This document shows positions 1 to 64,000 of a stretch of 64,000 bases of DNA, piece by piece. Every line of letters begins with the position of its first letter. Positions within the stretch are counted from its first letter, which is position 1. Position numbers and translations under genes: made by a program. This DNA is from Oscillospiraceae bacterium (GTDB lineage Bacteria > Bacillota > Clostridia > Oscillospirales > SIG627). The notes under the pieces were generated by a model, which was not told the origin of the DNA, did not search any database, and saw nothing but the letters and a program-made list of their open reading frames with translations. Where the stretch lies: NCBI GenBank assembly GCA_015064635.1, contig SVRV01000001.1, forward strand, positions 124,001-188,000. Direction: 5' to 3'.

Positions 1-677
1 TTGTATCCTCGGCGAATATAGCCTGCGGTTTTCACGCAGGAGACCCTACGGTAATGGCAAAAACAGTAAAGCTTTGTCGTGAAAGCGGTACGGCAGTAGG
101 TGCTCATCCCGGCTTTGATGACCTTCAGGGCTTTGGAAGAAGAAATATGGCAATAACCCCCGATGAGGCGGCTGCAATAATAACGTATCAGATAGGTGCA
201 CTTGATGCTTTTTGCAAATCAAACGGATTGAAAATGCAACATGTAAAGCCTCACGGGGCACTTTACAATATGGCGGCTAAAGACGCGAGTCTCTCTGATG
301 CCATATGTCGTGCAATTTATAAGTACGAACCCTCTCTTATTCTCATGGGACTGGCAAACAGCGAGATGATAAAGTCGGCTGTAAAAATAGGACTCCCCTA
401 CGCTTCTGAGGTGTTTGCTGACCGTGCTTATGAGGATGACGGAACACTTGTTGCAAGAAGTAAACCCCGTGCCATGATAGAGGACGAGGACGAAGCGGTT
501 GAACGTGTAATTACCATGATAAAAACACACACCGTTAAAACAATCAGCGGTAAAACGATTGAAATAACACCCGACTCGGTTTGTGTCCACGGAGACAGCG
601 AAAAAGCACTCGCTTTTGTGGAAAAGATAAGAAAAGCACTGACCGAAGAAGGCATTGAGATAAAGGGGCCCAGATAA
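1..677 (+). CDS. pxpA: 5-oxoprolinase subunit A (LamB/YcsF family), 5' end cut by the window
   Basis: Open reading starts at base 3 and runs into the window from upstream, giving 224 visible residues. The first ones, SSANIACGFHAGDPTVM, are the family hallmark, so the ATG at 54 is internal and not the start. Further conserved blocks follow: GAHPGFDDLQGFGRR (about residues 35-50) and VKPHGALYN (about 80-88). In this family PxpA works with PxpB and PxpC in ATP-dependent opening of 5-oxoproline to glutamate in the cytoplasm; partner genes, if present, lie outside the window or elsewhere. The stop is 1 nt before the next ATG, so the two genes are probably co-transcribed. The family call is firm; the substrate is taken from characterised homologues. 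Confidence 0.93.
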   Translation, partial: VSSANIACGFHAGDPTVMAKTVKLCRESGTAVGAHPGFDDLQGFGRRNMAITPDEAAAIITYQIGALDAFCKSNGLKMQHVKPHGALYNMAAKDASLSDAICRAIYKYEPSLILMGLANSEMIKSAVKIGLPYASEVFADRAYEDDGTLVARSKPRAMIEDEDEAVERVITMIKTHTVKTISGKTIEITPDSVCVHGDSEKALAFVEKIRKALTEEGIEIKGPR

Positions 678-678
678 A

Positions 679-1983
679 ATGAACAGTACACCAAGAATAG
701 TATTGCCCGATAAGTGGAGCGCTGTAGCCGGAGACACTCTTCAACTCTTTTACAGAGGAATGATAGAGCATCCGTTCCCCTATATTTACAATATAGAATT
801 TCTTTGTGATATGGGAAAGAATACCCCTCGTTATTTCGAGGTCACTCCCACCTCGGAACAGATTGGTTTGCATCCCGTGACCTTAAATCTTCGTGACTGT
901 GATGATAAGATTATAGCATCTGCGACCTCTGTAATTGAGGTGCATCCAGCTCACGTGTCACCAATAAAAAACAAAAACGTTCTTTGTGTGGGCGACAGCC
1001 TTACCTCGGGTGGTATATGGTGCGATGAGCTTAACAGAAGGCTCACAGAAACCGACGGCACTCCAAAAGGTGACGGACTTGAAAACATCATCTTTATCGG
1101 CACAAAGAAAAGAGGCAAAACAGGCTTTGAAGGCTACGGCGGATGGACGTGGGAGTCTTATCTCATTCCCCCTCCTGCCATTGCAAATGAAATGATGATA
1201 TATTCCGACCATAACAAAAACGACAATGACCAACACAGCTTGTGGAAGGATGAAAACGGCGGTATATGGAAGCTTGAAACCATACTTGAGGGAAAAATCA
1301 AGCTGATACGCCAACAGCCCTTTGCCGACATTATTCCGAAATCGGGCACTTTGCACCATATGTCAAACGCTGTAAATTCCGAGCCTATCGTGTATACAGA
1401 TGCACAATCGACCATAAGAAATCCCTTCTGGGATACAGAAAGCGGTAAGGTTTCTTTTAAGTCCTACTGTGAGAGAAACGGATTTGAAGGCATTGACATC
1501 ATGTGTACACTTCTCACTTGGAACGGTGGCGGATGCTACCTTGAAGAAGGCGGAAAAGACAGAATCAACCGTCAGGTGGAGCTTGCGAAGAAATTTCTTC
1601 GTATTTTCCACATCGAGTATCCCGATGCAAAGGTGCTCATGATGGGAATTCAGCTCCCCGGCCTTAACGGAGGCTGCGGTGCAAGCTACGGTGCGGGTAT
1701 CGGTCCAATGAGCAACTACGCAAACTCATACGCACTCTGTCGTTATGTTTTGGAAATGAACATTGCATATCAGGCACTTGCAAACCTTGAAGAGTTCTCG
1801 GGATATGTGGAATTCGTGAATATTTCCGCACAGTTCGACAGTGAAAACAATATGCCCGAAGCGGATAAGCCCGTAAATCTCCGAAACACCAAAACCGAAA
1901 AGGTTGGAACAAACGGAGTTCACCCCACCACCGAGGGCTACTATCAGATAGCCGATGCGGTATACAGAAGTATAAAGCTGTAA
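679..1983 (+). CDS. SGNH/GDSL-type hydrolase
   Basis: A 434-residue protein with no signal peptide, so probably cytoplasmic. An N-terminal region of about 95 residues rich in beta-strand precedes the catalytic block VGDSLTSGG, in which Ser107 is the likely nucleophile. The C-terminal block NGVHPTTEGY carries the catalytic His415. SGNH enzymes usually have Asp three residues before this His; here that position is Asn412. The span between the blocks is long, with aromatic-rich segments (GYGGWTWESY; TWNGGGCYLEEGG), suggesting a large lid or substrate-binding insertion. Members of the superfamily hydrolyse esters, often acetyl groups on sugars; the substrate here cannot be read. The gene starts 1 nt after pxpA, and a stem-loop follows at 1994. 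Confidence 0.8.
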   Translation: MNSTPRIVLPDKWSAVAGDTLQLFYRGMIEHPFPYIYNIEFLCDMGKNTPRYFEVTPTSEQIGLHPVTLNLRDCDDKIIASATSVIEVHPAHVSPIKNKNVLCVGDSLTSGGIWCDELNRRLTETDGTPKGDGLENIIFIGTKKRGKTGFEGYGGWTWESYLIPPPAIANEMMIYSDHNKNDNDQHSLWKDENGGIWKLETILEGKIKLIRQQPFADIIPKSGTLHHMSNAVNSEPIVYTDAQSTIRNPFWDTESGKVSFKSYCERNGFEGIDIMCTLLTWNGGGCYLEEGGKDRINRQVELAKKFLRIFHIEYPDAKVLMMGIQLPGLNGGCGASYGAGIGPMSNYANSYALCRYVLEMNIAYQALANLEEFSGYVEFVNISAQFDSENNMPEADKPVNLRNTKTEKVGTNGVHPTTEGYYQIADAVYRSIKL

Positions 1984-1993
1984 TAAAATTTTG

Positions 1994-2030
1994 AGGCTGT
2001 AGCAAAACACATTGCTACAGCCTATTTTCA
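1994..2030 (+). terminator. Stem-loop terminator after the SGNH hydrolase gene
   Basis: AGGCTGTAGCAA (1994-2005) pairs perfectly with TTGCTACAGCCT (2012-2023) around a 6-nt loop, followed by ATTTTC. It starts 11 nt after the stop codon at 1983. Almost the same stem occurs at 55945-55978. Confidence 0.7.
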
Positions 2031-2085
2031 TCGACTATAATCGAAATTGTCGTTATACATCGTAAAAGTTTCGATTATAGTCGAT
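2030..2085. repeat. 17-bp inverted repeat made of near-palindromic units
   Basis: ATCGACTATAATCGAAA (2030-2046) is the exact reverse complement of 2069-2085, separated by 22 nt. Each arm is itself close to a palindrome of the form TCGA-N6-TCGA. The spacer holds a weaker third unit, TCGTTATACATCG (2050-2062), so unit starts fall about 19-21 bp apart. No flanking target duplication or gene explains it. Confidence 0.75.
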
Positions 2086-2149
2086 AAATATATAACTGTT
2101 TCTGCTTAATCTTAAAACTTCATTTATTAAAAAACCCCGAAAAAATAAA

Positions 2150-2180
2150 CCGTAGTTTGCAAATTGGTTGCAAACTACGG
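2150..2180 (-). terminator. Hairpin, possible terminator for uxaBA
   Basis: CCGTAGTTTGCAA (2150-2162) pairs with TTGCAAACTACGG (2168-2180), a 13-bp perfect stem with a 5-nt loop. Read on the minus strand it is followed by a T-rich run (TTTATTTTTT), which fits a terminator for the uxaBA transcript after it crosses the tandem repeats. Another hairpin at 2221-2248 lies closer to the gene. Confidence 0.5.
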
Positions 2181-2220
2181 CTTATTTATATTTTAATCAC
2201 ATTTAAAGTTTTTGGAATTC

Positions 2221-2248
2221 TTAAAACCTTTTTACAAAAAGGTTTTAA
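2221..2248. repeat. Hairpin TTAAAACCTTTTT/AAAAAGGTTTTAA
   Basis: A 13-bp perfect inverted repeat with only two bases between the arms. It is directly followed by the small palindrome CAGGACAGAGTCCTG (2256-2270), and a related palindrome recurs at 23405-23421. The arrangement looks like a dispersed intergenic repeat; a terminator role is possible. Confidence 0.55.
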
Positions 2249-2298
2249 GCAGGTACAGGACAGAGTCCTGTTATAATAAATTTAAAATTGCTAAGTCT

Positions 2299-2595
2299 CG
2301 CCTTGTTCTGCTTTTATGCTTTGCCCTGAGCTATGAAAATTTGTGAAAGACGACGCGCTCGCGAAAATCCCAAGGAAGGCTTACTCTGCGTAAGTCGACG
2401 ACGGGATTTGAGCAGCAAGCTAAGTATTTCGCAAATTTTTGACGCTCGCTTTGTTCTGCTTTTATGCTTTGCCCTGAGCTATGAAAATTTGTGAAAGACG
2501 ACGCGCTCGTGAAAATCCCAAGGAAGGCTTACTTCTGTGTAAGTCGACGACGGGATTTGAACAGCAAGCTAAGTATTTCGCGAATTTTCGACGCT
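2299..2595. repeat. Two tandem copies of a 148/149-bp element
   Basis: Copy 1 spans 2299-2446 and copy 2 spans 2447-2595. They are almost identical: I see roughly ten substitutions and one inserted T. Each copy has internal dyads, for example CTTAC...GTAAG around the centre, AATCCC with GGGATT, and GAAAATTTGTGAAA with TTTCGCAAATTTTT, so a transcript from it would fold into a long imperfect hairpin. Copy 2 ends inside the stop codon of uxaA. No transposase is nearby. This resembles a non-autonomous or REP/MITE-like intergenic element. Confidence 0.85.
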
Positions 2596-3971
2596 CAGAG
2601 GATAACGCCGTCCTTAAATATAGATATATCCTGACAACCCATTTTTTCGCTGGTGGTTTCCTTGCCTTCGGCGGTTTCGAGGCAGAGAGCGAAAAGCTCA
2701 TCTGCTGTCTTTTCCATGTCGGCACCGTCAACAAGCACACCTGCGTTGAAGTCTGTCCAATGAGGCTTACGGGTTGCGATATCTGAATTTGTCATGACCT
2801 TGAGTGTGGGTACGGGAGCACCGAGGGGTGTTCCTCTGCCTGTGGTGAACATAATGATATGAGCACCCGAGGCTGTAAGATTGGTAATTGCAACGATATC
2901 GTTACCGGGTCCGCTTACAAGGTGGAGACCTGCGGATTCGGCAGCTGTCTCGCCCATTCCCATAACAGCGGTAACGGGCACCTGACCACCCTTCTGTACA
3001 CAGCCAAGCGACTTTTCCTCAAGTGTGGTTATACCGCCCTCCTTGTTACCGGGAGAGGGATTTTCGGCAACACTTTCGCCATGGCTTACAAAGTAGTCAC
3101 GGAAGTCCTGAACCATTTTAGCGGCGCTTTCAAACACTTCTCTTGATACGCAACGGTCAAAAAGCACCTTCTCACCGCCAAACATCTCGGGAACTTCTGT
3201 CATCATGATGGTTGAGCCGTGGTCATAGAAACGCTCTGCCACCTTGCCGACAAGAGGATTTGCGGTAATTCCGCTGAATCCGTCCGAGCCACCGCACTTG
3301 AGACCTATTTTCAGCTTTGATACGGGTACGGGGGTACGCTCTGTCTTATCAGCATAGGCACGAAGCTGGGTAATGAGTTTCTTACCCTCTTCTATTTCGT
3401 CAACACAATCCTGAGTGTTGAGGAATTTTACACGGTCGGAGTTCCATGAACCGAGTACCTTCTGTATTTCGGGAATATTTGAGTTTTCACATCCAAGTCC
3501 CAATACAAGAACACCGCCTGCGTTGGGGTGATTGATAAGACCGCAGAGAATCTTACGGGTGAGGTCCTGGTCATCGCCCATCTGTGAGCAACCCCAGGTA
3601 TGTATGTATGTTTTTGAGCCGGTAAGATATGCAAGTCTCTTTGCAATACCGTTTACACAACCGACTGTGGGGATAATCCAAACCTCGTTACGGATACCGA
3701 CACTGCCGTCTTCACGGAGATATCCCATAAAGGTCTTTTCCTTTGTGGGAAGTGTGGGGGTATAGGGCTGATATTCAGCAACAACCTTACCTGTAAGGTC
3801 GGTTTTCATGTTATGGGTATGTACATGCTCGCCCTTTTTGATATCCTCGGTTGCGTGACCGATGGGGAAGCCGTATTTCATTACCTTTTCCCCTGCCTTG
3901 ATGTCAACAAGTGCATATTTATGACCGCTTTTAAGGTCAACCTCTACATTATCTCTTTCATTAATTTGCAT
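2595..3971 (-). CDS. uxaA: Altronate dehydratase (UxaA family)
   Basis: A 458-residue cytoplasmic enzyme. Residues 1-75 form the SAF domain typical of the N-terminus of D-altronate/galactarate dehydratases; the rest is the catalytic UxaA domain with the blocks GYLREDGSVGIRNEVWIIPT, NIPEIQK and CGGSDGFSGITANPLVG. The family removes water from D-altronate to give 2-keto-3-deoxygluconate in galacturonate breakdown, using a metal ion. The start codon lies 11 nt inside the end of uxaB, with GAGGT 8 nt upstream, so translation is probably coupled. It is somewhat shorter than the Escherichia coli protein (about 495 residues) without a missing domain. Its stop codon is formed at the edge of a tandem repeat copy. 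Confidence 0.92.
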   Translation of the reverse strand: MQINERDNVEVDLKSGHKYALVDIKAGEKVMKYGFPIGHATEDIKKGEHVHTHNMKTDLTGKVVAEYQPYTPTLPTKEKTFMGYLREDGSVGIRNEVWIIPTVGCVNGIAKRLAYLTGSKTYIHTWGCSQMGDDQDLTRKILCGLINHPNAGGVLVLGLGCENSNIPEIQKVLGSWNSDRVKFLNTQDCVDEIEEGKKLITQLRAYADKTERTPVPVSKLKIGLKCGGSDGFSGITANPLVGKVAERFYDHGSTIMMTEVPEMFGGEKVLFDRCVSREVFESAAKMVQDFRDYFVSHGESVAENPSPGNKEGGITTLEEKSLGCVQKGGQVPVTAVMGMGETAAESAGLHLVSGPGNDIVAITNLTASGAHIIMFTTGRGTPLGAPVPTLKVMTNSDIATRKPHWTDFNAGVLVDGADMEKTADELFALCLETAEGKETTSEKMGCQDISIFKDGVIL

Positions 3972-5247
3972 TCTTCTTTACCTCTTCTGCCATATCGGTG
4001 AGATCTTCACCCCAGAGCTTTGTATTTGCAAGGATCTCATCAACTGTGGCACTCTTCATAAACTTCACAACATCGGGATCGTCGTTTGTCATATCTGTAC
4101 GATAGAACTCAATGAGCTTTGCAAAAGCAAAGGTGAGTGTTTCGGGATACTTGCCGAATCTCTTCTTGTATTCAAGAATTGAAGGAAGCACTCTTACCTT
4201 GAATTTACTTACGGAGTTCAAAGCAATGGAGGAGAGATAATGCTTGATATAGGGATTTGCAAAACGTTCAAGCACGCTGTCGGCATAGCTCTTGAGCTCG
4301 TCTGCAGGAAGGTCGAGAGTAGGAATTATTTCATCGAACACGCATTTTCTGAGATGTGTGTTCATTGTTTCGTTGTCAATACAGCTCTTCACGGTATCAA
4401 GTCCCGAAAGAAGAGCATAAGGAACAAGTGAAGTGTGCGCACCGTTGAGGATACGTACCTTTCTTGTGCGATACATTTCGAGCTTGTCGGGAGTAACAAT
4501 AACGTTGAGTCCCGCCTTTGAGAAGGGAAGCTCTTTTTCAATATCGTAATCTGTTTCTATTACCCAAAGGTGGAAGAATTCCGAGGTGTTGACCATCTTG
4601 TCCTCGTAGCCAAGCTGCATATCCTCGTCCTTGGGATAGCCTGTGTTGATTCGGTCAACAAGAGTGTTGCAGAATACGTTTTCCTTTTCTACCCAAGCCT
4701 TGAAATCCGCTCCGAGATTCCAAAGGTCTGCGTAAGAGAGAACAGCCTTCTTGAGATTGTCTCCGTTGCGGTCAATAAGCTCGCAAGGAAGGAAAATAAA
4801 TCCGCCGAGTCCCTTTTCAAATCTTCTCTTCAAAAGCAAAGTAACCTTTGCAGGGAAGGTTTTGGGAGGAGCATCAGTAATTTTGTCCTCATCTGAGAAT
4901 ACTATACCTGCCTCGGTAGTATTTGACACCACAAATCTCATCTCCGGCTGATCGGCAAGTGCAAGGTAGGCTTCAAAATCATCATAAGGCTTCACACATC
5001 TTGATATAACGTCAACAAGAGTTTTATCAACACCCTCAACGCCTCTTATAACGTGGGTATAAAGACAGTTCTGTGAGGCAAGCAGGTCACACATTCCCTG
5101 CTCAATGGGCTGAACCACTACAACGCTGCCGTCAAACGAACCGTTATCACACATTTTCTGGAGCATCCAGTCCACAAATCCGCGGAGGAAACCGCCCTCT
5201 CCGAACTGAATGACTTTTTCTGTTCTTATCTTCTTTTCAAAATTCAT
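3961..5247 (-). CDS. uxaB: Tagaturonate reductase / altronate oxidoreductase (UxaB, mannitol dehydrogenase family)
   Basis: A 428-residue NAD-dependent polyol dehydrogenase. The N-terminus carries the nucleotide-binding signature FGEGGFLRGFVDW, and the centre has the family motif RILNGAHTSLVPYALLSG with the catalytic region. UxaB reduces tagaturonate to altronate, the substrate of the UxaA that follows, so the pair forms the middle of the galacturonate pathway. I chose ATG 5247 because AAAGGA lies 9 nt before it; an in-frame GTG at 5265 has no ribosome-binding site. An inverted repeat (5308-5342) sits in the promoter region. The family also includes mannonate and mannitol enzymes, but the uxaA partner favours UxaB. 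Confidence 0.9.
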   Translation of the reverse strand: MNFEKKIRTEKVIQFGEGGFLRGFVDWMLQKMCDNGSFDGSVVVVQPIEQGMCDLLASQNCLYTHVIRGVEGVDKTLVDVISRCVKPYDDFEAYLALADQPEMRFVVSNTTEAGIVFSDEDKITDAPPKTFPAKVTLLLKRRFEKGLGGFIFLPCELIDRNGDNLKKAVLSYADLWNLGADFKAWVEKENVFCNTLVDRINTGYPKDEDMQLGYEDKMVNTSEFFHLWVIETDYDIEKELPFSKAGLNVIVTPDKLEMYRTRKVRILNGAHTSLVPYALLSGLDTVKSCIDNETMNTHLRKCVFDEIIPTLDLPADELKSYADSVLERFANPYIKHYLSSIALNSVSKFKVRVLPSILEYKKRFGKYPETLTFAFAKLIEFYRTDMTNDDPDVVKFMKSATVDEILANTKLWGEDLTDMAEEVKKNAN

Positions 5248-5307
5248 AGCATTGCATCCTTTCACGTTTTGTAAGCAGTTACATTTTATACTATAATTTT
5301 AAAAAAA

Positions 5308-5342
5308 GCAATACTTTATCAATATTTTTTTTGGAGTATTGC
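5308..5342. promoter_or_regulatory. Inverted repeat, possible operator of uxaBA
   Basis: GCAATACT (5308-5315) and AGTATTGC (5335-5342) are exact reverse complements separated by 19 nt, upstream of uxaB in the region divergent from the response-regulator gene. A hexuronate-responsive repressor site would be expected here, but no regulator gene is adjacent, so the role is inferred from position alone. Confidence 0.4.
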
Positions 5343-5406
5343 AAAAATATAATTTATAAGCTATAATGGTATTCGGAAAATTTTACCTATATTTAACCGT
5401 AACTTT

Positions 5407-5435
5407 TTGTTAATTTATTTTTTATCTTTTATAAT
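5407..5435 (+). promoter_or_regulatory. Sigma-A promoter of the phosphate-regulation operon
   Basis: TTGTTA (5407-5412), a 17-nt spacer and TATAAT (5430-5435) precede the response-regulator start at 5468. Just upstream, TTAACC and TGTTAA (about 5395-5412) resemble half-sites of a Firmicutes PhoP box; that match is weak. Confidence 0.65.
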
Positions 5436-5467
5436 TCACACGAAATATATCATTGGAGGTAGAGAGT

Positions 5468-6133
5468 TTGATATATCTTGTTGAAGATGATGAAAACATA
5501 AGAGAGCTTGTTACCTATGCATTAAAAAGTATGGGGCTGGAGGCGGAAAGCTTTGAAACGCCCTCCCTTTTCTGGACGGCAATGTCGAAGAATCTGCCAT
5601 CGCTTGTACTTCTTGACATTATGCTTCCCGAAGAGGATGGACTGACTATTTTGAAAAAGCTCAAGCGCACACAGGGCACCTCGACCATTCCTGTAATAAT
5701 GCTGAGTGCAAAAAGCTCTGAAATAGATAAGGTCAACGGCTTCGAGTTGGGAGCCGATGACTATATAGCAAAGCCGTTTGGAGTAATGGAACTTGTTGCA
5801 AGAGTAAAAGCAAGGCTGAGGGACGGCAAGGAGGAAAAGCGTTTTGAATATAACGTAGGTCCTCTTTACGTATGTCCCGAAAAGCACATTGTTACAGTAA
5901 ACGGTGTAGGTGTCAATCTTACCTACAAGGAATTTGAAATACTTTGTATGCTTCTTAAAAATATGGACATAGTTCTTACCCGTGACCAGCTGCTTAACAC
6001 AATATGGGGTTATTCCTTTGACGGTGAGAGCAGGACGGTGGATGTGCATATCAGAACGCTCAGGCAAAAGCTTGGCGTTGCGGGAGAGCTTATAGAAACT
6101 GTCCGAGGAATCGGATATAAGATAGGTAAATAG
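5468..6133 (+). CDS. Response regulator, OmpR/PhoB family
   Basis: A 221-residue DNA-binding regulator. The receiver domain (1-118) has the acidic pocket EDD at 6-8, the phospho-acceptor Asp50 in LLDIMLP, and the conserved Lys in AKPFG. The winged-helix output domain (about 125-221) ends in the typical RTVDVHIRTLRQKLG and TVRGIGYK. The start is TTG 5468, because GGAGG lies 8 nt upstream; a TTG at 5453 overlaps that site. The histidine kinase follows 7 nt later, and the operon includes a Na/Pi cotransporter, so a PhoP/PhoB-like role in phosphate control is likely but inferred. Confidence 0.92.
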   Translation: MIYLVEDDENIRELVTYALKSMGLEAESFETPSLFWTAMSKNLPSLVLLDIMLPEEDGLTILKKLKRTQGTSTIPVIMLSAKSSEIDKVNGFELGADDYIAKPFGVMELVARVKARLRDGKEEKRFEYNVGPLYVCPEKHIVTVNGVGVNLTYKEFEILCMLLKNMDIVLTRDQLLNTIWGYSFDGESRTVDVHIRTLRQKLGVAGELIETVRGIGYKIGK

Positions 6134-6140
6134 GTAAAAT

Positions 6141-7163
6141 ATGAAAGAAAAGATTTCAATTTCAAAGGAAATAGCAAAGGTTTCTCTGTGGGTGTCTTTG
6201 ATAACACTGATAGCCTCGCTTCTGACTTTACTGTTTGTTTATTACACAATAAGCGATATGGGGTACGCCGTGGTGGCGGCAGTATGTATCGGAGGAATAG
6301 CATTTATTTTGCTGTCTCTGATCCTGCCGGTAAAAACCGCCGACAGAATATCAAAAAGAATCAATTCCATAGACCCCGAGGCTCCATATCTGCAGGATAT
6401 GTACACCGAGCTTGACGAGCTTGTAAAAAAAGTGGCACAGTACAAAAAGGATACCGCAAAGAAGCTAAATGAAATGTCAGACCTGCATACAAAGCAGGAT
6501 ATTATGAGACGTGATTTTACGGCTAATGTATCCCACGAGCTGAAAACACCCCTTACAAGCATCAAGGGATATTCGGAGCTGCTCCGTGACGGAATTGCAA
6601 AAAGCGAAGATATTCCCCGATTTGCGGGAAAAATATATGAGGAATCCCACCGTCTAATAACCCTTGTGGGAGATATTATAAAACTGTCACAGCTTGACGG
6701 AAACGATATAGAAGTAAAAATAGAAAAAATAGACCTCTGTGAGCTGACCTCCGCTGTAATTTCACAGCTTGAAATGGCGGCGAAAAGCAAAGACGTTACC
6801 GTAACACTGACCGGAGACCGCCCCATTATTACCGGCGGTGAGCAAATAGTGGAGGAAATGATATTCAACGTCATTGACAACGCAATAAAGTACAACCGTC
6901 AGGGTGGTGAAGTAAACGTCAAGATACGTCAGAGAATAGACGGCGTTGAATTTGAAGTAAAGGACACAGGCATCGGCATTGCAGAGGAGGACATTCCTCA
7001 TATATTTGAACGCTTCTGGCGTGCAGACAAGAGTCATTCCAAGGAAATCGGCGGCACGGGACTTGGACTTTCCATCGTAAAGCACGGTGCAATGTTCATG
7101 GATGCCCACGTGTCGGTAAAAAGTAAACTAAACGAAGGTACAACTGTAAGGATACTGTTTTAA
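6141..7163 (+). CDS. Sensor histidine kinase (PhoR-like)
   Basis: A 340-residue membrane kinase. Two transmembrane segments (about 12-35 and 40-60) are joined by only a few residues, so there is almost no external sensor domain. A short linker leads to the dimerisation/phosphoacceptor helix DFTANVSHELKTPL with His132. The ATPase domain shows the N box NVIDNAIKYN, G1 DTGIGI, the F box and G2 GGTGLGLSIV. It should phosphorylate the regulator encoded 7 nt upstream. Without an external sensor it probably reads a membrane or partner-protein signal, which for PhoR-like kinases is often the phosphate transporter/PhoU system. The next gene starts directly at its stop codon. Confidence 0.92.
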   Translation: MKEKISISKEIAKVSLWVSLITLIASLLTLLFVYYTISDMGYAVVAAVCIGGIAFILLSLILPVKTADRISKRINSIDPEAPYLQDMYTELDELVKKVAQYKKDTAKKLNEMSDLHTKQDIMRRDFTANVSHELKTPLTSIKGYSELLRDGIAKSEDIPRFAGKIYEESHRLITLVGDIIKLSQLDGNDIEVKIEKIDLCELTSAVISQLEMAAKSKDVTVTLTGDRPIITGGEQIVEEMIFNVIDNAIKYNRQGGEVNVKIRQRIDGVEFEVKDTGIGIAEEDIPHIFERFWRADKSHSKEIGGTGLGLSIVKHGAMFMDAHVSVKSKLNEGTTVRILF

Positions 7164-7823
7164 ATGATTACATTCGAAGATATTAAAAAGGACGAAACCG
7201 TAAAGATTTATATTCAAAAGGCTGATGAGTCCCTCACGGCGCTGGGCTTTACCGAGCACAGCTTCGCACACGTGACGAAGGTGGCACTTACTGCAGCAGA
7301 TATTCTGAAAAAAACAGGGCACTGCAACGAAGACATAGAGCTTGCAAAGATTGCGGGCTTTATGCACGATATCGGAAACCTTGTAAACCGTGTTGAACAT
7401 TCCCAGAGCGGTGCCGTTATGGCGTTCAGAATACTCAAGGACATCGGCATGCCTCCCGAGGATATTGCAACAGTGGTTACCGCTATTGGAAACCATGATG
7501 AAGGTACGGGCGTTGCGGTAAATGATGTGGCGGCAGCACTTATACTTGCCGACAAGACCGACGTAAGACGGTCGAGAGTAAGAAACCGTGACGTATCCAC
7601 ATTTGACATTCACGACAGAGTAAACTATTCCGTTAAAGAATCCAGCCTTGCGGTAGATGCGGAAAACAAATACATTATTCTCTCCCTTACCATTGATACG
7701 GAAATAAGCTCGGTAATGAATTATTTTGAAATATTCTTAACCCGTATGCTGATGTGTCAGAAGGCGGCAGAAAAGCTCGGTCTTGTGTTCGGACTGTCAA
7801 TAAACGGACAAAAGCTTTTGTAA
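7164..7823 (+). CDS. HD-domain phosphohydrolase
   Basis: A 219-residue cytoplasmic protein of the HD superfamily. Visible metal ligands are His36 (HSFAHV), His68-Asp69 (GFMHDIGN), a later His in GNHDEG and Asp in ILADKTDV, so the metal-binding set looks complete. Members hydrolyse phosphate esters of nucleotides or cyclic dinucleotides; the substrate cannot be read here. It starts immediately after the kinase stop and lies 22 nt before the Na/Pi transporter, so it is part of the same operon. This suggests a link between phosphate sensing and nucleotide or second-messenger turnover. Confidence 0.85.
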   Translation: MITFEDIKKDETVKIYIQKADESLTALGFTEHSFAHVTKVALTAADILKKTGHCNEDIELAKIAGFMHDIGNLVNRVEHSQSGAVMAFRILKDIGMPPEDIATVVTAIGNHDEGTGVAVNDVAAALILADKTDVRRSRVRNRDVSTFDIHDRVNYSVKESSLAVDAENKYIILSLTIDTEISSVMNYFEIFLTRMLMCQKAAEKLGLVFGLSINGQKLL

Positions 7824-7845
7824 TTTAGAAAGAAAGGAAATAAAA

Positions 7846-9609
7846 ATGGATATTTTTTCAGTATTTTCACTGCTTGGCGGACTTGCTCTCTTCCTCTACG
7901 GAATGCATGTTCTTTCCGAAGGACTTGAAAAGGTTGCCGGCGGAAAAATTGAAGGAGTTCTTGAAAAGCTCACCTCAAACCGTTTGAAAGGACTCCTTCT
8001 CGGTATGTTTATTACAGCCGCAATTCAGTCCTCATCTGCTGTAACCGTTATGCTTGTCGGTCTTGTAAACTCTGGAATCATGCACCTGACACAGGCTATA
8101 AGCATTCTTATGGGTTCAAATATAGGTACAACACTTACCGCATGGCTGCTCAGCCTTACGGGAATTGAAAGTGACAACATATTCTTGAGACTTCTCAAGC
8201 CGTCATCATTTTCTCCACTTCTTGCCTTCATAGGAATCCTTATGATAATGATGGCAAAAAATCAGAAAAAGCGTGACCTCGGTGCAATCTTCATCGGATT
8301 TGCAGTACTTATGTACGGTATGGATTTCATGTCGGCAGCCGTTGAGCCTCTTGCCGAAATGGAAGGCTTTTCAAGTATTCTCACCGCATTTTCAAATCCC
8401 TTCCTCGGCGTTATCGCGGGTGCAATATTCACAGCAGTAATTCAGTCGTCTTCCGCCTCTGTCGGTATACTTCAGGCACTTTCAATGACGGGACAAATTT
8501 CATTCTCCACAGCAATTCCCATCATTATGGGTCAAAACATCGGTACTTGTATAACCGCCGTTATTTCTTCAATAGGTGCAAACAAGAATGCCCGCCGTGT
8601 ATCAATCGTGCACATACTTTTCAACTGTGCGGGAACACTCATTCTTCTGCCTATATGGTGCATTGTGAACATGATAGTGGACATTTCTTTTGCCGATTCA
8701 GCAGTTTCTCCCTTTGATATAGCTGTTATACACTCCATATTCAATCTTACAACCACCTTACTTCTCTTCCCCTTTGCAAAGCTTTTGGAAAAGGGTGCAC
8801 ACCTTATTATCAAGGACAACAAGCCGGGCGAAAAGGTCAAGGTTTCCTTCCTGGACGACAGACTTCTCACCGTGCCTTCAATTGCCGTTGCAAAATCAAC
8901 AGAAGCCGCAAAAACCATGGCTACACTTGCAAAGCGCTCTGTTACCGATGCCCTTCTCCTCCTTGAAAAGCACGATGAAGCAAAGGCATCAGACATTGTG
9001 GCAACCGAAGGGATACTCGATACATTTGAAGATAAAATCGGAACGTATCTTGTAAAGATATCAAAATGTCAGCTCACCGAAAAGGACTCGGGAGACGTTT
9101 CCATGCTTCTCCACGTTATAACCGACTTTGAGCGAATAGGCGACCACGCAGAAAATCTTGTTGACGTGTCCAAGGAAATGCAGGACAAGGGCATATCCTT
9201 CTCGCATGAAGCAAGACGTGAGCTTGCGGTACTTGCCGATGCCATATCCAAAATTCTTGACAACACCGTTACAGCCTTCAACACAAACGACCTGGCACTT
9301 GCACGCTCGGTCGAGCCTCTTGAGCAGGCAATAGATGCTCTTATCACCGAGATACGAACACGTCATATATCACGTCTGCAAAAGGGAAGCTGTACAATAG
9401 AGCTTGGATTTGTGCTCACCGACCTTCTCACAAACTGCGAGAGAATTTCCGACCATTGTTCAAACATTGCGGTTGCAATGATTGAGGGTGCCCACGGAAC
9501 ATTCGATACTCACGAATACCTTCATGCAGTTAAAACAAAGCCCGATTCCGACTTTGCGGAGCAGTGTGAGGAATGGCACAAGAAATTTGAAATTAAATAC
9601 GATATTTAA
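7846..9609 (+). CDS. Na+/phosphate cotransporter with C-terminal PhoU-like domain
   Basis: A 587-residue inner-membrane protein of the NptA/YjbB type. The transporter part (about 1-320) contains the two inverted family repeats, each with a QSSS motif (QSSSAVTVMLVG; QSSSASVGILQA) and a GxNIGT motif (GSNIGTTLTAW; GQNIGTCITAV). The soluble C-terminal part (about 350-587) is helical and PhoU-like, with ERIGDHAENLVDV and ERISDHCSNIAVAM. It moves phosphate with sodium; PhoU-type domains modulate flux or signalling. A good ribosome-binding site (AAAGGAAA) precedes ATG 7846. Operon position suggests that the adjacent two-component system controls or senses it. Confidence 0.92.
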   Translation: MDIFSVFSLLGGLALFLYGMHVLSEGLEKVAGGKIEGVLEKLTSNRLKGLLLGMFITAAIQSSSAVTVMLVGLVNSGIMHLTQAISILMGSNIGTTLTAWLLSLTGIESDNIFLRLLKPSSFSPLLAFIGILMIMMAKNQKKRDLGAIFIGFAVLMYGMDFMSAAVEPLAEMEGFSSILTAFSNPFLGVIAGAIFTAVIQSSSASVGILQALSMTGQISFSTAIPIIMGQNIGTCITAVISSIGANKNARRVSIVHILFNCAGTLILLPIWCIVNMIVDISFADSAVSPFDIAVIHSIFNLTTTLLLFPFAKLLEKGAHLIIKDNKPGEKVKVSFLDDRLLTVPSIAVAKSTEAAKTMATLAKRSVTDALLLLEKHDEAKASDIVATEGILDTFEDKIGTYLVKISKCQLTEKDSGDVSMLLHVITDFERIGDHAENLVDVSKEMQDKGISFSHEARRELAVLADAISKILDNTVTAFNTNDLALARSVEPLEQAIDALITEIRTRHISRLQKGSCTIELGFVLTDLLTNCERISDHCSNIAVAMIEGAHGTFDTHEYLHAVKTKPDSDFAEQCEEWHKKFEIKYDI

Positions 9610-9612
9610 AAC

Positions 9613-9647
9613 AATACCGTGTGGGTAAAATGCCCGCACGGTATTTT
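9613..9647 (+). terminator. Terminator of the phosphate operon
   Basis: AATACCGTG (9613-9621) pairs with CACGGTATT (9637-9645), with an extra GGG/CCC inner pairing, followed by a short T run. The next promoter starts 8 nt later. Confidence 0.8.
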
Positions 9648-9654
9648 GTCAGTA

Positions 9655-9682
9655 TTGACATTTTCTTCAAAAGTGCTATAAT
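9655..9682 (+). promoter_or_regulatory. Sigma-A promoter of the VWA/metalloprotease gene
   Basis: TTGACA (9655-9660), a 16-nt spacer and TATAAT (9677-9682). The following AAGGAGG lies 10 nt before ATG 9722. Both hexamers are perfect, so expression may be high. Confidence 0.85.
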
Positions 9683-9721
9683 GAAAGGTAAGATTTTATC
9701 TTTTAAGGAGGAAAACAAAAA

Positions 9722-12700
9722 ATGAAATTCACACAAAGAATTACAGCGCTTGTAATCATACTTATTATGGTTATGGGCATATTGCCTTTGAATGTACTTG
9801 CGGTAAAGTCCTCGAACAAACCGGAAGGAATTGCTGTAATGCCTCTGGCAACCACAGACAAAACCGCCATAACCGATGTTGTCAAGGTTAAGGTAACGGC
9901 AATAAACGATGCAACAGGAGCAGAAGAAACGGTTCCCGGTGCAACAGTACGCCTTTTTGTGGGTACAAAGGAAAAGAAAACAGCAAAGACAGACAGTGAA
10001 GGTATTGCCACAATTTCACTTTCCGGACTTACAACCGATGAAAAGTACAAGGCAACCATTTCAGCTGACAAGGTCGTGTCCCGAGGAAAAGCCATCGACG
10101 GAACAGACCGAGATGCTTTGTATAACAAATACTATCCCAATGACGGCGGAGGCTACTACCGTTATTCTTTGGAGCTTCACTCAGAAACCATTGATAAAAA
10201 CGGAAACTGGGTGGGTGAAAAGCTACCAAAGGTTTCCTCTTCAAATAAGATAGACATGGTATTCGCAATAGATGCCACAGGCTCTATGTACGATGAAATA
10301 AACAATGTTAAAGAGAATCTCGAAGCCTTCTCAAAGCTTCTTATTGACGAAGGACTTGACATTCGATTCTGTATCATTGAGTATCTGGACATCACCACAA
10401 ATGAGTACACCGTAGTACACGAGGTTGCAGGCTCAAGATGGTACAATAATATCGACTCCGTAAAGAAAGTACTGGGAGATATAGAGCTTGGTGACGGAGG
10501 AGACTGGCCCGAAACTCCTATTGACGCACTTGGTGAAATTGCAAACTCATCGGCAATGAAGTACCGCAGTGATGCTCATAAGTTTGCATTTGTACTCACA
10601 GATGCCGGCTACAAAAATGACAATACACACGGCTACAAGGATATGAAGGATGTAACAAATGCCCTTGAAAAGCTCGGCATTGTAACCTCCGTAATCACCA
10701 CAAACTCATACAAGAGCAATTACGAGAACCTCATTGAACAGACCAAGGGTATATATGCAGACATTTATGCAAGAGATTTCAAATCCGAAATGGTAAATCT
10801 CTCGGGAAGTATTATTGATGCAGTTACACGTGAGATGGCTCTCACCCTTTCCGAACCCCGACTTCTCGTAAATATGTCAGCGTGTTATTTTGCCAATGAT
10901 AAAACATCAAAATCGTCAGACTACAAAAACAATGTCAAGAAAATGTTGAATGAGTATGCTCATCAGCTTGCTGAGACCTCTGACGGTCACGTTATGATTG
11001 ACAAAATGCTGCTTCTCACAACCGACAACCGTGCGGACTTTTACGATACAAACACCGACGCTTCAAAATGCGATATCCGTATTGAAACCGAAGAAAAAGA
11101 TGACGGAAAATGGTGGTTCAATGTACAGATACATTCCAATGCATATGTTCGCGGATTTTTCAGTGATGACACATACATCGCAGAATATAAGGACGGTAAA
11201 AAGGAACAATTTACAAATTTGAAAAACGGCTCGGAATTAGACGGAAAAAAATCATTTTACCGTATACAGATGAGCGCAAAAGAAGGCGCAGGATGGAACT
11301 ATCTGATAAGTAAAAATCCCAAAGACTATTCTTCAACAGTGCTTCACGAAACAGGTCACTATTTATTCGGCTTCTGGGACGAATATCTTAATGCTGATAG
11401 CAAAGAATGGAGTGATGTTGGCGGCAAACCAAACTCCCAGTATGGCTTGATGGATAATCAGCACATAGATATTGAAATGTCAAAAGCCTCCTCAGACTAC
11501 AGTTATATGAGTGGCAATTTTGCAGGAACTTCAAAGGATAAACATACATATCAATCCTGGAACCACAAGGAATCGTGCGAGGATTCTTTGGCACGTTTGC
11601 TTACATCCGGAACATACACCCATCTCGGTAACACAAATTCATTTGCCGGATTTTCAACGGGAAAATACAGAATCACCTACACCAAAGCACCAAACGGAAA
11701 AGACAGAAAAGCAACATATTCCTACGCAGGTCTTGAAAGCGGAGACTACATGAGCACAACCGCACACTCGGCAAGTGCCGTGACAAGTGATACTCCCCGT
11801 GCCCTTGCAATCACAGAGGGACTCTCGGGTGCGGCTGACACAACATATTTTGACTCATTCACTCGCACTGTAACATCCCTTGGAAACGTAAGCATAAAGG
11901 GAACAGACTCAAACGCTTCTTTCACCATTTCTCCTCTTGACGGATATTCATACAGCCTTTACGCAAGGAAATCGGGTGAGTCAAGCTTTACAAACATAAA
12001 ACTTACAGATGCAGGAACAACTTACACCGCAACCCTTCCCGTAGGAACAAATGCAATTGCCGAAGTACGTGTTGTGGCAACAAAGGACGGAAAGACATCT
12101 TACAACGTATACTATGTTGACCGTTCAAACAAGACAAACAAGGGATATATCTACAATTCAGCCGACAACAAGGTAATGGCATATGTTATGGCGGATGAAA
12201 ATTCCTCCTACACCTTCGTAGCAGATAACACCTCTTACACAAACGGAGAATATTTCTCCATTAATCAGGCAACCGCCATAAGCTCTGATGCGGGTATTAC
12301 AATCGACAGCGGAGAAATTTATTCCGTTGCCTCCTTCATGGCTGAAATCGACCTTAAATCAATCAGCTGGTTCAAGCTCAAGGACGGCACATGGACAAAG
12401 CTTGCAACAGATTACGCAGAAGAAGAAAACATGAATATCGGCGCAAGAGCCGACCTTCAAGGAGAGGGCACATATGTTCTCATGGCGAAAAAGCTTCCCG
12501 CATCCCCTGCCATTGCTCCCGAAAATGTATCCTACAAGAGCGCAACAGACAGAGATGCGGTTGTGACAATCTCCTTTAGCGATAAGAATACCGGAAGCAA
12601 ATACTACAACGTATATTACAGTGATAAGGAATTCACCGATAAGAATTCCGAAAATGTAATTGTTAACTCCTTCAGTGCAGATTCTACCAACCTTACCTTC

Positions 12701-13711
12701 AATCTTTACGAGCGAGGAAGAGTTGTATATGCTGCAGTCGAAATAATACTTGAAGACGGCAGAAGATCACCGCTGAGCAAGCTTATCCGCATTGAAGCGG
12801 GGGCGGCTGACTCCGACGGTGACGGAATTCCCGACTGGTACTGTGACGAGTACCGAATCTGGGGTGACGGTATTACCGATAAGGACATTGCAAAGAGTGA
12901 CGATGACGTGGATACACTCCCCAACCTTGAGGAATTCAAGAGAGGAAGCGACCCCACAAACCCCAATGATCCCTTCCATACAACAAATGTAGCTGTTACG
13001 GGACTTAATGTAACAACAAAGAAAATCACACTTGCCCCCGGTGCTACCGAGTCTGTAAGTGCAACGGTTACACCTGAGAATGCAACAAACAAGAAGGTTG
13101 ACTGGACTGTCAAGGACGAAAGCATTGCCACAATCAAAATTGAAGGAAATGTGTGCAAGATAACAGGTAAAAAAGAGGGTGCAACTCAGATTTACGCAGT
13201 TACCTCCGACGGAGGATACTCTGTGACAATAGACGTTGAAGTTAAAAAGGAAGCTCACGTCCACAACAATAAGGACGGAGCTTTGGAAAAAGACAAAACA
13301 CATCACTGGAAGGTGTGTGATGACTGTAAAGCAGAGTATGACAAAGAAGTTCACAAGGAAAGCTCCTGGATTACCGACAAGAAGGCAGAGGTGGGTAAGG
13401 CAGGTGAACGCCACAAAGAATGTACTGTTTGCGGATATGTAACAGTAAAAGAGGCAATTCCCGAGCTTACTCCCGAATCCGAGCCTGAGGAAGAAGAACC
13501 TAAGGAAGAGGAGCCAAAGCCTGAAGAAGAACCAAAATCTCCATACACACAAAACCACATCCACTCGTATTCATCGGGTGGTGGCGGAGGAGGATATGAA
13601 GTATCATCCAGCTCAAGCATTGAAGGCTGGCAGATTGCACTGATTTGCATTCTGATACTTATCCTCGTAGGCTTCATAGTAATTGTAATAATTCTCTTGA
13701 AACGCAGATAA
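9722..13711 (+). CDS. Secreted, membrane-anchored VWA protein with a CLCA-like metalloprotease motif
   Basis: A 1329-residue surface protein. Order: signal peptide (1-27); CnaB-like beta domain (about 42-110); von Willebrand A domain (about 180-370) with MIDAS residues D184-A-T-G-S188, the PETP Thr and VLTDA Asp; then a zinc-protease motif HETGHYLFGFWDEY, with His542, Glu543, His546, Asp553 and Glu554. H-E-x-x-H-x-x-x-G-x-x-D-E-Y is the signature of the animal CLCA family and its bacterial relatives, but there the protease precedes the VWA domain. Several beta domains follow, then a calcium-binding repeat DSDGDGIPDW (from 1030), a Big2 Ig-like domain (about 1090-1173), a Cys-pair region (VCDDC, CTVC), a Glu/Pro/Lys hinge, a Gly run and a C-terminal membrane helix ending KRR. 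It has its own promoter and terminator. Substrate unknown. Confidence 0.85.
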   Translation: MKFTQRITALVIILIMVMGILPLNVLAVKSSNKPEGIAVMPLATTDKTAITDVVKVKVTAINDATGAEETVPGATVRLFVGTKEKKTAKTDSEGIATISLSGLTTDEKYKATISADKVVSRGKAIDGTDRDALYNKYYPNDGGGYYRYSLELHSETIDKNGNWVGEKLPKVSSSNKIDMVFAIDATGSMYDEINNVKENLEAFSKLLIDEGLDIRFCIIEYLDITTNEYTVVHEVAGSRWYNNIDSVKKVLGDIELGDGGDWPETPIDALGEIANSSAMKYRSDAHKFAFVLTDAGYKNDNTHGYKDMKDVTNALEKLGIVTSVITTNSYKSNYENLIEQTKGIYADIYARDFKSEMVNLSGSIIDAVTREMALTLSEPRLLVNMSACYFANDKTSKSSDYKNNVKKMLNEYAHQLAETSDGHVMIDKMLLLTTDNRADFYDTNTDASKCDIRIETEEKDDGKWWFNVQIHSNAYVRGFFSDDTYIAEYKDGKKEQFTNLKNGSELDGKKSFYRIQMSAKEGAGWNYLISKNPKDYSSTVLHETGHYLFGFWDEYLNADSKEWSDVGGKPNSQYGLMDNQHIDIEMSKASSDYSYMSGNFAGTSKDKHTYQSWNHKESCEDSLARLLTSGTYTHLGNTNSFAGFSTGKYRITYTKAPNGKDRKATYSYAGLESGDYMSTTAHSASAVTSDTPRALAITEGLSGAADTTYFDSFTRTVTSLGNVSIKGTDSNASFTISPLDGYSYSLYARKSGESSFTNIKLTDAGTTYTATLPVGTNAIAEVRVVATKDGKTSYNVYYVDRSNKTNKGYIYNSADNKVMAYVMADENSSYTFVADNTSYTNGEYFSINQATAISSDAGITIDSGEIYSVASFMAEIDLKSISWFKLKDGTWTKLATDYAEEENMNIGARADLQGEGTYVLMAKKLPASPAIAPENVSYKSATDRDAVVTISFSDKNTGSKYYNVYYSDKEFTDKNSENVIVNSFSADSTNLTFNLYERGRVVYAAVEIILEDGRRSPLSKLIRIEAGAADSDGDGIPDWYCDEYRIWGDGITDKDIAKSDDDVDTLPNLEEFKRGSDPTNPNDPFHTTNVAVTGLNVTTKKITLAPGATESVSATVTPENATNKKVDWTVKDESIATIKIEGNVCKITGKKEGATQIYAVTSDGGYSVTIDVEVKKEAHVHNNKDGALEKDKTHHWKVCDDCKAEYDKEVHKESSWITDKKAEVGKAGERHKECTVCGYVTVKEAIPELTPESEPEEEEPKEEEPKPEEEPKSPYTQNHIHSYSSGGGGGGYEVSSSSSIEGWQIALICILILILVGFIVIVIILLKRR

Positions 13712-13716
13712 AGAAA

Positions 13717-13754
13717 AATGATGTAAAACCTTTTCGGGTTTTACATCATTTTTT
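13717..13754. terminator. Bidirectional terminator
   Basis: AATGATGTAAAACC (13717-13730) pairs with GGGTTTTACATCATT (13736-13750) around a 5-nt loop. T-rich tails on both strands allow it to end both the VWA gene and the convergent ceramidase-like gene. Confidence 0.9.
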
Positions 13755-13766
13755 ATGTTATTATGT

Positions 13767-15083
13767 TTAGCTCAGCTGTTCAAGAAGCTCCTTTGTAGCA
13801 GCCATTGTTTCGTCCATAAGAGTAGGTGTGAAGTTTGAGCTTGATGCCTCATAACCGCCCTGCTCAAAGGCAGCCGCTGAGGGGAGATAGCCCTGATTTC
13901 CATTTACAAGGGCAAGAGTGAGAGTGAATTTTCCGTCTGCCAATTCACGGGCAGCATTACCGTAAGCTGTGAAAGGCTCACCTGCAAAGCCAACTATTCG
14001 AATATCGCCTATGGCAACAGCGGTAATAGGAAGCTCACGGTAGAGAGGCTGTTTGCGAAGGCTTCGGATTCTTCCAAAGTTTCCGAAGTCTGACATTGAT
14101 TCTGTTCCGTCAAACTCTCCCGCTGCATGTCTGCGGAAGAATTCCATTGCTTCGTCGTAGCGCTCCATTCCTTCGCTCTTTGTCTTGTTGTAAATAGAAG
14201 TTACGGCAACCGCAACCTTACCGTCGGAATGAGGTGTTGTGCTGTTCCAGATTTCCTTTACAGTATTTGCAACTGTGCGTCCCATATACTGTGAGTATCC
14301 GTAACGACCTTTGCCTTTGTAAAAATCGCCGCCGTTATCACGGGCATAAAAGAAGTTCAAATGGTTTGAGTCTCCCTGCACACCTGTGAAAAAGATGCAG
14401 GATACATCATCGTTATCGGCTTCAACAAATTTTCTTGTAAAGCCGGGCCAGTCAGCCGAACAGCCTGTTCCGCCGATAACATCGGGGTGTGTTGAGAAGC
14501 ACACAAGAGCAATATCCTTTGCATCCTTTCTTGCAAATCGGATAAGACGTACTGTGTTATCGGGCTCTTCGCAACTCTTTACTATACGTCCAAACAGGTG
14601 AGGACGGGGATTGGTCTCAACGCTTCCGTCATCAAGGAAGTAGCGACGCACAAAGGAAATCTGCTCTGCGGTCTCTTTTTCTGCGGTTGATACTTCGCAA
14701 TCCTTCATATCGGCATAGGCAAGCTGTGCTACATCGCAGAACTTACAGTAAAGCACCTCAGCATATGCATCGCTCATGTGATATCTGTCTTCCTGATGCA
14801 TAAGTCTGAAGGAAGTATGCTGATGAATTGCGTGAAGCACTATGTTTTCTTCCTTAATGCCGAGTCTTTCACTTATTCTCTTCTGGATAAGCTTACAATC
14901 GCTTATCATAATACCAATAATATCGGCTGAAATCAAAACAATTGTGTTTTCGCCATCATTCAATGCAATTGCGTTAAGATAAAGGTTGTCCTTGATGGAG
15001 TCAAGGGTACGCTTTTCGTAATATCCGTCAAGTGGTGTGCCAAAAGGCGGTGTAATATCAAGTCTTCCAAATCCTACTTTCAT
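13767..15083 (-). CDS. Neutral/alkaline ceramidase-like protein (N-terminal domain only)
   Basis: A 438-residue protein without a signal peptide. Family blocks are FGRLDITPPFGTPLDGYY at the N-terminus, HAIHQHTSF, and STHPDVIGGTGCSADWPGFT followed by FFTGVQGDSNHLNF. They correspond to the zinc-binding and nucleophile regions of neutral ceramidase N-terminal domains. The C-terminal Ig-like domain of true ceramidases is absent. Many bacterial proteins of this kind occur in glycan-degrading species and are unlikely to act on ceramide, so only an amidase/hydrolase class is supported. Its promoter (15116-15144) and the terminator at 13717-13754 make it monocistronic. Confidence 0.75.
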   Translation of the reverse strand: MKVGFGRLDITPPFGTPLDGYYEKRTLDSIKDNLYLNAIALNDGENTIVLISADIIGIMISDCKLIQKRISERLGIKEENIVLHAIHQHTSFRLMHQEDRYHMSDAYAEVLYCKFCDVAQLAYADMKDCEVSTAEKETAEQISFVRRYFLDDGSVETNPRPHLFGRIVKSCEEPDNTVRLIRFARKDAKDIALVCFSTHPDVIGGTGCSADWPGFTRKFVEADNDDVSCIFFTGVQGDSNHLNFFYARDNGGDFYKGKGRYGYSQYMGRTVANTVKEIWNSTTPHSDGKVAVAVTSIYNKTKSEGMERYDEAMEFFRRHAAGEFDGTESMSDFGNFGRIRSLRKQPLYRELPITAVAIGDIRIVGFAGEPFTAYGNAARELADGKFTLTLALVNGNQGYLPSAAAFEQGGYEASSSNFTPTLMDETMAATKELLEQLS

Positions 15084-15115
15084 AATAGACTCCTTTGCAA
15101 TAATTCTTTTTTACG

Positions 15116-15144
15116 ATTGTACACCAATAAACAAATGTTGGCAA
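15116..15144 (-). promoter_or_regulatory. Sigma-A promoter of the ceramidase-like gene
   Basis: On the minus strand TTGCCA (15144-15139), a 17-nt spacer and TACAAT (15121-15116). AAAGGAG precedes the ATG at 15083. Confidence 0.65.
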
Positions 15145-15181
15145 TATAAAATAGCAAAGAGTATTTGTAAAATCAATAAAA

Positions 15182-15694
15182 TTATATGAATTTTACCGAG
15201 TTTTCTATAGGAAATCTTTCAAAATGACGGGGGTTGGGCTCACATTCCTTTGAAGGATATCCTATTGGAAGAAGTGAGTAGGGGTAAATGTTTTCGGGAA
15301 GGTCAAAGACGTCCTTTACCTTTTGAGCGTTAAAGGCACATACCCAGCACGAGCCGATTCCAAGCGACTGTGCCTCGAGCATCATATGGCAGGTGATAAT
15401 TGACGTATCAATAGGTGCTGCACACCAGCCGTCATTTGTCCTATGCCATGCAACATCCATATCCGCACAAATCATAAGAACTGTGGGTGCGTTGTAAGCG
15501 CTGGGGGTGACAGCTCTTATTTTTTCAAGTGCCTCCTCACTTTGCAAAACGTACACTCTCTGAGGCTGTTGATTCTTGGCGGTGGGAGCTATTCTTCCCG
15601 CTTCAAGTATTTTGCTTAACAGCTCCTCAGGCACCTGCTCGGGAGCAAAATCTCTGACAGAATATCTGTTTTTCAAAAGTTCAAGTATATCCAT
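15182..15694 (-). CDS. Nitroreductase-family flavoprotein
   Basis: A 170-residue FMN-binding protein. The N-terminal RYSVRDF motif and APTAKNQQPQRVYV form the usual FMN phosphate-binding region; GIGSCWVCAF and the C-terminal LLPIGYPSKE are conserved in the subfamily. Length is normal for the short nitroreductases, which work as dimers and reduce nitro compounds, quinones or flavins with NAD(P)H. The physiological substrate cannot be read. Start ATG 15694 is preceded by GGAGG. It has its own perfect promoter; the ceramidase-like gene downstream has a separate one. Confidence 0.88.
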   Translation of the reverse strand: MDILELLKNRYSVRDFAPEQVPEELLSKILEAGRIAPTAKNQQPQRVYVLQSEEALEKIRAVTPSAYNAPTVLMICADMDVAWHRTNDGWCAAPIDTSIITCHMMLEAQSLGIGSCWVCAFNAQKVKDVFDLPENIYPYSLLPIGYPSKECEPNPRHFERFPIENSVKFI

Positions 15695-15723
15695 ATTAAT
15701 ACCTCCATAGCTTTATATACACA

Positions 15724-15752
15724 ATTGTAACACATCTTAAACCAATTGTCAA
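15724..15752 (-). promoter_or_regulatory. Sigma-A promoter of the nitroreductase gene
   Basis: Minus-strand TTGACA (15752-15747), 17-nt spacer, TACAAT (15729-15724). Confidence 0.8.
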
Positions 15753-15787
15753 AGTATTTAATTATTAAAAAAATTAACATTATGTAC

Positions 15788-15816
15788 TTGTATAAAATAA
15801 AGTATTGTTATATAAT
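15788..15816 (+). promoter_or_regulatory. Sigma-A promoter of the DUF436-gpsA-secA operon
   Basis: TTGTAT (15788-15793), 17-nt spacer, TATAAT (15811-15816). Five closely spaced genes follow until the terminator at 23335, so this is probably the main promoter for gpsA, secA and asnB. Confidence 0.75.
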
Positions 15817-15848
15817 ATATTAAAAATACAATCATATGGAGAATGACT

Positions 15849-16400
15849 ATGATAGAACAGATAAAATTACAGGCTAAAACCGCTCTTACAGAGCTTTTTG
15901 AAGTTGCAAATCTTGAAGAGGGCGACATTATAGTTGTGGGCTGCTCCACAAGTGAGGTTATGGGTGCCAAGGTTGGCACATTCTCCTCTCTCGACGTTGG
16001 ACGTGCCCTTGTGGAAACCCTTTACCCAATGGTAAAAGAAAAAGGATGTTACCTTGCAGCACAGTGCTGTGAGCATCTCAACCGCTCGGTAATAATAGAA
16101 CGCCGTGCGGCAAAAGAATGGGGACTTGAAAGAGTCAACGTAAAGCCTCAGCTTCACGCAGGCGGTGCATTCGCAATGACACTTTGGGACACACTTGACG
16201 AGCCTTGCGCTGTTGAAAGAGTGCAGGCGGCGGCAGGCATGGACATTGGAAGCGTACTCATCGGTATGCAGCTTCGCCCCGTGGCAGTACCTGTAAGAAC
16301 AAGCGTTGATGTAATAGGAAAGGCAAGACTCACAGTTGCCCGTACCCGTCCGAAATTCGTAGGCGGAGAGCGTGCACTGTACGTAGATGAACTGAGATAA
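15849..16400 (+). CDS. TIGR01440/DUF436 family protein (YwlG-like)
   Basis: A 183-residue cytoplasmic protein of a family widespread in Firmicutes (Bacillus subtilis YwlG) with no established reaction. Conserved segments seen are VGCSTSEVMGAKVGTFSS, QCCEHLNRSVIIE, QLHAGGAFAMT and the C-terminal RPKFVGGERA. The paired Cys and the His suggest a metal or small-molecule site, which is inference. GGAGA lies 6-7 nt before ATG 15849; the in-frame ATG at 15843 touches that site and is less likely. The next gene begins directly after its stop codon. Confidence 0.88.
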   Translation: MIEQIKLQAKTALTELFEVANLEEGDIIVVGCSTSEVMGAKVGTFSSLDVGRALVETLYPMVKEKGCYLAAQCCEHLNRSVIIERRAAKEWGLERVNVKPQLHAGGAFAMTLWDTLDEPCAVERVQAAAGMDIGSVLIGMQLRPVAVPVRTSVDVIGKARLTVARTRPKFVGGERALYVDELR

Positions 16401-17360
16401 ATGGAAATATCTGTACTCGGTTGCGGAAGATGGGGAAGCTTTATTGCTTGGTATCTTTCGAAAAACCACAAAACCGTGCTGTGGGGACGTGAAGGCTCGG
16501 CTAACATAAACACAATTCTCACATCACGCTCCAACGGAACTCTTTCCTTTGGAGAAAATACTACCGTAACCACAAATCTTGATTTGGCTCTGCAAAATGA
16601 CACAGTGGTCATTTCAATAGCCTCGCAACAGCTCGGTAACTTTGCAAAAATGCTGTCCGAGAAGATTTCCGACAGCCGTGAAAAACGCTTTATACTCTGC
16701 ATGAAGGGACTTGAAGAGAAAAGCGGCAGAAGGCTTACGGAAATATTCGACACCGCTTACACAAAACCTCATAAAACAGCCGTTTGGGTGGGTCCGGGAC
16801 ACGCAGAGGACTTTGTCAAGGGAATTCCCAACTGTATGGTTATAGATTCGGCAGACGAAGGGCTCAAGGAAACTCTCGCAAAAGAGCTATCCTCTCCCCT
16901 TATCAGATTTTACGTGGGATGCGACCTTATCGGAAGCGAGGTAGGTGCGGCAAGCAAGAACGTTGTGGGAATAGCCGCAGGTATGCTTGACGGACTTGGA
17001 CTTTCCAGCCTTAAAGGAGCTCTTATGGCGAGAGGTGCGGGCGAAATATCAAGGCTTATAGCCGCAATGGGTGGTGACAGAATGTCCGCCTTCGGACTTT
17101 GCCATTTGGGAGATTACGAGGCGACGGTTTTCTCACCTCATTCTCACAACAGAGCATACGGTGAGGCTTTTGTAAAGGGTGAACCCTTCGACAAGCTGGC
17201 AGAGGGAGTTGCCACCTGCCGTGCCATGAGAGTGCTTCAGGAAAAGTACGACACGGAGCTTCCCATATGCACAGCAGTATACAGAATACTTTTTGAAAAT
17301 GCAAATACAAAAGAAACACTTGATACACTGTTCTCAAGACAAATAAAAAATGAGTTTTAA
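16401..17360 (+). CDS. gpsA: NAD(P)-dependent glycerol-3-phosphate dehydrogenase
   Basis: A 319-residue enzyme making sn-glycerol 3-phosphate for phospholipid synthesis. The N-terminal Rossmann motif is VLGCGRWGSFIAWYL. The family block usually written GPSHAEE appears as GPGHAEDFVKG. The C-terminal catalytic domain shows SEVGAASKNVVGIAAGMLDG with the conserved Lys, and LGDYEATVFSPHSHNRAYG in place of the usual LGDL...C.S..SRN. These deviations are moderate, so the annotation stands, but it is a divergent member. It begins with no gap after DUF436 and is followed 15 nt later by secA. Confidence 0.87.
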   Translation: MEISVLGCGRWGSFIAWYLSKNHKTVLWGREGSANINTILTSRSNGTLSFGENTTVTTNLDLALQNDTVVISIASQQLGNFAKMLSEKISDSREKRFILCMKGLEEKSGRRLTEIFDTAYTKPHKTAVWVGPGHAEDFVKGIPNCMVIDSADEGLKETLAKELSSPLIRFYVGCDLIGSEVGAASKNVVGIAAGMLDGLGLSSLKGALMARGAGEISRLIAAMGGDRMSAFGLCHLGDYEATVFSPHSHNRAYGEAFVKGEPFDKLAEGVATCRAMRVLQEKYDTELPICTAVYRILFENANTKETLDTLFSRQIKNEF

Positions 17361-17375
17361 GAGAAAGGGAATGAA

Positions 17376-20135
17376 ATGGGTTTAATAACTAAAATCTTCG
17401 GTACTCACAGTGAAAGAGAAGTAAAAAGAATACTGCCCACAGTTGAAAAAATAGAAGCACTGGGTGACAAATATGCCGCTATGAGCGACAGTGAGCTCCG
17501 TGCACAGACAGATATTCTCAAAGAAAGACTTGCAAAGGGTGAAACCCTTGACGATATCCTTCCCGATGCATTTGCAACGGTGAGAGAGGCATCTACAAGA
17601 GTGCTGGGAAAACGCCATTACAAGGTACAGCTTATAGGTGGTATCGTTATACATCAGGGCAGAATTGCCGAGATGAGAACAGGTGAAGGTAAAACACTTG
17701 TTGCTACCCTTCCCGCTTATCTTAATGCACTTACCGGCAAGGGTGTGCACGTTGTTACGGTAAACGATTATCTTGCAAAGCGTGACAGCGAATGGATGGG
17801 TAAGGTCTACTCCTTCCTGGGACTCAGCGTAGGACTTATAATCCACGACCTTGACAATGATGAGCGCCGCCGTGCATATGCCGCAGATATAACCTACGGT
17901 ACAAATAACGAATTCGGCTTCGACTACCTCAGAGACCACCTTGTTGCACACAAGGAGGAAATGGTTCAAAGACCTCACAATTTTGCAATCGTTGACGAGG
18001 TTGACTCGATTCTTATAGACGAAGCGAGAACTCCCCTTATCATTTCGGGACACGGTGAGAAGTCAACAGAGCTTTACGATATCGTAAACAGCTTTGTAAG
18101 AGGACTCAAGCCTCTCAAAATCAAGGAGGCAAACGACAAGGAAATCGACGAGGAGCAGGATACAAAATACGATTACATCATTGATGAAAAAGCAAGAAAC
18201 GCCACTCTTACCTCCAGTGGTGTAAAGAAGGTAGAGGAGCGCTTCAATATAGAAAACCTTGCGGATTTCGAAAATGCCGCACTTTCCCACCACGTAAATC
18301 AGGCAATCAAGGCGTGGGGTACAATGAAGCGTGATGTTGACTACGTTGTGAAGGAAAATCAGGTAATAATCGTTGACTCCTTCACAGGAAGACTTATGCC
18401 CGGCAGACGTTATTCCGACGGTCTGCATCAGGCTATTGAGGCAAAGGAAGGCGTAAAGGTAGAGCGCGAGTCAAAGACACTTGCCACCATTACCTTCCAG
18501 AATTATTTCCGACTTTACAAAAAGCTCTCGGGTATGACGGGTACTGCCCTTACAGAGGAATCGGAATTCCGTGAGATTTACTCACTGGATGTTATTGAGA
18601 TTCCCACAAACAAGCCTATGATAAGAAAGGATGCCGAGGATAAGGTATATAAAAACGGCAACGCAAAAATCGAGGCTATTCTCAATCAGATAGAGGAATG
18701 TCACAAGAAGGGACAGCCTGTGCTTGTAGGTACTGTATCAATTGACAAATCCGAGGAGCTCTCAAAGCTTCTTTCCCGCCGAGGAGTAAAACACAATGTA
18801 CTTAACGCAAAGCTTCACGATAAGGAAGCTGAAATAGTAGCCCAGGCAGGTAAGCTCGGCGCCGTAACCATCTCCACCAATATGGCGGGAAGAGGTACGG
18901 ATATTATGCTTGGCGGTAACCCCGAATATCTTGCAAAGAGTCAGCTCAGACGTGAAGGCTTCTCGGATGAGCTCATTGCCCTTGCAGACGGTGTAACAGA
19001 AACCGACAATGAAGAAATTATCGGCGTAAGACAGAGATATACCGAGCTTGTCAGTGAATACGAGAAGGATATTGCCCCCGAAGCCGAAAAAGTAAGAGCG
19101 GCAGGTGGTCTCTTTATCCTGGGTACGGAAAGACACGAATCAAGAAGAATAGACAATCAGCTTCGAGGTCGTGCAGGCAGACAGGGTGACCCCGGTGCAT
19201 CCGCCTTTTATCTCGCACTCGACGATGACCTTATGCGTTTGTTCGGAGGTCAGAGAATTGCCGGAATCGTAGACCGTTTCGGACTTGAGGACAACCAACC
19301 CCTTGACGCAAAACTTCTTTCAAATACCATAGAAAATGCACAAAAGCGTCTTGAAGGACAGAATTTTGCACGCCGACGTAACGTACTTATGTACGATAAT
19401 GTAATGAGCGAGCAGAGAAATATCATCTACGGCGAGCGTCAAGAGGTACTTGACGGTCTCGACCTTCAGGATAAGATTCACTCAATGATTGTTTCGGTTA
19501 TCAATACCAAGGTAAGCGAATGTATGGTAGGTGACATTCCCGATGAATGGAATCTTGACGAGCTCAGAAATACCTTTGCCGGACTTTTGACAACGGATGA
19601 CGACTTCAGACAGACGGGTAATGACCTTGATGCTCTTACCGCGGAATCCGTAAGCGAAATGCTTGTTGAACGTGCCAATAAGGTATATGCCGAGATAACC
19701 GAGCTCTTTGGCGAGGAGAGAATGCGTGACCGTGAAAGAGCGGTGCTTCTCAGAAACGTTGACCTCAAATGGATGGACCACATAGATGCAATGGATTCAC
19801 TCCAAAGCTCGGTAGGACTCCAGGCTTACGGTCACAAGGATCCCTTCATGGAATATAAAATTTACGGCTCACAGATGTTTGACCAGATGGTATATGACAT
19901 TCGTTGCGATACCGTCCGTCAGCTTCTTACCCGTCCCCAAAAGCCCGAGGAACCCAAGAGACAGGCTGTTGTTAAAATCGTTTCCGCAAGTCACGGCGGT
20001 GACGGCTCAACAATTAAAAAATCCCCCGTTAAGAAAACTGCCTCCGAAAAGGTGGGACGTAACGATCCCTGTCCCTGCGGAAGCGGACTAAAGTATAAAA
20101 AATGCTGCGGAAAGAACGCAGCAGACGGCGAATAA
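17376..20135 (+). CDS. secA: Preprotein translocase ATPase SecA
   Basis: A 919-residue motor that drives unfolded preproteins through SecYEG. Nucleotide-binding domain 1 has Walker [15 protein letters not shown] and the DEAD-like [16 protein letters not shown]; the preprotein cross-linking domain follows; nucleotide-binding domain 2 has [10 protein letters not shown] and [15 protein letters not shown]; the helical scaffold has [23 protein letters not shown]. The C-terminus ends with the zinc tail [16 protein letters not shown]. Length is slightly above that of Bacillus SecA. AAAGGG precedes the ATG. secD and secF are encoded separately at 34.9-37.5 kb. Confidence 0.98.
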
Positions 20136-20136
20136 T

Positions 20137-21399
20137 ATGAAAAAAAGAATGCACTTTTCTTTGATATTCTGGGGAATGTTCTTTATATTCTCCCCCGACA
20201 TCAGCATATTTGACTTTCTTCCCGATGTTATAGGATGGTTTCTAATAGTGCTGGGACTTGGACGTCTGTCGGATATAGAAATGAGAGCCGACGATGCAAG
20301 ACTTCTTGCAAAGCGTATGATGCTCTTTTCTACAATAAAAGCTGTCCTGTCACTGTTCACCTTTCGATTCAGTTCGTCCGACCTTCTCCTTATCACCTTC
20401 AGCTATGCAATACTTGAAATGATAACCGTTATCCCTCTTGTAAACGATATGTTCAAAGGGCTGGATTATACGGCAATGCGTGTTGATGCGCCTCTTGATT
20501 CGGATAAGCTGAACACTGCAAAATGGTATCTATACGTTTTCTTTACAATAAAAAACGTGCTTGCCATTGCCCCTTCCACCGTTGCGCTTTTTGACAGCAA
20601 CACAACGGGAGAATTCAAGGCGGATTCATGGTTTGTGAACTTTGATGCGGCAATGCGTGTCATGATGATAATAGCATTTTTCCTGTCAACGCTTCTCTTT
20701 ATTGTCATGCTTTGCTTCTTTATTCCCTTTTGGAGAAGAATTGCAAAAAACCGTGACCTTAACGAAAAGCTCTCGGATTACAGGCAGAAAAACGTGCTTG
20801 AAATACCCGCTTGTATGGTAAGAAAGAACACCTCATTTGTGCTCTCTATGTTCATACCGGGTGTGGTATTCTTCTTTGACTTTTACCTTGACGGTGTTGA
20901 TATACTCCCAACCTTTGCGGGATTCATTATGATATTTATCGGTGCCGTCTTTGCTATGAAGCGAATGGGACATTCCTGCAAGCTTCTTGCGACAGTTTCG
21001 GCAATAGGCGGTGTAATTTCCTTTATTGCTTTTCTATACCGCTTTATTCCCCTTACCGAAAACAGCTTTATTATCGACTATGGCTTTTCATCAAAGACTT
21101 ACACTCTGCCGCTGGCGGGTGCAACGGCTGTTTTTTCAATAATAACTTTTATTCTCATATTCAAGCTTGCCGGAGAATTCAACAAGAAATACACGAAGTA
21201 TAATTTACCCGACAGCCTCACGCTTTATGTAATTGCAGGCATAATACTTTCGGGATTCGGCTTCCTCTTGTATTCCTTCCCCGACAAAAATACCACCTTT
21301 GTATTCCCCTCCCTCGTTTTCGGCTCTGCCTTTTGCGGTATGGGAGCGTACTACTTTATAAAATTAAAGAAACAGATAATTCAAGACAATAAAATCTAA
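20137..21399 (+). CDS. Multi-pass membrane protein of unknown function
   Basis: A 420-residue protein I do not recognise. It has about eight to ten hydrophobic segments, starting with FSLIFWGMFFIFSPD and DVIGWFLIVLGLGRL, and includes charged cytoplasmic-type loops such as RRIAKNRDLNEKLSDYRQK. No catalytic motif, signal peptide or repeat stands out. The FDFLPDVIGW pattern recurs in weaker form (DGVDILPTFAGFIMIFIG, about residues 240-260), hinting that the two halves may be related by duplication. It starts 1 nt after the secA stop and is followed 15 nt later by asnB. Confidence 0.75.
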   Translation: MKKRMHFSLIFWGMFFIFSPDISIFDFLPDVIGWFLIVLGLGRLSDIEMRADDARLLAKRMMLFSTIKAVLSLFTFRFSSSDLLLITFSYAILEMITVIPLVNDMFKGLDYTAMRVDAPLDSDKLNTAKWYLYVFFTIKNVLAIAPSTVALFDSNTTGEFKADSWFVNFDAAMRVMMIIAFFLSTLLFIVMLCFFIPFWRRIAKNRDLNEKLSDYRQKNVLEIPACMVRKNTSFVLSMFIPGVVFFFDFYLDGVDILPTFAGFIMIFIGAVFAMKRMGHSCKLLATVSAIGGVISFIAFLYRFIPLTENSFIIDYGFSSKTYTLPLAGATAVFSIITFILIFKLAGEFNKKYTKYNLPDSLTLYVIAGIILSGFGFLLYSFPDKNTTFVFPSLVFGSAFCGMGAYYFIKLKKQIIQDNKI

Positions 21400-21414
21400 A
21401 GGAGATAAAAAACC

Positions 21415-23268
21415 TTGTGCGGCTTTGTAGGAATGTTTAAAAACGGCTCTCTTTGTGACGAGGAGAGACTTCTTGTATCAAATATGTCAAACGCTATTGC
21501 TCACCGAGGTCCCGACGAGGACAAGGCTCTGCTGTTTGATAGCCTTGCCATAGCCTTTCGACGACTGAGCATTATCGACCTTGAAAAAGGCTCTCAGCCT
21601 TTTGTTTACGGCGAGCGATATGTTGGAATATTCAACGGCGAAATATACAACTATCTCGAGCTCCGTGACGAGCTTATCCGTGAAGGCTATGAATTCAACA
21701 CCAATTCAGAAATAGAAGTAATGCTCACTCTTTTCTCGAAAGAGGGCGAAGTCTTTATAAACAAGCTTCGTGGAATGTTTGCATTCTGCTTCTATGACAA
21801 GGAAAAGAACACAATAACGCTGGGACGTGACCCATTTGGAATCAAGCCCCTTTACTATATGAACAAGGGCGACAGTGTTTATTTTTCATCCGAGTCCAAG
21901 GCTTTTTATCTTGACCCCACTCTTGACAAGGCGAAGATAGATAAAAGCCGTCTCCAGCACTACTTTACTTATCAGTACGTGCCCGAGCCTTCCACACTTC
22001 ATCCCGATATAAAGATACTTCCCGCAGGTCATTACATGGTTTGCGACTTTTCAGCCGAAACGCCCGTGAGATGCGAGAAGTACTACACTCCCGTTTTCAA
22101 GCCTGTAAAATCGGATGATTTTGAGAAAAAGGCGGCTCTTCTCCGAGAAACGGTGGAAAGCTCGGTAAAATACCACATGATAAGCGACGTTGACGTTGGT
22201 ACATTCCTTTCGGGCGGTATAGATTCAGCGGTAATCACCGCAACCGCAAGTAAGCTCAACCCAGGTATCAAGGCATTTACAGTTGCCTTTGGTGTAAAGG
22301 AATACTCCGAGATGGATGAGGCATCGGGCATTGCAAAGCACCTCGATGTTGAGCATATCAAGCTTGTAGGCACTATTGAGGACTTCAAGCGTGCCTTTGA
22401 CAAGGTGGTATATCACCTTGACTTCCCCATGGCTGACCCCTCCACTATGGCAATATATCTCATTTGCGAGGAAGCGGCACGTCACTTAAAGGTTGTGCTT
22501 TCGGGTGAGGGCTCTGATGAGCTTTTCGGAGGATATCGAATTTATAACGAAACACTCACCTCATCAAAGATATATTCGCTTCCCGGCTTTGTAAAAGCCC
22601 CCTTGAAGCTTCTGTCAAAGATACTTCCAAACGGTGTCAGCGGAAAGCAGCTTCTTTACAGAGGTACAACTCCCCTTTCCGAGCGTTATATCGGAAATGC
22701 ATTTATATTTGACGAAAAATCAAAGCGCTCCATACTTAAAACCTGTGACGATTCGGTACACTTTACAGATATTACACGTGACCTTTACAAGGATGTTGAA
22801 GGTATGCCCGGCATCACGCAAATGCAATATGTTGATATGCATACATGGCTCAGAGGCGATATTTTGGTAAAGGGAGACCGACTCAGCATGGCTCACTCCC
22901 TTGAAGTGCGAGTACCCTTCCTTGATAAGAAGGTATTTGAGGTTGCATCAAGCCTTGCAACCGACGAGAAGCTCTCACACGGCACTACAAAATATATATT
23001 CCGCCACGCATTCCGTGACCTTGTAAATGAGGAGACCGTAATGCGTCCCAAGCTCGGCTATCCCGTACCTGTACGCAAGTGGCTGAAAGAGGACCTTTAC
23101 GATTGGGCAAAGGATATAATCGTAAACTCGGGTGCAGATGAATACATCGACAAAAAAGAAGCCCTGAGGCTTCTTGACGCACACCGTGAGGGCAAGGAGG
23201 ATAACTACCGTAAGCTTTGGGTAATACTCGTATTCCTTCGTTGGCATTCGATGTATGTCGGAAAATAA
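21415..23268 (+). CDS. asnB: Asparagine synthase (glutamine-hydrolysing)
   Basis: A 617-residue two-domain enzyme. The start is TTG, fixed because the second residue must be the nucleophilic Cys (MCGFVGMF); GGAG lies about 10 nt upstream. The glutaminase domain (2-210) has HRGPDE, NGEIYNY and the AFCFYDKE strand. The synthetase domain (about 235-500) has the ATP-binding SGGIDSAVITA and GEGSDELFGGY. It makes asparagine from aspartate, glutamine and ATP. Some members of this family instead amidate cell-wall or other acids, so the AsnB call rests on the whole-length match. Last gene of the operon, followed by a bidirectional terminator. Confidence 0.93.
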   Translation: MCGFVGMFKNGSLCDEERLLVSNMSNAIAHRGPDEDKALLFDSLAIAFRRLSIIDLEKGSQPFVYGERYVGIFNGEIYNYLELRDELIREGYEFNTNSEIEVMLTLFSKEGEVFINKLRGMFAFCFYDKEKNTITLGRDPFGIKPLYYMNKGDSVYFSSESKAFYLDPTLDKAKIDKSRLQHYFTYQYVPEPSTLHPDIKILPAGHYMVCDFSAETPVRCEKYYTPVFKPVKSDDFEKKAALLRETVESSVKYHMISDVDVGTFLSGGIDSAVITATASKLNPGIKAFTVAFGVKEYSEMDEASGIAKHLDVEHIKLVGTIEDFKRAFDKVVYHLDFPMADPSTMAIYLICEEAARHLKVVLSGEGSDELFGGYRIYNETLTSSKIYSLPGFVKAPLKLLSKILPNGVSGKQLLYRGTTPLSERYIGNAFIFDEKSKRSILKTCDDSVHFTDITRDLYKDVEGMPGITQMQYVDMHTWLRGDILVKGDRLSMAHSLEVRVPFLDKKVFEVASSLATDEKLSHGTTKYIFRHAFRDLVNEETVMRPKLGYPVPVRKWLKEDLYDWAKDIIVNSGADEYIDKKEALRLLDAHREGKEDNYRKLWVILVFLRWHSMYVGK

Positions 23269-23334
23269 GTTTTTATTACGAGAGGAGGCTTTTTTGAAAA
23301 AGTTCCCTCCCGTGCTCTCCTGAAAAACAAACAC

Positions 23335-23364
23335 AAAAAACGCTGAATTGCTTCAGCGTTTTTT
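23335..23364. terminator. Bidirectional terminator between asnB and the activase gene
   Basis: CGCTGAA (23341-23347) and TTCAGCG (23352-23358) are flanked by six As and six Ts. The spacer 23269-23431 also holds the palindrome TTGGGACAGAGTCCCAA (23405-23421), related to the one at 2256-2270. Confidence 0.88.
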
Positions 23365-23404
23365 ATGTTTACACAACCCCATTTTCAAAGTTTCTTGGCA
23401 GGGC

Positions 23405-23421
23405 TTGGGACAGAGTCCCAA
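23405..23421. repeat. Small palindrome TTGGGAC-AGA-GTCCCAA
   Basis: A 7-bp stem with a 3-nt loop, followed by an AATAAATT-type stretch. The core GGACAGAGTCC and its A/T-rich tail recur at 2256-2280, in both cases downstream of a hairpin or terminator between genes. This suggests a dispersed intergenic repeat family. Confidence 0.6.
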
Positions 23422-23431
23422 TATAAATAAA

Positions 23432-26400
23432 TTACTTAATTCTCTTCACAGCAGTTGAAAGCATAAGCTTGATACGGTTGAGCTGATTTACCTCACTTGC
23501 ACCGGGGTCATAGTCAACTGCGGCAATATTTGCATTGGGATACACCTTTTTGAGCGCCTTTATAACACCCTTACCCACTACGTGGTTGGGGAGACAGGCA
23601 AAAGGCTGAATACAAACAATATTGTCGGTTTCGTGAGTAAGAAGCTCTACCATTTCACCTGCAAGGAACCATCCTTCGCCATACTGGTTTCCGATTGAAA
23701 GGAACGGCTTTGTCATTTCGGCTATCTTTTCAATGTCAATGGGGGCAGAGAAGCGTTTGCTCTCCTTCAGTGCCTCCACAGCAGGCTTTCTCAGCCACTT
23801 CACAGCCTTGATCGCAAGCTTTGAAACAAGGTCAGCCTTCTTTGACACACCCAGATATTTGTGCTTGTATTGGTTGTTGTAGAAGCTGTAATTGAAGAAA
23901 TCGATCATGTCGGGTACGATTGCCTCTGCACCCTCTCTTTCAAGCAGTTCAACCAGATGGTTATTTGCAAGAGGCATATACTTTACAAGTATTTCGCCAA
24001 CTATTCCGACTCTCGGCTTTACTATTGTTTCGTCAAGCTCAAGAGCATCAAAGTCACGCACGATTCCGCGGCATATGTCACGGTATTTCATGTGCCCACG
24101 TGTACCCTTTATAGCTTCTATACAGATATCACGCCACTTTTCGTGAAGTGCATTCGCCGAGCCCGGAATCTTTTCATAGGGACGTGTTCTGTACAGGCAA
24201 CGCATTAACAAATCACCGTAAACTATTGCGTGAACTGCGTCAATAAGCATGCCGGGTGACAGCTTAAAGCCGGAATTCTTCTCCATTCCGTTGGTGTTGA
24301 GAGATATGACGGGAATGTGCTCAAGTCCCGCCTTTGCAAGGGCACGGCGGATAAACGCAACGTAGTTACTTGCACGGCAGCAGCCGCCCGTCTGTGTCAT
24401 AAGGATTGCAAGACGGTCGGTGTCATATTTGCCCGACAGCACCGCCTCCATTATCTGTCCCACAACAGTAATTGAGGGGAAACATGCATCGTTGTTTACA
24501 TATTTCAAGCCAACGTCAATAGCAGTGCGGTTATCGTTGTCAAGCAAAACCGCATTGTAGCCATGCTTCGTGAAAAGTGTCTTTACTATATCGAAATGAA
24601 TAGGGCTCATCTGTGGCGCAATAATGGTATAACCGCTGTCGTTCATTTCCTTGGTATATTCCTTGCGCTTGTAGGAATAGTCCCTTTTGTTTGATACAAC
24701 ACCCTCCTTACTGCGACGTTCCATTGCCGAAATAAGGCTTCTTATTCTTATTCTTACAGCACCAAGATTGTTAACCTCGTCTATTTTCAAAAGAGTATAC
24801 AGCTTACCGCTGTTTTCAAGTATTTCTCCCACCTGATCGGTTGTAACCGCATCAAGGCCGCATCCAAAGGAGTTGAGCTGAATAAGCTCCATGTCATCAC
24901 GCTTTGAAACAAAGCGTGCCGCAGAATAAAGCCTTGAATGGTAAACCCACTGGTCAACTACTCTCAAATCTCCGCCGCAAACTATGGGGAGTGAATCCTC
25001 TGTAAAGACGTTAAGTCCGTAGGAGGCAATAAGCTCGGGAATTCCGTGATTTATTTCGGGGTCAACGTGATAAGGTCTGCCCACAAGGACAATTCCACGC
25101 TCACCCGATTCGCTCATTTTATCGAGGATGCGCTTACCCTCTGCCCTTATATCATCCTTGACCTTGAGCATTTCTGCCCAGGCAAGCTTTACTGCACGTT
25201 TTACTTCGCCCGCAGGGATACTCCATTCATCCCACGCCACCTCAACAAGTCTCGACAAAACGGTCTCTTCACTTGTAAACGCAACAAAGGGACGAATATA
25301 TCTTACACTTCCGTCGCTTACCTGCTCTACGTTATTTTTAAGATTCTCGGGGTAAGAAACTACGATGGGACAGTTAAAGTGATTCTTTGCGTTTTCGTTT
25401 TCCTGACGCTCGTAGAATACACAAGGATGAAATATTGTCTTAACGCCCTCGTTTATAAGATATTGAACGTGTCCGTGAGCAAGCTTTGCGGGATAGCACT
25501 CCGATTCGGAGGGGATGGACTCCATTCCAAGCTCGTAAATCTTCCTTTCGGAAAAGGGAGAAAGCTTTACCGAGAAGCCAAGCTCATAAAAGAAGGTCGC
25601 CCAAAATGGATAATTTTCGTACATATTAAGCACTCTGGGGATACCGATAACACCACGCTTTGCCGATTCTTCCCCGTGTACGGGATAAGAAAACAGTCTT
25701 TTGCGCTTGTATTCAAAAATATTCTCCGCGCGCTTGGTCACGTCCCCCTTGCCAAGTCCCTTTTCACAGCGGTTACCCGTAATGTGACGGCGTCCGCCGG
25801 GGAAGGTGTTGACGGTGAGCATACAGTTGTTTGAACAGCCTTGACATCTGGTGCTCTTTGCTGTATATGTAAGCTCGTTTATTTCTTCAAAGGAAAGCAT
25901 TGAAGACGGTGCTCCGACATATTCGCTTCTTGCGATAAGAGCCGCACCGAATGCTCCCATAAGTCCTGCAATATCGGGGCAGGTAGCCTCAATGCCCGCT
26001 ATTTTTTCAAAGGCACGAAGCACTGCTCGGTTATGGAAGGTTCCTCCCTGAACAACTATATGTGAACCAAGCTCCTTTGCATCGGCTAATTTTATAACCT
26101 TGTAAAGGGCATTTTTTATAACCGAATAAGCAAGTCCCGCAGAGATGTCGGATACCTCCGCACCCTCCTTTTGAGCCTGCTTTACGTTGGAATTCATAAA
26201 GACGGTACATCTTGTACCCAAATCCACGGGAGCCTTTGCAAAAAGCGCCTCCTCTGCAAAGCCTTCCGCAGTATAACCGAGAGAATTTGCGAAATTTTCA
26301 ATAAATGAGCCGCATCCCGAGGAGCATGCCTCGTTGAGAAGAATATTGTCAACAGCTCCGTTTTTGAGCTTAATGCACTTCATATCCTGACCGCCGATGT

Positions 26401-27652
26401 CAAGTACGCAGTCAACACGTGGGTCGAAGAAGGATGCCGCCGTACAGTGAGCGATAGTTTCCACCTCTCCCGAATCAAGATTAAAAGCCGATTTCAAAAG
26501 TGCTTCTCCGTATCCTGTGGAGGTAGCTCTCGCTATTCTTGCATTCTTCGGAAAGAGTGCCGCCATCTCTTTTATTGCACTTTTTGCCGTTTCAATGGGG
26601 TTTCCTTTGTTATTTGCATAGTAAGAGAAGAGAAGCTCTCCTTTATCGGAAATAAGAGCAAGCTTCGTGGTGGTAGAGCCTGCATCTATACCGAGGAAGC
26701 AATCCCCCGAATATTCTGAAAGAGCTCTCTTTGCTACTCTTGCACCGCCATGTCTTTTCTTAAAGTCCTCATACTCCTTATTGGTTTTGAAAAGAGGCTC
26801 AAGACGAGGCATTTCAAAGGTAATCTCAACACCGCCCTCAAGGGTTGCAATAAGTGAGGATATACTTGTTTCCTTATCCTCTCCTGCCTCCATTGCCGCA
26901 CCCATAGCCGCAAAAAGGTGGGAGTTTTCGGGGTCAACAGTGGTTTCGTCTGTGAGTCCCAGAGTTCTGATAAATGCCGCCTTTAGCTCCGTGAGGAAAT
27001 GAAGTGGCCCTCCGAGAAATGCTACGTGACCTCTTATAGGCTTACCGCAGGCAAGTCCCGAAATAGTTTGATTTACTACCGCCTGGAAAATGGAAGCGGC
27101 AAGATCCGCCCTTGTAGCGCCCTCGTTTATAAGGGGCTGTATGTCTGTTTTTGCAAAAACTCCGCAGCGTGCCGCTATGGGATATATAACCTTATAATCC
27201 TTTGCTTCAATGTTAAGATGCTCGGCATCAGTCTGCAGAAGCGATGCCATCTGGTCAATGAAAGAGCCTGTACCGCCGGCACATACGCCGTTCATACGCT
27301 CCTCAAGACCTCCGTCGAAATATATAATCTTTGCATCCTCACCGCCAAGCTCGATGGCTACATCAGTCTCGGGTGCTATCCTTTGGAGAGCTGATGCTAC
27401 TGCCACAACCTCCTGAACAAAGCCTATATTCATCGCTTTGGACAGATTTATGGCTCCTGAGCCTGTGATTCTTACTTTGAGTAAGCACTCACCAAGCTTT
27501 TCCCTCGCGGAGATAAGAAGAGCCTTCAAGGTCTCCTTTGTCTGAGCGTTGTGACGGGTATACTCGCCGTATATTATACTGTCTTTTTCGTCAAGTATCG
27601 TTAGCTTGACCGTGGTTGAACCTATATCTATGCCTGCGCGGTAAATCTGCAT
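23432..27652 (-). CDS. 2-hydroxyacyl-CoA dehydratase activase-like fusion (BadF/BadG/BcrA/BcrD family)
   Basis: A 1406-residue protein. Two ASKHA-type ATPase domains lie in tandem: the first begins RAGIDIGSTTVKLTILDE and has GVCAGGTGSFIDQMA; the second begins FLGIDAGSTTTKLALIS and has EACSSGCGSFIENFA. The Cys residues match the ligands of the bridging 4Fe-4S cluster in HgdC-type activases. A Cys cluster (CQGCSNNC) follows at about 625 and the C-terminal half is dehydratase-related (COG3580/3581 type). Such activases inject an electron with ATP hydrolysis into dehydratases, but the long fusion has no defined substrate. ATG 27652 has AAGGAG upstream; an in-frame start at 27700 would fall at the transcription start of the promoter at 27704-27732. 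Confidence 0.87.
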   Translation of the reverse strand: MQIYRAGIDIGSTTVKLTILDEKDSIIYGEYTRHNAQTKETLKALLISAREKLGECLLKVRITGSGAINLSKAMNIGFVQEVVAVASALQRIAPETDVAIELGGEDAKIIYFDGGLEERMNGVCAGGTGSFIDQMASLLQTDAEHLNIEAKDYKVIYPIAARCGVFAKTDIQPLINEGATRADLAASIFQAVVNQTISGLACGKPIRGHVAFLGGPLHFLTELKAAFIRTLGLTDETTVDPENSHLFAAMGAAMEAGEDKETSISSLIATLEGGVEITFEMPRLEPLFKTNKEYEDFKKRHGGARVAKRALSEYSGDCFLGIDAGSTTTKLALISDKGELLFSYYANNKGNPIETAKSAIKEMAALFPKNARIARATSTGYGEALLKSAFNLDSGEVETIAHCTAASFFDPRVDCVLDIGGQDMKCIKLKNGAVDNILLNEACSSGCGSFIENFANSLGYTAEGFAEEALFAKAPVDLGTRCTVFMNSNVKQAQKEGAEVSDISAGLAYSVIKNALYKVIKLADAKELGSHIVVQGGTFHNRAVLRAFEKIAGIEATCPDIAGLMGAFGAALIARSEYVGAPSSMLSFEEINELTYTAKSTRCQGCSNNCMLTVNTFPGGRRHITGNRCEKGLGKGDVTKRAENIFEYKRKRLFSYPVHGEESAKRGVIGIPRVLNMYENYPFWATFFYELGFSVKLSPFSERKIYELGMESIPSESECYPAKLAHGHVQYLINEGVKTIFHPCVFYERQENENAKNHFNCPIVVSYPENLKNNVEQVSDGSVRYIRPFVAFTSEETVLSRLVEVAWDEWSIPAGEVKRAVKLAWAEMLKVKDDIRAEGKRILDKMSESGERGIVLVGRPYHVDPEINHGIPELIASYGLNVFTEDSLPIVCGGDLRVVDQWVYHSRLYSAARFVSKRDDMELIQLNSFGCGLDAVTTDQVGEILENSGKLYTLLKIDEVNNLGAVRIRIRSLISAMERRSKEGVVSNKRDYSYKRKEYTKEMNDSGYTIIAPQMSPIHFDIVKTLFTKHGYNAVLLDNDNRTAIDVGLKYVNNDACFPSITVVGQIMEAVLSGKYDTDRLAILMTQTGGCCRASNYVAFIRRALAKAGLEHIPVISLNTNGMEKNSGFKLSPGMLIDAVHAIVYGDLLMRCLYRTRPYEKIPGSANALHEKWRDICIEAIKGTRGHMKYRDICRGIVRDFDALELDETIVKPRVGIVGEILVKYMPLANNHLVELLEREGAEAIVPDMIDFFNYSFYNNQYKHKYLGVSKKADLVSKLAIKAVKWLRKPAVEALKESKRFSAPIDIEKIAEMTKPFLSIGNQYGEGWFLAGEMVELLTHETDNIVCIQPFACLPNHVVGKGVIKALKKVYPNANIAAVDYDPGASEVNQLNRIKLMLSTAVKRIK

Positions 27653-27703
27653 TTGATTCTCCTTCGTTTTGCAAAAAACTGTATTGATAGAATAACTCAA
27701 TAT

Positions 27704-27732
27704 ATATTAGTCTATTTTAAGAAATTTGTCAA
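27704..27732 (-). promoter_or_regulatory. Sigma-A promoter of the activase gene
   Basis: Minus-strand TTGACA (27732-27727), 17-nt spacer, TAATAT (27709-27704). Confidence 0.75.
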
Positions 27733-27791
27733 GTTAAAATTTTCCTATTTATTATATATAATATATTACTTTTTATATGTCATATCAACAA

Positions 27792-27827
27792 AAAACTCAC
27801 AAAGCAAATATATGCCTTGTGAGTTTT
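27792..27827 (-). terminator. Terminator of the Ca-ATPase/ComEC-like operon
   Basis: AAAACTCACAA pairs with TTGTGAGTTTT around a GCAAATATATGC centre. On the minus strand it ends in a T run and lies 3 nt after the ComEC-like stop codon. Confidence 0.85.
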
Positions 27828-27829
27828 AA

Positions 27830-28708
27830 TCATTTCTTTTTAGACGTTGTAAAGGTTACGTCTACACCGTCGCTTTTACAAATTATGTCTCCGTGGATAT
27901 CGGTTCTGTAAATCTCCACGTCTGCATCCTTGAGACGGCTGAGGGGTTCTACATGCGGATGCCCGTATTCGTTCCCCTTTTCCACCGAAATTACGCCATA
28001 TTTCGGCATAACTGATCTCAAGAAAACATATCCCGTGGAAGTGTTACTTCCGTGATGTCCCACCTTTAAAACAGTGGCGGAAAGGTCAATTCCCGAATTC
28101 ACCAGCACATCCTCCGCCTCTCGCTCGGCATCTCCCATAAAGAGAAATGAGGTTTCGCCGTAGGTGATCTTCAGCACTATTGAAGTGTTATTCTCCCCCT
28201 CGGCAAAATTACAGCCGAGTATATCTACTCTCGCACCGCCCAGCATAAAGGATTCCCCAGCCTTCGGTACAAGTATTTTCGAGTTTGAACGCTTGACGTA
28301 CTTTTCGATAGTTTTGAAATAATATGAGTCACTGTCCGAAGTGGGACAGTAAACAATCCCGGGCGTTGCGGCATTGAGGGCTCCTCCCATTCCACCTGCG
28401 TGGTCCTCGTGTAAATGTGTGGCTATAACGTAGTCAAGATGCTTTATATCATACTTTTTGAGATAGGTGTATACAAGATTTGAGTCCTCTTTGTTTCCCG
28501 CATCAATCAGCATGTTCTTTCCGTCGCACATTATAAGGGCACAATCTGCCTGACCTACGTCTATAAAATGCACCTCGAAGGAGCCGTCAATGGGGATTGC
28601 CTCCGACGGCTTCTTTATGCCGTAATAAAAAGCAAGAACTACCGCCACCAACAATGCCGACACCATCAGCGGCAAAGAGAATCTCTTGTTTCTGAACTTA
28701 CCTCGCAA
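27830..28708 (-). CDS. ComEC/Rec2-like metallo-beta-lactamase-fold hydrolase, membrane anchored
   Basis: About 292 residues. One N-terminal membrane helix (LPLMVSALLVAVVLAFYYG) is followed by an MBL domain placed outside the cell. It has the ComEC-type VGQADCALI block, the metal motif THLHEDHAGG, FMGDAE and LKVGHHGS. These standalone domains resemble the C-terminal nuclease-like part of ComEC, but the channel part is absent, so a competence role is not implied. The start is uncertain: TTG 28708 has GGAGG 6 nt upstream, while ATG 28723 has no ribosome-binding site but lies 2 nt after the ATPase stop. The gene is co-transcribed with the Ca2+ ATPase. Confidence 0.83.
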   Translation of the reverse strand: MRGKFRNKRFSLPLMVSALLVAVVLAFYYGIKKPSEAIPIDGSFEVHFIDVGQADCALIMCDGKNMLIDAGNKEDSNLVYTYLKKYDIKHLDYVIATHLHEDHAGGMGGALNAATPGIVYCPTSDSDSYYFKTIEKYVKRSNSKILVPKAGESFMLGGARVDILGCNFAEGENNTSIVLKITYGETSFLFMGDAEREAEDVLVNSGIDLSATVLKVGHHGSNTSTGYVFLRSVMPKYGVISVEKGNEYGHPHVEPLSRLKDADVEIYRTDIHGDIICKSDGVDVTFTTSKKK

Positions 28709-28725
28709 AATATTCCTCCGCATTA

Positions 28726-31335
28726 TTATTTAACAAGCCCCAGCGCCTTGACAATTTCCATTACAACAATGGGAACAATCACCAAGCCGAGCACTGCAAG
28801 ATAAAGACTTGCAGGAAGAAGTACAAGTCCAAACGCTACACGAAGGAAGGGCACGAAAAGTACCAGCAAAACAAGAAGGAGAGATGCAAGACAAGCAAGA
28901 TTCAGCTTCTTGTTGGTAAAAGGCCCAATCTTAAAGATTGAACGGGTGCTTCTCATATTGAAGGCGTGAAGAACCTGAGAAAGTGAGAGTGTTGCAAATG
29001 CCATTGTCTGTGCACCTGCAAGAGTTCCGGTTACATTTTCACCAATCTTGAACGCCGCAAGAGCAAGGAGTGCAAACATTGCACCCTGCAGCACTACGCG
29101 GATTCCGAGACCATGTGCAAAAATTCCCTCGTTTTTCGGCTTTGGCTTCTCGTTCATTATGCCCGATTCTACGGGTTCCATACCGAGTGCAATGGCGGGA
29201 AGTGAGTCTGTTACAAGATTTATCCACAAAAGCTGCATGGAAAGCAAGGGAGTCTTATGCCAAAGAAGCATTGCCACAAATACAAGTATTACCTCACCGA
29301 TATTTGTTCCGAGAAGGAAGCCTACAACCTTTTTAATGTTGGAGTAAATACCGCGTCCCTCTCTTACCGCCTCAACGATAGTTGCGAAGTTATCGTCGGT
29401 AAGTGTCATATCTGCGGCACCCTTAGCAACGTCCGTACCCGTTATGCCCATGGCACATCCGATATCAGCCGCCTTGAGGGCAGGTGCATCGTTTACACCG
29501 TCTCCCGTCATTGATACTATCTGATTCTTTCTCTGCCATGCCTTTACAATACGTATCTTATTTTCGGGAGAAACTCTGGCATATACCGAAATGCTCTCAA
29601 CCGCTTCGTCAAGCTCACGGTCGGTCATTCTGTCAAGCTCTGTACCTGTAATCGCTCTGTCACCCTCTTCAAGGATACCAAGAGCCTTTGCGATAGCCGA
29701 GGCTGTAACAACGTGGTCACCTGTTATCATAACGGGCTTGATTCCCGCTTTTTTACAGATTGCAACAGCTTCTGCCACCTCGGGTCTCGGCGGATCTATC
29801 ATTCCCACAAGACCGATAAAGGCAAGGTCACATTCAAGCTCGGCGGGTGTGGGATTTTCGGGAACCTTATCAATAAACTTATATCCTACTGCAAGTACTC
29901 GGAGAGCATCACGGCTCATTTCGTCGGTCATTCGTCTGCCGCCCTCAATGTCACCTGCAATACATTTTTGTGCCATTACGTCAAAGGCACCCTTGACAAT
30001 AACCATATATTTACCGTTGATATCATTAACGGTGGTCATAAGCTTTCTGTCAGAGTCAAAGGGGATTGTGGCAAGTCTGGGGAACTGACGTGAGAGCTCA
30101 TCCTTGTCAAAGCCTGCCTTCATTGCCGCGGCAACGATGGAGGTTTCGGTAGGGTCACCGATGTGCTCTTCCTTACCGTCTTTTATTACAACAGAGCCGT
30201 CACAGCAAAGAGTCGCAAATTTCAAAAGGCTGTTTACCGCCTCACTTGCTCCCTCTCCTATGCTCTCTGCACTCTCTGCACCACTGATGTATGCCTTTAC
30301 GAGAGTCATTCTGTTCTGGGTGAGAGTTCCGGTTTTATCCGAGCAGATTACCGAAGTGCTTCCAAGGGTCTCAACCGCAGGAAGACGTCTGATAAGTGCA
30401 CCTCTCACAGCCATTCGCCCAACACCTATGGAAAGAACGATGGTTACAATGGCGGGAAGTCCCTCGGGAATTGCCGATACGGCAAGAGAAACCGAGGTCA
30501 TGAATATATCAAGAGCCTCAATATCGTTTGCAAGACCTACAACAAATATGATGCCGCAAGCCGCAAGGGCAATTACACCAAGATATTTACCAAGCTGTGC
30601 AAGCTTCTTTTGAAGGGGTGTCTGTGTCTCCGACTCCTCATTGAGAAGATTTGCTATCTTACCCATTTCGGTGTCCATTCCCGTTGCTGTAACAACTGCA
30701 ACTGCAGAGCCGTAGGTAATGGAACAGCCTGAAAATACCATATTTGTTCTGTCGCCCACAGGCGCATTTTCCGCAACCTCTGCAAGAGCATCCTTTTCGC
30801 TGGGTACTGATTCACCCGTAAGGGCTGATTCCTCGCTTTTAAGACTGGCGGAAGTGAGCAGTCTTGCATCTGCAGGCACAAAATCACCCGCTTCGAGCTT
30901 TATGATATCGCCCGGCACAAGAAGGGCAGCGTCAATGATGCTTTCGTGCCCGTCACGTATAACCCTGGCATGAGGTGCGGACAGATTCTTCAATGCGTCA
31001 AGTGCTTTTTGTGCTTTACTCTCCTGCATAACGCCCATTACGGCGTTAAGAACAACAATGAGAAGAATAAGTATCGGCTCAAAAAATTCCTTGGGTTTGC
31101 CTTCTGCACAGGCAACAATAAAGGAAATAAGAGCGGCAACCAGCAATATAAGAATCATAACATCCTTAAACTGCTCGGCAAACCTTTGAAGATTTGTCTT
31201 TCTCTTTTTCTCCTTCAGCTTGTTTTCACCGTATTTTTCTCTGACTGCCGAGACCTTTTCTTCGTCAAGACCTTTCGCCTCATCCGTTCCGAGGCTTTTA
31301 AGTAGTTCGTCCTTTGATAAACTGTGGGGTAACAA
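28726..31335 (-). CDS. Calcium-translocating P-type ATPase (PMCA-type)
   Basis: An 869-residue P2-type pump exporting Ca2+. An N-terminal cation-ATPase domain is followed by M1-M2, the actuator motif LTGESVPSEKD, the phosphorylation site CSDKTGTLTQN, the hinge TGDGVNDAPALKAADIG, and six C-terminal membrane segments (NIGEVILVFVAM, QLLWINLVTDSLPA, and others). The start is TTG 31335: it follows an in-frame TAA directly and has GGAGG 9 nt upstream, while the nearby ATG at 31342 is out of frame. It is first in a two-gene operon. Ion choice is taken from the family; the motifs do not exclude Mn2+. Confidence 0.93.
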   Translation of the reverse strand: MLPHSLSKDELLKSLGTDEAKGLDEEKVSAVREKYGENKLKEKKRKTNLQRFAEQFKDVMILILLVAALISFIVACAEGKPKEFFEPILILLIVVLNAVMGVMQESKAQKALDALKNLSAPHARVIRDGHESIIDAALLVPGDIIKLEAGDFVPADARLLTSASLKSEESALTGESVPSEKDALAEVAENAPVGDRTNMVFSGCSITYGSAVAVVTATGMDTEMGKIANLLNEESETQTPLQKKLAQLGKYLGVIALAACGIIFVVGLANDIEALDIFMTSVSLAVSAIPEGLPAIVTIVLSIGVGRMAVRGALIRRLPAVETLGSTSVICSDKTGTLTQNRMTLVKAYISGAESAESIGEGASEAVNSLLKFATLCCDGSVVIKDGKEEHIGDPTETSIVAAAMKAGFDKDELSRQFPRLATIPFDSDRKLMTTVNDINGKYMVIVKGAFDVMAQKCIAGDIEGGRRMTDEMSRDALRVLAVGYKFIDKVPENPTPAELECDLAFIGLVGMIDPPRPEVAEAVAICKKAGIKPVMITGDHVVTASAIAKALGILEEGDRAITGTELDRMTDRELDEAVESISVYARVSPENKIRIVKAWQRKNQIVSMTGDGVNDAPALKAADIGCAMGITGTDVAKGAADMTLTDDNFATIVEAVREGRGIYSNIKKVVGFLLGTNIGEVILVFVAMLLWHKTPLLSMQLLWINLVTDSLPAIALGMEPVESGIMNEKPKPKNEGIFAHGLGIRVVLQGAMFALLALAAFKIGENVTGTLAGAQTMAFATLSLSQVLHAFNMRSTRSIFKIGPFTNKKLNLACLASLLLVLLVLFVPFLRVAFGLVLLPASLYLAVLGLVIVPIVVMEIVKALGLVK

Positions 31336-31378
31336 TTAACATTTCCTCCATTTACATTATTTTAGTGTTACTTTTTGT

Positions 31379-31407
31379 ATTATAACAAATAATTACTTAT
31401 TTTACAA
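31379..31407 (-). promoter_or_regulatory. Sigma-A promoter of the Ca-ATPase operon
   Basis: Minus-strand TTGTAA (31407-31402), 17-nt spacer, TATAAT (31384-31379). Confidence 0.7.
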
Positions 31408-31461
31408 TAATTACAAGTGTTAATTTTGAAATTGTTCAAACTTATTCTTTACAAAAAAAGA

Positions 31462-31488
31462 CAAGAGGATGTAAAAAACTCCTCTTGA
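31462..31488 (-). terminator. Terminator of the alr operon
   Basis: CAAGAGGA pairs with TCCTCTTG around about 10 nt. On the minus strand a T run follows (complement of the As at 31453-31459). Confidence 0.8.
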
Positions 31489-31494
31489 AACTTT

Positions 31495-32622
31495 TTATTC
31501 ATATATTCTTGATACTCTCGAAGATATTCCCGTGTAAAGGGCATAGCTTATCTCTCCCGAAAGTGCCGCATATTCGTCGATTGAGATACCCTTCTCTCCC
31601 CAGAATACCACTTCATCTCCCATATTCACGGGATTTTTTGCATCGGTTATATCCACCATAAGAAGATCCATACATACATTCCCCACAATGTTGAATATTT
31701 CACCGTTTATCTTTACTCTGCCCTTGTTGGAAAGAGCTCTGGGAATTCCGTCGGCATAGCCTGCGGTAACGGTTGCAATAACGGTATCTCTTTTTGCAGT
31801 GTATGTTCTGCAATAGCCCACACTCTCGCCTTTCTTTATCTTCATCGTCTGCCCCACTCTTGCACAAAGAGTCATGACCTCACGGAGGGGCATATCGGGA
31901 TGCTTTGAAAGATACGCTTGCTTTACCTCCTCTGAAGGGTAGGCACCGTAGAGAATTATTCCGGGTCTTACCGCCGAAAACAGTGCATCGTCACGGGTGA
32001 GAATTGCCGCCGAGTTGGAAATGTGTTTCATTCCCACATCAACTCCCATACGGGAAAGCTTCTCCGTTATCTCCGTAAATTTTGACACCTGAAGCTCGGT
32101 GTATTCAGAGCCGAGACTGTCACTTTCCGCAAAATGGCTGAATATGCCTTTTATGTTGATTCCGTCAAGACGGGAAATTTCCTCTATTTCCGAAGTAACC
32201 GTCGGAGACGTCGCATCAAAGCCGAATCTGTGCATTCCCGTATCAAGCTTTATGTGAACCCCCAGCTTCAGTCCTCCAAGTCTCCTGGATAGAGCCTTTG
32301 CGTAATCAAGGCTCACAACCGTTTGAATTATACCATTGTCGGCAAGCACACCGGCAAAGGCGGGATCGGTGTAACCCAGCACTAAAATATCATTTTTAAT
32401 TCCGTTTTCTCTCAGTGTCAAAGCCTCGTTCATCTCTGCCACGGCAAAAGCCGCAACCCCATCCGTCAACGCTCGTGCAAATTCCGTTGCTCCGTGTGAG
32501 TAGGCGTTTGCTTTGATTACAGGGATAATCCCGCAGTCATCGGGCAAAAGCTCCTTTATGCAGGCAACGTTGTGTAAGAGGTTGCTTATTGATATTTTGG
32601 CATAACACCTTGTGTTTTTCAT
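31495..32622 (-). CDS. alr: Alanine racemase
   Basis: A 375-residue PLP enzyme that makes D-alanine for peptidoglycan. The N-terminal TIM barrel has the PLP lysine Lys37 in VIKANAYSHGA; the second catalytic residue is the Tyr in ATVTAGYADGIPR at the junction with the C-terminal beta domain; FDATSP and HISNSAAIL are typical. The ATG overlaps the stop of the upstream lipoprotein gene by 4 nt (ATGA), so the two are translationally coupled. Confidence 0.95.
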   Translation of the reverse strand: MKNTRCYAKISISNLLHNVACIKELLPDDCGIIPVIKANAYSHGATEFARALTDGVAAFAVAEMNEALTLRENGIKNDILVLGYTDPAFAGVLADNGIIQTVVSLDYAKALSRRLGGLKLGVHIKLDTGMHRFGFDATSPTVTSEIEEISRLDGINIKGIFSHFAESDSLGSEYTELQVSKFTEITEKLSRMGVDVGMKHISNSAAILTRDDALFSAVRPGIILYGAYPSEEVKQAYLSKHPDMPLREVMTLCARVGQTMKIKKGESVGYCRTYTAKRDTVIATVTAGYADGIPRALSNKGRVKINGEIFNIVGNVCMDLLMVDITDAKNPVNMGDEVVFWGEKGISIDEYAALSGEISYALYTGISSRVSRIYE

Positions 32623-33017
32623 TTCGTTTCTTCCTTGTGTACTTTTATATTGAAATTCTTGTCTTCTATTTCCAAAAGCCTTGACTTTTTATCAAATTCA
32701 AGTCGGGCGCTGCCCTCTTTTATGGCATCGAATACCTTCTTTATTCTCACGGTATCCGCCACACTCCCCTCAAACACCTTGCCGTTATAGCTCACCTCAC
32801 CCTCTTCTCCCTCAAAGCTTATTGTAAGTCCCTTCGGAGAATCGGGAGTAAAGGTAAAACACTCCCCCGACACTGCAAGAGTACCCGAAAAGCTGACTTC
32901 GGAGTCGGTGTAGGTTATGTAAAGGGTGCGTGAGGTGTCAAAATATGTTTCTTCAAGACTTCCTTCACTGCAGGAAACAAGCAAAACAGCGCTTAAAAGT
33001 ATAAATAGTCTTTTCAA
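32619..33017 (-). CDS. Small lipoprotein of unknown function
   Basis: A 132-residue protein. The N-terminus MKRLFILLSAVLLVSC is a lipoprotein signal with lipobox LVSC, so Cys16 would be lipidated and the rest face the outside. The mature part is short, rich in Ser, Glu and aromatic residues in alternating patterns (TLYITYTDSEVSFSGTLAV) suggesting a beta structure of around 110 residues. I do not recognise a family. It overlaps alr by 4 nt, so it may act on the envelope, but no function is claimed. Confidence 0.75.
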   Translation of the reverse strand: MKRLFILLSAVLLVSCSEGSLEETYFDTSRTLYITYTDSEVSFSGTLAVSGECFTFTPDSPKGLTISFEGEEGEVSYNGKVFEGSVADTVRIKKVFDAIKEGSARLEFDKKSRLLEIEDKNFNIKVHKEETK

Positions 33018-33062
33018 AAGCTCACTCCTTTTGTAAAAGACTATTCCGAAAAAATAATTTTA

Positions 33063-33602
33063 TTACTTTACGAAGCAACTTCTGTTGTAATACTTGAGCA
33101 TATCGAGGGCCTTTTCGGTAGCGTTGAAAAGAAGTGCTCTCTTGTCGCCGCCTTCATCCTTGAAAATAATGCAATATGCATCCTCGGCATCAAGTGACGA
33201 CAGAGCGTTTATAGTGTCTATTCCGTCAAGCTTTGCATTTTTCAGGGGCAAAACACTTTCGGCGGATGCAACCTTGAACTCAACCATCTGACGGCGGCGC
33301 TTTCCACCGGTTATTTTGTCCATTGACATGATTCCCGATACAATAAGGTACTCATATTCAATGTTTGTAAAGCTCCACATCATCATGGCAACGTAAACAA
33401 TCAGCACCACCGCTATAACCGCTATCTGCGGAATCTTGACGGGTCCGAACATCAGATAGACTGTGAGAGCGAAGAGCAAAACCGCAAAAGCGATTATCGC
33501 AATTCTTATTCCCAATATTTTCTTGTCGGGTTCTTTTCTTACGAGATACTCTGTATAATTAAACGCATAATCCGAGCTTGCTTTTTTATAACTGTTGTTC
33601 AT
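33063..33602 (-). CDS. Two-helix membrane protein of unknown function
   Basis: A 179-residue protein. A polar N-terminal stretch of about 28 residues is followed by two membrane helices (about 30-50 and 56-77) and a cytoplasmic-type domain of about 100 residues beginning YEYLIVSGIMSMDKITGGKRRRQ, which resembles the start of bacterial PH-like domains. I recall similar Firmicutes proteins filed under a DUF number but cannot confirm it here. GGAGG precedes the ATG and a promoter lies at 33626-33654. It is first in a likely operon with the lipoprotein and alr. Confidence 0.75.
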   Translation of the reverse strand: MNNSYKKASSDYAFNYTEYLVRKEPDKKILGIRIAIIAFAVLLFALTVYLMFGPVKIPQIAVIAVVLIVYVAMMMWSFTNIEYEYLIVSGIMSMDKITGGKRRRQMVEFKVASAESVLPLKNAKLDGIDTINALSSLDAEDAYCIIFKDEGGDKRALLFNATEKALDMLKYYNRSCFVK

Positions 33603-33625
33603 AAATACTTACCTCCGTGTTCAAT

Positions 33626-33654
33626 ATAATAACACAAAAAGGCAAAATAATCAA
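33626..33654 (-). promoter_or_regulatory. Sigma-A promoter of the membrane protein-lipoprotein-alr operon
   Basis: Minus-strand TTGATT (33654-33649), 17-nt spacer, TATTAT (33631-33626). Confidence 0.65.
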
Positions 33655-33702
33655 CCGAAAAAATATATTTTGCATATTAATTTATATTTAACACCGAAAT
33701 AC

Positions 33703-33730
33703 TTGTATTTTTTAAAAAATATGTTATAAT
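33703..33730 (+). promoter_or_regulatory. Sigma-A promoter of the Gfo/Idh/MocA gene
   Basis: TTGTAT (33703-33708), 16-nt spacer, TATAAT (33725-33730). It is divergent from the alr operon promoter. Confidence 0.65.
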
Positions 33731-33804
33731 TTACTGTAATTGATAATTAATTTTATTCGATTTGACAAAAAAACACAAAAAACACATGAAGCGGAGGATA
33801 AAAG

Positions 33805-34830
33805 ATGAAAAAATTCAGAGTAGGTATCTGGGGCTGCGGCGGAATTTCCGCAATGCACAGACGTGCGTATCAGCGTCTTGAGGAAATGGGCTTGCCTGTT
33901 GAAATAGTGGCACTGTGCGATATAAACGCCGCAAATTTTAATAACGAAATAAAGATAAATGTATCCAAGGTAAGCGACACTCCCTTGAAAAAGGTGGACC
34001 ATTGCTACATTGATGTGGATGAAATGATTGAAAAGGAAGACCTTGACCTTGTGGATATATGCCTTCCCACCTTCCTTCACAAGGATGCCGCAATCAAGGT
34101 TCTCGAAAGCGGAATTAACGTACTTGTTGAAAAGCCTATGGCGATGAACAGCGAAGAAGCACGTGAAATGCTTGAAGCCGAAAAGTGCTCGGGAAAACGC
34201 CTTATGGTAGGTCATTGCGTAAGATTTAACAACGCTTACAGCACTATGCGTGAGGCGATTAAGAGCGGAGACTATGGAAAGCTTATTTGTGCCGATTTTT
34301 CAAGACTTTCAGCCGTTCCTCTCTGGAGAATGAACAAGGGCGGTCCCAACAAGGGAAGACTCGACGGTGTTATTCTCGATATGCACATTCATGACGTTGA
34401 CTATGTTCAAAGTGTATTCGGACTTCCCAAAGCAATTTCCGCAGTTGCATCGAAAAATAACTTTACATATTGCGACTCTGTATCCACGACCTTCAAATAC
34501 GAGGATGCTTATGTCAACATAAGAGGTGATTGGGGACTTCCTCAGAGCTTTAAATTCACCGCACCTTTCAGAGTAAATATGGAAAAAGGTGCTTTTGTGG
34601 GCGACGACAGAGGAACTTTGATTCTTCACCGCGACTCAAAGGGCAGCAAGGTGCTCTGTAAACCCGATGATGACAGTAGTATTCTTTATGAAATAGAGTA
34701 CTACGTTGATATCCTTATGAACGACAAGGAAAACACTATAAATCCGCCAGAGCAGTCGGCTGATACCATCAGACTTGTGGAAATAATTGAAGCCAGTGCA
34801 GAAAAGAACGGAAAAACCATAGTTTTGTAA
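33805..34830 (+). CDS. Gfo/Idh/MocA-family oxidoreductase
   Basis: A 341-residue NAD(P)-dependent dehydrogenase. The N-terminal Rossmann fold starts GIWGCGGISAMHRRAY; VEKPMAMNSEEA supplies the conserved EKP lysine; the C-terminal alpha/beta domain holds GGPNKGRLDGVILDMHIHDVDYV with the catalytic-type His. Family members oxidise or reduce cyclic polyols and sugars. It has its own promoter and no sugar-metabolism neighbour, so the substrate is open. It is a paralogue-level relative of the protein at 46134, but not closely similar. Confidence 0.88.
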   Translation: MKKFRVGIWGCGGISAMHRRAYQRLEEMGLPVEIVALCDINAANFNNEIKINVSKVSDTPLKKVDHCYIDVDEMIEKEDLDLVDICLPTFLHKDAAIKVLESGINVLVEKPMAMNSEEAREMLEAEKCSGKRLMVGHCVRFNNAYSTMREAIKSGDYGKLICADFSRLSAVPLWRMNKGGPNKGRLDGVILDMHIHDVDYVQSVFGLPKAISAVASKNNFTYCDSVSTTFKYEDAYVNIRGDWGLPQSFKFTAPFRVNMEKGAFVGDDRGTLILHRDSKGSKVLCKPDDDSSILYEIEYYVDILMNDKENTINPPEQSADTIRLVEIIEASAEKNGKTIVL

Positions 34831-34847
34831 GGTTTTAAATTTCGAGA

Positions 34848-34876
34848 TTGACAATTTTGATAAAATGTAGTATACT
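34848..34876 (+). promoter_or_regulatory. Sigma-A promoter of secD-secF
   Basis: TTGACA (34848-34853), a 17-nt spacer and TATACT (34871-34876), 37 nt before the secD ATG. The in-frame TTG at 34848 is part of the -35 box and so is not a start codon. Confidence 0.85.
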
Positions 34877-34913
34877 AATAAAAGATTATTTTCAGAAAGG
34901 AATTATAAAAACC

Positions 34914-36194
34914 ATGGCAAAGAATTTGACAAAGCTTATATGCGCATTGCTGGTCATTGTTCTTCTTGCTCTTGTAGTATTCTTCGGTATCGGTTCAAAG
35001 GAAAACAGAATTTTCCCCGCTATCACCGATGACGATGCTATAATCAAGGGACTCGACCTTGCCGGAGGTACTTCACTTACCTATGAACCCGACACAGAAA
35101 ACAGTGATCTGGTTACACAGGAAAATATGGATATAGTTATCTCCATACTTACAAGACGTCTTACAGACGCAGGCTACACAGAAGCATCACTTACACAGCT
35201 CCAGGATGACGGAAGATTCCAGATAGAAATTCCGGGCGAAAGTGACATTGATGCATCGAGAAACCTTCTCGGTAACATCGGTGAGCTTATGTTCCTCGCA
35301 TCCGACGGAACAGTAGTTCTCACAGGCAGTGACATCAAGAGTGCGACCGCTGAATACGGAAACACAGGTATGAGTGCTGTTCCCCAGCATTTCGTATCCA
35401 TCACTCTCAAGGATGAGGGCGTGAAGAAGTTCTCGGAAGCAACAAAGAACGTTTCAACTCCCGAAAAGATTGCCGACGGCTCAAACTGGATAATGATTCT
35501 CCTTGACGGACAGATCATGTCCATGCCCAGTGTTGACGAGCAGCTCACAGAAAAAGAAGTTATGATTACAGGTGACTTTGATGAAGCGAGTGCAAGAGAG
35601 CTTGCCAGCGTTATTGCATCAGGTCAGCTTCCCTTCAAGCTCCGTGAGATAAGCGCCGAGGTTATCGGCCCTTCTCTTGGTCAGGATGCTCTTGAAACCT
35701 CAATCTTCGCAGGTCTTATCGGTATTATCCTTATCGCAGTGTTCATGATAATCGTGTACAGACTTCCCGGTCTTGTATCGGTTATAGCTCTTGCGGCTTA
35801 CATGGCAATTGAGGCTATTCTCCTTGTTGCATTCAAGGTTAACCTCTCACTCCCCGGTATCGCAGGTATCGTTCTGTCAATAGGTATGGCAGTAGACGCC
35901 AACGTTATCATCAACGAGCGTATTAAAGAAGAAATTCGCTCTGGCAAGGGTGTTCTTTCATCCGTTAAGTACGGCTTTAAGGGTGCCTTCTCATCCATCA
36001 TCGACTCTAATATTACAACGATCATCGCAGCTGTTGTTCTTATGATATTCGGTACAGGTACTGTAACAGGCTTTGCAATTACACTTCTTATAGGTGTTCT
36101 TGTTTCGATGTTCACAGCTCTTGTTATTACACGCTTCATTATGAACACAGTAGCAAAGCTTGGTGTAAACAATCCCAAGCTTTACGGAATGTAA
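34914..36194 (+). CDS. secD: Protein translocase subunit SecD
   Basis: A 426-residue membrane protein, part of the SecDF complex that uses the proton gradient to pull preproteins out on the far side of the membrane. It shows an N-terminal membrane helix (LICALLVIVLLALVVFFG), the large external domain with LDLAGGTSLTYEP and EIPGES, and five C-terminal helices with the signature SVDANVIINERIKEEI. The external domain is shorter than in proteobacteria, as is common in Firmicutes. ATG 34914 has AAAGGA upstream. secF follows after 18 nt with its own AAAGGAGG. Confidence 0.95.
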   Translation: MAKNLTKLICALLVIVLLALVVFFGIGSKENRIFPAITDDDAIIKGLDLAGGTSLTYEPDTENSDLVTQENMDIVISILTRRLTDAGYTEASLTQLQDDGRFQIEIPGESDIDASRNLLGNIGELMFLASDGTVVLTGSDIKSATAEYGNTGMSAVPQHFVSITLKDEGVKKFSEATKNVSTPEKIADGSNWIMILLDGQIMSMPSVDEQLTEKEVMITGDFDEASARELASVIASGQLPFKLREISAEVIGPSLGQDALETSIFAGLIGIILIAVFMIIVYRLPGLVSVIALAAYMAIEAILLVAFKVNLSLPGIAGIVLSIGMAVDANVIINERIKEEIRSGKGVLSSVKYGFKGAFSSIIDSNITTIIAAVVLMIFGTGTVTGFAITLLIGVLVSMFTALVITRFIMNTVAKLGVNNPKLYGM

Positions 36195-36212
36195 GAAAGG
36201 AGGAGACGTTAA

Positions 36213-37532
36213 ATGAAATTTATCAGCAAAACTCATATGGATGTAACCGGAAAGCGTAAGGTTTGGTTCATTCTTTCCGCACTTGTTATAATCGCTTGTG
36301 CTGCGGTAATGTTTATCAACGGCTTCATCCTTGATACAGATTTCGCAGGCGGTGTTTCACTCCAGTACAACCTTCACAAAGAGCTCGATTCCGAAGAAAT
36401 TCGTGAAATAGAAAAGCTTGTTTATTCGGTTAAAGGCTTCAACGGTGCTTCTGTTCAGAAGGCAGGCAGCACAGGTGTTGTTATCAAGGCTCCCGCATCC
36501 GATGACCTTAATCCCGATGCAGTTGCAGAGGTAAGAAGCCTTCTTAACGACCGCTACAAGCAGTATGCTCCTGTTAAAGAGGAAGCTCCCGAAGAGGAAA
36601 AGGCTGAAACCAACGAGGAAACCACAACAGAAAAGGTTGAATCCTCTACTCCCAACGAAATAACTCCTCCCGAAACAGAGACAACCGAGACTGAAACAAC
36701 AGAAACAACTGAGACTGAAACTGCTGACACAGCTGAGGTTGCTCCTGCCGAAATAACAGACGAAACTGTTGCGGCAGCAGACGGCAAAGAGGCTACTACA
36801 ACTGAAGCAGCTACAACTGAAGCAGCTACAACCGAAGCAGCTACAACCGAAGCAGCTACAACCGAAGCAGCTACAACTGAAACAGCAGACACTGAAACAA
36901 CCGAGTCAGCCGAAACAGAAGAAAAAGCTGAAGAAGAGACAGCCGAGACAGAAGAAGAGGCTGATGAAACAACAGCAATTGATGACCTTGCAATTGAAGT
37001 AATCACCGAAACCACAATTTCTGCTTCAGTTTCAAAGGAAATCAGAACCTCCGCTGTAACAGCAACAATCATCGCAGTTCTTTGTATGCTTGCTTACATC
37101 ATCATCAGATTTGAGTGGAGAGCGGCAATTGCAGCAGTGCTTTGTCTCATTCACGATATCTTTATCGTGGTTGCATCCTACTCAATCTTCAACATTCCCG
37201 TAAGCTCAGGTCTTATTGCAGTAGTGCTTACAATCCTCGGTTATTCAATCAACGCGACCATCATTCTCTTTGACCGCGTTCGTGAAAACCGCAGAAAGCT
37301 TGGCAGAACAGATTTCGGCATGATTGTAAACATAAGTGCACGTCAGACGCTTATGCGTTCAATCAACACAACTCTTACAACACTCTTCACCATCGGACTT
37401 ATTTACATCCTTGGTGTTCCCTCGATTCAGAACTTCGCACTTCCCATCATCGTAGGTGTAGTTGTAGGTCTTTACTCCTCTATCTTCCTTTCAGGCTCCT
37501 TCTGGTATGTCCTTTCAGGCAAGAGAAAGTAA
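36213..37532 (+). CDS. secF: Protein translocase subunit SecF with a long Thr/Glu/Ala insertion
   Basis: A 439-residue protein; ordinary SecF proteins have about 300. Membrane helix 1 (about 16-38) and the first external strand region (DTDFAGGVSLQYNL) are normal. Residues about 122-255 are then almost only Thr, Glu and Ala, including five exact copies of TTEAA plus a degenerate sixth, before the normal sequence resumes at about 256 with ISASVSKEIRTSAVTATI, then helices with GYSINATIILFDRVRENR and the C-terminal LSGSFWYVLSGKRK. The insertion lies in the first external domain, so it faces outward. The frame is kept throughout, so this is not a frameshift. Function of the insertion is unknown. 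Confidence 0.93.
   Translation: MKFISKTHMDVTGKRKVWFILSALVIIACAAVMFINGFILDTDFAGGVSLQYNLHKELDSEEIREIEKLVYSVKGFNGASVQKAGSTGVVIKAPASDDLNPDAVAEVRSLLNDRYKQYAPVKEEAPEEEKAETNEETTTEKVESSTPNEITPPETETTETETTETTETETADTAEVAPAEITDETVAAADGKEATTTEAATTEAATTEAATTEAATTEAATTETADTETTESAETEEKAEEETAETEEEADETTAIDDLAIEVITETTISASVSKEIRTSAVTATIIAVLCMLAYIIIRFEWRAAIAAVLCLIHDIFIVVASYSIFNIPVSSGLIAVVLTILGYSINATIILFDRVRENRRKLGRTDFGMIVNISARQTLMRSINTTLTTLFTIGLIYILGVPSIQNFALPIIVGVVVGLYSSIFLSGSFWYVLSGKRK
36798..36887 (+). repeat. 15-bp tandem repeat inside secF
   Basis: Six contiguous units of ACAACYGAAGCAGCT (codons for TTEAA); units 1-5 differ only at one third-codon base (T or C), and unit 6 is degenerate (ACAACTGAAACAGCA). 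All units are in frame, so change in copy number would change protein length without breaking it. Confidence 0.92.
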
Positions 37533-37557
37533 TAAAAAAACGGTAATATAAAAGCTT

Positions 37558-37600
37558 CCCTCACATATACTTTTAAAAAATATATGTGAGGGATTTTTTT
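37558..37600 (+). terminator. secDF terminator whose stem carries the next ribosome-binding site
   Basis: CCCTCACATATA (37558-37569) pairs with TATATGTGAGGG (37581-37592), followed by seven Ts. The right arm ends in GAGGG, 6 nt before the TTG of the mini-gene at 37599, so the same stem could hide the ribosome-binding site. Confidence 0.85.
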
Positions 37601-37769
37601 GTCCAAAAAACTGATAGTTGTAATCATCTGCCTTATTATAGCTCTGTTTTCCGTAAAAAAGGAAAACAAAAGTCTGGACGAGGCAGAGAGTATGCTCATT
37701 TCAAAAATGCTGGAAAGTGAGCGGATAACCGAAGTATTTTCAATGACCGACGAGGGAGTGTATACGTGA
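37599..37769 (+). CDS. 56-residue single-helix membrane protein, overlapping the M50 protease gene
   Basis: Reading from TTG 37599 gives 56 residues beginning MSKKLIVVIICLIIALFSVKKEN: a short basic N-terminus, one membrane helix, then a charged segment of about 35 residues (DEAESMLISKMLESERITEVF) that could form an amphipathic helix. Its stop overlaps the GTG of the M50 gene by 4 nt (GTGA), a common mark of translational coupling. GAGGG lies 6 nt upstream inside the terminator stem. No family is recognised. Position before a SpoIVFB-like protease suggests a partner or regulator, as SpoIVFA is for SpoIVFB, but the sequence does not resemble SpoIVFA. Support is codon continuity plus the overlap only. 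Confidence 0.55.
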   Translation: MSKKLIVVIICLIIALFSVKKENKSLDEAESMLISKMLESERITEVFSMTDEGVYT

Positions 37770-38377
37770 AGATAAAAATTGAGCCTTCCTTTGTCATAAC
37801 ACTTTCTGTGCTTTTTTTAACAAATGACCCAAAGCACGTTTTTTTCATGCTTCTCACCGCCCTTCTTCATGAGCTCGGTCATATAATGGTGCTGATTCTT
37901 TCCGGAATTAAAATAAAAGCACTTGTACTTGGCCTTTTCGGAGGAACACTGGTGCTTGAAAAAAAGCTTGTAAGCTATCCCAAGGAGGCTGCGGTGGCTC
38001 TGTCGGGACCGGCTGTAAATCTTCTTGTGGCGACAGTTTTGTTTTTTGTCCTGCGGCAAGGCTTTTCACGGGATGTTTTCTTTGTATTTCTTGCCAATGC
38101 ATCTTATGGGATATTTAACCTTCTTCCAATTGCAAACCTTGACGGAGGCTGTGCACTGACCTCTCTTCTTTCAATGAAAAAAGAGCTATACGAAAGTGAA
38201 AGAGCGGTTGCCCTTATTTCACGTATAACCCTTTTTATAATGGCGGCTTTTTCTCTCTACCTTGTAACGCTGTCGGCTTTTAACATTTCTCTTTTTGTGC
38301 TGACTCTTCTCTTTTATGCCGAAAGCTGTGAAGGTCATATCATATCGGGATACGAATTCTGTCGCAAAACCTCGTAG
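37766..38377 (+). CDS. M50-family site-2 metalloprotease (SpoIVFB-like)
   Basis: A 203-residue intramembrane zinc protease. The HExxH motif is H35-E36-L-G-H39 in a membrane helix, and the third ligand is Asp126 in NLLPIANLDGG; five to six hydrophobic segments are seen. SpoIVFB-type enzymes cut pro-sigma-K in sporulating Firmicutes, so a sporulation role is possible; other short M50 proteases have different jobs. Translation starts at GTG 37766, overlapping the preceding mini-gene. Its last 43 bases overlap the end of the convergent trmL gene, and no separate terminator is seen between them. Confidence 0.87.
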   Translation: MKIKIEPSFVITLSVLFLTNDPKHVFFMLLTALLHELGHIMVLILSGIKIKALVLGLFGGTLVLEKKLVSYPKEAAVALSGPAVNLLVATVLFFVLRQGFSRDVFFVFLANASYGIFNLLPIANLDGGCALTSLLSMKKELYESERAVALISRITLFIMAAFSLYLVTLSAFNISLFVLTLLFYAESCEGHIISGYEFCRKTS

Positions 38378-38799
38378 ACAGCAACAGCGGCAGCATTTGA
38401 CAGATTGAGACACCTCAGGGAATTCTTCATCGGGATACGCACGGCACTGTCACGGTGTGCATCTATCAGCTCTTTTGGAAGTCCCTTTGTCTCCTTGCCG
38501 AAAATCAGATAAACGTTTCCTTCATAGGTCACATCTGCAAAGGACTTATCGGTTTTTGAGGTAAAAAAGAAGTAGTTACCCTTGTTTTTTTCAAAAAAAT
38601 CCTCAATTGACGGATAAACGTGAACATCGAGCTTGTCCCAATAGTCAAGGCCTGCTCTTTTCAGCTTTGCACTGTCTATTTCGAAGCCAAGCGGCTCAAT
38701 CAAATGCAGACTTGCGCCCGTTACGGCGCAGGTGCGTGCAATGTTACCTGTGTTTTGGGGAATTTCGGGCTCGTGTAAAACTATATTGATGTGAAGCAT
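38335..38799 (-). CDS. trmL: tRNA (cytidine/uridine-34-2'-O)-methyltransferase TrmL
   Basis: A 154-residue SPOUT-fold enzyme that methylates the wobble ribose of leucine tRNAs using S-adenosylmethionine. The knot motifs are all present: PEIPQNTGNIARTCA, LIEPLGF, LIFGKETKGLP and IPM...LRCLNLSNAAAVAVYEVLRQ. ATG 38799 has AAAGGA upstream; an in-frame TTG at 38814 overlaps that site. The 3' end overlaps the M50 protease gene by 43 bp in the opposite direction. Confidence 0.93.
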   Translation of the reverse strand: MLHINIVLHEPEIPQNTGNIARTCAVTGASLHLIEPLGFEIDSAKLKRAGLDYWDKLDVHVYPSIEDFFEKNKGNYFFFTSKTDKSFADVTYEGNVYLIFGKETKGLPKELIDAHRDSAVRIPMKNSLRCLNLSNAAAVAVYEVLRQNSYPDMI

Positions 38800-38894
38800 T
38801 GGTTTTCCTTTCAAAATAAGACTTAATTCGACCTTATCATATTAACACATTGTGTCGGGATTGTAAAGCGAAAAATAAAAATTGCAAACTAATC

Positions 38895-38923
38895 TTGACA
38901 AATATAGGAATAAACAATATAAT
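38895..38923 (+). promoter_or_regulatory. Sigma-A promoter of the acyl-activating enzyme-ACP-cyclophilin operon
   Basis: TTGACA (38895-38900), 17-nt spacer, TATAAT (38918-38923): a consensus promoter. The transcript would carry a leader of about 90 nt before ATG 39020. Confidence 0.88.
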
Positions 38924-39019
38924 TATAAGAGTATAAAACGTTTGAGAGTTTATACTCGCTTTGTGTATTCCATCGAAAAAGATGGAAACCGTACCGAAAA
39001 TATAAGGAAAGGTGAATAC

Positions 39020-40723
39020 ATGAAAAAAAGATACCCTGATTATGAACGCAGACCTTTTAGGGATCTCAGAGAGCTTGTAAAGTCGGCGGCAGATACATTG
39101 CCCGATAAGACTTATTTGAAATATAAAGGAAAAGAAAAAGGCGAGATTGTTGAATTAAGCTTTCTCGAGTTTGATAAATATATAGACAGAATCGGAACCA
39201 CTTTGACCTACCTTGGACTCAAGGGTAAGCACGTTGCCGTAATAGGCGACACCTCAAAGGAATGGATTGCCACCTACCTTGCCGCAGTAAACGGCGGTAT
39301 GGTTATCGTTCCCCTGGACAAAGAACTACCCGAGGATGAAATAGAAAAATTTCTCGAATTTGCCGAGGTTAAAGCAGTTGTATACTCCGAAAGATTCCAC
39401 GACCTTTTCAAAAGGCTGTCCGAAAAAAGCGATATTGAATATTTCATAAAAATGGGAGAGACGGATGAAAGTGAGACCGACAAACGTTTCCTTTCTACCG
39501 AAAAGCTTGAGAAGCGTGGTAAATTGCTTCTCCGTGAGGATTACACCGACTTCCTTGATAACAAGATAGATATTGAAGACGACGCCGTTATCATTTTCAC
39601 ATCGGGTACCACAGGTACATCCAAGGGCGTTGTGCTCTCTCAAAGAAATATAGTGAATGCCGTAAGCTCATCGGCGAGAATGCTTTCCTTTGAAGAAACG
39701 GATGAAATAATGTCGGTGCTTCCATTGCATCACACCTATGAGATGACCTGCGGTATTCTCACCCCCATTCTCGTAGGCGCAACCGTGTGCATCAACGACA
39801 GCATGAAGTATCTTACAAAGAATCTTCAGCTGTTCCGCCCTACCGCAATGATACTCGTACCTCTCTTTGTAACAACTGTATACAAGAGGATATGGGATAC
39901 TGCGGCAAAGAACGAGCAGACAAAGAAGCTTAAACGGGGAATTTCACTGAGTAACACTCTTATGAAATTCAATATTGACCTTCGCCGTACATTCTTCGGT
40001 CAGGTTACGGCGGCATTCGGCGGCAGACTTTCAAAAATCGTTTGCGGCGGTGCGTCTCTTTCCCCCGACTATGTAAAGGGCTTTGAGGAGCTGGGCATCA
40101 ACCTTGTTCAAGGCTACGGAATCACAGAATGCTCACCTCTTGTTTCTGTTTGTCCCTTCCACTGGAAGAAGTACTCCTCCGTGGGACTTGCGGTACACAA
40201 CGTAGAGGTAAGAATAGATAAGCTTTCCCCCACTGATACCGAGGGTGAAATACTTGTAAGAGGTCCCAACGTAATGAAGGGATATTACAAAGCACCCGAG
40301 CTTACCAGCGAAGTAATTGATGAGGATGGATGGTTTTATACCGGAGACATAGGCTACATTGACGAGGACGGCTTTATATATATCACGGGCAGAAAAAAGA
40401 ATATCATCATTCTTGACAACGGAAAGAACGTTTTCCCCGAAGAGCTTGAAGAACACATTTACAAAATCGAGCTTGTTTCCGAGTGCATTGTAAAGGCAAA
40501 GGAAAACCAATGCGGAGAGACGGTTATTACGGCACAGATATATCCCAATTTCGACAAGGCACGGGAGTTGGGACTTGAGGATATCAACAAAATAAAGGAT
40601 ATCATAAAAGAAGAAGTGCAGGAGCTCAATAAGAAGCTTCCGATTTTCAAACAGATCAGAAGCATTGAGATAAGAAAAACGGAATTTGAAAAAACAACTA
40701 CAAAAAAGATTAAAAGAATCTAA
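39020..40723 (+). CDS. AMP-dependent acyl ligase (long-chain acyl-CoA or acyl-ACP synthetase)
   Basis: A 567-residue ANL-superfamily enzyme that adenylates a carboxylic acid. Motifs: FTSGTTGTSKGVVLSQ (ATP phosphate loop), GGASLSPDYVKGFEELG, QGYGITECSPLV, WFYTGDIGYIDEDGF, GRKKNIIILDNGKNVFPEELE, and a C-terminal Lys-rich end TTTKKIKRI with the likely catalytic Lys. The sequence is nearest in pattern to long-chain fatty acyl-CoA ligases. An acyl carrier protein gene follows 12 nt later, so it may load that carrier instead of CoA. ATG 39020 has GGAAAGG upstream; the reading frame extends further but crosses the promoter. Confidence 0.85.
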   Translation: MKKRYPDYERRPFRDLRELVKSAADTLPDKTYLKYKGKEKGEIVELSFLEFDKYIDRIGTTLTYLGLKGKHVAVIGDTSKEWIATYLAAVNGGMVIVPLDKELPEDEIEKFLEFAEVKAVVYSERFHDLFKRLSEKSDIEYFIKMGETDESETDKRFLSTEKLEKRGKLLLREDYTDFLDNKIDIEDDAVIIFTSGTTGTSKGVVLSQRNIVNAVSSSARMLSFEETDEIMSVLPLHHTYEMTCGILTPILVGATVCINDSMKYLTKNLQLFRPTAMILVPLFVTTVYKRIWDTAAKNEQTKKLKRGISLSNTLMKFNIDLRRTFFGQVTAAFGGRLSKIVCGGASLSPDYVKGFEELGINLVQGYGITECSPLVSVCPFHWKKYSSVGLAVHNVEVRIDKLSPTDTEGEILVRGPNVMKGYYKAPELTSEVIDEDGWFYTGDIGYIDEDGFIYITGRKKNIIILDNGKNVFPEELEEHIYKIELVSECIVKAKENQCGETVITAQIYPNFDKARELGLEDINKIKDIIKEEVQELNKKLPIFKQIRSIEIRKTEFEKTTTKKIKRI

Positions 40724-40735
40724 AGGAGAATGACT

Positions 40736-40966
40736 ATGTTTGAAGAGATTAAAACAGCATTGGAAGAAGAGCTTGATGTTCCCACAGAGCTTATTACACC
40801 CGATGCGGAATTCGTTAACGACCTGAAGCTCAACTCACTTGAGCTTGCCGACCTTGTTGTTTTGTGTGAGGAAAAGTTCGAGGTTGAAATCGAAGAGCAG
40901 GATATCCACACACTTATTACAGTGGGAGACCTTGTTGACTATCTTGAAACAAAGACAGGTAAATAA
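40736..40966 (+). CDS. Acyl carrier protein
   Basis: A 76-residue acidic four-helix protein. The phosphopantetheine Ser is in LNSLELADLV, where the usual DSL is NSL. A good AAAGGAGA lies 7 nt before ATG 40736; an in-frame ATG at 40730 touches it and is less likely. It stands alone next to the acyl ligase and not in a fatty-acid synthesis cluster, so it may be a dedicated carrier for that ligase and not the housekeeping AcpP; the gene symbol is therefore left blank. Confidence 0.88.
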   Translation: MFEEIKTALEEELDVPTELITPDAEFVNDLKLNSLELADLVVLCEEKFEVEIEEQDIHTLITVGDLVDYLETKTGK

Positions 40967-40981
40967 GAAAGGAATCTGAAA

Positions 40982-41470
40982 ATGGCAAACACAGTAAATG
41001 CAACTCTCACCATGGCAGGCGGAGACGTAATAAAGCTTGAGCTTTATCCCGATATCGCCCCCATAACAGTAGAGAATTTTGTAAATCTTGTAAACGAAGG
41101 CTTTTATGACGGACTTATTTTCCACCGTGTAATCGCAGGCTTTATGATTCAGGGCGGATGTCCCCAGGGTACAGGAATGGGTGGCCCCGGTCACCACATC
41201 AAGGGCGAATTTGCCGCAAACGGCGTTGCAAATAACCTGAAGCACTCAAGAGGCGTTATCTCAATGGCTCGTGCAATGGACCCCAACTCTGCCGGAAGCC
41301 AGTTCTTTATCATGCACAACGATGCTCCTCACCTTGACGGTCAGTATGCCGCTTTCGGTAAGGTAACCGAGGGTATCGAGGTTGTTGATAAGATAGCAGG
41401 TGTCAAGACAGACGGACGTGACCGTCCCCTCTTCGACCAGGTAATCGAATCAATCACAATTGATGAATAA
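40982..41470 (+). CDS. Cyclophilin-type peptidyl-prolyl isomerase
   Basis: A 162-residue cytoplasmic rotamase with no signal peptide. The catalytic pocket is seen in FHRVIAGFMIQGGCPQGTGMGGPG, with the Arg in FHR, and in MARAMDPNSAGSQFFIMHNDAPHLDGQYAAFG. It speeds cis-trans change at proline bonds and acts as a general folding helper. It is the third gene of the acyl ligase-ACP operon, 15 nt after ACP, and is followed by a terminator. Confidence 0.94.
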   Translation: MANTVNATLTMAGGDVIKLELYPDIAPITVENFVNLVNEGFYDGLIFHRVIAGFMIQGGCPQGTGMGGPGHHIKGEFAANGVANNLKHSRGVISMARAMDPNSAGSQFFIMHNDAPHLDGQYAAFGKVTEGIEVVDKIAGVKTDGRDRPLFDQVIESITIDE

Positions 41471-41478
41471 AAAATTGC

Positions 41479-41512
41479 AAATGGTAGGCACTAAACGGTG
41501 CCTGCCATTTTT
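41479..41512 (+). terminator. Terminator of the cyclophilin operon
   Basis: AAATGGTAGGCAC pairs with GTGCCTGCCATTT (one G-T pair), then a T run. Confidence 0.85.
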
Positions 41513-41521
41513 ATATCACAA

Positions 41522-41562
41522 AAAATGTGTTCGCTCCTTATTAAAGAAAGCGAACACATTTT
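41522..41562 (-). terminator. Terminator of the glycosidase-like gene
   Basis: AAAATGTGTTCGCT (41522-41535) pairs with AGCGAACACATTTT (41549-41562), a 14-bp perfect stem with A- and T-rich flanks. Confidence 0.8.
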
Positions 41563-41611
41563 ATGTTTATTTGACTTTCATTTTCGGTTTAGGCCCAAAA
41601 GAATTGCCTTT

Positions 41612-44281
41612 TTACTTAATTTCCTTACCTGTGAAGCCAAGTGTGAGCTGTGCTCTGGGAGTGCAACGGTTAAGTGCGCGGGCGGTGAGCTCTGCCTTGA
41701 ACTTGCCACGGGGTGCCTTAAGGTTAGAAGTGAACCAGATAGGCATTTCGTTGCCGTAACGGTCAACTACCTTGGCTGTCTTGCCATCGAACTCAATGAA
41801 ATCGGTTGACTTGAGCTCGCACTCGAACATAATACCCATTTCACCAATCTTGACAGTGGGATTCTTGAGAACTTCATATACATGGTCACACGCGGTAATG
41901 GATGACATGCGAACACCCTCCATATCTCCCTCTGTGTGTACTGTAAGCTTATTTGTTCTGTTGTGGTTAAGGCTTGAACGGTATGTGGGATAAAGTCCCT
42001 CGCCCTTTTCGAAGCTGTGATCCTTTCTTTCGCCGTTATCGGACTCGAGAAGGATAAATTCACGCCAGCCCTTGAAGTTTACGTCTACGATATATTCACC
42101 GTATCCCAGCTCGGAGTTGGAGCCGCATCTTGTCTTGATACAAATCTTGCCGCCCTTACCGTTACCGAACACACGAACCTTCTTTGCAAGCTTGTCGGCA
42201 AGGTCGATTTCTCCGCCGTAATTAACCTCAAGCTTCTGAGTGATAAGATCCTTATTTTCGTCAAGAGGAAGCATTACAAAGGGGTTATCTCCCGCGGTTG
42301 ACATCATAGCTTCAATTCTGATGAAGGGCACCTGAGCACCGAAGGGATTCTTGAACGAGCCGTAGTTTCTTTCAGTATCATTCAGGTCATAAAGCTTTGC
42401 AATCTGATAATCCTTTTCAACAAAGGAGAATTTCTTGCCTCTCTTTTCAATAAGCTCAACCTCGAAGGGAGAATCAATGAGCTTCTGACGGTATTCCTCA
42501 TCGAAGTAAAGTGACTTACGAAGGTCGTCATACTTCTTGTAGAGGGCAACGTTACGGCGTACACCTGCATATCTTTCGTAGCTGTACTTGTTTGTACCGT
42601 TGAATACGTTGGAGAAGTCATACATGAGAGCAAGTGCACCCATGCGTGCGATAGAATCTGTGTGATGATACTTTGTATGCTCGTTTCCGGGGTATACATC
42701 TGTCTGGGGATAGAAGTTGTACCAACCAAAGGTAGGAGCAAGATAGCGGTCGATATGAGCTCTGTTTTCAAATGCGTGGTGCTCGTTCCAATGCTTGTAG
42801 GAGCGATAAGGAGTATCGTGAGCACCAACACGTCCTCTTGCCGCATAAAGTGCGGGGAAGAAGGTGGAGAACTCAATGAGAGGATACTCGTCGCAATACT
42901 TGAGTATTTCGCAAACGAACATTGCGGTATAGTACCAATATTCGTATTTTTCGCAGTGCTTTGAAAGACCGTCAAGAGCATCAAGATATATCATCTTAAA
43001 GCCGCCCTCGTTGAATGCCTTTGCTGTATTTCTTGCTATCTGTAAGAAAAGCTCGGAGCCGGATACGGGAGCAACACCGTGGTAGAAGCCGTCAAGATGC
43101 TTTATCTTCTCGCCCTTCTTGTGAGCCACAGCCTTAGTGCCCGCAACGCCTCTCTTCGTAACCTTGAAGCCCTGCTTGTCATGTGCGAAGTTGATTATTT
43201 CGTTTCCGATAAGAACGAGAGGTGATGACTTTGCAAAGAAGCTGATGTATGGCGGAACATTTTCTGTCGATTCATCTGTTGGAAGGAACTCCGCATCAGC
43301 CGAAACGTCTTCGGAAAGAGTATATTCACCAAGAACGCCCAGATCCTTCTGCCACTTGGGGTCGGAAAGAATGGTATCACAGTCGTAACGAATGTAGTGT
43401 GAATATGTGTGAAGACCCGATGCGATTCCGTTTGCCTCAAGCACATCGGAAACATTCTTCTTGAAATCTGCCGCCGAGTCATAGCGCTCCATCTTGAAGT
43501 CGCCCTGACGCACAGTATACATACCCTGGTGATAGTCGATCTGGTCAACGCCTATTGCCTTGTAGAATTCAAGGTTTGCATCGACGTATGCCTTGTCGGA
43601 GTTACCCTCTATAATGTAGTTGCCGAAGTTGAGTCTTGAATCTCTTCCCCAAGCACCGCCTATTTCGGACATAAGACCAACATTGCGGTCAATCGTGCGG
43701 CAAACCTCCTTAATAAGGTCACGCTGCTCTGATGTGGGACAAAGAATAATAGCAAGCTTTGCATTTTTGTGCTGAAGGTGGGGGTAAACTGTACCCTTCG
43801 TGTTACCTGCCATTTTCTCATTCTTTTCGGTAATGCCGTATGCATTTGGTGTTCCGTCGGGGAAGTAATTGGGGTCGATCCAATAGGTCATGGCAATACC
43901 CGCGATGCGTGCACTTGCCTTGTCTGTTGTATCGTATACAAATGACATATCAGCAATTTCAGCCTTGAAAATGTCTGTGGGAAGCTCGGATACAAGCTCA
44001 AATACAAAATAGTTATCAAAAACGGTTACCTTTACTTCCATCTTGCCCTTGGGAGTGTCAACAACGATAACGTCACCCTTGACACTGATGTCTGTGGGGA
44101 GTATCACCGTTTCGCGGTCTGCATCAACAAAGGAGAAGAAATAAGTGTCCTCGTTTTTGATGTCCTTTCCGTTTTTCTTGTCGAGAATTTTTTCAACTAA
44201 AGCATTTTTCTTTGATAAAGTAATTTCGGCATAGTTATTCTCAAGAACTATGCTGTTCTTTATCTCTGTGATTTTAGCCAT
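41612..44281 (-). CDS. Large unassigned glycoside hydrolase-like protein
   Basis: An 889-residue cytoplasmic protein I cannot assign to a numbered family. Residues 1-170 look like a beta-sandwich (IVLENNYAEITLSKKNALVEKI), a start seen in sugar-processing enzymes. The middle (about 170-600) has TIM-barrel-like features: GGAWGRDSRLNFGNYIIEG, GVDQIDYHQGMYTVRQGDF, GLHTYSHYIRYDCD and MIYLDALDGLSKH; the Asp residues in the last two, and E/H-rich PLIEFSTFF, are candidate catalytic residues. A C-terminal beta-rich part (about 640-889) follows. It lies downstream of the AraC gene with a possible promoter in between, next to the GH30 operon, so it is probably a carbohydrate enzyme; reaction unknown. 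Confidence 0.6.
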   Translation of the reverse strand: MAKITEIKNSIVLENNYAEITLSKKNALVEKILDKKNGKDIKNEDTYFFSFVDADRETVILPTDISVKGDVIVVDTPKGKMEVKVTVFDNYFVFELVSELPTDIFKAEIADMSFVYDTTDKASARIAGIAMTYWIDPNYFPDGTPNAYGITEKNEKMAGNTKGTVYPHLQHKNAKLAIILCPTSEQRDLIKEVCRTIDRNVGLMSEIGGAWGRDSRLNFGNYIIEGNSDKAYVDANLEFYKAIGVDQIDYHQGMYTVRQGDFKMERYDSAADFKKNVSDVLEANGIASGLHTYSHYIRYDCDTILSDPKWQKDLGVLGEYTLSEDVSADAEFLPTDESTENVPPYISFFAKSSPLVLIGNEIINFAHDKQGFKVTKRGVAGTKAVAHKKGEKIKHLDGFYHGVAPVSGSELFLQIARNTAKAFNEGGFKMIYLDALDGLSKHCEKYEYWYYTAMFVCEILKYCDEYPLIEFSTFFPALYAARGRVGAHDTPYRSYKHWNEHHAFENRAHIDRYLAPTFGWYNFYPQTDVYPGNEHTKYHHTDSIARMGALALMYDFSNVFNGTNKYSYERYAGVRRNVALYKKYDDLRKSLYFDEEYRQKLIDSPFEVELIEKRGKKFSFVEKDYQIAKLYDLNDTERNYGSFKNPFGAQVPFIRIEAMMSTAGDNPFVMLPLDENKDLITQKLEVNYGGEIDLADKLAKKVRVFGNGKGGKICIKTRCGSNSELGYGEYIVDVNFKGWREFILLESDNGERKDHSFEKGEGLYPTYRSSLNHNRTNKLTVHTEGDMEGVRMSSITACDHVYEVLKNPTVKIGEMGIMFECELKSTDFIEFDGKTAKVVDRYGNEMPIWFTSNLKAPRGKFKAELTARALNRCTPRAQLTLGFTGKEIK

Positions 44282-44330
44282 AATTTCCTCCGATTAATAT
44301 CGTTTGTTTGGTAATTTTTTACCTGAATCT

Positions 44331-44359
44331 ACCTTACCATAAAAGCTGATTAATGTCAA
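44331..44359 (-). promoter_or_regulatory. Possible promoter of the glycosidase-like gene
   Basis: Minus-strand TTGACA (44359-44354), 17-nt spacer, TAAGGT (44336-44331). The -10 is weak, as is common for activator-dependent promoters, and an AraC gene lies just upstream. Confidence 0.5.
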
Positions 44360-44391
44360 TAATTTTGAAGAAAATCTCTTTAAAAAAATCA

Positions 44392-45192
44392 TCATTTTCT
44401 TACCTCGGTGGGAGTCATACCGAATGCCTTTTTGAACACACGGCAAAAATATGCGGTATCGTAAAAGCCAAGCTCATAGGAGACCTGTTGTACGGTCATA
44501 TCTCCCACCAAAAGAAGGACTCTGGCTCTTTCAAGCTTTCTTTTTATTCTGTAAGAGGTGGGTGACATTCCCGAGTATTCCTTGAAAAGCCTTTCAAAAT
44601 AATTTACACTTATATTGCACATTTCGGAAATTTCCTCAATGCTCTTTTCCTGCTTCGGGTCATCCTCAAGGTACTTTATACCCTTGTAGATACATTCAAA
44701 GCTCTTTTTTATGGTGCTCTTTCTCTGGCTGTCAAGAATGTGGGAAATAAGCTCGTAAGCTGATGCCTTCAGCCTTGCGGGAATGGGACGTGGACGGGAA
44801 AAGTCGTGAATAAGCTTTGAAAAAAGTGCCCTCACCCCATCATTTTCATGACCTACAATGCCCGCCTCATCAATACGGATTCGCCCGTCACTCGGAGAAG
44901 TCAGTGCAAACTCAAACAGAAATGTAGCAACGCTGTCATGCTCTACATCACAAAAAGTCCAATCGTACAAAGCGCCCTCGGGGACAAAGAAAATACTTCC
45001 TTTGGGGATTTCCCTGCACTCTTCCTCCCCTTTTTGTTTGTACTTTCCGCTGCAACCGAGAAAATACAGCAATGCATTATTAGGTCTGGGATACTTCATC
45101 GAGAAAGTATTATCGGTTTGCCAATGCTGATTTATCGCCACTATTTCGGATAAATCAAAGTCAGCGTTGTATAAATCAAAAAAAGTTTTCAA
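44392..45192 (-). CDS. AraC-family transcriptional regulator
   Basis: About 266 residues. An N-terminal cupin-like ligand domain (HWQTDNTFSMKYPRPNNALLYFLGCSG onwards) precedes the C-terminal DNA-binding domain, which has both helix-turn-helix units: SIEEISEMCNISVNYFERLFK and TVQQVSYELGFYDTAYFCRVFKKAFGMTPTEVRK. The start is uncertain: TTG 45192 has AAGGAG 10 nt upstream; ATG 45216 is the alternative. The longer open frame runs into the divergent operon and is not used. It lies between a glycosidase-like gene and the ThuA-oxidoreductase-GH30 operon, so it probably activates one or both in response to a sugar. Confidence 0.85.
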   Translation of the reverse strand: MKTFFDLYNADFDLSEIVAINQHWQTDNTFSMKYPRPNNALLYFLGCSGKYKQKGEEECREIPKGSIFFVPEGALYDWTFCDVEHDSVATFLFEFALTSPSDGRIRIDEAGIVGHENDGVRALFSKLIHDFSRPRPIPARLKASAYELISHILDSQRKSTIKKSFECIYKGIKYLEDDPKQEKSIEEISEMCNISVNYFERLFKEYSGMSPTSYRIKRKLERARVLLLVGDMTVQQVSYELGFYDTAYFCRVFKKAFGMTPTEVRK

Positions 45193-45300
45193 AAAAACCA
45201 CTCTCCTTATCACCATTATAAGCAAAGGATGAAAAAAATCAATGGTTTGTGTGAAAAAATACAATATCTGTAACAAAATTTCTAATGCTTTTTTGCTTTT

Positions 45301-45313
45301 TGTGTGATACACT
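45301..45313 (+). promoter_or_regulatory. Extended -10 element of the ThuA operon
   Basis: TGATACACT ending at 45313 is an extended -10 (TGnTACACT). No convincing -35 is seen at the right distance, which fits a promoter needing an activator such as the divergent AraC protein. Confidence 0.45.
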
Positions 45314-45345
45314 TTATTCAAGTTAAACGAAAGGAGACAACAAAA

Positions 45346-46122
45346 ATGATTAACGTTACCGTTTGGAATGAATACTTCCACGAAAGAAAAGACGAAAAAA
45401 TCGGAAAAATATACCCGAAGGGCATACACGGAGCAATTGCTGAAATGCTGGGGAGAGACGAGGAGTTCAATATCCGCACAGCAACACTCGACATGCCCGA
45501 GCACGGACTCACCGACGAGGTGCTGGAAAATACCGACGTTCTCATATGGTGGGGACACATCAAGCACGGCGACGTATCCGAAGAGGTTGCGGAAAAGGTA
45601 AAGAAGCGTGTGCTTGACGGAATGGGACTCATCGTTCTCCATTCGGGACATCTCTCAAAGCCCTTTGTAAAGCTCATGGGTACAGTCTGCCGTTCAAAAT
45701 GGCGCGAAAATGATGAGAAGGAGCGTATCTGGGTAATTGAACCCTCTCACCCTATTGCCGACGGACTTCCCGAGTACATAGAGATTGAAGAAGAAGAGAC
45801 CTACGGAGAAAGATTTGAAATTCCCGCACCCGACGAGCTTGTATTTATCAGCTGGTTCTCGGGCGGTGAGGTATTCAGAAGCGGTTGCTGCTACAAGAGA
45901 GGTCTGGGCAAGGTATTCTATTTCCGTCCCGGACACGAGGGATATCCCATTTATTACCGCGAGGACATTATAAAGATACTTTCAAACGCTGTAAGATGGG
46001 CAAAGGCAACCAACTTCACCCGTCCCACACTCGGTCACTATGAAGCCATTGAAAACGTAAAGGACAAGTTTGAGGGCAAGAGCGAAGCAGAGCGTACACA
46101 CGCAAATCTCGGAAAATCATAA
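45346..46122 (+). CDS. ThuA-like protein
   Basis: A 258-residue protein with the ThuA class-I amidotransferase-like fold. Typical segments are [51 protein letters not shown] and [15 protein letters not shown]. ThuA domains are linked to catabolism of disaccharides through 3-keto sugars; no nucleophilic Cys is expected. ATG 45346 has AAAGGAGA upstream. A Gfo/Idh/MocA gene follows 11 nt later, a pairing common in oxidative sugar pathways, so the two probably act on the same sugar. Confidence 0.85.
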
Positions 46123-46133
46123 GGAGTAAAGAT

Positions 46134-47189
46134 ATGAAAAGAATAGGTATAGTAGGTGTTGGCGGAATTGCCAACGGTGTACATATAAGGGAGCTTCTTG
46201 AAGTACCCGAATGTAAGATAACGGCAATTTGCGATGTTAACCCGAAGGCTATCGAAAAAACGAAGGAAAAGGTTGGCGATGTGCTCGTCTTCACAGACTA
46301 CCGTGACCTTATTGACTCAGAAGAGGTAGATGCGGTTGAGGTATGTACCCCCAATCACCTCCATGTGGAAATTGCCGAATATGCGGTGAAAAAGGGCAAG
46401 CCCGTAAACGTGGAAAAGCCTCTCGGTCTCTCCGTAGCTGACTGTGCAAGACTTGAAAAAGTCATAGCCGAAAAGGACATTCTTAATATGATGTGCTTCT
46501 CCTATCGCTTCAAGCCTGCAGTACGTTGGGCGAAGGATATGATAGACAAAGGACTCATCGGTGACATTGTAACAATTAATGTTGAATACTCCAAGTCAAG
46601 TGCCTTCTGGCAGGGCAGAAGAATGGACTGGCGCTTTGTCAAGAAATATGCGGGGACCGGAGTTCTCGGAGACCTGGGAGTACATCTTATTGACATGGCG
46701 CAGCTTCTCGTAGGTGATTTCAAATCGGTAAGTGCCACAACGGGCATCGTTGTAAAGGAAAGACAGCTTCTTGACTCGGATGAATGGGGCAAGGTAGAAA
46801 CAGACGATTACTGTAATTTCATTGCCGAGCTTTCGGACAGAAGAAACGGCAAGAGCGTTTCTGCAACCTTTGCCATTACCCGTTGCGCACTGGGTCACGC
46901 AAACACCATAAGATATGATATCTACGGCACTGAGGGTTGTATCTCTTTCAATCTCAATAACCCCGAAGAGTTGACCTTCTGTACAGACAAGAAGGACGGA
47001 ATGTCAGCCAAGATTGAAACATCAAAGGTTCCCGAAAAATACTACATCACTCAGGAGAGAGCGTTTGTTGATTCGCTGAACGGAAAGTTCTGCGACTACT
47101 TCCCCACTGTAAAGGACGGTATCAAGTGTCAGACAATACTTGATGCGGTAGAACGCTCAGCAGAAGAAAAAATCATTATAAACATTTGA
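46134..47189 (+). CDS. Gfo/Idh/MocA-family oxidoreductase
   Basis: A 351-residue NAD(P)-dependent sugar dehydrogenase. Rossmann motif GIVGVGGIANGVHIREL; CTPNHLHVEIAEYA; VEKPLGLSVADC with the catalytic Lys; and GTGVLGDLGVHLIDMAQLL with the conserved Asp and His. It sits between ThuA and GH30 with short gaps (11 and 7 nt). This suggests an oxidised sugar intermediate released from, or passed to, the GH30 enzyme. Confidence 0.92.
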   Translation: MKRIGIVGVGGIANGVHIRELLEVPECKITAICDVNPKAIEKTKEKVGDVLVFTDYRDLIDSEEVDAVEVCTPNHLHVEIAEYAVKKGKPVNVEKPLGLSVADCARLEKVIAEKDILNMMCFSYRFKPAVRWAKDMIDKGLIGDIVTINVEYSKSSAFWQGRRMDWRFVKKYAGTGVLGDLGVHLIDMAQLLVGDFKSVSATTGIVVKERQLLDSDEWGKVETDDYCNFIAELSDRRNGKSVSATFAITRCALGHANTIRYDIYGTEGCISFNLNNPEELTFCTDKKDGMSAKIETSKVPEKYYITQERAFVDSLNGKFCDYFPTVKDGIKCQTILDAVERSAEEKIIINI

Positions 47190-47196
47190 GGAAAAT

Positions 47197-48537
47197 ATGA
47201 ATACACAATTCTTTACAGATAAAACTCACGAGTTTGCTTCTCAGGAGGTCTTCCCCTCCCTCAGAATGGACAGTGCGGACACTCTCGTTATCGGAAACAA
47301 GGCTTCAACCGATTTCCTCGGCTTCGGTGTGGCAATAACGGGTTCCTCCTGCTATAATCTCAGCCTTATGGGGGCAGGAGAAAGAGAAGAGTTTCTCAAA
47401 AGAATATATTCCAAAGACGGTCTTAATCTGAGCGTTGGACGTCTGTGTGTAGGCGCAAGTGACTATTCGGCAGAGCTTTATTCCTACGATGACGTTGAAG
47501 GCGATGTGGAACTCAAGCATTTCTCAATCGACCGTGACAGAAGATACGTCATCCCCATGATAAAGGAAATCATAAAAATAAATCCCGACATCTTCCTTTT
47601 TGCATCCCCCTGGAGTCCTCCCGGTTGGATGAAAACGGGCGGCAGTATGTGCGGTGGCTATATGAGAGAGGAATTTGTTGACTGCTATGCGGACTACTAC
47701 ATAAAATTCCTCAAGGCGTATGCAGACGAGGGAATAAAAATCTCCGCACTCACACCTCAGAATGAGCCAAACACTCAACAGCACGGATTTATGCCCGCCT
47801 GCATCTGGCATCCCGAAATTGAGGCAAAGTTCATCACTACCTTACGCCGTAAGCTTGACGAAAACGGAATGGACGTTAAGATCTGGATGTTCGACCACTC
47901 CTTCATAGATACAAACCGTGTGCTTTGGTCTCTTGACAACTGCAAAGGACTTGCCGAGTCTTGTGATGCTGTAGCCTTCCACTACTATGACGGCGCTGTG
48001 GAAAATACAAAGGCTGTGACAGAGCGTTATCCCAACCTCCCCCTCCACTTCACCGAGGGTGGACCGAGACTCTATGACAATTACTCAACCGACTGGTGCA
48101 AGTGGAGCATGATGATATCAAAGGCGCTCTCCTGCGGGTATAAATCCTTCACGGGATGGAATCTTTGCCTCAATGAAATAGGCGGTCCCAACATCGGTCC
48201 TTTCTTCTGCGGAGGACTCGCCACTCGCAACAGTGTGACGGGAGAGCTGACTTACAGCGGTCAATACAAGGCGTTTTCACACATCGCACCCTACATAAAC
48301 AAGAATTCAAAGATTTATCCCATAGGTGAGAACGAATACTTCGGCAGGGACATGTTCAGATATCCCGCTCCCAAAACACCTATTTGCGGAATTGCCGTTG
48401 ACAACTCCGACGATAAAACCGTACTCCTTCTTGTAAATCCCGATGCCGATAAACGTCAGACACAGATAAATATTGACGGCAAGTGGTGGTACATCGAGCT
48501 TATGCCCGACAGTGTATCAACGGTTATAATAGAATAA
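47197..48537 (+). CDS. Glycoside hydrolase family 30
   Basis: A 446-residue retaining glycosidase. The TIM-barrel motifs of GH30 are clear: GFGVAITGSSCYN, NPDIFLFASPWSPPGWMKT, the acid/base Glu190 in TPQNEPNTQ and the nucleophile Glu287 in LHFTEGGPR; a short C-terminal beta domain ends with the usual VLLLVNPDA...DGKWWYIELMPDSVSTV. No signal peptide, so it acts on imported oligosaccharides. Family activities include beta-glucosidase, beta-xylosidase and fucosidase; the exact one cannot be read. Last gene of the ThuA operon. Confidence 0.92.
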   Translation: MNTQFFTDKTHEFASQEVFPSLRMDSADTLVIGNKASTDFLGFGVAITGSSCYNLSLMGAGEREEFLKRIYSKDGLNLSVGRLCVGASDYSAELYSYDDVEGDVELKHFSIDRDRRYVIPMIKEIIKINPDIFLFASPWSPPGWMKTGGSMCGGYMREEFVDCYADYYIKFLKAYADEGIKISALTPQNEPNTQQHGFMPACIWHPEIEAKFITTLRRKLDENGMDVKIWMFDHSFIDTNRVLWSLDNCKGLAESCDAVAFHYYDGAVENTKAVTERYPNLPLHFTEGGPRLYDNYSTDWCKWSMMISKALSCGYKSFTGWNLCLNEIGGPNIGPFFCGGLATRNSVTGELTYSGQYKAFSHIAPYINKNSKIYPIGENEYFGRDMFRYPAPKTPICGIAVDNSDDKTVLLLVNPDADKRQTQINIDGKWWYIELMPDSVSTVIIE

Positions 48538-48556
48538 CAGAATAATATAAAAATAT

Positions 48557-48590
48557 CTCCGTGAGTAACAGCACGGAGGTATTTTTTCTT
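48557..48590 (+). terminator. Terminator of the ThuA-GH30 operon
   Basis: CTCCGTG (48557-48563) pairs with CACGGAG (48572-48578), then ATTTTTTCTT. The next -35 box overlaps its tail. Confidence 0.85.
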
Positions 48591-48617
48591 GACACATCAC
48601 AAATCATATGATAAAAT
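48589..48617 (+). promoter_or_regulatory. Sigma-A promoter of the DUF1015 gene
   Basis: TTGACA (48589-48594), 17-nt spacer, TAAAAT (48612-48617). The TTG at 48589 is in frame with the gene but is part of the -35 box. Confidence 0.82.
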
Positions 48618-48648
48618 ATATCAAATTGCAATGAAAGGATTGATTTTT

Positions 48649-49914
48649 ATGGCATTCAAGCGTGCTGATATACTTTTACCTCGCTTCGCGGGAGACAGCG
48701 AAAAAATGAAAAAATGGAGTGTGGTTGCATGTGACCAGTACACCTCCGAGCCCGAATACTGGAAGGAAGTAAGCAAGGTTACGGAAGGTGCATATTCCAC
48801 ACTTTTCGTGACCGTTCCCGAAATATATTTGAATGACAGCGATATTGACGAGAGAATCAAAAACACCAACGCCACAATGGACAAATATATGGCAGAGGAT
48901 GTTTTTGAAGAGTACAAAAATGCATATATTTTCGTTGAAAGAACGCTCCGTAGCGGTGTAAAGCGTCTTGGTATCATGGGAATGGTTGACCTTGAGGAAT
49001 ATGACTTTTCAAAGGAGTCAAAGTCAAAGATAAGAGCGACAGAGGGTACTGTTGTATCCAGAATCCCTCCCCGTCTCAAGGTAAGACGTGATGCTCCCGT
49101 TGAGCTTCCCCATATCATGCTTCTCATTGACGATGCAAGTAAGGATATAATTGAGTCAAATGCGGCAAAGGTAAACACCTTCCGCAAGGTTTACGATTTT
49201 GACCTTATGCAAAACTCTGGACATATTACAGGCTATCTCCTTTCCGATGAGGCGGCAGATGAGCTTGACCGCAAGCTTACAGCCCTTTCAAACCTTGATG
49301 ACTTCAACAAGAAGTATGGCGTGAATGAAGCCACTCCCCTGGTTTATGCAATGGGTGACGGAAACCACTCACTTGCAACAGCAAAGACCAATTATGAGAA
49401 TCTCAAGAAGGAAATGGGAGATGCGGCAAAGAATACTCACGCAAGATATGCTCTCTGTGAGCTTGTAAATCTTCATGACGACTCTCTTGTTTTTGAGGCT
49501 ATCCACAGAGTTATTTTCAATGCCGATGCGGACAAGTTCATAAAGGCACTCGAAAAGGAATATACTCTGAGCTTTGATGAAAATGCAAAGGGACAGTCCT
49601 TTATGCTGGTACGTGACGGAAAGCAGACTAAGGTTACCGTTACAAACCCCACAGAATATCTTACAGTTGCAACTGTTCAGAAGGCACTTGACGACTTTAT
49701 TGCAGAAAACGGTGGCGAGGTTGACTACATTCACGGTGAAGATGTTGTTATAAACTTAAGCCGTGACAATAACTTCGGTATCATTCTCGATGCAATGGAC
49801 AAGTCTGACCTTTACAAGTCTGTTATCCTTGACGGTGCACTCCCCCGTAAGACCTTCTCTATGGGTGATGCCTGCGACAAGCGTTTCTATACAGAAGCAA
49901 GAAAAATAAAGTAA
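48649..49914 (+). CDS. DUF1015 family protein
   Basis: A 421-residue cytoplasmic protein. Hallmarks of DUF1015 are the N-terminal RADILLPRF, VVACDQYTSEPEYW, PPRLKVRRDAPVELPHIMLLIDD and the strongly conserved MGDGNHSLATAKTNYENLK. Some relatives with a ParB-like fold are serine kinases, but whether this one is cannot be told. ATG 48649 has AAAGGA 9 nt upstream. It is monocistronic, with its own promoter and terminator, and so is not an obvious part of the neighbouring carbohydrate operons. Confidence 0.9.
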   Translation: MAFKRADILLPRFAGDSEKMKKWSVVACDQYTSEPEYWKEVSKVTEGAYSTLFVTVPEIYLNDSDIDERIKNTNATMDKYMAEDVFEEYKNAYIFVERTLRSGVKRLGIMGMVDLEEYDFSKESKSKIRATEGTVVSRIPPRLKVRRDAPVELPHIMLLIDDASKDIIESNAAKVNTFRKVYDFDLMQNSGHITGYLLSDEAADELDRKLTALSNLDDFNKKYGVNEATPLVYAMGDGNHSLATAKTNYENLKKEMGDAAKNTHARYALCELVNLHDDSLVFEAIHRVIFNADADKFIKALEKEYTLSFDENAKGQSFMLVRDGKQTKVTVTNPTEYLTVATVQKALDDFIAENGGEVDYIHGEDVVINLSRDNNFGIILDAMDKSDLYKSVILDGALPRKTFSMGDACDKRFYTEARKIK

Positions 49915-49918
49915 TTTT

Positions 49919-49951
49919 AAACGGTCATTTCATAAAACGAAATGACCGTTT
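49919..49951 (+). terminator. Terminator of the DUF1015 gene
   Basis: AAACGGTCATTTC pairs with GAAATGACCGTTT, followed by TTCT. The next -35 box starts 5 nt later. Confidence 0.85.
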
Positions 49952-49955
49952 TCTA

Positions 49956-49984
49956 TTGACAAACACATTACAATTTAGTACAAT
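49956..49984 (+). promoter_or_regulatory. Sigma-A promoter of the GH28-GH20 operon
   Basis: TTGACA (49956-49961), 17-nt spacer, TACAAT (49979-49984). Confidence 0.82.
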
Positions 49985-50017
49985 CAAGGCGAATTGAATA
50001 TCAAAGGAGTAATCGGT

Positions 50018-51469
50018 ATGAATAAGTTCAATCCCAATTTTTATCTTGATGCCAAAGACGATGCCGAAATGATACAAAAAGCAGTTGATGCAGCGAAAGA
50101 ATGCGGAGAAAAAGTAGTCATTCCCCGTCACAACGAAAGAACGGGCAAAGATATATGGATGCTTCCAAGGGCTGTAAAGCTTTACACAGGCACAACCATT
50201 TGTCTTGACAACTGTCACATCCGCCAGGCAGATGAAAGCTTTGACAATATTTTCAAAAACTTATTTGCCAGAACCGATGAAGGCAGACTCATTGAAAACC
50301 GTCAGTATGACATTCATATTTACGGTCTTGGAAATGCAGTTCTTGACGGAGGCAATCACAACGGACTTGTTGAGCGCAACGCAAACCGTGACGGACGTCC
50401 TGTTACCTTGGTTAACTCGCCATTGCACTTTGTAAATTGCGAAAGAATATGTGTCGAAAATCTGAGAATTGTTAATTCCCGTTATTGGGGTATGTGCTTC
50501 CACTATTGCTCAAGCGGAAGAGTATCAAATATTCACTTTATGTCGGTGGGCAACTGTCCAAATCAGGACGGTATCGACCTTCGTACAGGCTGCAACAGCT
50601 TTGTTATTGAAAACATCTCGGGATTTACTCAGGATGACACCATTGCGCTGACCTGCCTCAAGGATAGTGCAAGATATGATATTGAAGGTATGGATGACTC
50701 CATCCACAACGTAATAATCCGCAATATTACATCCTTCACACTCTGCGCACAGATAAGACTCCTCAACAACTACGGCAGAAAAATCTATAATATACTTATT
50801 GAAAACGTTCAGAATTTTGCCGAATATGACCCGTGCGATGAAAGAAGTAATTCCTTGCCCCTCCGTATTCCTATGAGTAAAAACTACTACATTGACTCCG
50901 AAACCACCTCTGCAATGCCGGGAGGTGAGTATTGGGCAATGTTCACACCCGACAGATATTGGACAGCGGCCTCCATACGCCTGGGAGAAAACCATTACTC
51001 CGACCCCAATGACCCGAACTCTGCCGCAAAGCTCGGGCAAATGTATAATATCACCGTAAGAAATGTTCAATCCCGGGCAAGGACTCCCATATATATTGCA
51101 AGAGCCCTTTGTGACTCGGTTATAGAAAACGTTCAGGTTTTCGGAAAGTCCCCCATCGCAGTATATTTTGACAAGGGTGAGTATGACAACATAAAGCTTC
51201 GTGACATCTCCTTTAACCGAAATGCATTCCACGATCCCGCCTATGACAACATAAAAGAAGAAGACTGGTGCGGTTTCAACAGCCGTTCTGTGGTATATTT
51301 CAAGAAAGCGAAAGCCACAAACATTTTCGCTGACGGTATTACAACCGCCGTTGATTCTCCAGCCGTATTTGCGGGAAGCGGTGACGTAAGTATTTCAGCC
51401 CGTGATATATGCTCAAGAAACGGTGATATTCCCGTATCAAAAGGAGACATAAAAGTAAAGGTGCTTTAA
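50018..51469 (+). CDS. GH28-like (polygalacturonase-type) beta-helix protein
   Basis: A 483-residue protein with many short beta-strand turns (RICVENLRIVNS, VSNIHFMSVGN, NITVRNVQSRA) typical of a right-handed parallel beta-helix. The catalytic Asp set of family GH28 is present as N182-Q-D184-G-I-D and D206-D207 in TQDDTIAL. The conserved His of the GHG motif that follows in true polygalacturonases is not seen. No signal peptide. ATG 50018 has AAAGGAG 8 nt upstream. The GH20-like gene starts 1 nt after its stop, so both are one operon and may act on the same glycan. Confidence 0.82.
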   Translation: MNKFNPNFYLDAKDDAEMIQKAVDAAKECGEKVVIPRHNERTGKDIWMLPRAVKLYTGTTICLDNCHIRQADESFDNIFKNLFARTDEGRLIENRQYDIHIYGLGNAVLDGGNHNGLVERNANRDGRPVTLVNSPLHFVNCERICVENLRIVNSRYWGMCFHYCSSGRVSNIHFMSVGNCPNQDGIDLRTGCNSFVIENISGFTQDDTIALTCLKDSARYDIEGMDDSIHNVIIRNITSFTLCAQIRLLNNYGRKIYNILIENVQNFAEYDPCDERSNSLPLRIPMSKNYYIDSETTSAMPGGEYWAMFTPDRYWTAASIRLGENHYSDPNDPNSAAKLGQMYNITVRNVQSRARTPIYIARALCDSVIENVQVFGKSPIAVYFDKGEYDNIKLRDISFNRNAFHDPAYDNIKEEDWCGFNSRSVVYFKKAKATNIFADGITTAVDSPAVFAGSGDVSISARDICSRNGDIPVSKGDIKVKVL

Positions 51470-51470
51470 A

Positions 51471-53375
51471 ATGAAAATCACAAAAACCACAAGCCTCACA
51501 AATTTGTTTATAGGTGAGAAAACAAACATTTCACTTCCCCGCTGTGATTACAGTAAATATATCGCGGAGTCTCTTGAAAAGCTCCGTGACAAAGCTCCTG
51601 AAAATGCCACGATTCTGAATTCCCTTTCCTTTGTGCTGGGGATTCCCGAAGAGATGCGCAATTCCTTTGGCGAGGAAGAAACCGAAAACAAAATCACCAA
51701 GTCCGAGGCGAATGACTTTGTAGTCGGAGCTGACAAGGTAGAAAGCTCTTTCCAAAAAAATGATGTCAGCCGTGAGGAATATCTCATTTCCTTTGGCATG
51801 GATACTGTGGTATATGCTACCGAAGCAAATGGCTTTTTGATGGCTCTTTCAACGCTGATGACAAAGACCGACAGCACAGGCTTTACCGAGCAGCTCATCT
51901 ATGATGCTCCTGCCTGCTCCACAAGAGGCTACCGTGTATATTTGCCCGGTCATGAAACCTTTGATGAGTTTATTGAATGCTTGGATTTCCTTGTTTACTA
52001 CAAGTACAACAGCATCATACTGGAAATAGGCGGTGCAATGGAATACAAAAGGCATCCGCTTATAAATGAGAAGTGGATTGAATTCTGCAAGGACATGAAC
52101 AGTAAACCCGGAAGAGCTGATGAGGTACAATTAAGTCAGCAATGGGCAAAAAATTCCATTCATTCCGAAAACGGTGACGGTGAATATCTCACTCAGGACG
52201 AGTGCCGTGTACTTGCAGCAGAATGCAGAAGACGCGGACTTGAGGTAATTCCCGAATGTCCCACCCTCAGCCACGCCGATTATATTTGCCTTGCGTATCC
52301 CGATCTTGCAGAAAGACAAAACGATCCCTATCCCGACACCTACTGTCCGTCAAATCCGAAATCCTACGAAATAGTATATGATATTCTGGACGAGGTAATA
52401 GAAGTATTTAAGCCGAAAGCCATAAACATTGGCCACGATGAATATTATAGCGTCGCCATATGTGACAAATGCCGCGGCAAAGACCCTGCCCGAATATACG
52501 CAGATGATGTTATCAAGATAAAGGAATATCTCGACTCCAAGGGAGTCGCCACATATATGTGGGGTGAAAAGCTTCTGAAGGCACGTTATTTCAACGGTAT
52601 GAAAATAGGCGGATGGGCAGACCCCGAGGTGTGGAGCGGTGTGACATCGACAGTACCGTGGATGTTCCGCTGTGCGGATATGCTTCCCCAAGGAATCACC
52701 TATCTCAACTGGTATTGGGAATTCGGAGACCACCTTGACGATGAGTATCATTCAAGACAGTTCCCCGTACTCTATGGAAATTTCGATGCAATAAGATGCA
52801 AGAACTACCGTCAGAGAATAAACTACGGTGTAAAGGGCGGTTTCGTATCAAATTGGGGCTCTTGCAAAAAAGAATATATGCAAAGGAATTTTCAATACTT
52901 CAAGCTTGTGAATTCCGCTTATGCCATGTGGAGTGACAGCTACGATTCAAGTGATTCGGAATGGCTTCATGAATACACATTGGATGTACTGTATAAGACC
53001 TTTTCTTCGGGAATAAAAAATCCCATAAAGGTGCTTCACGGTGCAAATCATTCTGTAAAGCCGCAAATGTTCTGGTGCGGAAGAGCTATAGACAATTCTG
53101 TATATATGCTGGGGCATTATGAAGTGACGTACAGCGATGGCACAAGGGAATATCTCCCCGTAAAGCTCGGCACAAACATAGCCTCCCGCAATGCTACCGA
53201 ACGTGAAATAAAGGAAGCCTCATATTCCACAAAAGCGGTGAAGGATGGCGACAAATATCTTTTCGAGCATCTTTATGAAAACCCACATCCCGAAAAGGAA
53301 ATAAAATCAATAACCTACCTTCCCGAAAAGGGCAAGGAGGATATTGTAGTCGATTATAGTTTCCCCGAAATATAA
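51471..53375 (+). CDS. GH20-like beta-N-acetylhexosaminidase
   Basis: A 634-residue protein. An N-terminal alpha/beta domain (about 1-145) precedes a TIM barrel: TRGYRVYLPGHETFDEFIECLDF, EVIPECPTLSHADY, then the substrate-assisted catalytic pair Asp323-Glu324 in NIGHDEYYSV, and the Trp-rich TYLNWYWEFGD. GH20 enzymes remove terminal beta-linked GlcNAc or GalNAc. The protein ends with a small beta domain whose last residues are VVDYSFPEI. A degraded copy of the last part of this gene lies at 55846-55926, beyond the GH2 gene. No signal peptide is seen. Confidence 0.85.
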   Translation: MKITKTTSLTNLFIGEKTNISLPRCDYSKYIAESLEKLRDKAPENATILNSLSFVLGIPEEMRNSFGEEETENKITKSEANDFVVGADKVESSFQKNDVSREEYLISFGMDTVVYATEANGFLMALSTLMTKTDSTGFTEQLIYDAPACSTRGYRVYLPGHETFDEFIECLDFLVYYKYNSIILEIGGAMEYKRHPLINEKWIEFCKDMNSKPGRADEVQLSQQWAKNSIHSENGDGEYLTQDECRVLAAECRRRGLEVIPECPTLSHADYICLAYPDLAERQNDPYPDTYCPSNPKSYEIVYDILDEVIEVFKPKAINIGHDEYYSVAICDKCRGKDPARIYADDVIKIKEYLDSKGVATYMWGEKLLKARYFNGMKIGGWADPEVWSGVTSTVPWMFRCADMLPQGITYLNWYWEFGDHLDDEYHSRQFPVLYGNFDAIRCKNYRQRINYGVKGGFVSNWGSCKKEYMQRNFQYFKLVNSAYAMWSDSYDSSDSEWLHEYTLDVLYKTFSSGIKNPIKVLHGANHSVKPQMFWCGRAIDNSVYMLGHYEVTYSDGTREYLPVKLGTNIASRNATEREIKEASYSTKAVKDGDKYLFEHLYENPHPEKEIKSITYLPEKGKEDIVVDYSFPEI

Positions 53376-53381
53376 TAAAGT

Positions 53382-53425
53382 AAAACGTCAGACACATCCT
53401 TCGAATCGATGTGTCTGACGTTTTT
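53382..53425. terminator. Bidirectional terminator between GH20 and GH2 genes
   Basis: AAAACGTCAGACACATC (53382-53398) pairs with GATGTGTCTGACGTTTT (53408-53424), a 17-bp perfect stem with T runs on both sides. Confidence 0.93.
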
Positions 53426-53431
53426 AATAGT

Positions 53432-55786
53432 TTATTTTGCAACGGATTCGGCATAGCCCGAGGCTAAATTATCGGATAATATCTTAACGGTAACCTTGCC
53501 GGGCTTATTTGTTCTGACTATTGCAAGTGCTTTACCCTTAAAGGTATGACATACAGGAGAGGTATACTGATCGTCACTGCAGGGGTTACCGCTGAAAATA
53601 CCCAACAGCTCACCACCGTGAACGACCGCACTTATTTCCTCCTCTGCCTCTGCCACCAACCTGCCGTAGTTATCGACAACGGTTATATCAAAGTAACAAA
53701 GGTCTCGTCTGTCAGCATTGAATTCGCTTGATTCGGCTACTACGTTGATACCCGCAGGCTTGCCGGTAGTTTCGAGAGTGTAACGGGAAAATTCCTTTCC
53801 ATCTCTGTAGGCTATTGCGGTGATTTCACCCTTTTCGTAAACGGTATTCAAGGAGGCTATCCCCTTTTCGGGTACGGACTCTCCAACGCTTCTGCCGTTT
53901 ATCTGCCACTCCACTCTATCTGCCGAAATATACGTCTCAACCTTTATAGGTCTGCCCACGTATTTATCGTCAAAGGTCCAGCTTTCGTGAACGTCCTGAC
54001 CGTGCCAGTTAGTTCCGTAATATACTTCTCCAAAGTGCTCGGGGTGGGTTACGAAGATTCTCGGAATATCGCCACCCGTCCATACCGCTTCTCTGAAGTA
54101 GGACTGCGGTCTTCTGTTTCCGCACAAATCAAGGTCGCCCTGATAACAGCTTCGCCAAGGGTAATCGTTACGGTTTACGGTTGCCTTTTCTCTTTCCCAA
54201 TAGCCCAAGCCTCCGCCAACCTCACCCAGATTGTCGATAGCCGTCCAGGTAAAATCTCCTATATTGTAGGAGTTGTTAATAACGTGCTGCCATGCATCGT
54301 AAAAGCCCACCATCCAATTTTCCGAGCCCCATATTACCTTGTCGGGATACTCTGCGTGGAAGGTATCGTAATGCTGATGATGATAGTTAAATCCTATGAT
54401 GTCAAGAGGCTCTTCGAACTTTTCGGTGATTTTATTTATTGCCGATTGATTGCCGTTGCCGTTTTTGTTGATCATATATTTTCTGTAGCTTTCGGGATCA
54501 ATGGCCTCGGGATTAAATGTGGCAAGTGTTATTTTTTGTATAGCCGAGGTTACGAATCTGGTGTTGTCATACTTTCTTACCTCGTCGGCAAGCTTTCTCG
54601 ACCACTCATAAGCCTCCGAAGTGCCGTCTATTTCATATATTTCGTTACCGATGGAATAGCTTATTACGCAAGGATGGTTTCTGTCTCTTTTAACCATATA
54701 CGAAATATCTCTGTCCCACCATTCCTTGAAGAAAATATGGTAATCTGCGGTTACGGCAAGCTTTCTCTTACTCCAGATATCGAATGCCTCATCCATAACT
54801 ATCATACCTATTCTGTCACACACATCAAGCAAGGCAAGTGACGGAGGATTGTGGGCAATTCTGACCGCATTGAAGCCCGCTTCCTTCAGCTTGCGAATCT
54901 TTCTTTCCTCTGCCGCGGGAAAGGCACAAGCGCCGAGAACACCGTGGTCGTGATGGATACATCCGCCACGAAGCTTCATAGGCTTTCCGTTAAAGAGCAA
55001 GCCCACCTTCGCATCGGCATACACCGAACGGATTCCAAAATCGTTTACCGAGGTGTCAGTAAGCTCGTTGTCACAATATAATTTTGTAGTCAAGGTGTAA
55101 AGATTGGGGGAATCAACGTCCCAAAGCGCGGGATTTGAAAGGCTTATAATATGCTCAAGCTCCTTCTTTTCGGACGCCTTAACGTCAACGGTTACCTCAT
55201 CAAAAGTATCAGCTGCCATATCCTTTCTGCCGAGCTCGAATTTAATCGCAACCCTCGCATCAATATCGGAGCTTACGGTGTATTTAATAACCACCTCGGC
55301 ACTCTCGGTGCTTTCGTTACGTGTTGAGATAAACAAATCCCAAGGCTCTATGCGGATCGCTCCCCCCTCCCACATGAACACGTCTCTGTATATACCGCTA
55401 CCGTGGTACCATCTGGTAGAATACTTAAGCGGATTGGTGGTTATAACAAGCTTGTTATCAATCTCGGGAATTACGTGGTCGGTAAGGTCAACCAGAATGG
55501 GAGTATATCCGTGGGGATGCAAAAACAGTAGCTGCTCGTTAAGAGTAACCTCTGCGCAATTGTATGCACCGTCCACGTCTAATATATAGTGCTTTCCCTC
55601 ATCAAAATTCAAATATTTTACGTACTTTCCGTTGACCAACTGAAAATATCCGTTAAGGTCGTCGAGACTCTTGTCTCTCGGCTTTGATATCGCACCATCG
55701 TGCGGTAAATCTATATCGATATATTTTTGATTGGTTACTGTAAAATCTCCGTATTTCCAATTTTTCGATATACATCTTTTCAGCAT
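53432..55786 (-). CDS. Glycoside hydrolase family 2
   Basis: A 784-residue enzyme of beta-galactosidase/glucuronidase type. The sugar-binding N-terminal domain (WHGSGIYRDV-like block YHGSGIYRDV) and Ig-like domain are followed by the TIM barrel with RIAHNPPSLALLDVCDRIG, acid/base Glu382 in SIGNEIYE and nucleophile Glu489 in IWGSENWM, then C-terminal beta domains. ATG 55786 has GGGAGGAA 9 nt upstream; longer in-frame starts cross the promoter. No signal peptide. It points against its GH20 neighbour and has its own promoter (55815-55843). Exact sugar unknown. Confidence 0.93.
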   Translation of the reverse strand: MLKRCISKNWKYGDFTVTNQKYIDIDLPHDGAISKPRDKSLDDLNGYFQLVNGKYVKYLNFDEGKHYILDVDGAYNCAEVTLNEQLLFLHPHGYTPILVDLTDHVIPEIDNKLVITTNPLKYSTRWYHGSGIYRDVFMWEGGAIRIEPWDLFISTRNESTESAEVVIKYTVSSDIDARVAIKFELGRKDMAADTFDEVTVDVKASEKKELEHIISLSNPALWDVDSPNLYTLTTKLYCDNELTDTSVNDFGIRSVYADAKVGLLFNGKPMKLRGGCIHHDHGVLGACAFPAAEERKIRKLKEAGFNAVRIAHNPPSLALLDVCDRIGMIVMDEAFDIWSKRKLAVTADYHIFFKEWWDRDISYMVKRDRNHPCVISYSIGNEIYEIDGTSEAYEWSRKLADEVRKYDNTRFVTSAIQKITLATFNPEAIDPESYRKYMINKNGNGNQSAINKITEKFEEPLDIIGFNYHHQHYDTFHAEYPDKVIWGSENWMVGFYDAWQHVINNSYNIGDFTWTAIDNLGEVGGGLGYWEREKATVNRNDYPWRSCYQGDLDLCGNRRPQSYFREAVWTGGDIPRIFVTHPEHFGEVYYGTNWHGQDVHESWTFDDKYVGRPIKVETYISADRVEWQINGRSVGESVPEKGIASLNTVYEKGEITAIAYRDGKEFSRYTLETTGKPAGINVVAESSEFNADRRDLCYFDITVVDNYGRLVAEAEEEISAVVHGGELLGIFSGNPCSDDQYTSPVCHTFKGKALAIVRTNKPGKVTVKILSDNLASGYAESVAK

Positions 55787-55814
55787 CAGAGTATTCCTCC
55801 CAACATTTTTCATG

Positions 55815-55843
55815 ATTGTACCATACATAAATTGTTTTTTCAA
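55815..55843 (-). promoter_or_regulatory. Sigma-A promoter of the GH2 gene
   Basis: Minus-strand TTGAAA (55843-55838), 17-nt spacer, TACAAT (55820-55815). The GH20 relic begins about 3 bp beyond the -35 box. Confidence 0.75.
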
Positions 55844-55845
55844 TA

Positions 55846-55926
55846 GTTTCAAGCATCTTTATGAAAATTCTCACCCGAAAAAGCAAAGGAGGATATTGTG
55901 GTAGATCACTCCTTCCCCGAAATATA
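55846..55926 (+). pseudogene. Relic of the 3' end of a second GH20-like gene
   Basis: This stretch matches the end of the GH20 gene (53262-53375). The left part, TTTCAAGCATCTTTATGAAAA, corresponds to the GH20 codons for EHLYE. The right part encodes AKEDIVVDHSFPEI and a stop, against KEDIVVDYSFPEI in the intact gene. About 30 bp between the two parts are missing. The loss falls between two CCCGAAAAGG direct repeats of the intact gene, which explains it by slippage. With an extra frame shift and no upstream body it is not a working gene. Confidence 0.8.
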
Positions 55927-55944
55927 AAAGCACATAACACAAAA

Positions 55945-55978
55945 TGTGGCTGCAGCAAAATATATTGCTACAGCCACA
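55945..55978 (-). terminator. Terminator of the transporter-GH1-CapA operon
   Basis: TGTGGCTGCAGCAA pairs with TTGCTACAGCCACA (one mismatch). On the minus strand ATTTTGTGTT follows. The stem is nearly the same as at 1994-2023. Confidence 0.75.
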
Positions 55979-55983
55979 TCCTT

Positions 55984-57126
55984 TTACACAGGCATATCAA
56001 TAAGCTCTTGAAGCTTTTTCCAATACCTCGCTGCAAGGTCTTCCTCACCCTCGATAAATATATTGTAATTCATTGTTGCAAGCTCTCGGTGTGCCTCACA
56101 ATTGAAGATATTCTTTGAGCGGTGTACTCTTGTCATTCCGTCGCCTATAAGAGGGTTATCGGCATAGTAATAATCTATATGGAAGCACCACCCCTTGTAA
56201 TATTTCAAAAGCTCTCTTTCGTCCTTGACAATTTCTGCAAGGCTCTCAAGATATGAGAGCATTTTTTCTTTTTTCTCACCCTCAAAGATATGAATAATTG
56301 CGGTGTCCTTCTCGGTTTTGTAGGGAATAAGCTCATACTTTATGCTCTTTCCCTTTGAAATCACAAGATTTACCATATATCCGTAAAACCACGGTGTATC
56401 CTGCTCTGCCGACTTTGCGTTGAAGAGGAAATTGCCCATACTGTAAATAATCGGCTTTCCGTTATAATACTCTGTCGGCTGAGGGCAATGAGTGTGTCCC
56501 GCAACAACCGCATCTGCACCGAAATCAATGAAAAGTCTGTATCTCTCAACAGCACCGGGGGAAGGGAGAGGATTGTGCTCGTTTCCGCCGTGGAAGACAA
56601 CAATAACAAAATCCGAGGTTTCCTTTTCACGCTTTACAGCATGGAAAAGCTTTGACATTTTAAGCCCTGCCGAGCCATATTTTTCAAAGTCCGCCACGCC
56701 GAATTCGTTTTCGCAAGACGAAATAAGTGCAACTCTCAAACCGTCCTTTTCAAAATGCATTGCCTTGTAAGCCGCGTCAAGATTTTCACCCGCACCGCAA
56801 TGCTTTATGTTATGCTTTTCAAGAAGCTCCATTGTAAGTCTTACAGGCTCTTCACCATAGTCACCAATGTGATTGTTTGCAAGGGTTGCACCGTCAACTC
56901 CTCCTTCTTCAAGGAAGCAAATACATGAGGTGGGTGAAATAAGATTGGGTCCGCTTTTTTTAATCGGCTCAAACTCTCCGTCGGCAAGTGGGCATTCCAA
57001 ATTGATTATTCTAAAATCGGCATTATCAAAATACGGCTTGACCTCTTTGAGAGCACGTCTTGATTCCTCAGCGGTGATATCCTCTTTTGTTTTGAAATTT
57101 ACGTCTCCTGTAAATATAATATTCAT
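55984..57126 (-). CDS. CapA-family metallophosphatase-like protein
   Basis: A 380-residue protein of the poly-gamma-glutamate synthesis CapA group, which has a calcineurin-type metal fold. Family blocks: IIFTGDVNF at the N-terminus, INLECPLAD, ATLANNHIGDYG, VVVFHGGNEHNPLPSP, DAVVAGHTHCPQ and YSMGNFLFN. CapA of Bacillus is membrane anchored; this one shows no signal peptide or helix, so it is probably cytoplasmic and not a capsule protein. ATG 57126 has AAGGAG upstream. It lies 10 nt after the GH1 stop in one operon, suggesting a hydrolytic role on a phosphorylated or amide-linked sugar, which is inference. Confidence 0.85.
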   Translation of the reverse strand: MNIIFTGDVNFKTKEDITAEESRRALKEVKPYFDNADFRIINLECPLADGEFEPIKKSGPNLISPTSCICFLEEGGVDGATLANNHIGDYGEEPVRLTMELLEKHNIKHCGAGENLDAAYKAMHFEKDGLRVALISSCENEFGVADFEKYGSAGLKMSKLFHAVKREKETSDFVIVVFHGGNEHNPLPSPGAVERYRLFIDFGADAVVAGHTHCPQPTEYYNGKPIIYSMGNFLFNAKSAEQDTPWFYGYMVNLVISKGKSIKYELIPYKTEKDTAIIHIFEGEKKEKMLSYLESLAEIVKDERELLKYYKGWCFHIDYYYADNPLIGDGMTRVHRSKNIFNCEAHRELATMNYNIFIEGEEDLAARYWKKLQELIDMPV

Positions 57127-57136
57127 AAGCTTCTCC

Positions 57137-58489
57137 TTAATCAACACAACTGTCTTCTATAAGCTTTTTATAGTAGTACCAGCTCTTTTTTCGTGTTCTC
57201 TCACCTGTTTCAAAGTCCACATAATTAAAACCGAAGCGGAATGTATAACCGGCGGCATTCTCAAAGGAGTCAAAATTTGACCAATAGTAATAGCCTCTCA
57301 CATTCGCACCTGCCTTTATGGCACGGGACAGCATTCTGAGATGCTCACGGAGATAGAATATTCTGCCGTCATCGTTTATCATTTCCTCTTTGTTGTAGGT
57401 GTCCTTTGTTCCCAGCCCGTTTTCGGTAATATACACCTCAGGATCGTTATACTTTTCCTTCATGTGCATAAGCACGTCATAAAGTCCTGCCGGATAGGCT
57501 TCAAAATACTGTCCCTCCTGGACATAGTAGTTTTCAACATGCTTGCTGAGTGCGGGTTCATTCTCGTCATATTCCACTCGCCCGGGGTAATAGTAGTTTA
57601 CGCCCACTATATCCATAGGTACAAATTCACGCTTGATATCCTCTGCATACCCTTCGGGCATATTGTCACGATAAGCCACACAGTCACGAAGAATATTTTC
57701 GGGATAATGACCCAGTATCATGGGATCAAGCCACCAGCCGGAGCACCTTTCCATCTGATATACTGCAGCCATTTTATCCTTGCCCGACGGGTCTGCGGGA
57801 TAAATGGGCACTACCGCAATGACAGCGCCTATCTTACCGCCAAGATTCATGCTCTTGTAGAGCTTTACAGTTCTGAAATGGCAAAGAAGCGCAATATGTC
57901 CCGCAAGGATACCTGCACGAAGGTCTGTGCCGTTTGGAGCAAAGGGCGGCCATGTGCGATTTGCCTGATAGGGAGCGAAGCAGAAAACACTTGGCTCATT
58001 CATTGTACTCCACAGCTTTACTCTGTCTCCGAAATTCTCAAAGCAAACCCTTGCAAAATGCACGAAATGGTCAATTATATCTCTGTTTATCCATCCGCCT
58101 ATATCGTAAAGATACATGGGCAAATCCCAATGAAAAATATCGACAAAAGGCTCAATTCCGTTTTCAAGAAGTAAATCAATTACATTGTTGTAGAACTCAA
58201 TTCCCTTTGGGTTTACCTTCCCATCGATATTGGGAATTATTCTTGTCCACGAAAGAGAAAATCGGAAGGTTTTGAGTCCCTGAGCCTTCATTTCGGCTAT
58301 ATCTTCCCTGAAATGCTTGTAAAAGCCCGAGGTTGGCTCGGTTGTAGCCTTGAACATTTCGGGACGGGCAAAGGAAAACTTATCCCAAATGTTTTCGCTC
58401 TTGCCGTCTGCATGAATCGAGCCCTCCACCTGATAGCATGAAGAACCTGTTCCAAACAGAAAATCCTTTGGGAAATCATAAAGTATCAT
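57137..58489 (-). CDS. Glycoside hydrolase family 1 (beta-glucosidase type)
   Basis: A 450-residue retaining beta-glycosidase. FPKDFLFGTGSSCYQVEGS is the N-terminal GH1 signature, TMNEPSVFC carries the acid/base Glu165 and YITENGLGTKD the nucleophile Glu356; NFDSFENAAGYTFRFGFNYVDF is the aglycone-side signature. The motif of phospho-glycosidases is not apparent, so it probably acts on unphosphorylated disaccharides. ATG 58489 has AAAGGA 9 nt upstream; ATG 58495 is only 3 nt away from that site. The transporter-like gene precedes it by about 10 nt. Confidence 0.93.
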   Translation of the reverse strand: MILYDFPKDFLFGTGSSCYQVEGSIHADGKSENIWDKFSFARPEMFKATTEPTSGFYKHFREDIAEMKAQGLKTFRFSLSWTRIIPNIDGKVNPKGIEFYNNVIDLLLENGIEPFVDIFHWDLPMYLYDIGGWINRDIIDHFVHFARVCFENFGDRVKLWSTMNEPSVFCFAPYQANRTWPPFAPNGTDLRAGILAGHIALLCHFRTVKLYKSMNLGGKIGAVIAVVPIYPADPSGKDKMAAVYQMERCSGWWLDPMILGHYPENILRDCVAYRDNMPEGYAEDIKREFVPMDIVGVNYYYPGRVEYDENEPALSKHVENYYVQEGQYFEAYPAGLYDVLMHMKEKYNDPEVYITENGLGTKDTYNKEEMINDDGRIFYLREHLRMLSRAIKAGANVRGYYYWSNFDSFENAAGYTFRFGFNYVDFETGERTRKKSWYYYKKLIEDSCVD

Positions 58490-58505
58490 AAACATTTATC
58501 CTTTC

Positions 58506-59372
58506 TTAAAACATCATCGCAACAGTTGCAAAAAACGCAATTACAACCGCAAGAATTTCATTTTTCTTCATTTTAACGCCTGTAATAAAAGTTATAATTG
58601 CCGAGAACACAACAGCCGCACCCGTAGAATAGGGGAACTGTACCGATGCGTCGAGAACAAGAAGTGCAAGCATTAAAATTATATTTCCCACACCGCTGCA
58701 TATGGAAAAGCCTGTCATATGTATTATCGCGTTCATTGGTGTTTTTCTTATTTCTCCCTTTACAAAAGGGAGAAATACAAGTCCCAGAACCATGAGCCAG
58801 ATACTTGCAAGAGCGGTGTAGCTGTAGCTGTCAACATTTATTAAAGGGTAATTCTGGTGTACCGAGGCGCAAACGCTGGTCATACCGTTGGTTACAAACA
58901 CAGCAAAGTAATAAAAATACGCCTTTTTGTTGCCTTTCTTGTCCCCCGTTATCGTGCAGATTACCGCAAGGGTGATAAGCGCACAGCAAATGAGCTTGCC
59001 TGCTGTTACCTCCTCCTTTACAGGTGCAAGAAATATTCCGTAAAAGAAGGGGAGGAGCATACCTCCCAACATAGAAAAGACCGCAAAGACCGAAAGGTTT
59101 GCGTATTTCAAAGCCTTGAGGGAGCAATACATAAAGAGGAAACTTGCAAGACCATGCACAAAGCTCACAATAAGTGAGAACACGTTGGCGTGCATACCCT
59201 CCATAAACAACGCTATGACAAAGGCAATAAGTCCCATACCAAAGCCCGTACCCACTGAGAACACAAGGGCACTCTTTAAATCCGTGCCATAAGCCTTCTC
59301 AAATCTTTGCTGAAAAAGAAACTGAATCGAAAAAAGTGCCGCCGCACCAAGCAGCATAAAATAATAAATCAT
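58506..59372 (-). CDS. DMT/EamA-family transporter
   Basis: A 288-residue protein with about ten hydrophobic segments in two five-helix halves, starting YYFMLLGAAALFSIQFLFQQRF; the second half starts YFYYFAVFVTNGMTS. This is the layout of the drug/metabolite transporter superfamily, whose members move sugars, nucleotide-sugars, amino acids or drugs across the inner membrane. It is first in an operon with GH1 and CapA-like genes, which makes a glycoside or sugar substrate likely. The GGAAGG site before ATG 59372 is acceptable. Confidence 0.83.
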   Translation of the reverse strand: MIYYFMLLGAAALFSIQFLFQQRFEKAYGTDLKSALVFSVGTGFGMGLIAFVIALFMEGMHANVFSLIVSFVHGLASFLFMYCSLKALKYANLSVFAVFSMLGGMLLPFFYGIFLAPVKEEVTAGKLICCALITLAVICTITGDKKGNKKAYFYYFAVFVTNGMTSVCASVHQNYPLINVDSYSYTALASIWLMVLGLVFLPFVKGEIRKTPMNAIIHMTGFSICSGVGNIILMLALLVLDASVQFPYSTGAAVVFSAIITFITGVKMKKNEILAVVIAFFATVAMMF

Positions 59373-59407
59373 GATTACCTTCCGCTATGTAAAAATCAAG
59401 CACTATA

Positions 59408-59437
59408 ATTGTAACATGGGGAAAATACTTTTTTCAA
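59408..59437 (-). promoter_or_regulatory. Sigma-A promoter of the transporter-GH1-CapA operon
   Basis: Minus-strand TTGAAA (59437-59432), 18-nt spacer, TACAAT (59413-59408). Confidence 0.65.
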
Positions 59438-59489
59438 CCTCAAATACTGTGAAAAAATTCTCAAAAATTTACCAATACAATAAATTTAA

Positions 59490-59516
59490 AAGGGATGCAA
59501 AACTTTTGCACCCCTT
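59490..59516 (-). terminator. Terminator of the nucleotidyltransferase gene
   Basis: AAGGGATGCAAAA pairs with TTTTGCACCCCTT (one mismatch); TTTAAATTT follows on the minus strand. Confidence 0.75.
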
Positions 59517-59525
59517 CTCTTGATT

Positions 59526-60527
59526 TCATCCCATAAATACTGTATAAGGCTCAATGTGTATTCCGTCGGTAAGTGTTACGCCATCGCCTAAAATCGCAAA
59601 GTCTCCCACTACGGCACCTCCGGAAATGCTCACGTTTTCACCTACCGTAACGCCGTCACCAAGGATACAAGCCTCCAGCCTTGTACGTGCACCTATTCTG
59701 GTGTTTCTGCCAACCACCGAATCCCTTATGACCGCCTTGGTCATTATTCTGCTTCCCTTTCCCACAATGCTGTCCTCCACTGTGCCCTTTGATTCGCGGG
59801 GAGCGGAAGATGCCTTTACGAAAAAGTTTTCGGAAAGAGTAAGGAGATTTGACCGTCGGTATTCCGCAAAGGAGCCTATATCGCACCAAAAATCCTTTGT
59901 TTCATAGGAATACAGACCGCTCTTGCCGGGTAGTAGGAGAGGAAAAACATCCTTTGCAAAATCAAAAAAGGTATCCTTTGGGATAAGCTTCAAAACGTCT
60001 TTTTTCATGACGTAGATTCCGCAATTCACCAAAGCCTCCCTTTCATCGGGAAGGCTTGGCTTTTCCAAAAAGCCCACAACCTTACCGTCGCCACGTGCCT
60101 CCACAACCCCGTAAAGACGGGGTGTTTTTCTTTTGGTTGAAACCAGCGTTATATCGGCATCCTTCTTTTTGTGGTAATCAAAAAGGGATGTGAAATCTAT
60201 ATCGGTCAGGGCATCTGCCGACAGTATAAGAGTGTCACCCTCAATAAAATCCTCACAGTTTTTCACACAGCTCGCAGTGCCCAGCGGCTTTTCCTCACGG
60301 TAATAGACGATATTGATTCCGTGAAGGGATTTGCCTATTTCATTTACGATATCGTCACCACGGTAGCCGAGTCCCACTGCGGCATCCGTTATTCCGTGCT
60401 CACTCAGCTTTTCCAACATTATATCCATAAGAGTTCTGTCACCCACACGCATCAAGGGCTTGGGTCTTGTGGCGGTAAGGGGACGAAGTCTCATACCCTC
60501 TCCGCCTGCCAGAATTATTGCTTTCAA
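59526..60527 (-). CDS. NDP-sugar nucleotidyltransferase
   Basis: A 333-residue enzyme. The N-terminal nucleotidyltransferase domain has KAIILAGGEGMRLRPLTATRPKPL, the signature and Lys of GTP/TTP-dependent sugar-1-phosphate transferases, LSADALTDIDF for the metal Asp, and GVVEARGDGKVVGFLEKP. The C-terminal part (about 235-333) is a left-handed beta-helix with hexapeptide turns (IVGKGSRIMTKAVIRDSVVGRN). This is the mannose-1-phosphate guanylyltransferase-like layout; the true sugar is not readable. TTG 60527 has GAGGT 7-8 nt upstream; an in-frame GTG at 60536 is part of that site. It is monocistronic. Confidence 0.85.
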   Translation of the reverse strand: MKAIILAGGEGMRLRPLTATRPKPLMRVGDRTLMDIMLEKLSEHGITDAAVGLGYRGDDIVNEIGKSLHGINIVYYREEKPLGTASCVKNCEDFIEGDTLILSADALTDIDFTSLFDYHKKKDADITLVSTKRKTPRLYGVVEARGDGKVVGFLEKPSLPDEREALVNCGIYVMKKDVLKLIPKDTFFDFAKDVFPLLLPGKSGLYSYETKDFWCDIGSFAEYRRSNLLTLSENFFVKASSAPRESKGTVEDSIVGKGSRIMTKAVIRDSVVGRNTRIGARTRLEACILGDGVTVGENVSISGGAVVGDFAILGDGVTLTDGIHIEPYTVFMG

Positions 60528-60650
60528 AAAAATCACCTCACAAAAAAGCTTTGCTATGTTAGTCTACACATATGAATTGTTTTTTATTACACAAAAATCC
60601 TTCATATGAAATAACCAAAAAGCCGTCATTTTTTTCGGGTAATCTTATCA

Positions 60651-60679
60651 TTGACTAAAAGGGAAAAGTATTATATAAT
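60651..60679 (+). promoter_or_regulatory. Sigma-A promoter of the dnaD-dnaC-ybeY operon
   Basis: TTGACT (60651-60656), 17-nt spacer, TATAAT (60674-60679), 36 nt before the ATG. Confidence 0.78.
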
Positions 60680-60714
60680 AATATTCCCCCATTTTTTACG
60701 AAAGGAGACGTTGT

Positions 60715-61692
60715 ATGAGCGACACTAAAGGCTACAAAATAAAGAAAAAACTGCTTGACGATACTTTTGCCATTCCCCGAAAGCTTCTTTCAAGACTGTC
60801 GGAAGCAGGCTCGTGCGAGCTTAAAATATTTTTGATAATGGCATCAATGGAAACGGATGACGCAATCACCGAGGATGCGATTGTAGCCGAGCTGGAGCGT
60901 GCCGGCGTTTCCTCCTGTGACCTTTCGGAGGGATTGGCGTTTTTGAGAGGTGCCGGACTTATTGAAAAAAGCAGCTTGAAAAAGGGTGAGGCCTCCACCT
61001 CCTACCAAAAGGAGGAAAAGGAGAAGAAGGAAAAGCTTGAAAAGCACGAAGAAAAGCACAAAAGCCTTTCGAGACCTACATATACCTCAAAGCAGCTTGC
61101 CGAGGCGGCGAGCGGAGGAGGCTTCAGAGAGCTTGTGGAATGGGCGAGCAACAGACTGGGAAAAACCTTCAACACCTCCGACCTTTCCACTCTTTATTCC
61201 TTCAGCGACTATCTGTGCTTACCCGATGACGTAATAATGCTTGGCATTGAGCACTGTGTCTCCGAGGGTAAGGCATCACTGAGATACGTAGAAAAGCTTC
61301 TGATTGACTTTGCCGACCGTGAAATAAACACATATCAAAAGGCAGAGGAATACATATTAAAGAGAACAAGCTACCTTTCCTTTGAGGGAAAGATGCGTGC
61401 CATGATGGGACTGGGACAGAGAGCGCTTACCTCCAAGGAAAAGGCGATGCTCTCCGCCTGGCAGGAATGGCAGAGCTCTGAGGAGCTCATAAGACTTGCC
61501 TATGAAAAAACCGTTGAAAAAACAGGGCGTGTCTCCATGAGCTATATGCACAAAATACTTGAAAGCTGGCATATATCGGGATTTAAAACCGTTTCGGAAG
61601 TAGAGACGGGAGATAAAAAGCCGTCCTCTGACTCGTCCTCCTTTGACCCGGATGACTTTTTCAGAGTTGCACTTGAAAAAAGCAAGAAATAA
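60715..61692 (+). CDS. dnaD: DnaD-domain protein
   Basis: A 325-residue Firmicutes replication-restart and initiation protein. The N-terminal winged-helix part (IPRKLLSRLSEAGSCELKIFLIMAS) is followed by a Lys/Glu-rich linker (about 100-125) that is probably coiled, then two DnaD/DnaB_2-type helical domains (about 140-210 and 230-295) with LYSFSDYLCLPDDVIMLGIEHCVSEG and YMHKILESWHISGFKTV, close to the YxxxIxxxW motif of the family. The next gene is the helicase-loader homologue, as expected. AAAGGAG precedes the ATG. Confidence 0.87.
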   Translation: MSDTKGYKIKKKLLDDTFAIPRKLLSRLSEAGSCELKIFLIMASMETDDAITEDAIVAELERAGVSSCDLSEGLAFLRGAGLIEKSSLKKGEASTSYQKEEKEKKEKLEKHEEKHKSLSRPTYTSKQLAEAASGGGFRELVEWASNRLGKTFNTSDLSTLYSFSDYLCLPDDVIMLGIEHCVSEGKASLRYVEKLLIDFADREINTYQKAEEYILKRTSYLSFEGKMRAMMGLGQRALTSKEKAMLSAWQEWQSSEELIRLAYEKTVEKTGRVSMSYMHKILESWHISGFKTVSEVETGDKKPSSDSSSFDPDDFFRVALEKSKK

Positions 61693-61713
61693 TAATCGAA
61701 AGGAACACTTGAC

Positions 61714-62658
61714 ATGGCAGAGAGTGTTTACGAAATATTTGAAAATAAAGCTTTCCGAGCCCGTAAAGCAGCGGATGAACGTTCATCCGAGGTTTGGGCA
61801 AAGGATAGCCGCATAGAAAAAATTGACAAGGAGCTTTCGGAAATTGGGCTCAAGGTTTTCGCAGCTGCACTTTCGGGCGAGGAAAACAGAGAGACGGAGT
61901 TTGCAAGGCTTCAAGCAAGTCTAATGTCGCTCAAGGCAGAGAAAAAAGACCGCCTGAAGGCTCTTGGATATCCCGAGGATTATACCGATGTAAAATACGA
62001 ATGCCCCAAGTGCTCAGACAGCGGATATGTGGGAATAAAGATGTGCGACTGTATGAAGAGAGCACTTATAAAGCAAAACTATGCCCGTTCGGGAATCGGA
62101 AAATATCTTGAAAAACAGACCTTTGACAACTTCAACCTATCTCTTTATCCCTTTGGAGAAGCAAGAGAGGAAATGACACACATATTCAACTATGCAAAGG
62201 AATATGCCGGAGGCTTTGACGGTACAAATTCCTCATCCCTTGCCTTTATAGGCGGTACAGGTCTCGGAAAAACTCATCTGTCCTCGGCAATAGCTAAGGC
62301 AGTTATAGACAAAGGATATTCGGTAATATATGACAGTGCTCAAAATATAGTATCCACCTTTGAAAGGGAGCGATTTACAAAAGAGGAGAATCAGCGAAGC
62401 AGCGAAAAGTACATGACTGCCGACCTCCTTATCATTGATGACCTGGGTGCTGAAATACAAGGAAAATCCAGTGTGTCCTATTTCTACTCGATAATCAATA
62501 CAAGACTTATTGCCTCAAAACCCACAATTATATCAACAAATCTTTCGGCAAAAGATTTGACAGCACTGTATGAGGAGAGAGTTGTTTCGAGAATTCTGGG
62601 AGAATATACCGTTTTTAGATTTGCAGGAGAAGACATAAGAAAGGTAAAGAAACAGTGA
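61714..62658 (+). CDS. DnaC/DnaI-like helicase loader ATPase
   Basis: A 314-residue AAA+ protein. A Cys cluster CPKCSDSGYVGIKMCDC (about residues 95-112) is the zinc-binding type found in DnaI-like loaders. The ATPase part has Walker A GGTGLGKTHLSSA and Walker B LLIIDDLGAE, sensor motif IISTNLS and Arg-finger region ERVVSRILGE. It should load the replicative helicase with DnaD. The operon with dnaD and ybeY, and the 21-nt gap to dnaD, agree. The stop overlaps the ybeY start by 4 nt. Confidence 0.92.
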   Translation: MAESVYEIFENKAFRARKAADERSSEVWAKDSRIEKIDKELSEIGLKVFAAALSGEENRETEFARLQASLMSLKAEKKDRLKALGYPEDYTDVKYECPKCSDSGYVGIKMCDCMKRALIKQNYARSGIGKYLEKQTFDNFNLSLYPFGEAREEMTHIFNYAKEYAGGFDGTNSSSLAFIGGTGLGKTHLSSAIAKAVIDKGYSVIYDSAQNIVSTFERERFTKEENQRSSEKYMTADLLIIDDLGAEIQGKSSVSYFYSIINTRLIASKPTIISTNLSAKDLTALYEERVVSRILGEYTVFRFAGEDIRKVKKQ

Positions 62659-63131
62659 AACATACTGTATATACAAGGGACAAAACAAAAGAACGCACCT
62701 TTACACCCGCACTTCGTGCTCTTACCAAAAGAGCGGTAAACGAAGCTCTCGCCTTTGAGGAGGCGGAACATGTGTGCGAGGTGTCGGTGACCTTCGTTGA
62801 CCGTGAGGAGATACGCACTCTCAACCGTGATTACAGAGAAAAGGACAGTGTGACCGACGTGCTTTCCTTCCCCACCTTTGATGCGGATGAGGAAATATTC
62901 GTTCCCGAAGGGGAATCTGTCCCACTGGGTGACGTGATAATATGCTACGACCGCTGTCTTGAGCAGGCAGAGGAATTCGGTCACAGCGTTGAGCGTGAGG
63001 TGGCATATCTCACCATACACTCGGTATTGCATCTTTTAGGCTATGACCACATGGTACCCGACGAAGAAAAAGAGATGACCGAAAAGCAGGACGAAATCAT
63101 AAAACAAGTAAGACTTTTCCCGACGAAATAG
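62655..63131 (+). CDS. ybeY: Endoribonuclease YbeY (16S rRNA maturation)
   Basis: A 158-residue metal-dependent RNase. The zinc motif HSVLHLLGYDHMVPDEEKEM has the three His ligands of the HxxxHxxxxxH family pattern; the usual HG is HS here. RDYREKDSVTDVLSFP is the other hallmark. It trims 16S rRNA and takes part in ribosome quality control. GTG 62655 overlaps the loader stop (GTGA), so translation is probably coupled. Confidence 0.93.
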   Translation: MKHTVYTRDKTKERTFTPALRALTKRAVNEALAFEEAEHVCEVSVTFVDREEIRTLNRDYREKDSVTDVLSFPTFDADEEIFVPEGESVPLGDVIICYDRCLEQAEEFGHSVEREVAYLTIHSVLHLLGYDHMVPDEEKEMTEKQDEIIKQVRLFPTK

Positions 63132-63146
63132 TCGGGAAATTTTTTA
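63116..63146 (+). terminator. Terminator overlapping the ybeY stop
   Basis: TTTCCCGAC (63116-63124) pairs with GTCGGGAAA (63131-63139), then a T run to 63146. The left arm lies inside the ybeY coding sequence. Confidence 0.88.
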
Positions 63147-63184
63147 TTTACATTGTGTCAAAATCACCTTAAAATACCAAGCAT

Positions 63185-63202
63185 ATTCTCATATATGAGA
63201 AT
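63185..63202. repeat. 18-bp perfect palindrome upstream of prs
   Basis: ATTCTCATATATGAGAAT reads the same on both strands and is followed by five Ts. It could be an operator for prs or a second weak terminator. Confidence 0.55.
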
Positions 63203-63224
63203 TTTTAACCAAAAAGAAGAAATT

Positions 63225-63253
63225 TTGACAAGAAAAATCAAATAAACTATTGA
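63225..63253 (+). promoter_or_regulatory. Candidate prs promoter
   Basis: TTGACA (63225-63230), 17-nt spacer, TATTGA (63248-63253). A competing pair is TTGAAA (63250-63255) with TATAAA (63271-63276) and a 15-nt spacer. Confidence 0.5.
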
Positions 63254-63330
63254 AAAAAAAGACTTTATGTTATAAAATATACTTGTAAATTAGAAAAAAT
63301 ATGCCCTCGGGCAAGAAACGGAGACTACAT

Positions 63331-64000
63331 ATGATATCACATGGCAGAAATATTCAGCTGTTCTGCGCAAATGCAAGTGTTGACCTTGCAAAGAGAATTG
63401 CCGCACAGCTCGGACTTCCCCTTTCGCAGAATGAAGTAAAGACCTTTTCGGACGGCGAAATAAGCGTTTCACTTTTCGACAGCGTTAGAGGACGTGACGT
63501 TTTTGTTATCCAGTCTACTAACTACCCCGTTAACGACAATCTTATGGAGCTTCTTATTATGATAGATGCTCTCAAGCGTGCAAGTGCAGGCAGAATTACT
63601 GCAATCATGCCCTACTTCGGATATGCCCGTCAGGACAGAAAGGCTAAGGCAAGAGATCCCATCAGTGCAAAGCTTGTTGCCAACCTTATCACAACCGCAG
63701 GTGCTGACAGAGTTCTTACAATGGACCTTCACGCTCCTCAGATTCAGGGCTTCTTTGATATCCCCGTTGATAACCTTCAGGGTGCTCCCCTTCTTGCAGA
63801 TTACTTCATCCAGAATTTCGGCGATATGTCAAAGGATACAGTTGTTGTATCTCCCGACCTTGGCTCTGTTACACGTTCAAGAGCATTCGCACAGAGATGT
63901 AATGCTCCTCTTGCAATCATTGACAAGAGACGTGCAAGAGCAAACGTATCAGAGGTTTGCAACATTATCGGTGACGTTAAGGGTAAGAGATGTATCCTTA
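63331..64000 (+). CDS. prs: Ribose-phosphate pyrophosphokinase, 3' end cut by the window
   Basis: The frame is open from ATG 63331 to the window end (223 full codons). Motifs: [15 protein letters not shown] at the N-terminus, [39 protein letters not shown] (the PRPP synthase flexible and ATP-binding region), [22 protein letters not shown] with the metal-binding HAPQ, and [17 protein letters not shown]. It makes PRPP from ribose 5-phosphate and ATP for nucleotide, His and Trp synthesis. GGAG lies 8 nt before the ATG. The missing part should hold the C-terminal PRPP-binding loop. Confidence 0.96.

What the first reader, a model, noticed from the sequence alone, without database searches (positions are those of the whole stretch)
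9722..13711. VWA domain and CLCA-like metalloprotease motif in one bacterial surface protein, in reversed order
Seen: signal peptide, a VWA domain with MIDAS-type D184-x-T-x-S188, then HETGHYLFGFWDEY (His542-Glu543-His546, Asp553-Glu554), calcium-binding and Ig-like repeats, and a C-terminal anchor. The H-E-x-x-H-x-x-x-G-x-x-D-E-Y string is the CLCA zinc-protease signature. In CLCA the protease comes before the VWA domain; here it comes after. It may be a self-processing or host-glycoprotein-targeting surface protease and could represent a new arrangement of the two modules.
Basis: partly seen in the sequence, partly recalled or inferred. Interest (0 to 1): 0.72.

Follow-up and report, generated by a model that had tools for sequence, protein, structure and literature searches.

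The report
VWA-first CLCA-like bacterial surface metalloprotease
A gut-type Clostridia bacterium carries a large surface-anchored zinc protease, related to the animal mucus protein CLCA1 and to gut-bacterial IgA proteases, in which a ligand-binding VWA domain sits in front of the protease and appears to have been added independently of the VWA that follows the protease in CLCA proteins.

Summary
ORF 9722-13711 encodes a 1329-aa secreted protein with VWA (res 176-367), then a zinc-protease motif HETGHYLFGFWDEY (542-555), beta domains, a DxDGDG calcium-type repeat, Big_2, and a C-terminal TM anchor. The protease region is a remote relative of the CLCA_N domain (profile E 1e-20 to bacterial CLCA-order proteins). 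It has a near-invariant Met-turn and a metzincin-like predicted fold, and its zinc motif has the spacing of M64 IgA proteases. It is not a Pfam CLCA or M64 member. These four form one clade inside a VWA-less branch. Two close relatives lack VWA, with a clean gap. The front VWA is closer to VWAs of protease-free Clostridia proteins than to CLCA VWAs. So this is an independent fusion, not a reversed CLCA. Relatives swap the C-terminal anchor (TM, three SLH, dockerin), pointing to a cell-surface endopeptidase with a docking module. Self-cleavage and host-glycoprotein targeting have no direct evidence. New variant of a known kind.

The parts
9655..9682 (+). sigma-A type promoter TTGACA-16-TATAAT with TG extension
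   Evidence: 12 of 12 consensus matches; function not tested
9722..13711 (+). whole gene, 1329 aa
   Evidence: ribosome-binding site 9705-9711
9722..9802 (+). signal peptide, about residues 1-27
   Evidence: positively charged start plus hydrophobic run; no dedicated predictor available
9869..10231 (+). N-terminal all-beta (Ig/MG-like) domain, residues ~50-170, ending LHSETID.NGNW.G
   Evidence: weak CarboxypepD_reg match; conserved with and without VWA (A3; 23% of columns invariant)
10247..10822 (+). VWA domain, residues 176-367
   Evidence: Pfam VWA_4 E 2.3e-8; relatives also PF00092; integrin betaI folds among the structure matches (low-confidence model)
10271..10285 (+). MIDAS motif 1, D184-A-T-G-S188
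   Evidence: conserved D-x-T-G-S in four VWA-first proteins; loop-2 Thr is Trp262 here
10841..11641 (+). CLCA-like zinc metalloprotease domain, residues ~374-640
   Evidence: hhalign to bacterial CLCA-order proteins prob 99.3, E 1e-20 over 213 columns; AF2 pLDDT 71.7, pTM 0.77; Foldseek top 50 all metzincin metalloproteases, best E 2e-3
11345..11386 (+). zinc-binding and catalytic motif HETGHYLFGFWDEY, residues 542-555
   Evidence: invariant in A2, A4, A5 and A6, partly by construction because the pattern selected the sequences
11444..11455 (+). Met-turn G575-L-M577-D
   Evidence: Met invariant in 30-sequence A2, A4, A5 and A6; not part of the selecting pattern
12032..12808 (+). downstream beta domains, residues ~771-1029 (GYxY...WFK...GARADL... 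and Fn3-like)
   Evidence: conserved in all six relatives, 35-61% identity over residues 771-960
12809..12976 (+). calcium-type TSP3-like repeat DSDGDGIPDWY...DPTNPNDP, residues 1030-1085
   Evidence: sequence; weak TSP3_bac match at the same place in L100
12992..13231 (+). Big_2 Ig-like domain, residues 1091-1170
   Evidence: Pfam E 4.9e-13
13253..13471 (+). two-CxxC module, residues ~1178-1250
   Evidence: matches the C-terminal repeats of IgA protease 9qa6 (22-28 bits)
13472..13561 (+). Pro/Glu/Lys-rich wall-spanning stalk
   Evidence: sequence
13628..13708 (+). C-terminal transmembrane anchor with LLKRR tail
   Evidence: hydropathy up to 3.8
13713..13754 (+). intrinsic terminator-like hairpin
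   Evidence: 19-pair stem and T run

Best explanation
A secreted, surface-tethered zinc endopeptidase of a CLCA/igalysin-like branch of the metzincins. Inferred chemistry: His542, His546 and Asp553 hold the zinc, Glu543 activates water, and Met577 forms the Met-turn under the site. Downstream beta domains probably brace the catalytic domain, as the wrapping domain does in IgAse. The VWA, inserted between the N-terminal beta domain and the protease, is a ligand-docking module recruited independently of the CLCA VWA; it would bring or hold an extracellular protein near the active site. The C-terminal anchor keeps the enzyme at the surface, so its main work is most likely on extracellular proteins in the animal gut rather than self-release. 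Shown: domain order, conserved catalytic residues, homology to CLCA-order proteases, VWA presence/absence, anchor swapping. Inferred: proteolytic activity, the VWA's docking role, the substrate.
For: Protease homology to bacterial CLCA-order proteins (hhalign E 1e-20) and to a VWA-less sister branch (E 3e-32). Zinc motif spacing identical to IgAse H539E540xxH543xxxG547xxD550E551Y552, where D550 is the third ligand (PMC12237041). Met-turn invariant although not selected for. Predicted fold retrieves metzincins only in the top 50. Full-length relatives L088 and L048 at 53% identity share the order. L082 and L100 lack exactly the VWA. VWA-first clade is single, support 94, inside a VWA-less branch. 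Front VWA groups with protease-free Clostridia VWAs, 99. Anchors differ: TM in the window, three SLH in L048/L166, dockerin in L088. Relatives come from sheep jejunum, sheep rumen, goat rectum and rabbit samples.
Against: No biochemical evidence. Foldseek E-values are weak (best 2e-3) and the model has low-confidence stretches. Pfam CLCA and M64 models do not detect the domain. The MIDAS is incomplete in the window (Trp262), so metal-dependent ligand binding by the VWA is uncertain. The VWA comparison set was found by similarity to the window VWA, which favours the grouping seen. The trees are quick-method.
Confidence: 0.66

Rival explanations
1. Self-cleaving adhesin, as in CLCA: the protease cuts its own chain in the downstream beta region, leaving or releasing a VWA-bearing ectodomain.
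For: CLCA1 and CLCA2 self-cleave near residue 700, dependent on the HExxH Glu (PMC10669480). The protease domain is related. The linker 641-770 is poorly conserved (2% invariant) and could hold a cleavable loop.
Against: CLCA cuts after its VWA in a BSR/Fn3 layout not reproduced here; no conserved cleavage site seen; VWA-less relatives keep the protease and downstream domains; the anchors are retained and swapped, so release is not obviously selected.
Confidence: 0.17
2. True CLCA gene whose modules were rearranged so that its VWA moved to the front.
For: Both modules are present and the motif matches the CLCA consensus (PMC3650047).
Against: Front VWA lies with protease-free Clostridia VWAs, apart from 53 CLCA-order VWAs; protease sits in a branch without VWA-after members; two near relatives lack VWA.
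Confidence: 0.07
3. Non-enzymatic adhesin: a dead protease fold used as a spacer next to the VWA.
For: CLCA families include substituted active sites (PMC3650047).
Against: All zinc and catalytic residues are intact in the window and in every close relative, though the search pattern required them in the relatives.
Confidence: 0.08
4. Processing enzyme for the bacterium's own surface proteins or scaffold complexes rather than host or dietary proteins (overlaps with the main explanation; differs in the substrate).
For: Dockerin in L088 and L082 and SLH in L048 place relatives in bacterial surface assemblies.
Against: No conserved neighbour substrate found; the gene stands alone between a Na/Pi transporter and a ceramidase-like gene.
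Confidence: 0.25

Closest known systems
CLCA family (Pfam PF08434, CLCA_N; CLCA1-4 and prokaryotic homologues, Lenart et al. 2013 PMC3650047)
   Same: HExxHxxxGxxDEY signature, Met-turn-bearing zinc protease domain, a VWA and beta domains in one secreted protein; significant profile similarity.
   Different: VWA before rather than after the protease; a different VWA subfamily; no PF08434 hit; no Cys-rich segment; TSP3-like repeat, Big_2 and a bacterial anchor instead of the CLCA tail.
Peptidase M64 / igalysins (IgAse of Thomasclavelia ramosa, PDB 9qa6, 9qdh, 9ekk; 3P1V)
   Same: Identical spacing of the zinc motif, Met-turn, membrane-anchored multidomain gut Firmicutes protein, similar C-terminal CxxC module.
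   Different: No VWA described in IgAse; the three-Cys structural zinc site is absent here; PF09471 does not match; only motif-level sequence similarity in the catalytic domain.
VWA-less CLCA-like proteins of Bacteroidota, Ignavibacteria, Planctomycetes and others (L018, L028, L036, L057 ...)
   Same: Nearest large protease branch, with YGFMD Met-turn and EMS motif.
   Different: No VWA detected; different accessory domains (Por_Secre_tail, SBBP, FGE-sulfatase).
Canonical CLCA in the same bacterial class (L016, genome G464)
   Same: Same motif, VWA, host of the same class.
   Different: PF08434 above cut-off (58 bits), then VWA, then GBD_Hemicentin: the ordinary CLCA order.

Membership tests
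CLCA (PF08434) | HExxHxxxGxxDEY active-site signature | tested here: met
   residues 542-555; consensus in PMC3650047
CLCA (PF08434) | match to the curated CLCA_N profile | tested here: not met
   no hit for the whole protein or protease region, nor in the own-genome search
CLCA (PF08434) | protease N-terminal, followed by VWA, beta and Fn3 domains | tested here: not met
   VWA 176-367 precedes protease 374-640; no VWA after it
CLCA (PF08434) | Cys-rich segment after the protease core | tested here: not met
   Cys only at 388, 450 and 619 between residues 217 and 1041
CLCA (PF08434) | homology of the catalytic domain to bacterial CLCA-order proteins | tested here: met
   hhalign prob 99.3, E 1e-20, 213 columns
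CLCA (PF08434) | zinc- and Glu-dependent self-cleavage | not testable with these tools
   needs expressed protein
Peptidase M64 (igalysins) | zinc motif HExxHxxxGxxDEY with Asp as third ligand | tested here: met
   same spacing as IgAse H539...Y552 (PMC12237041); ligation itself inferred
Peptidase M64 (igalysins) | structural zinc site: Glu of DEY plus three Cys, one opening the Met-turn | tested here: not met
   Met-turn is GLMD and no Cys occurs at 575 or in the following 40 residues
Peptidase M64 (igalysins) | match to PF09471 | tested here: not met
   family search in own and class genomes empty
Metzincin clan | HExxHxxG/NxxH/D zinc motif | tested here: met
   met with one extra residue before Gly, as in igalysins
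Metzincin clan | Met-turn downstream of the third ligand | tested here: met
   Met577 invariant in four alignments
Metzincin clan | metzincin fold | tested here: inconclusive
   top 50 PDB matches are all metzincins but best E is 2e-3 and TM-scores are low
VWA domain | match to a VWA profile above cut-off | tested here: met
   PF25106 34.2 bits vs 27
VWA domain | complete MIDAS (DxS/TxS, Thr, Asp) | tested here: not met
   D184/T186/S188 and D294 present; loop-2 Thr is Trp262. The residue equivalence is by alignment to relatives, and VWA family membership does not require a MIDAS

The most novel reading that the evidence does not exclude
A gut-Clostridia protease family in which a MIDAS-type VWA was independently fused in front of a CLCA-like metalloprotease, evolving convergently with animal CLCA1 and gut IgA proteases, and using the VWA as an exchangeable substrate-capture module for a specific host mucosal protein.
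Probability: 0.2. Interest if true: 0.7.

Novelty: new variant of a known kind. Interest (0 to 1): 0.42.

Why it matters
It shows that VWA and a CLCA-like protease were probably joined at least twice, which hints that the pairing itself is useful. It also makes the VWA's role testable, because natural relatives exist with and without it. The organisms are gut-type Clostridia, and the nearest solved enzymes cut IgA. The survey shows CLCA-like proteases in many more bacterial phyla than the 2013 survey listed, which weakens its argument, from scarcity in bacteria, for metazoan-to-bacteria transfer.

Tried and rejected
One search used a DNA pattern off by one base (it missed the window itself) and is ignored; one search is the corrected search. 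Protein searches of plasmids, phages and a first genome-contig scan gave nothing; the viral contigs pattern scan gave nothing. M64 family search in 148 class genomes: no match. The 1062-residue model is too poor (pLDDT 53, protease mostly under 50) to place the VWA against the active site; its integrin and contactin matches are used only as a sign of VWA and beta-sandwich content. L064's score with the CLCA-VWA profile (73 bits) is circular, since L064 had entered that profile. Conservation of the HExGHYxxGxxDEY residues among pattern hits is by construction; only the Met-turn and flanking columns count as evidence. L082 is binned as Bacteroides but carries a dockerin and groups with Clostridia, so its taxonomy is doubtful. 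The 'none' class includes proteins cut by contig ends, so VWA-after is undercounted. The careful protease tree did not finish; the quick tree is reported. Searches for papers describing VWA-first CLCA-like proteins found none beyond PMC3650047, which mentions other prokaryotic architectures; its figures could not be seen, so I cannot exclude that this order is drawn there.

Full report
Observation. The ORF at 9722-13711 is real: 1329 aa, a good ribosome-binding site, a perfect sigma-70-type promoter match at 9655-9682 and a strong terminator-like hairpin just after the stop, so it is probably its own transcription unit. Neighbours are a two-component system, an HD-domain protein, a Na/Pi cotransporter, and on the other strand a ceramidase-like protein and a nitroreductase; nothing links them to it. 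Five other genomes of the genus lack it; their matches are only to Big_2 or the CxxC module.

Anatomy. Signal peptide; N-terminal beta domain; VWA (Pfam VWA_4); protease with HETGHYLFGFWDEY at 542-555; beta domains; DxDGDG repeat; Big_2; a two-CxxC module like that in the IgA protease 9qa6; charged stalk; TM anchor. The MIDAS is D184, T186, S188 and D294, but the loop-2 Thr is Trp262 in this protein, Ala in L048, Thr in L088 and L064.

Protease identity. Pfam gives nothing for the region. Profile comparison of the window's Clostridia group with bacterial CLCA-order proteins gives probability 99.3, E 1e-20 over 213 columns, and with a VWA-less group 99.9, E 3e-32. A Met downstream, outside the search pattern, is invariant in every alignment made, as expected of a metzincin Met-turn. 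AlphaFold on 30 sequences gave pLDDT 71.7, pTM 0.77, and all top 50 PDB matches are metzincins, though weakly (best E 2e-3). By sequence profile the only significant solved relatives are IgA proteases (E 2e-4). IgAse's motif has the same spacing, with Asp550 as third zinc ligand and Glu551 on a three-Cys structural zinc (PMC12237041); the window protein has no such Cys set. So it is a CLCA/igalysin-like metzincin, not a proven member of either family.

Domain order. With VWA profiles run over the 119 proteins, 54 have VWA after the motif, 4 before, 61 none; Pfam on samples agrees. The four VWA-first proteins are the window, L048, L064 and L088. L082 and L100 match the window on both sides of the VWA and lack it. 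In the protease tree the four form one clade (support 94) inside a Clostridia group (98) inside a branch of 40 without any VWA-after member (100) (quick method). In the VWA tree the front VWAs group with VWAs of protease-free proteins from the same order, apart from 53 CLCA-order VWAs (99); those free VWAs were found by similarity to the window, but they are still nearer to it than any CLCA VWA. The simplest reading is one gain of a local Clostridia VWA. A canonical CLCA, in ordinary order and above the Pfam cut-off, occurs in the same bacterial class (L016).

Function. Relatives keep the ectodomain but change the anchor: TM here, three SLH in L048, dockerin in L088. This favours an enzyme held at the surface. 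The domain at 771-960 is as conserved as the protease, which suggests a structural partnership like the IgAse wrapping domain. Relatives' samples include sheep jejunum and rumen, goat rectum and rabbit (the rabbit reading rests on the isolate name Lapin-004). Substrate, activity and self-cleavage are untested; CLCA2 self-cleavage (PMC10669480) is a reason to test, not evidence.

Known versus new. Lenart et al. 2013 (PMC3650047) described prokaryotic CLCAs in the animal domain order and some with other architectures; in the literature text held here I found no report of a VWA-first form. It is a new variant of a known kind.

Noticed in passing
L016 (G464, same class as the window's genome), minus strand 1-1791: A canonical CLCA (PF08434 58 bits, VWA, GBD_Hemicentin) in a genome of the window's class; the 2013 survey's table of prokaryotic CLCA_N carriers listed no Firmicutes.
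   Followed up: partly
L018-L134: HExxHxxxGxxDEY CLCA-like proteases occur in many bacterial phyla (Chloroflexota, Planctomycetota, Bacteroidota, Geobacteraceae, Betaproteobacteria and others) and a Thermoplasmata archaeon, far more widely than earlier described.
   Followed up: partly
window 13767-15083 minus strand: Ceramidase-like protein; the genome holds five matches to it, and four of the five other genomes of the genus have several.
   Followed up: partly
window 13253-13471 (residues ~1178-1250): Two-CxxC module shared with the C-terminal repeats of the T. ramosa IgA protease (PDB 9qa6); function unknown to me.
   Followed up: no
L088 and L082, C-terminal halves: Dockerin type I domains on relatives of this protease, suggesting attachment to cohesin-bearing scaffolds.
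   Followed up: no
window 23432-27700 minus strand: Long 1422-aa ORF, not examined.
   Followed up: no
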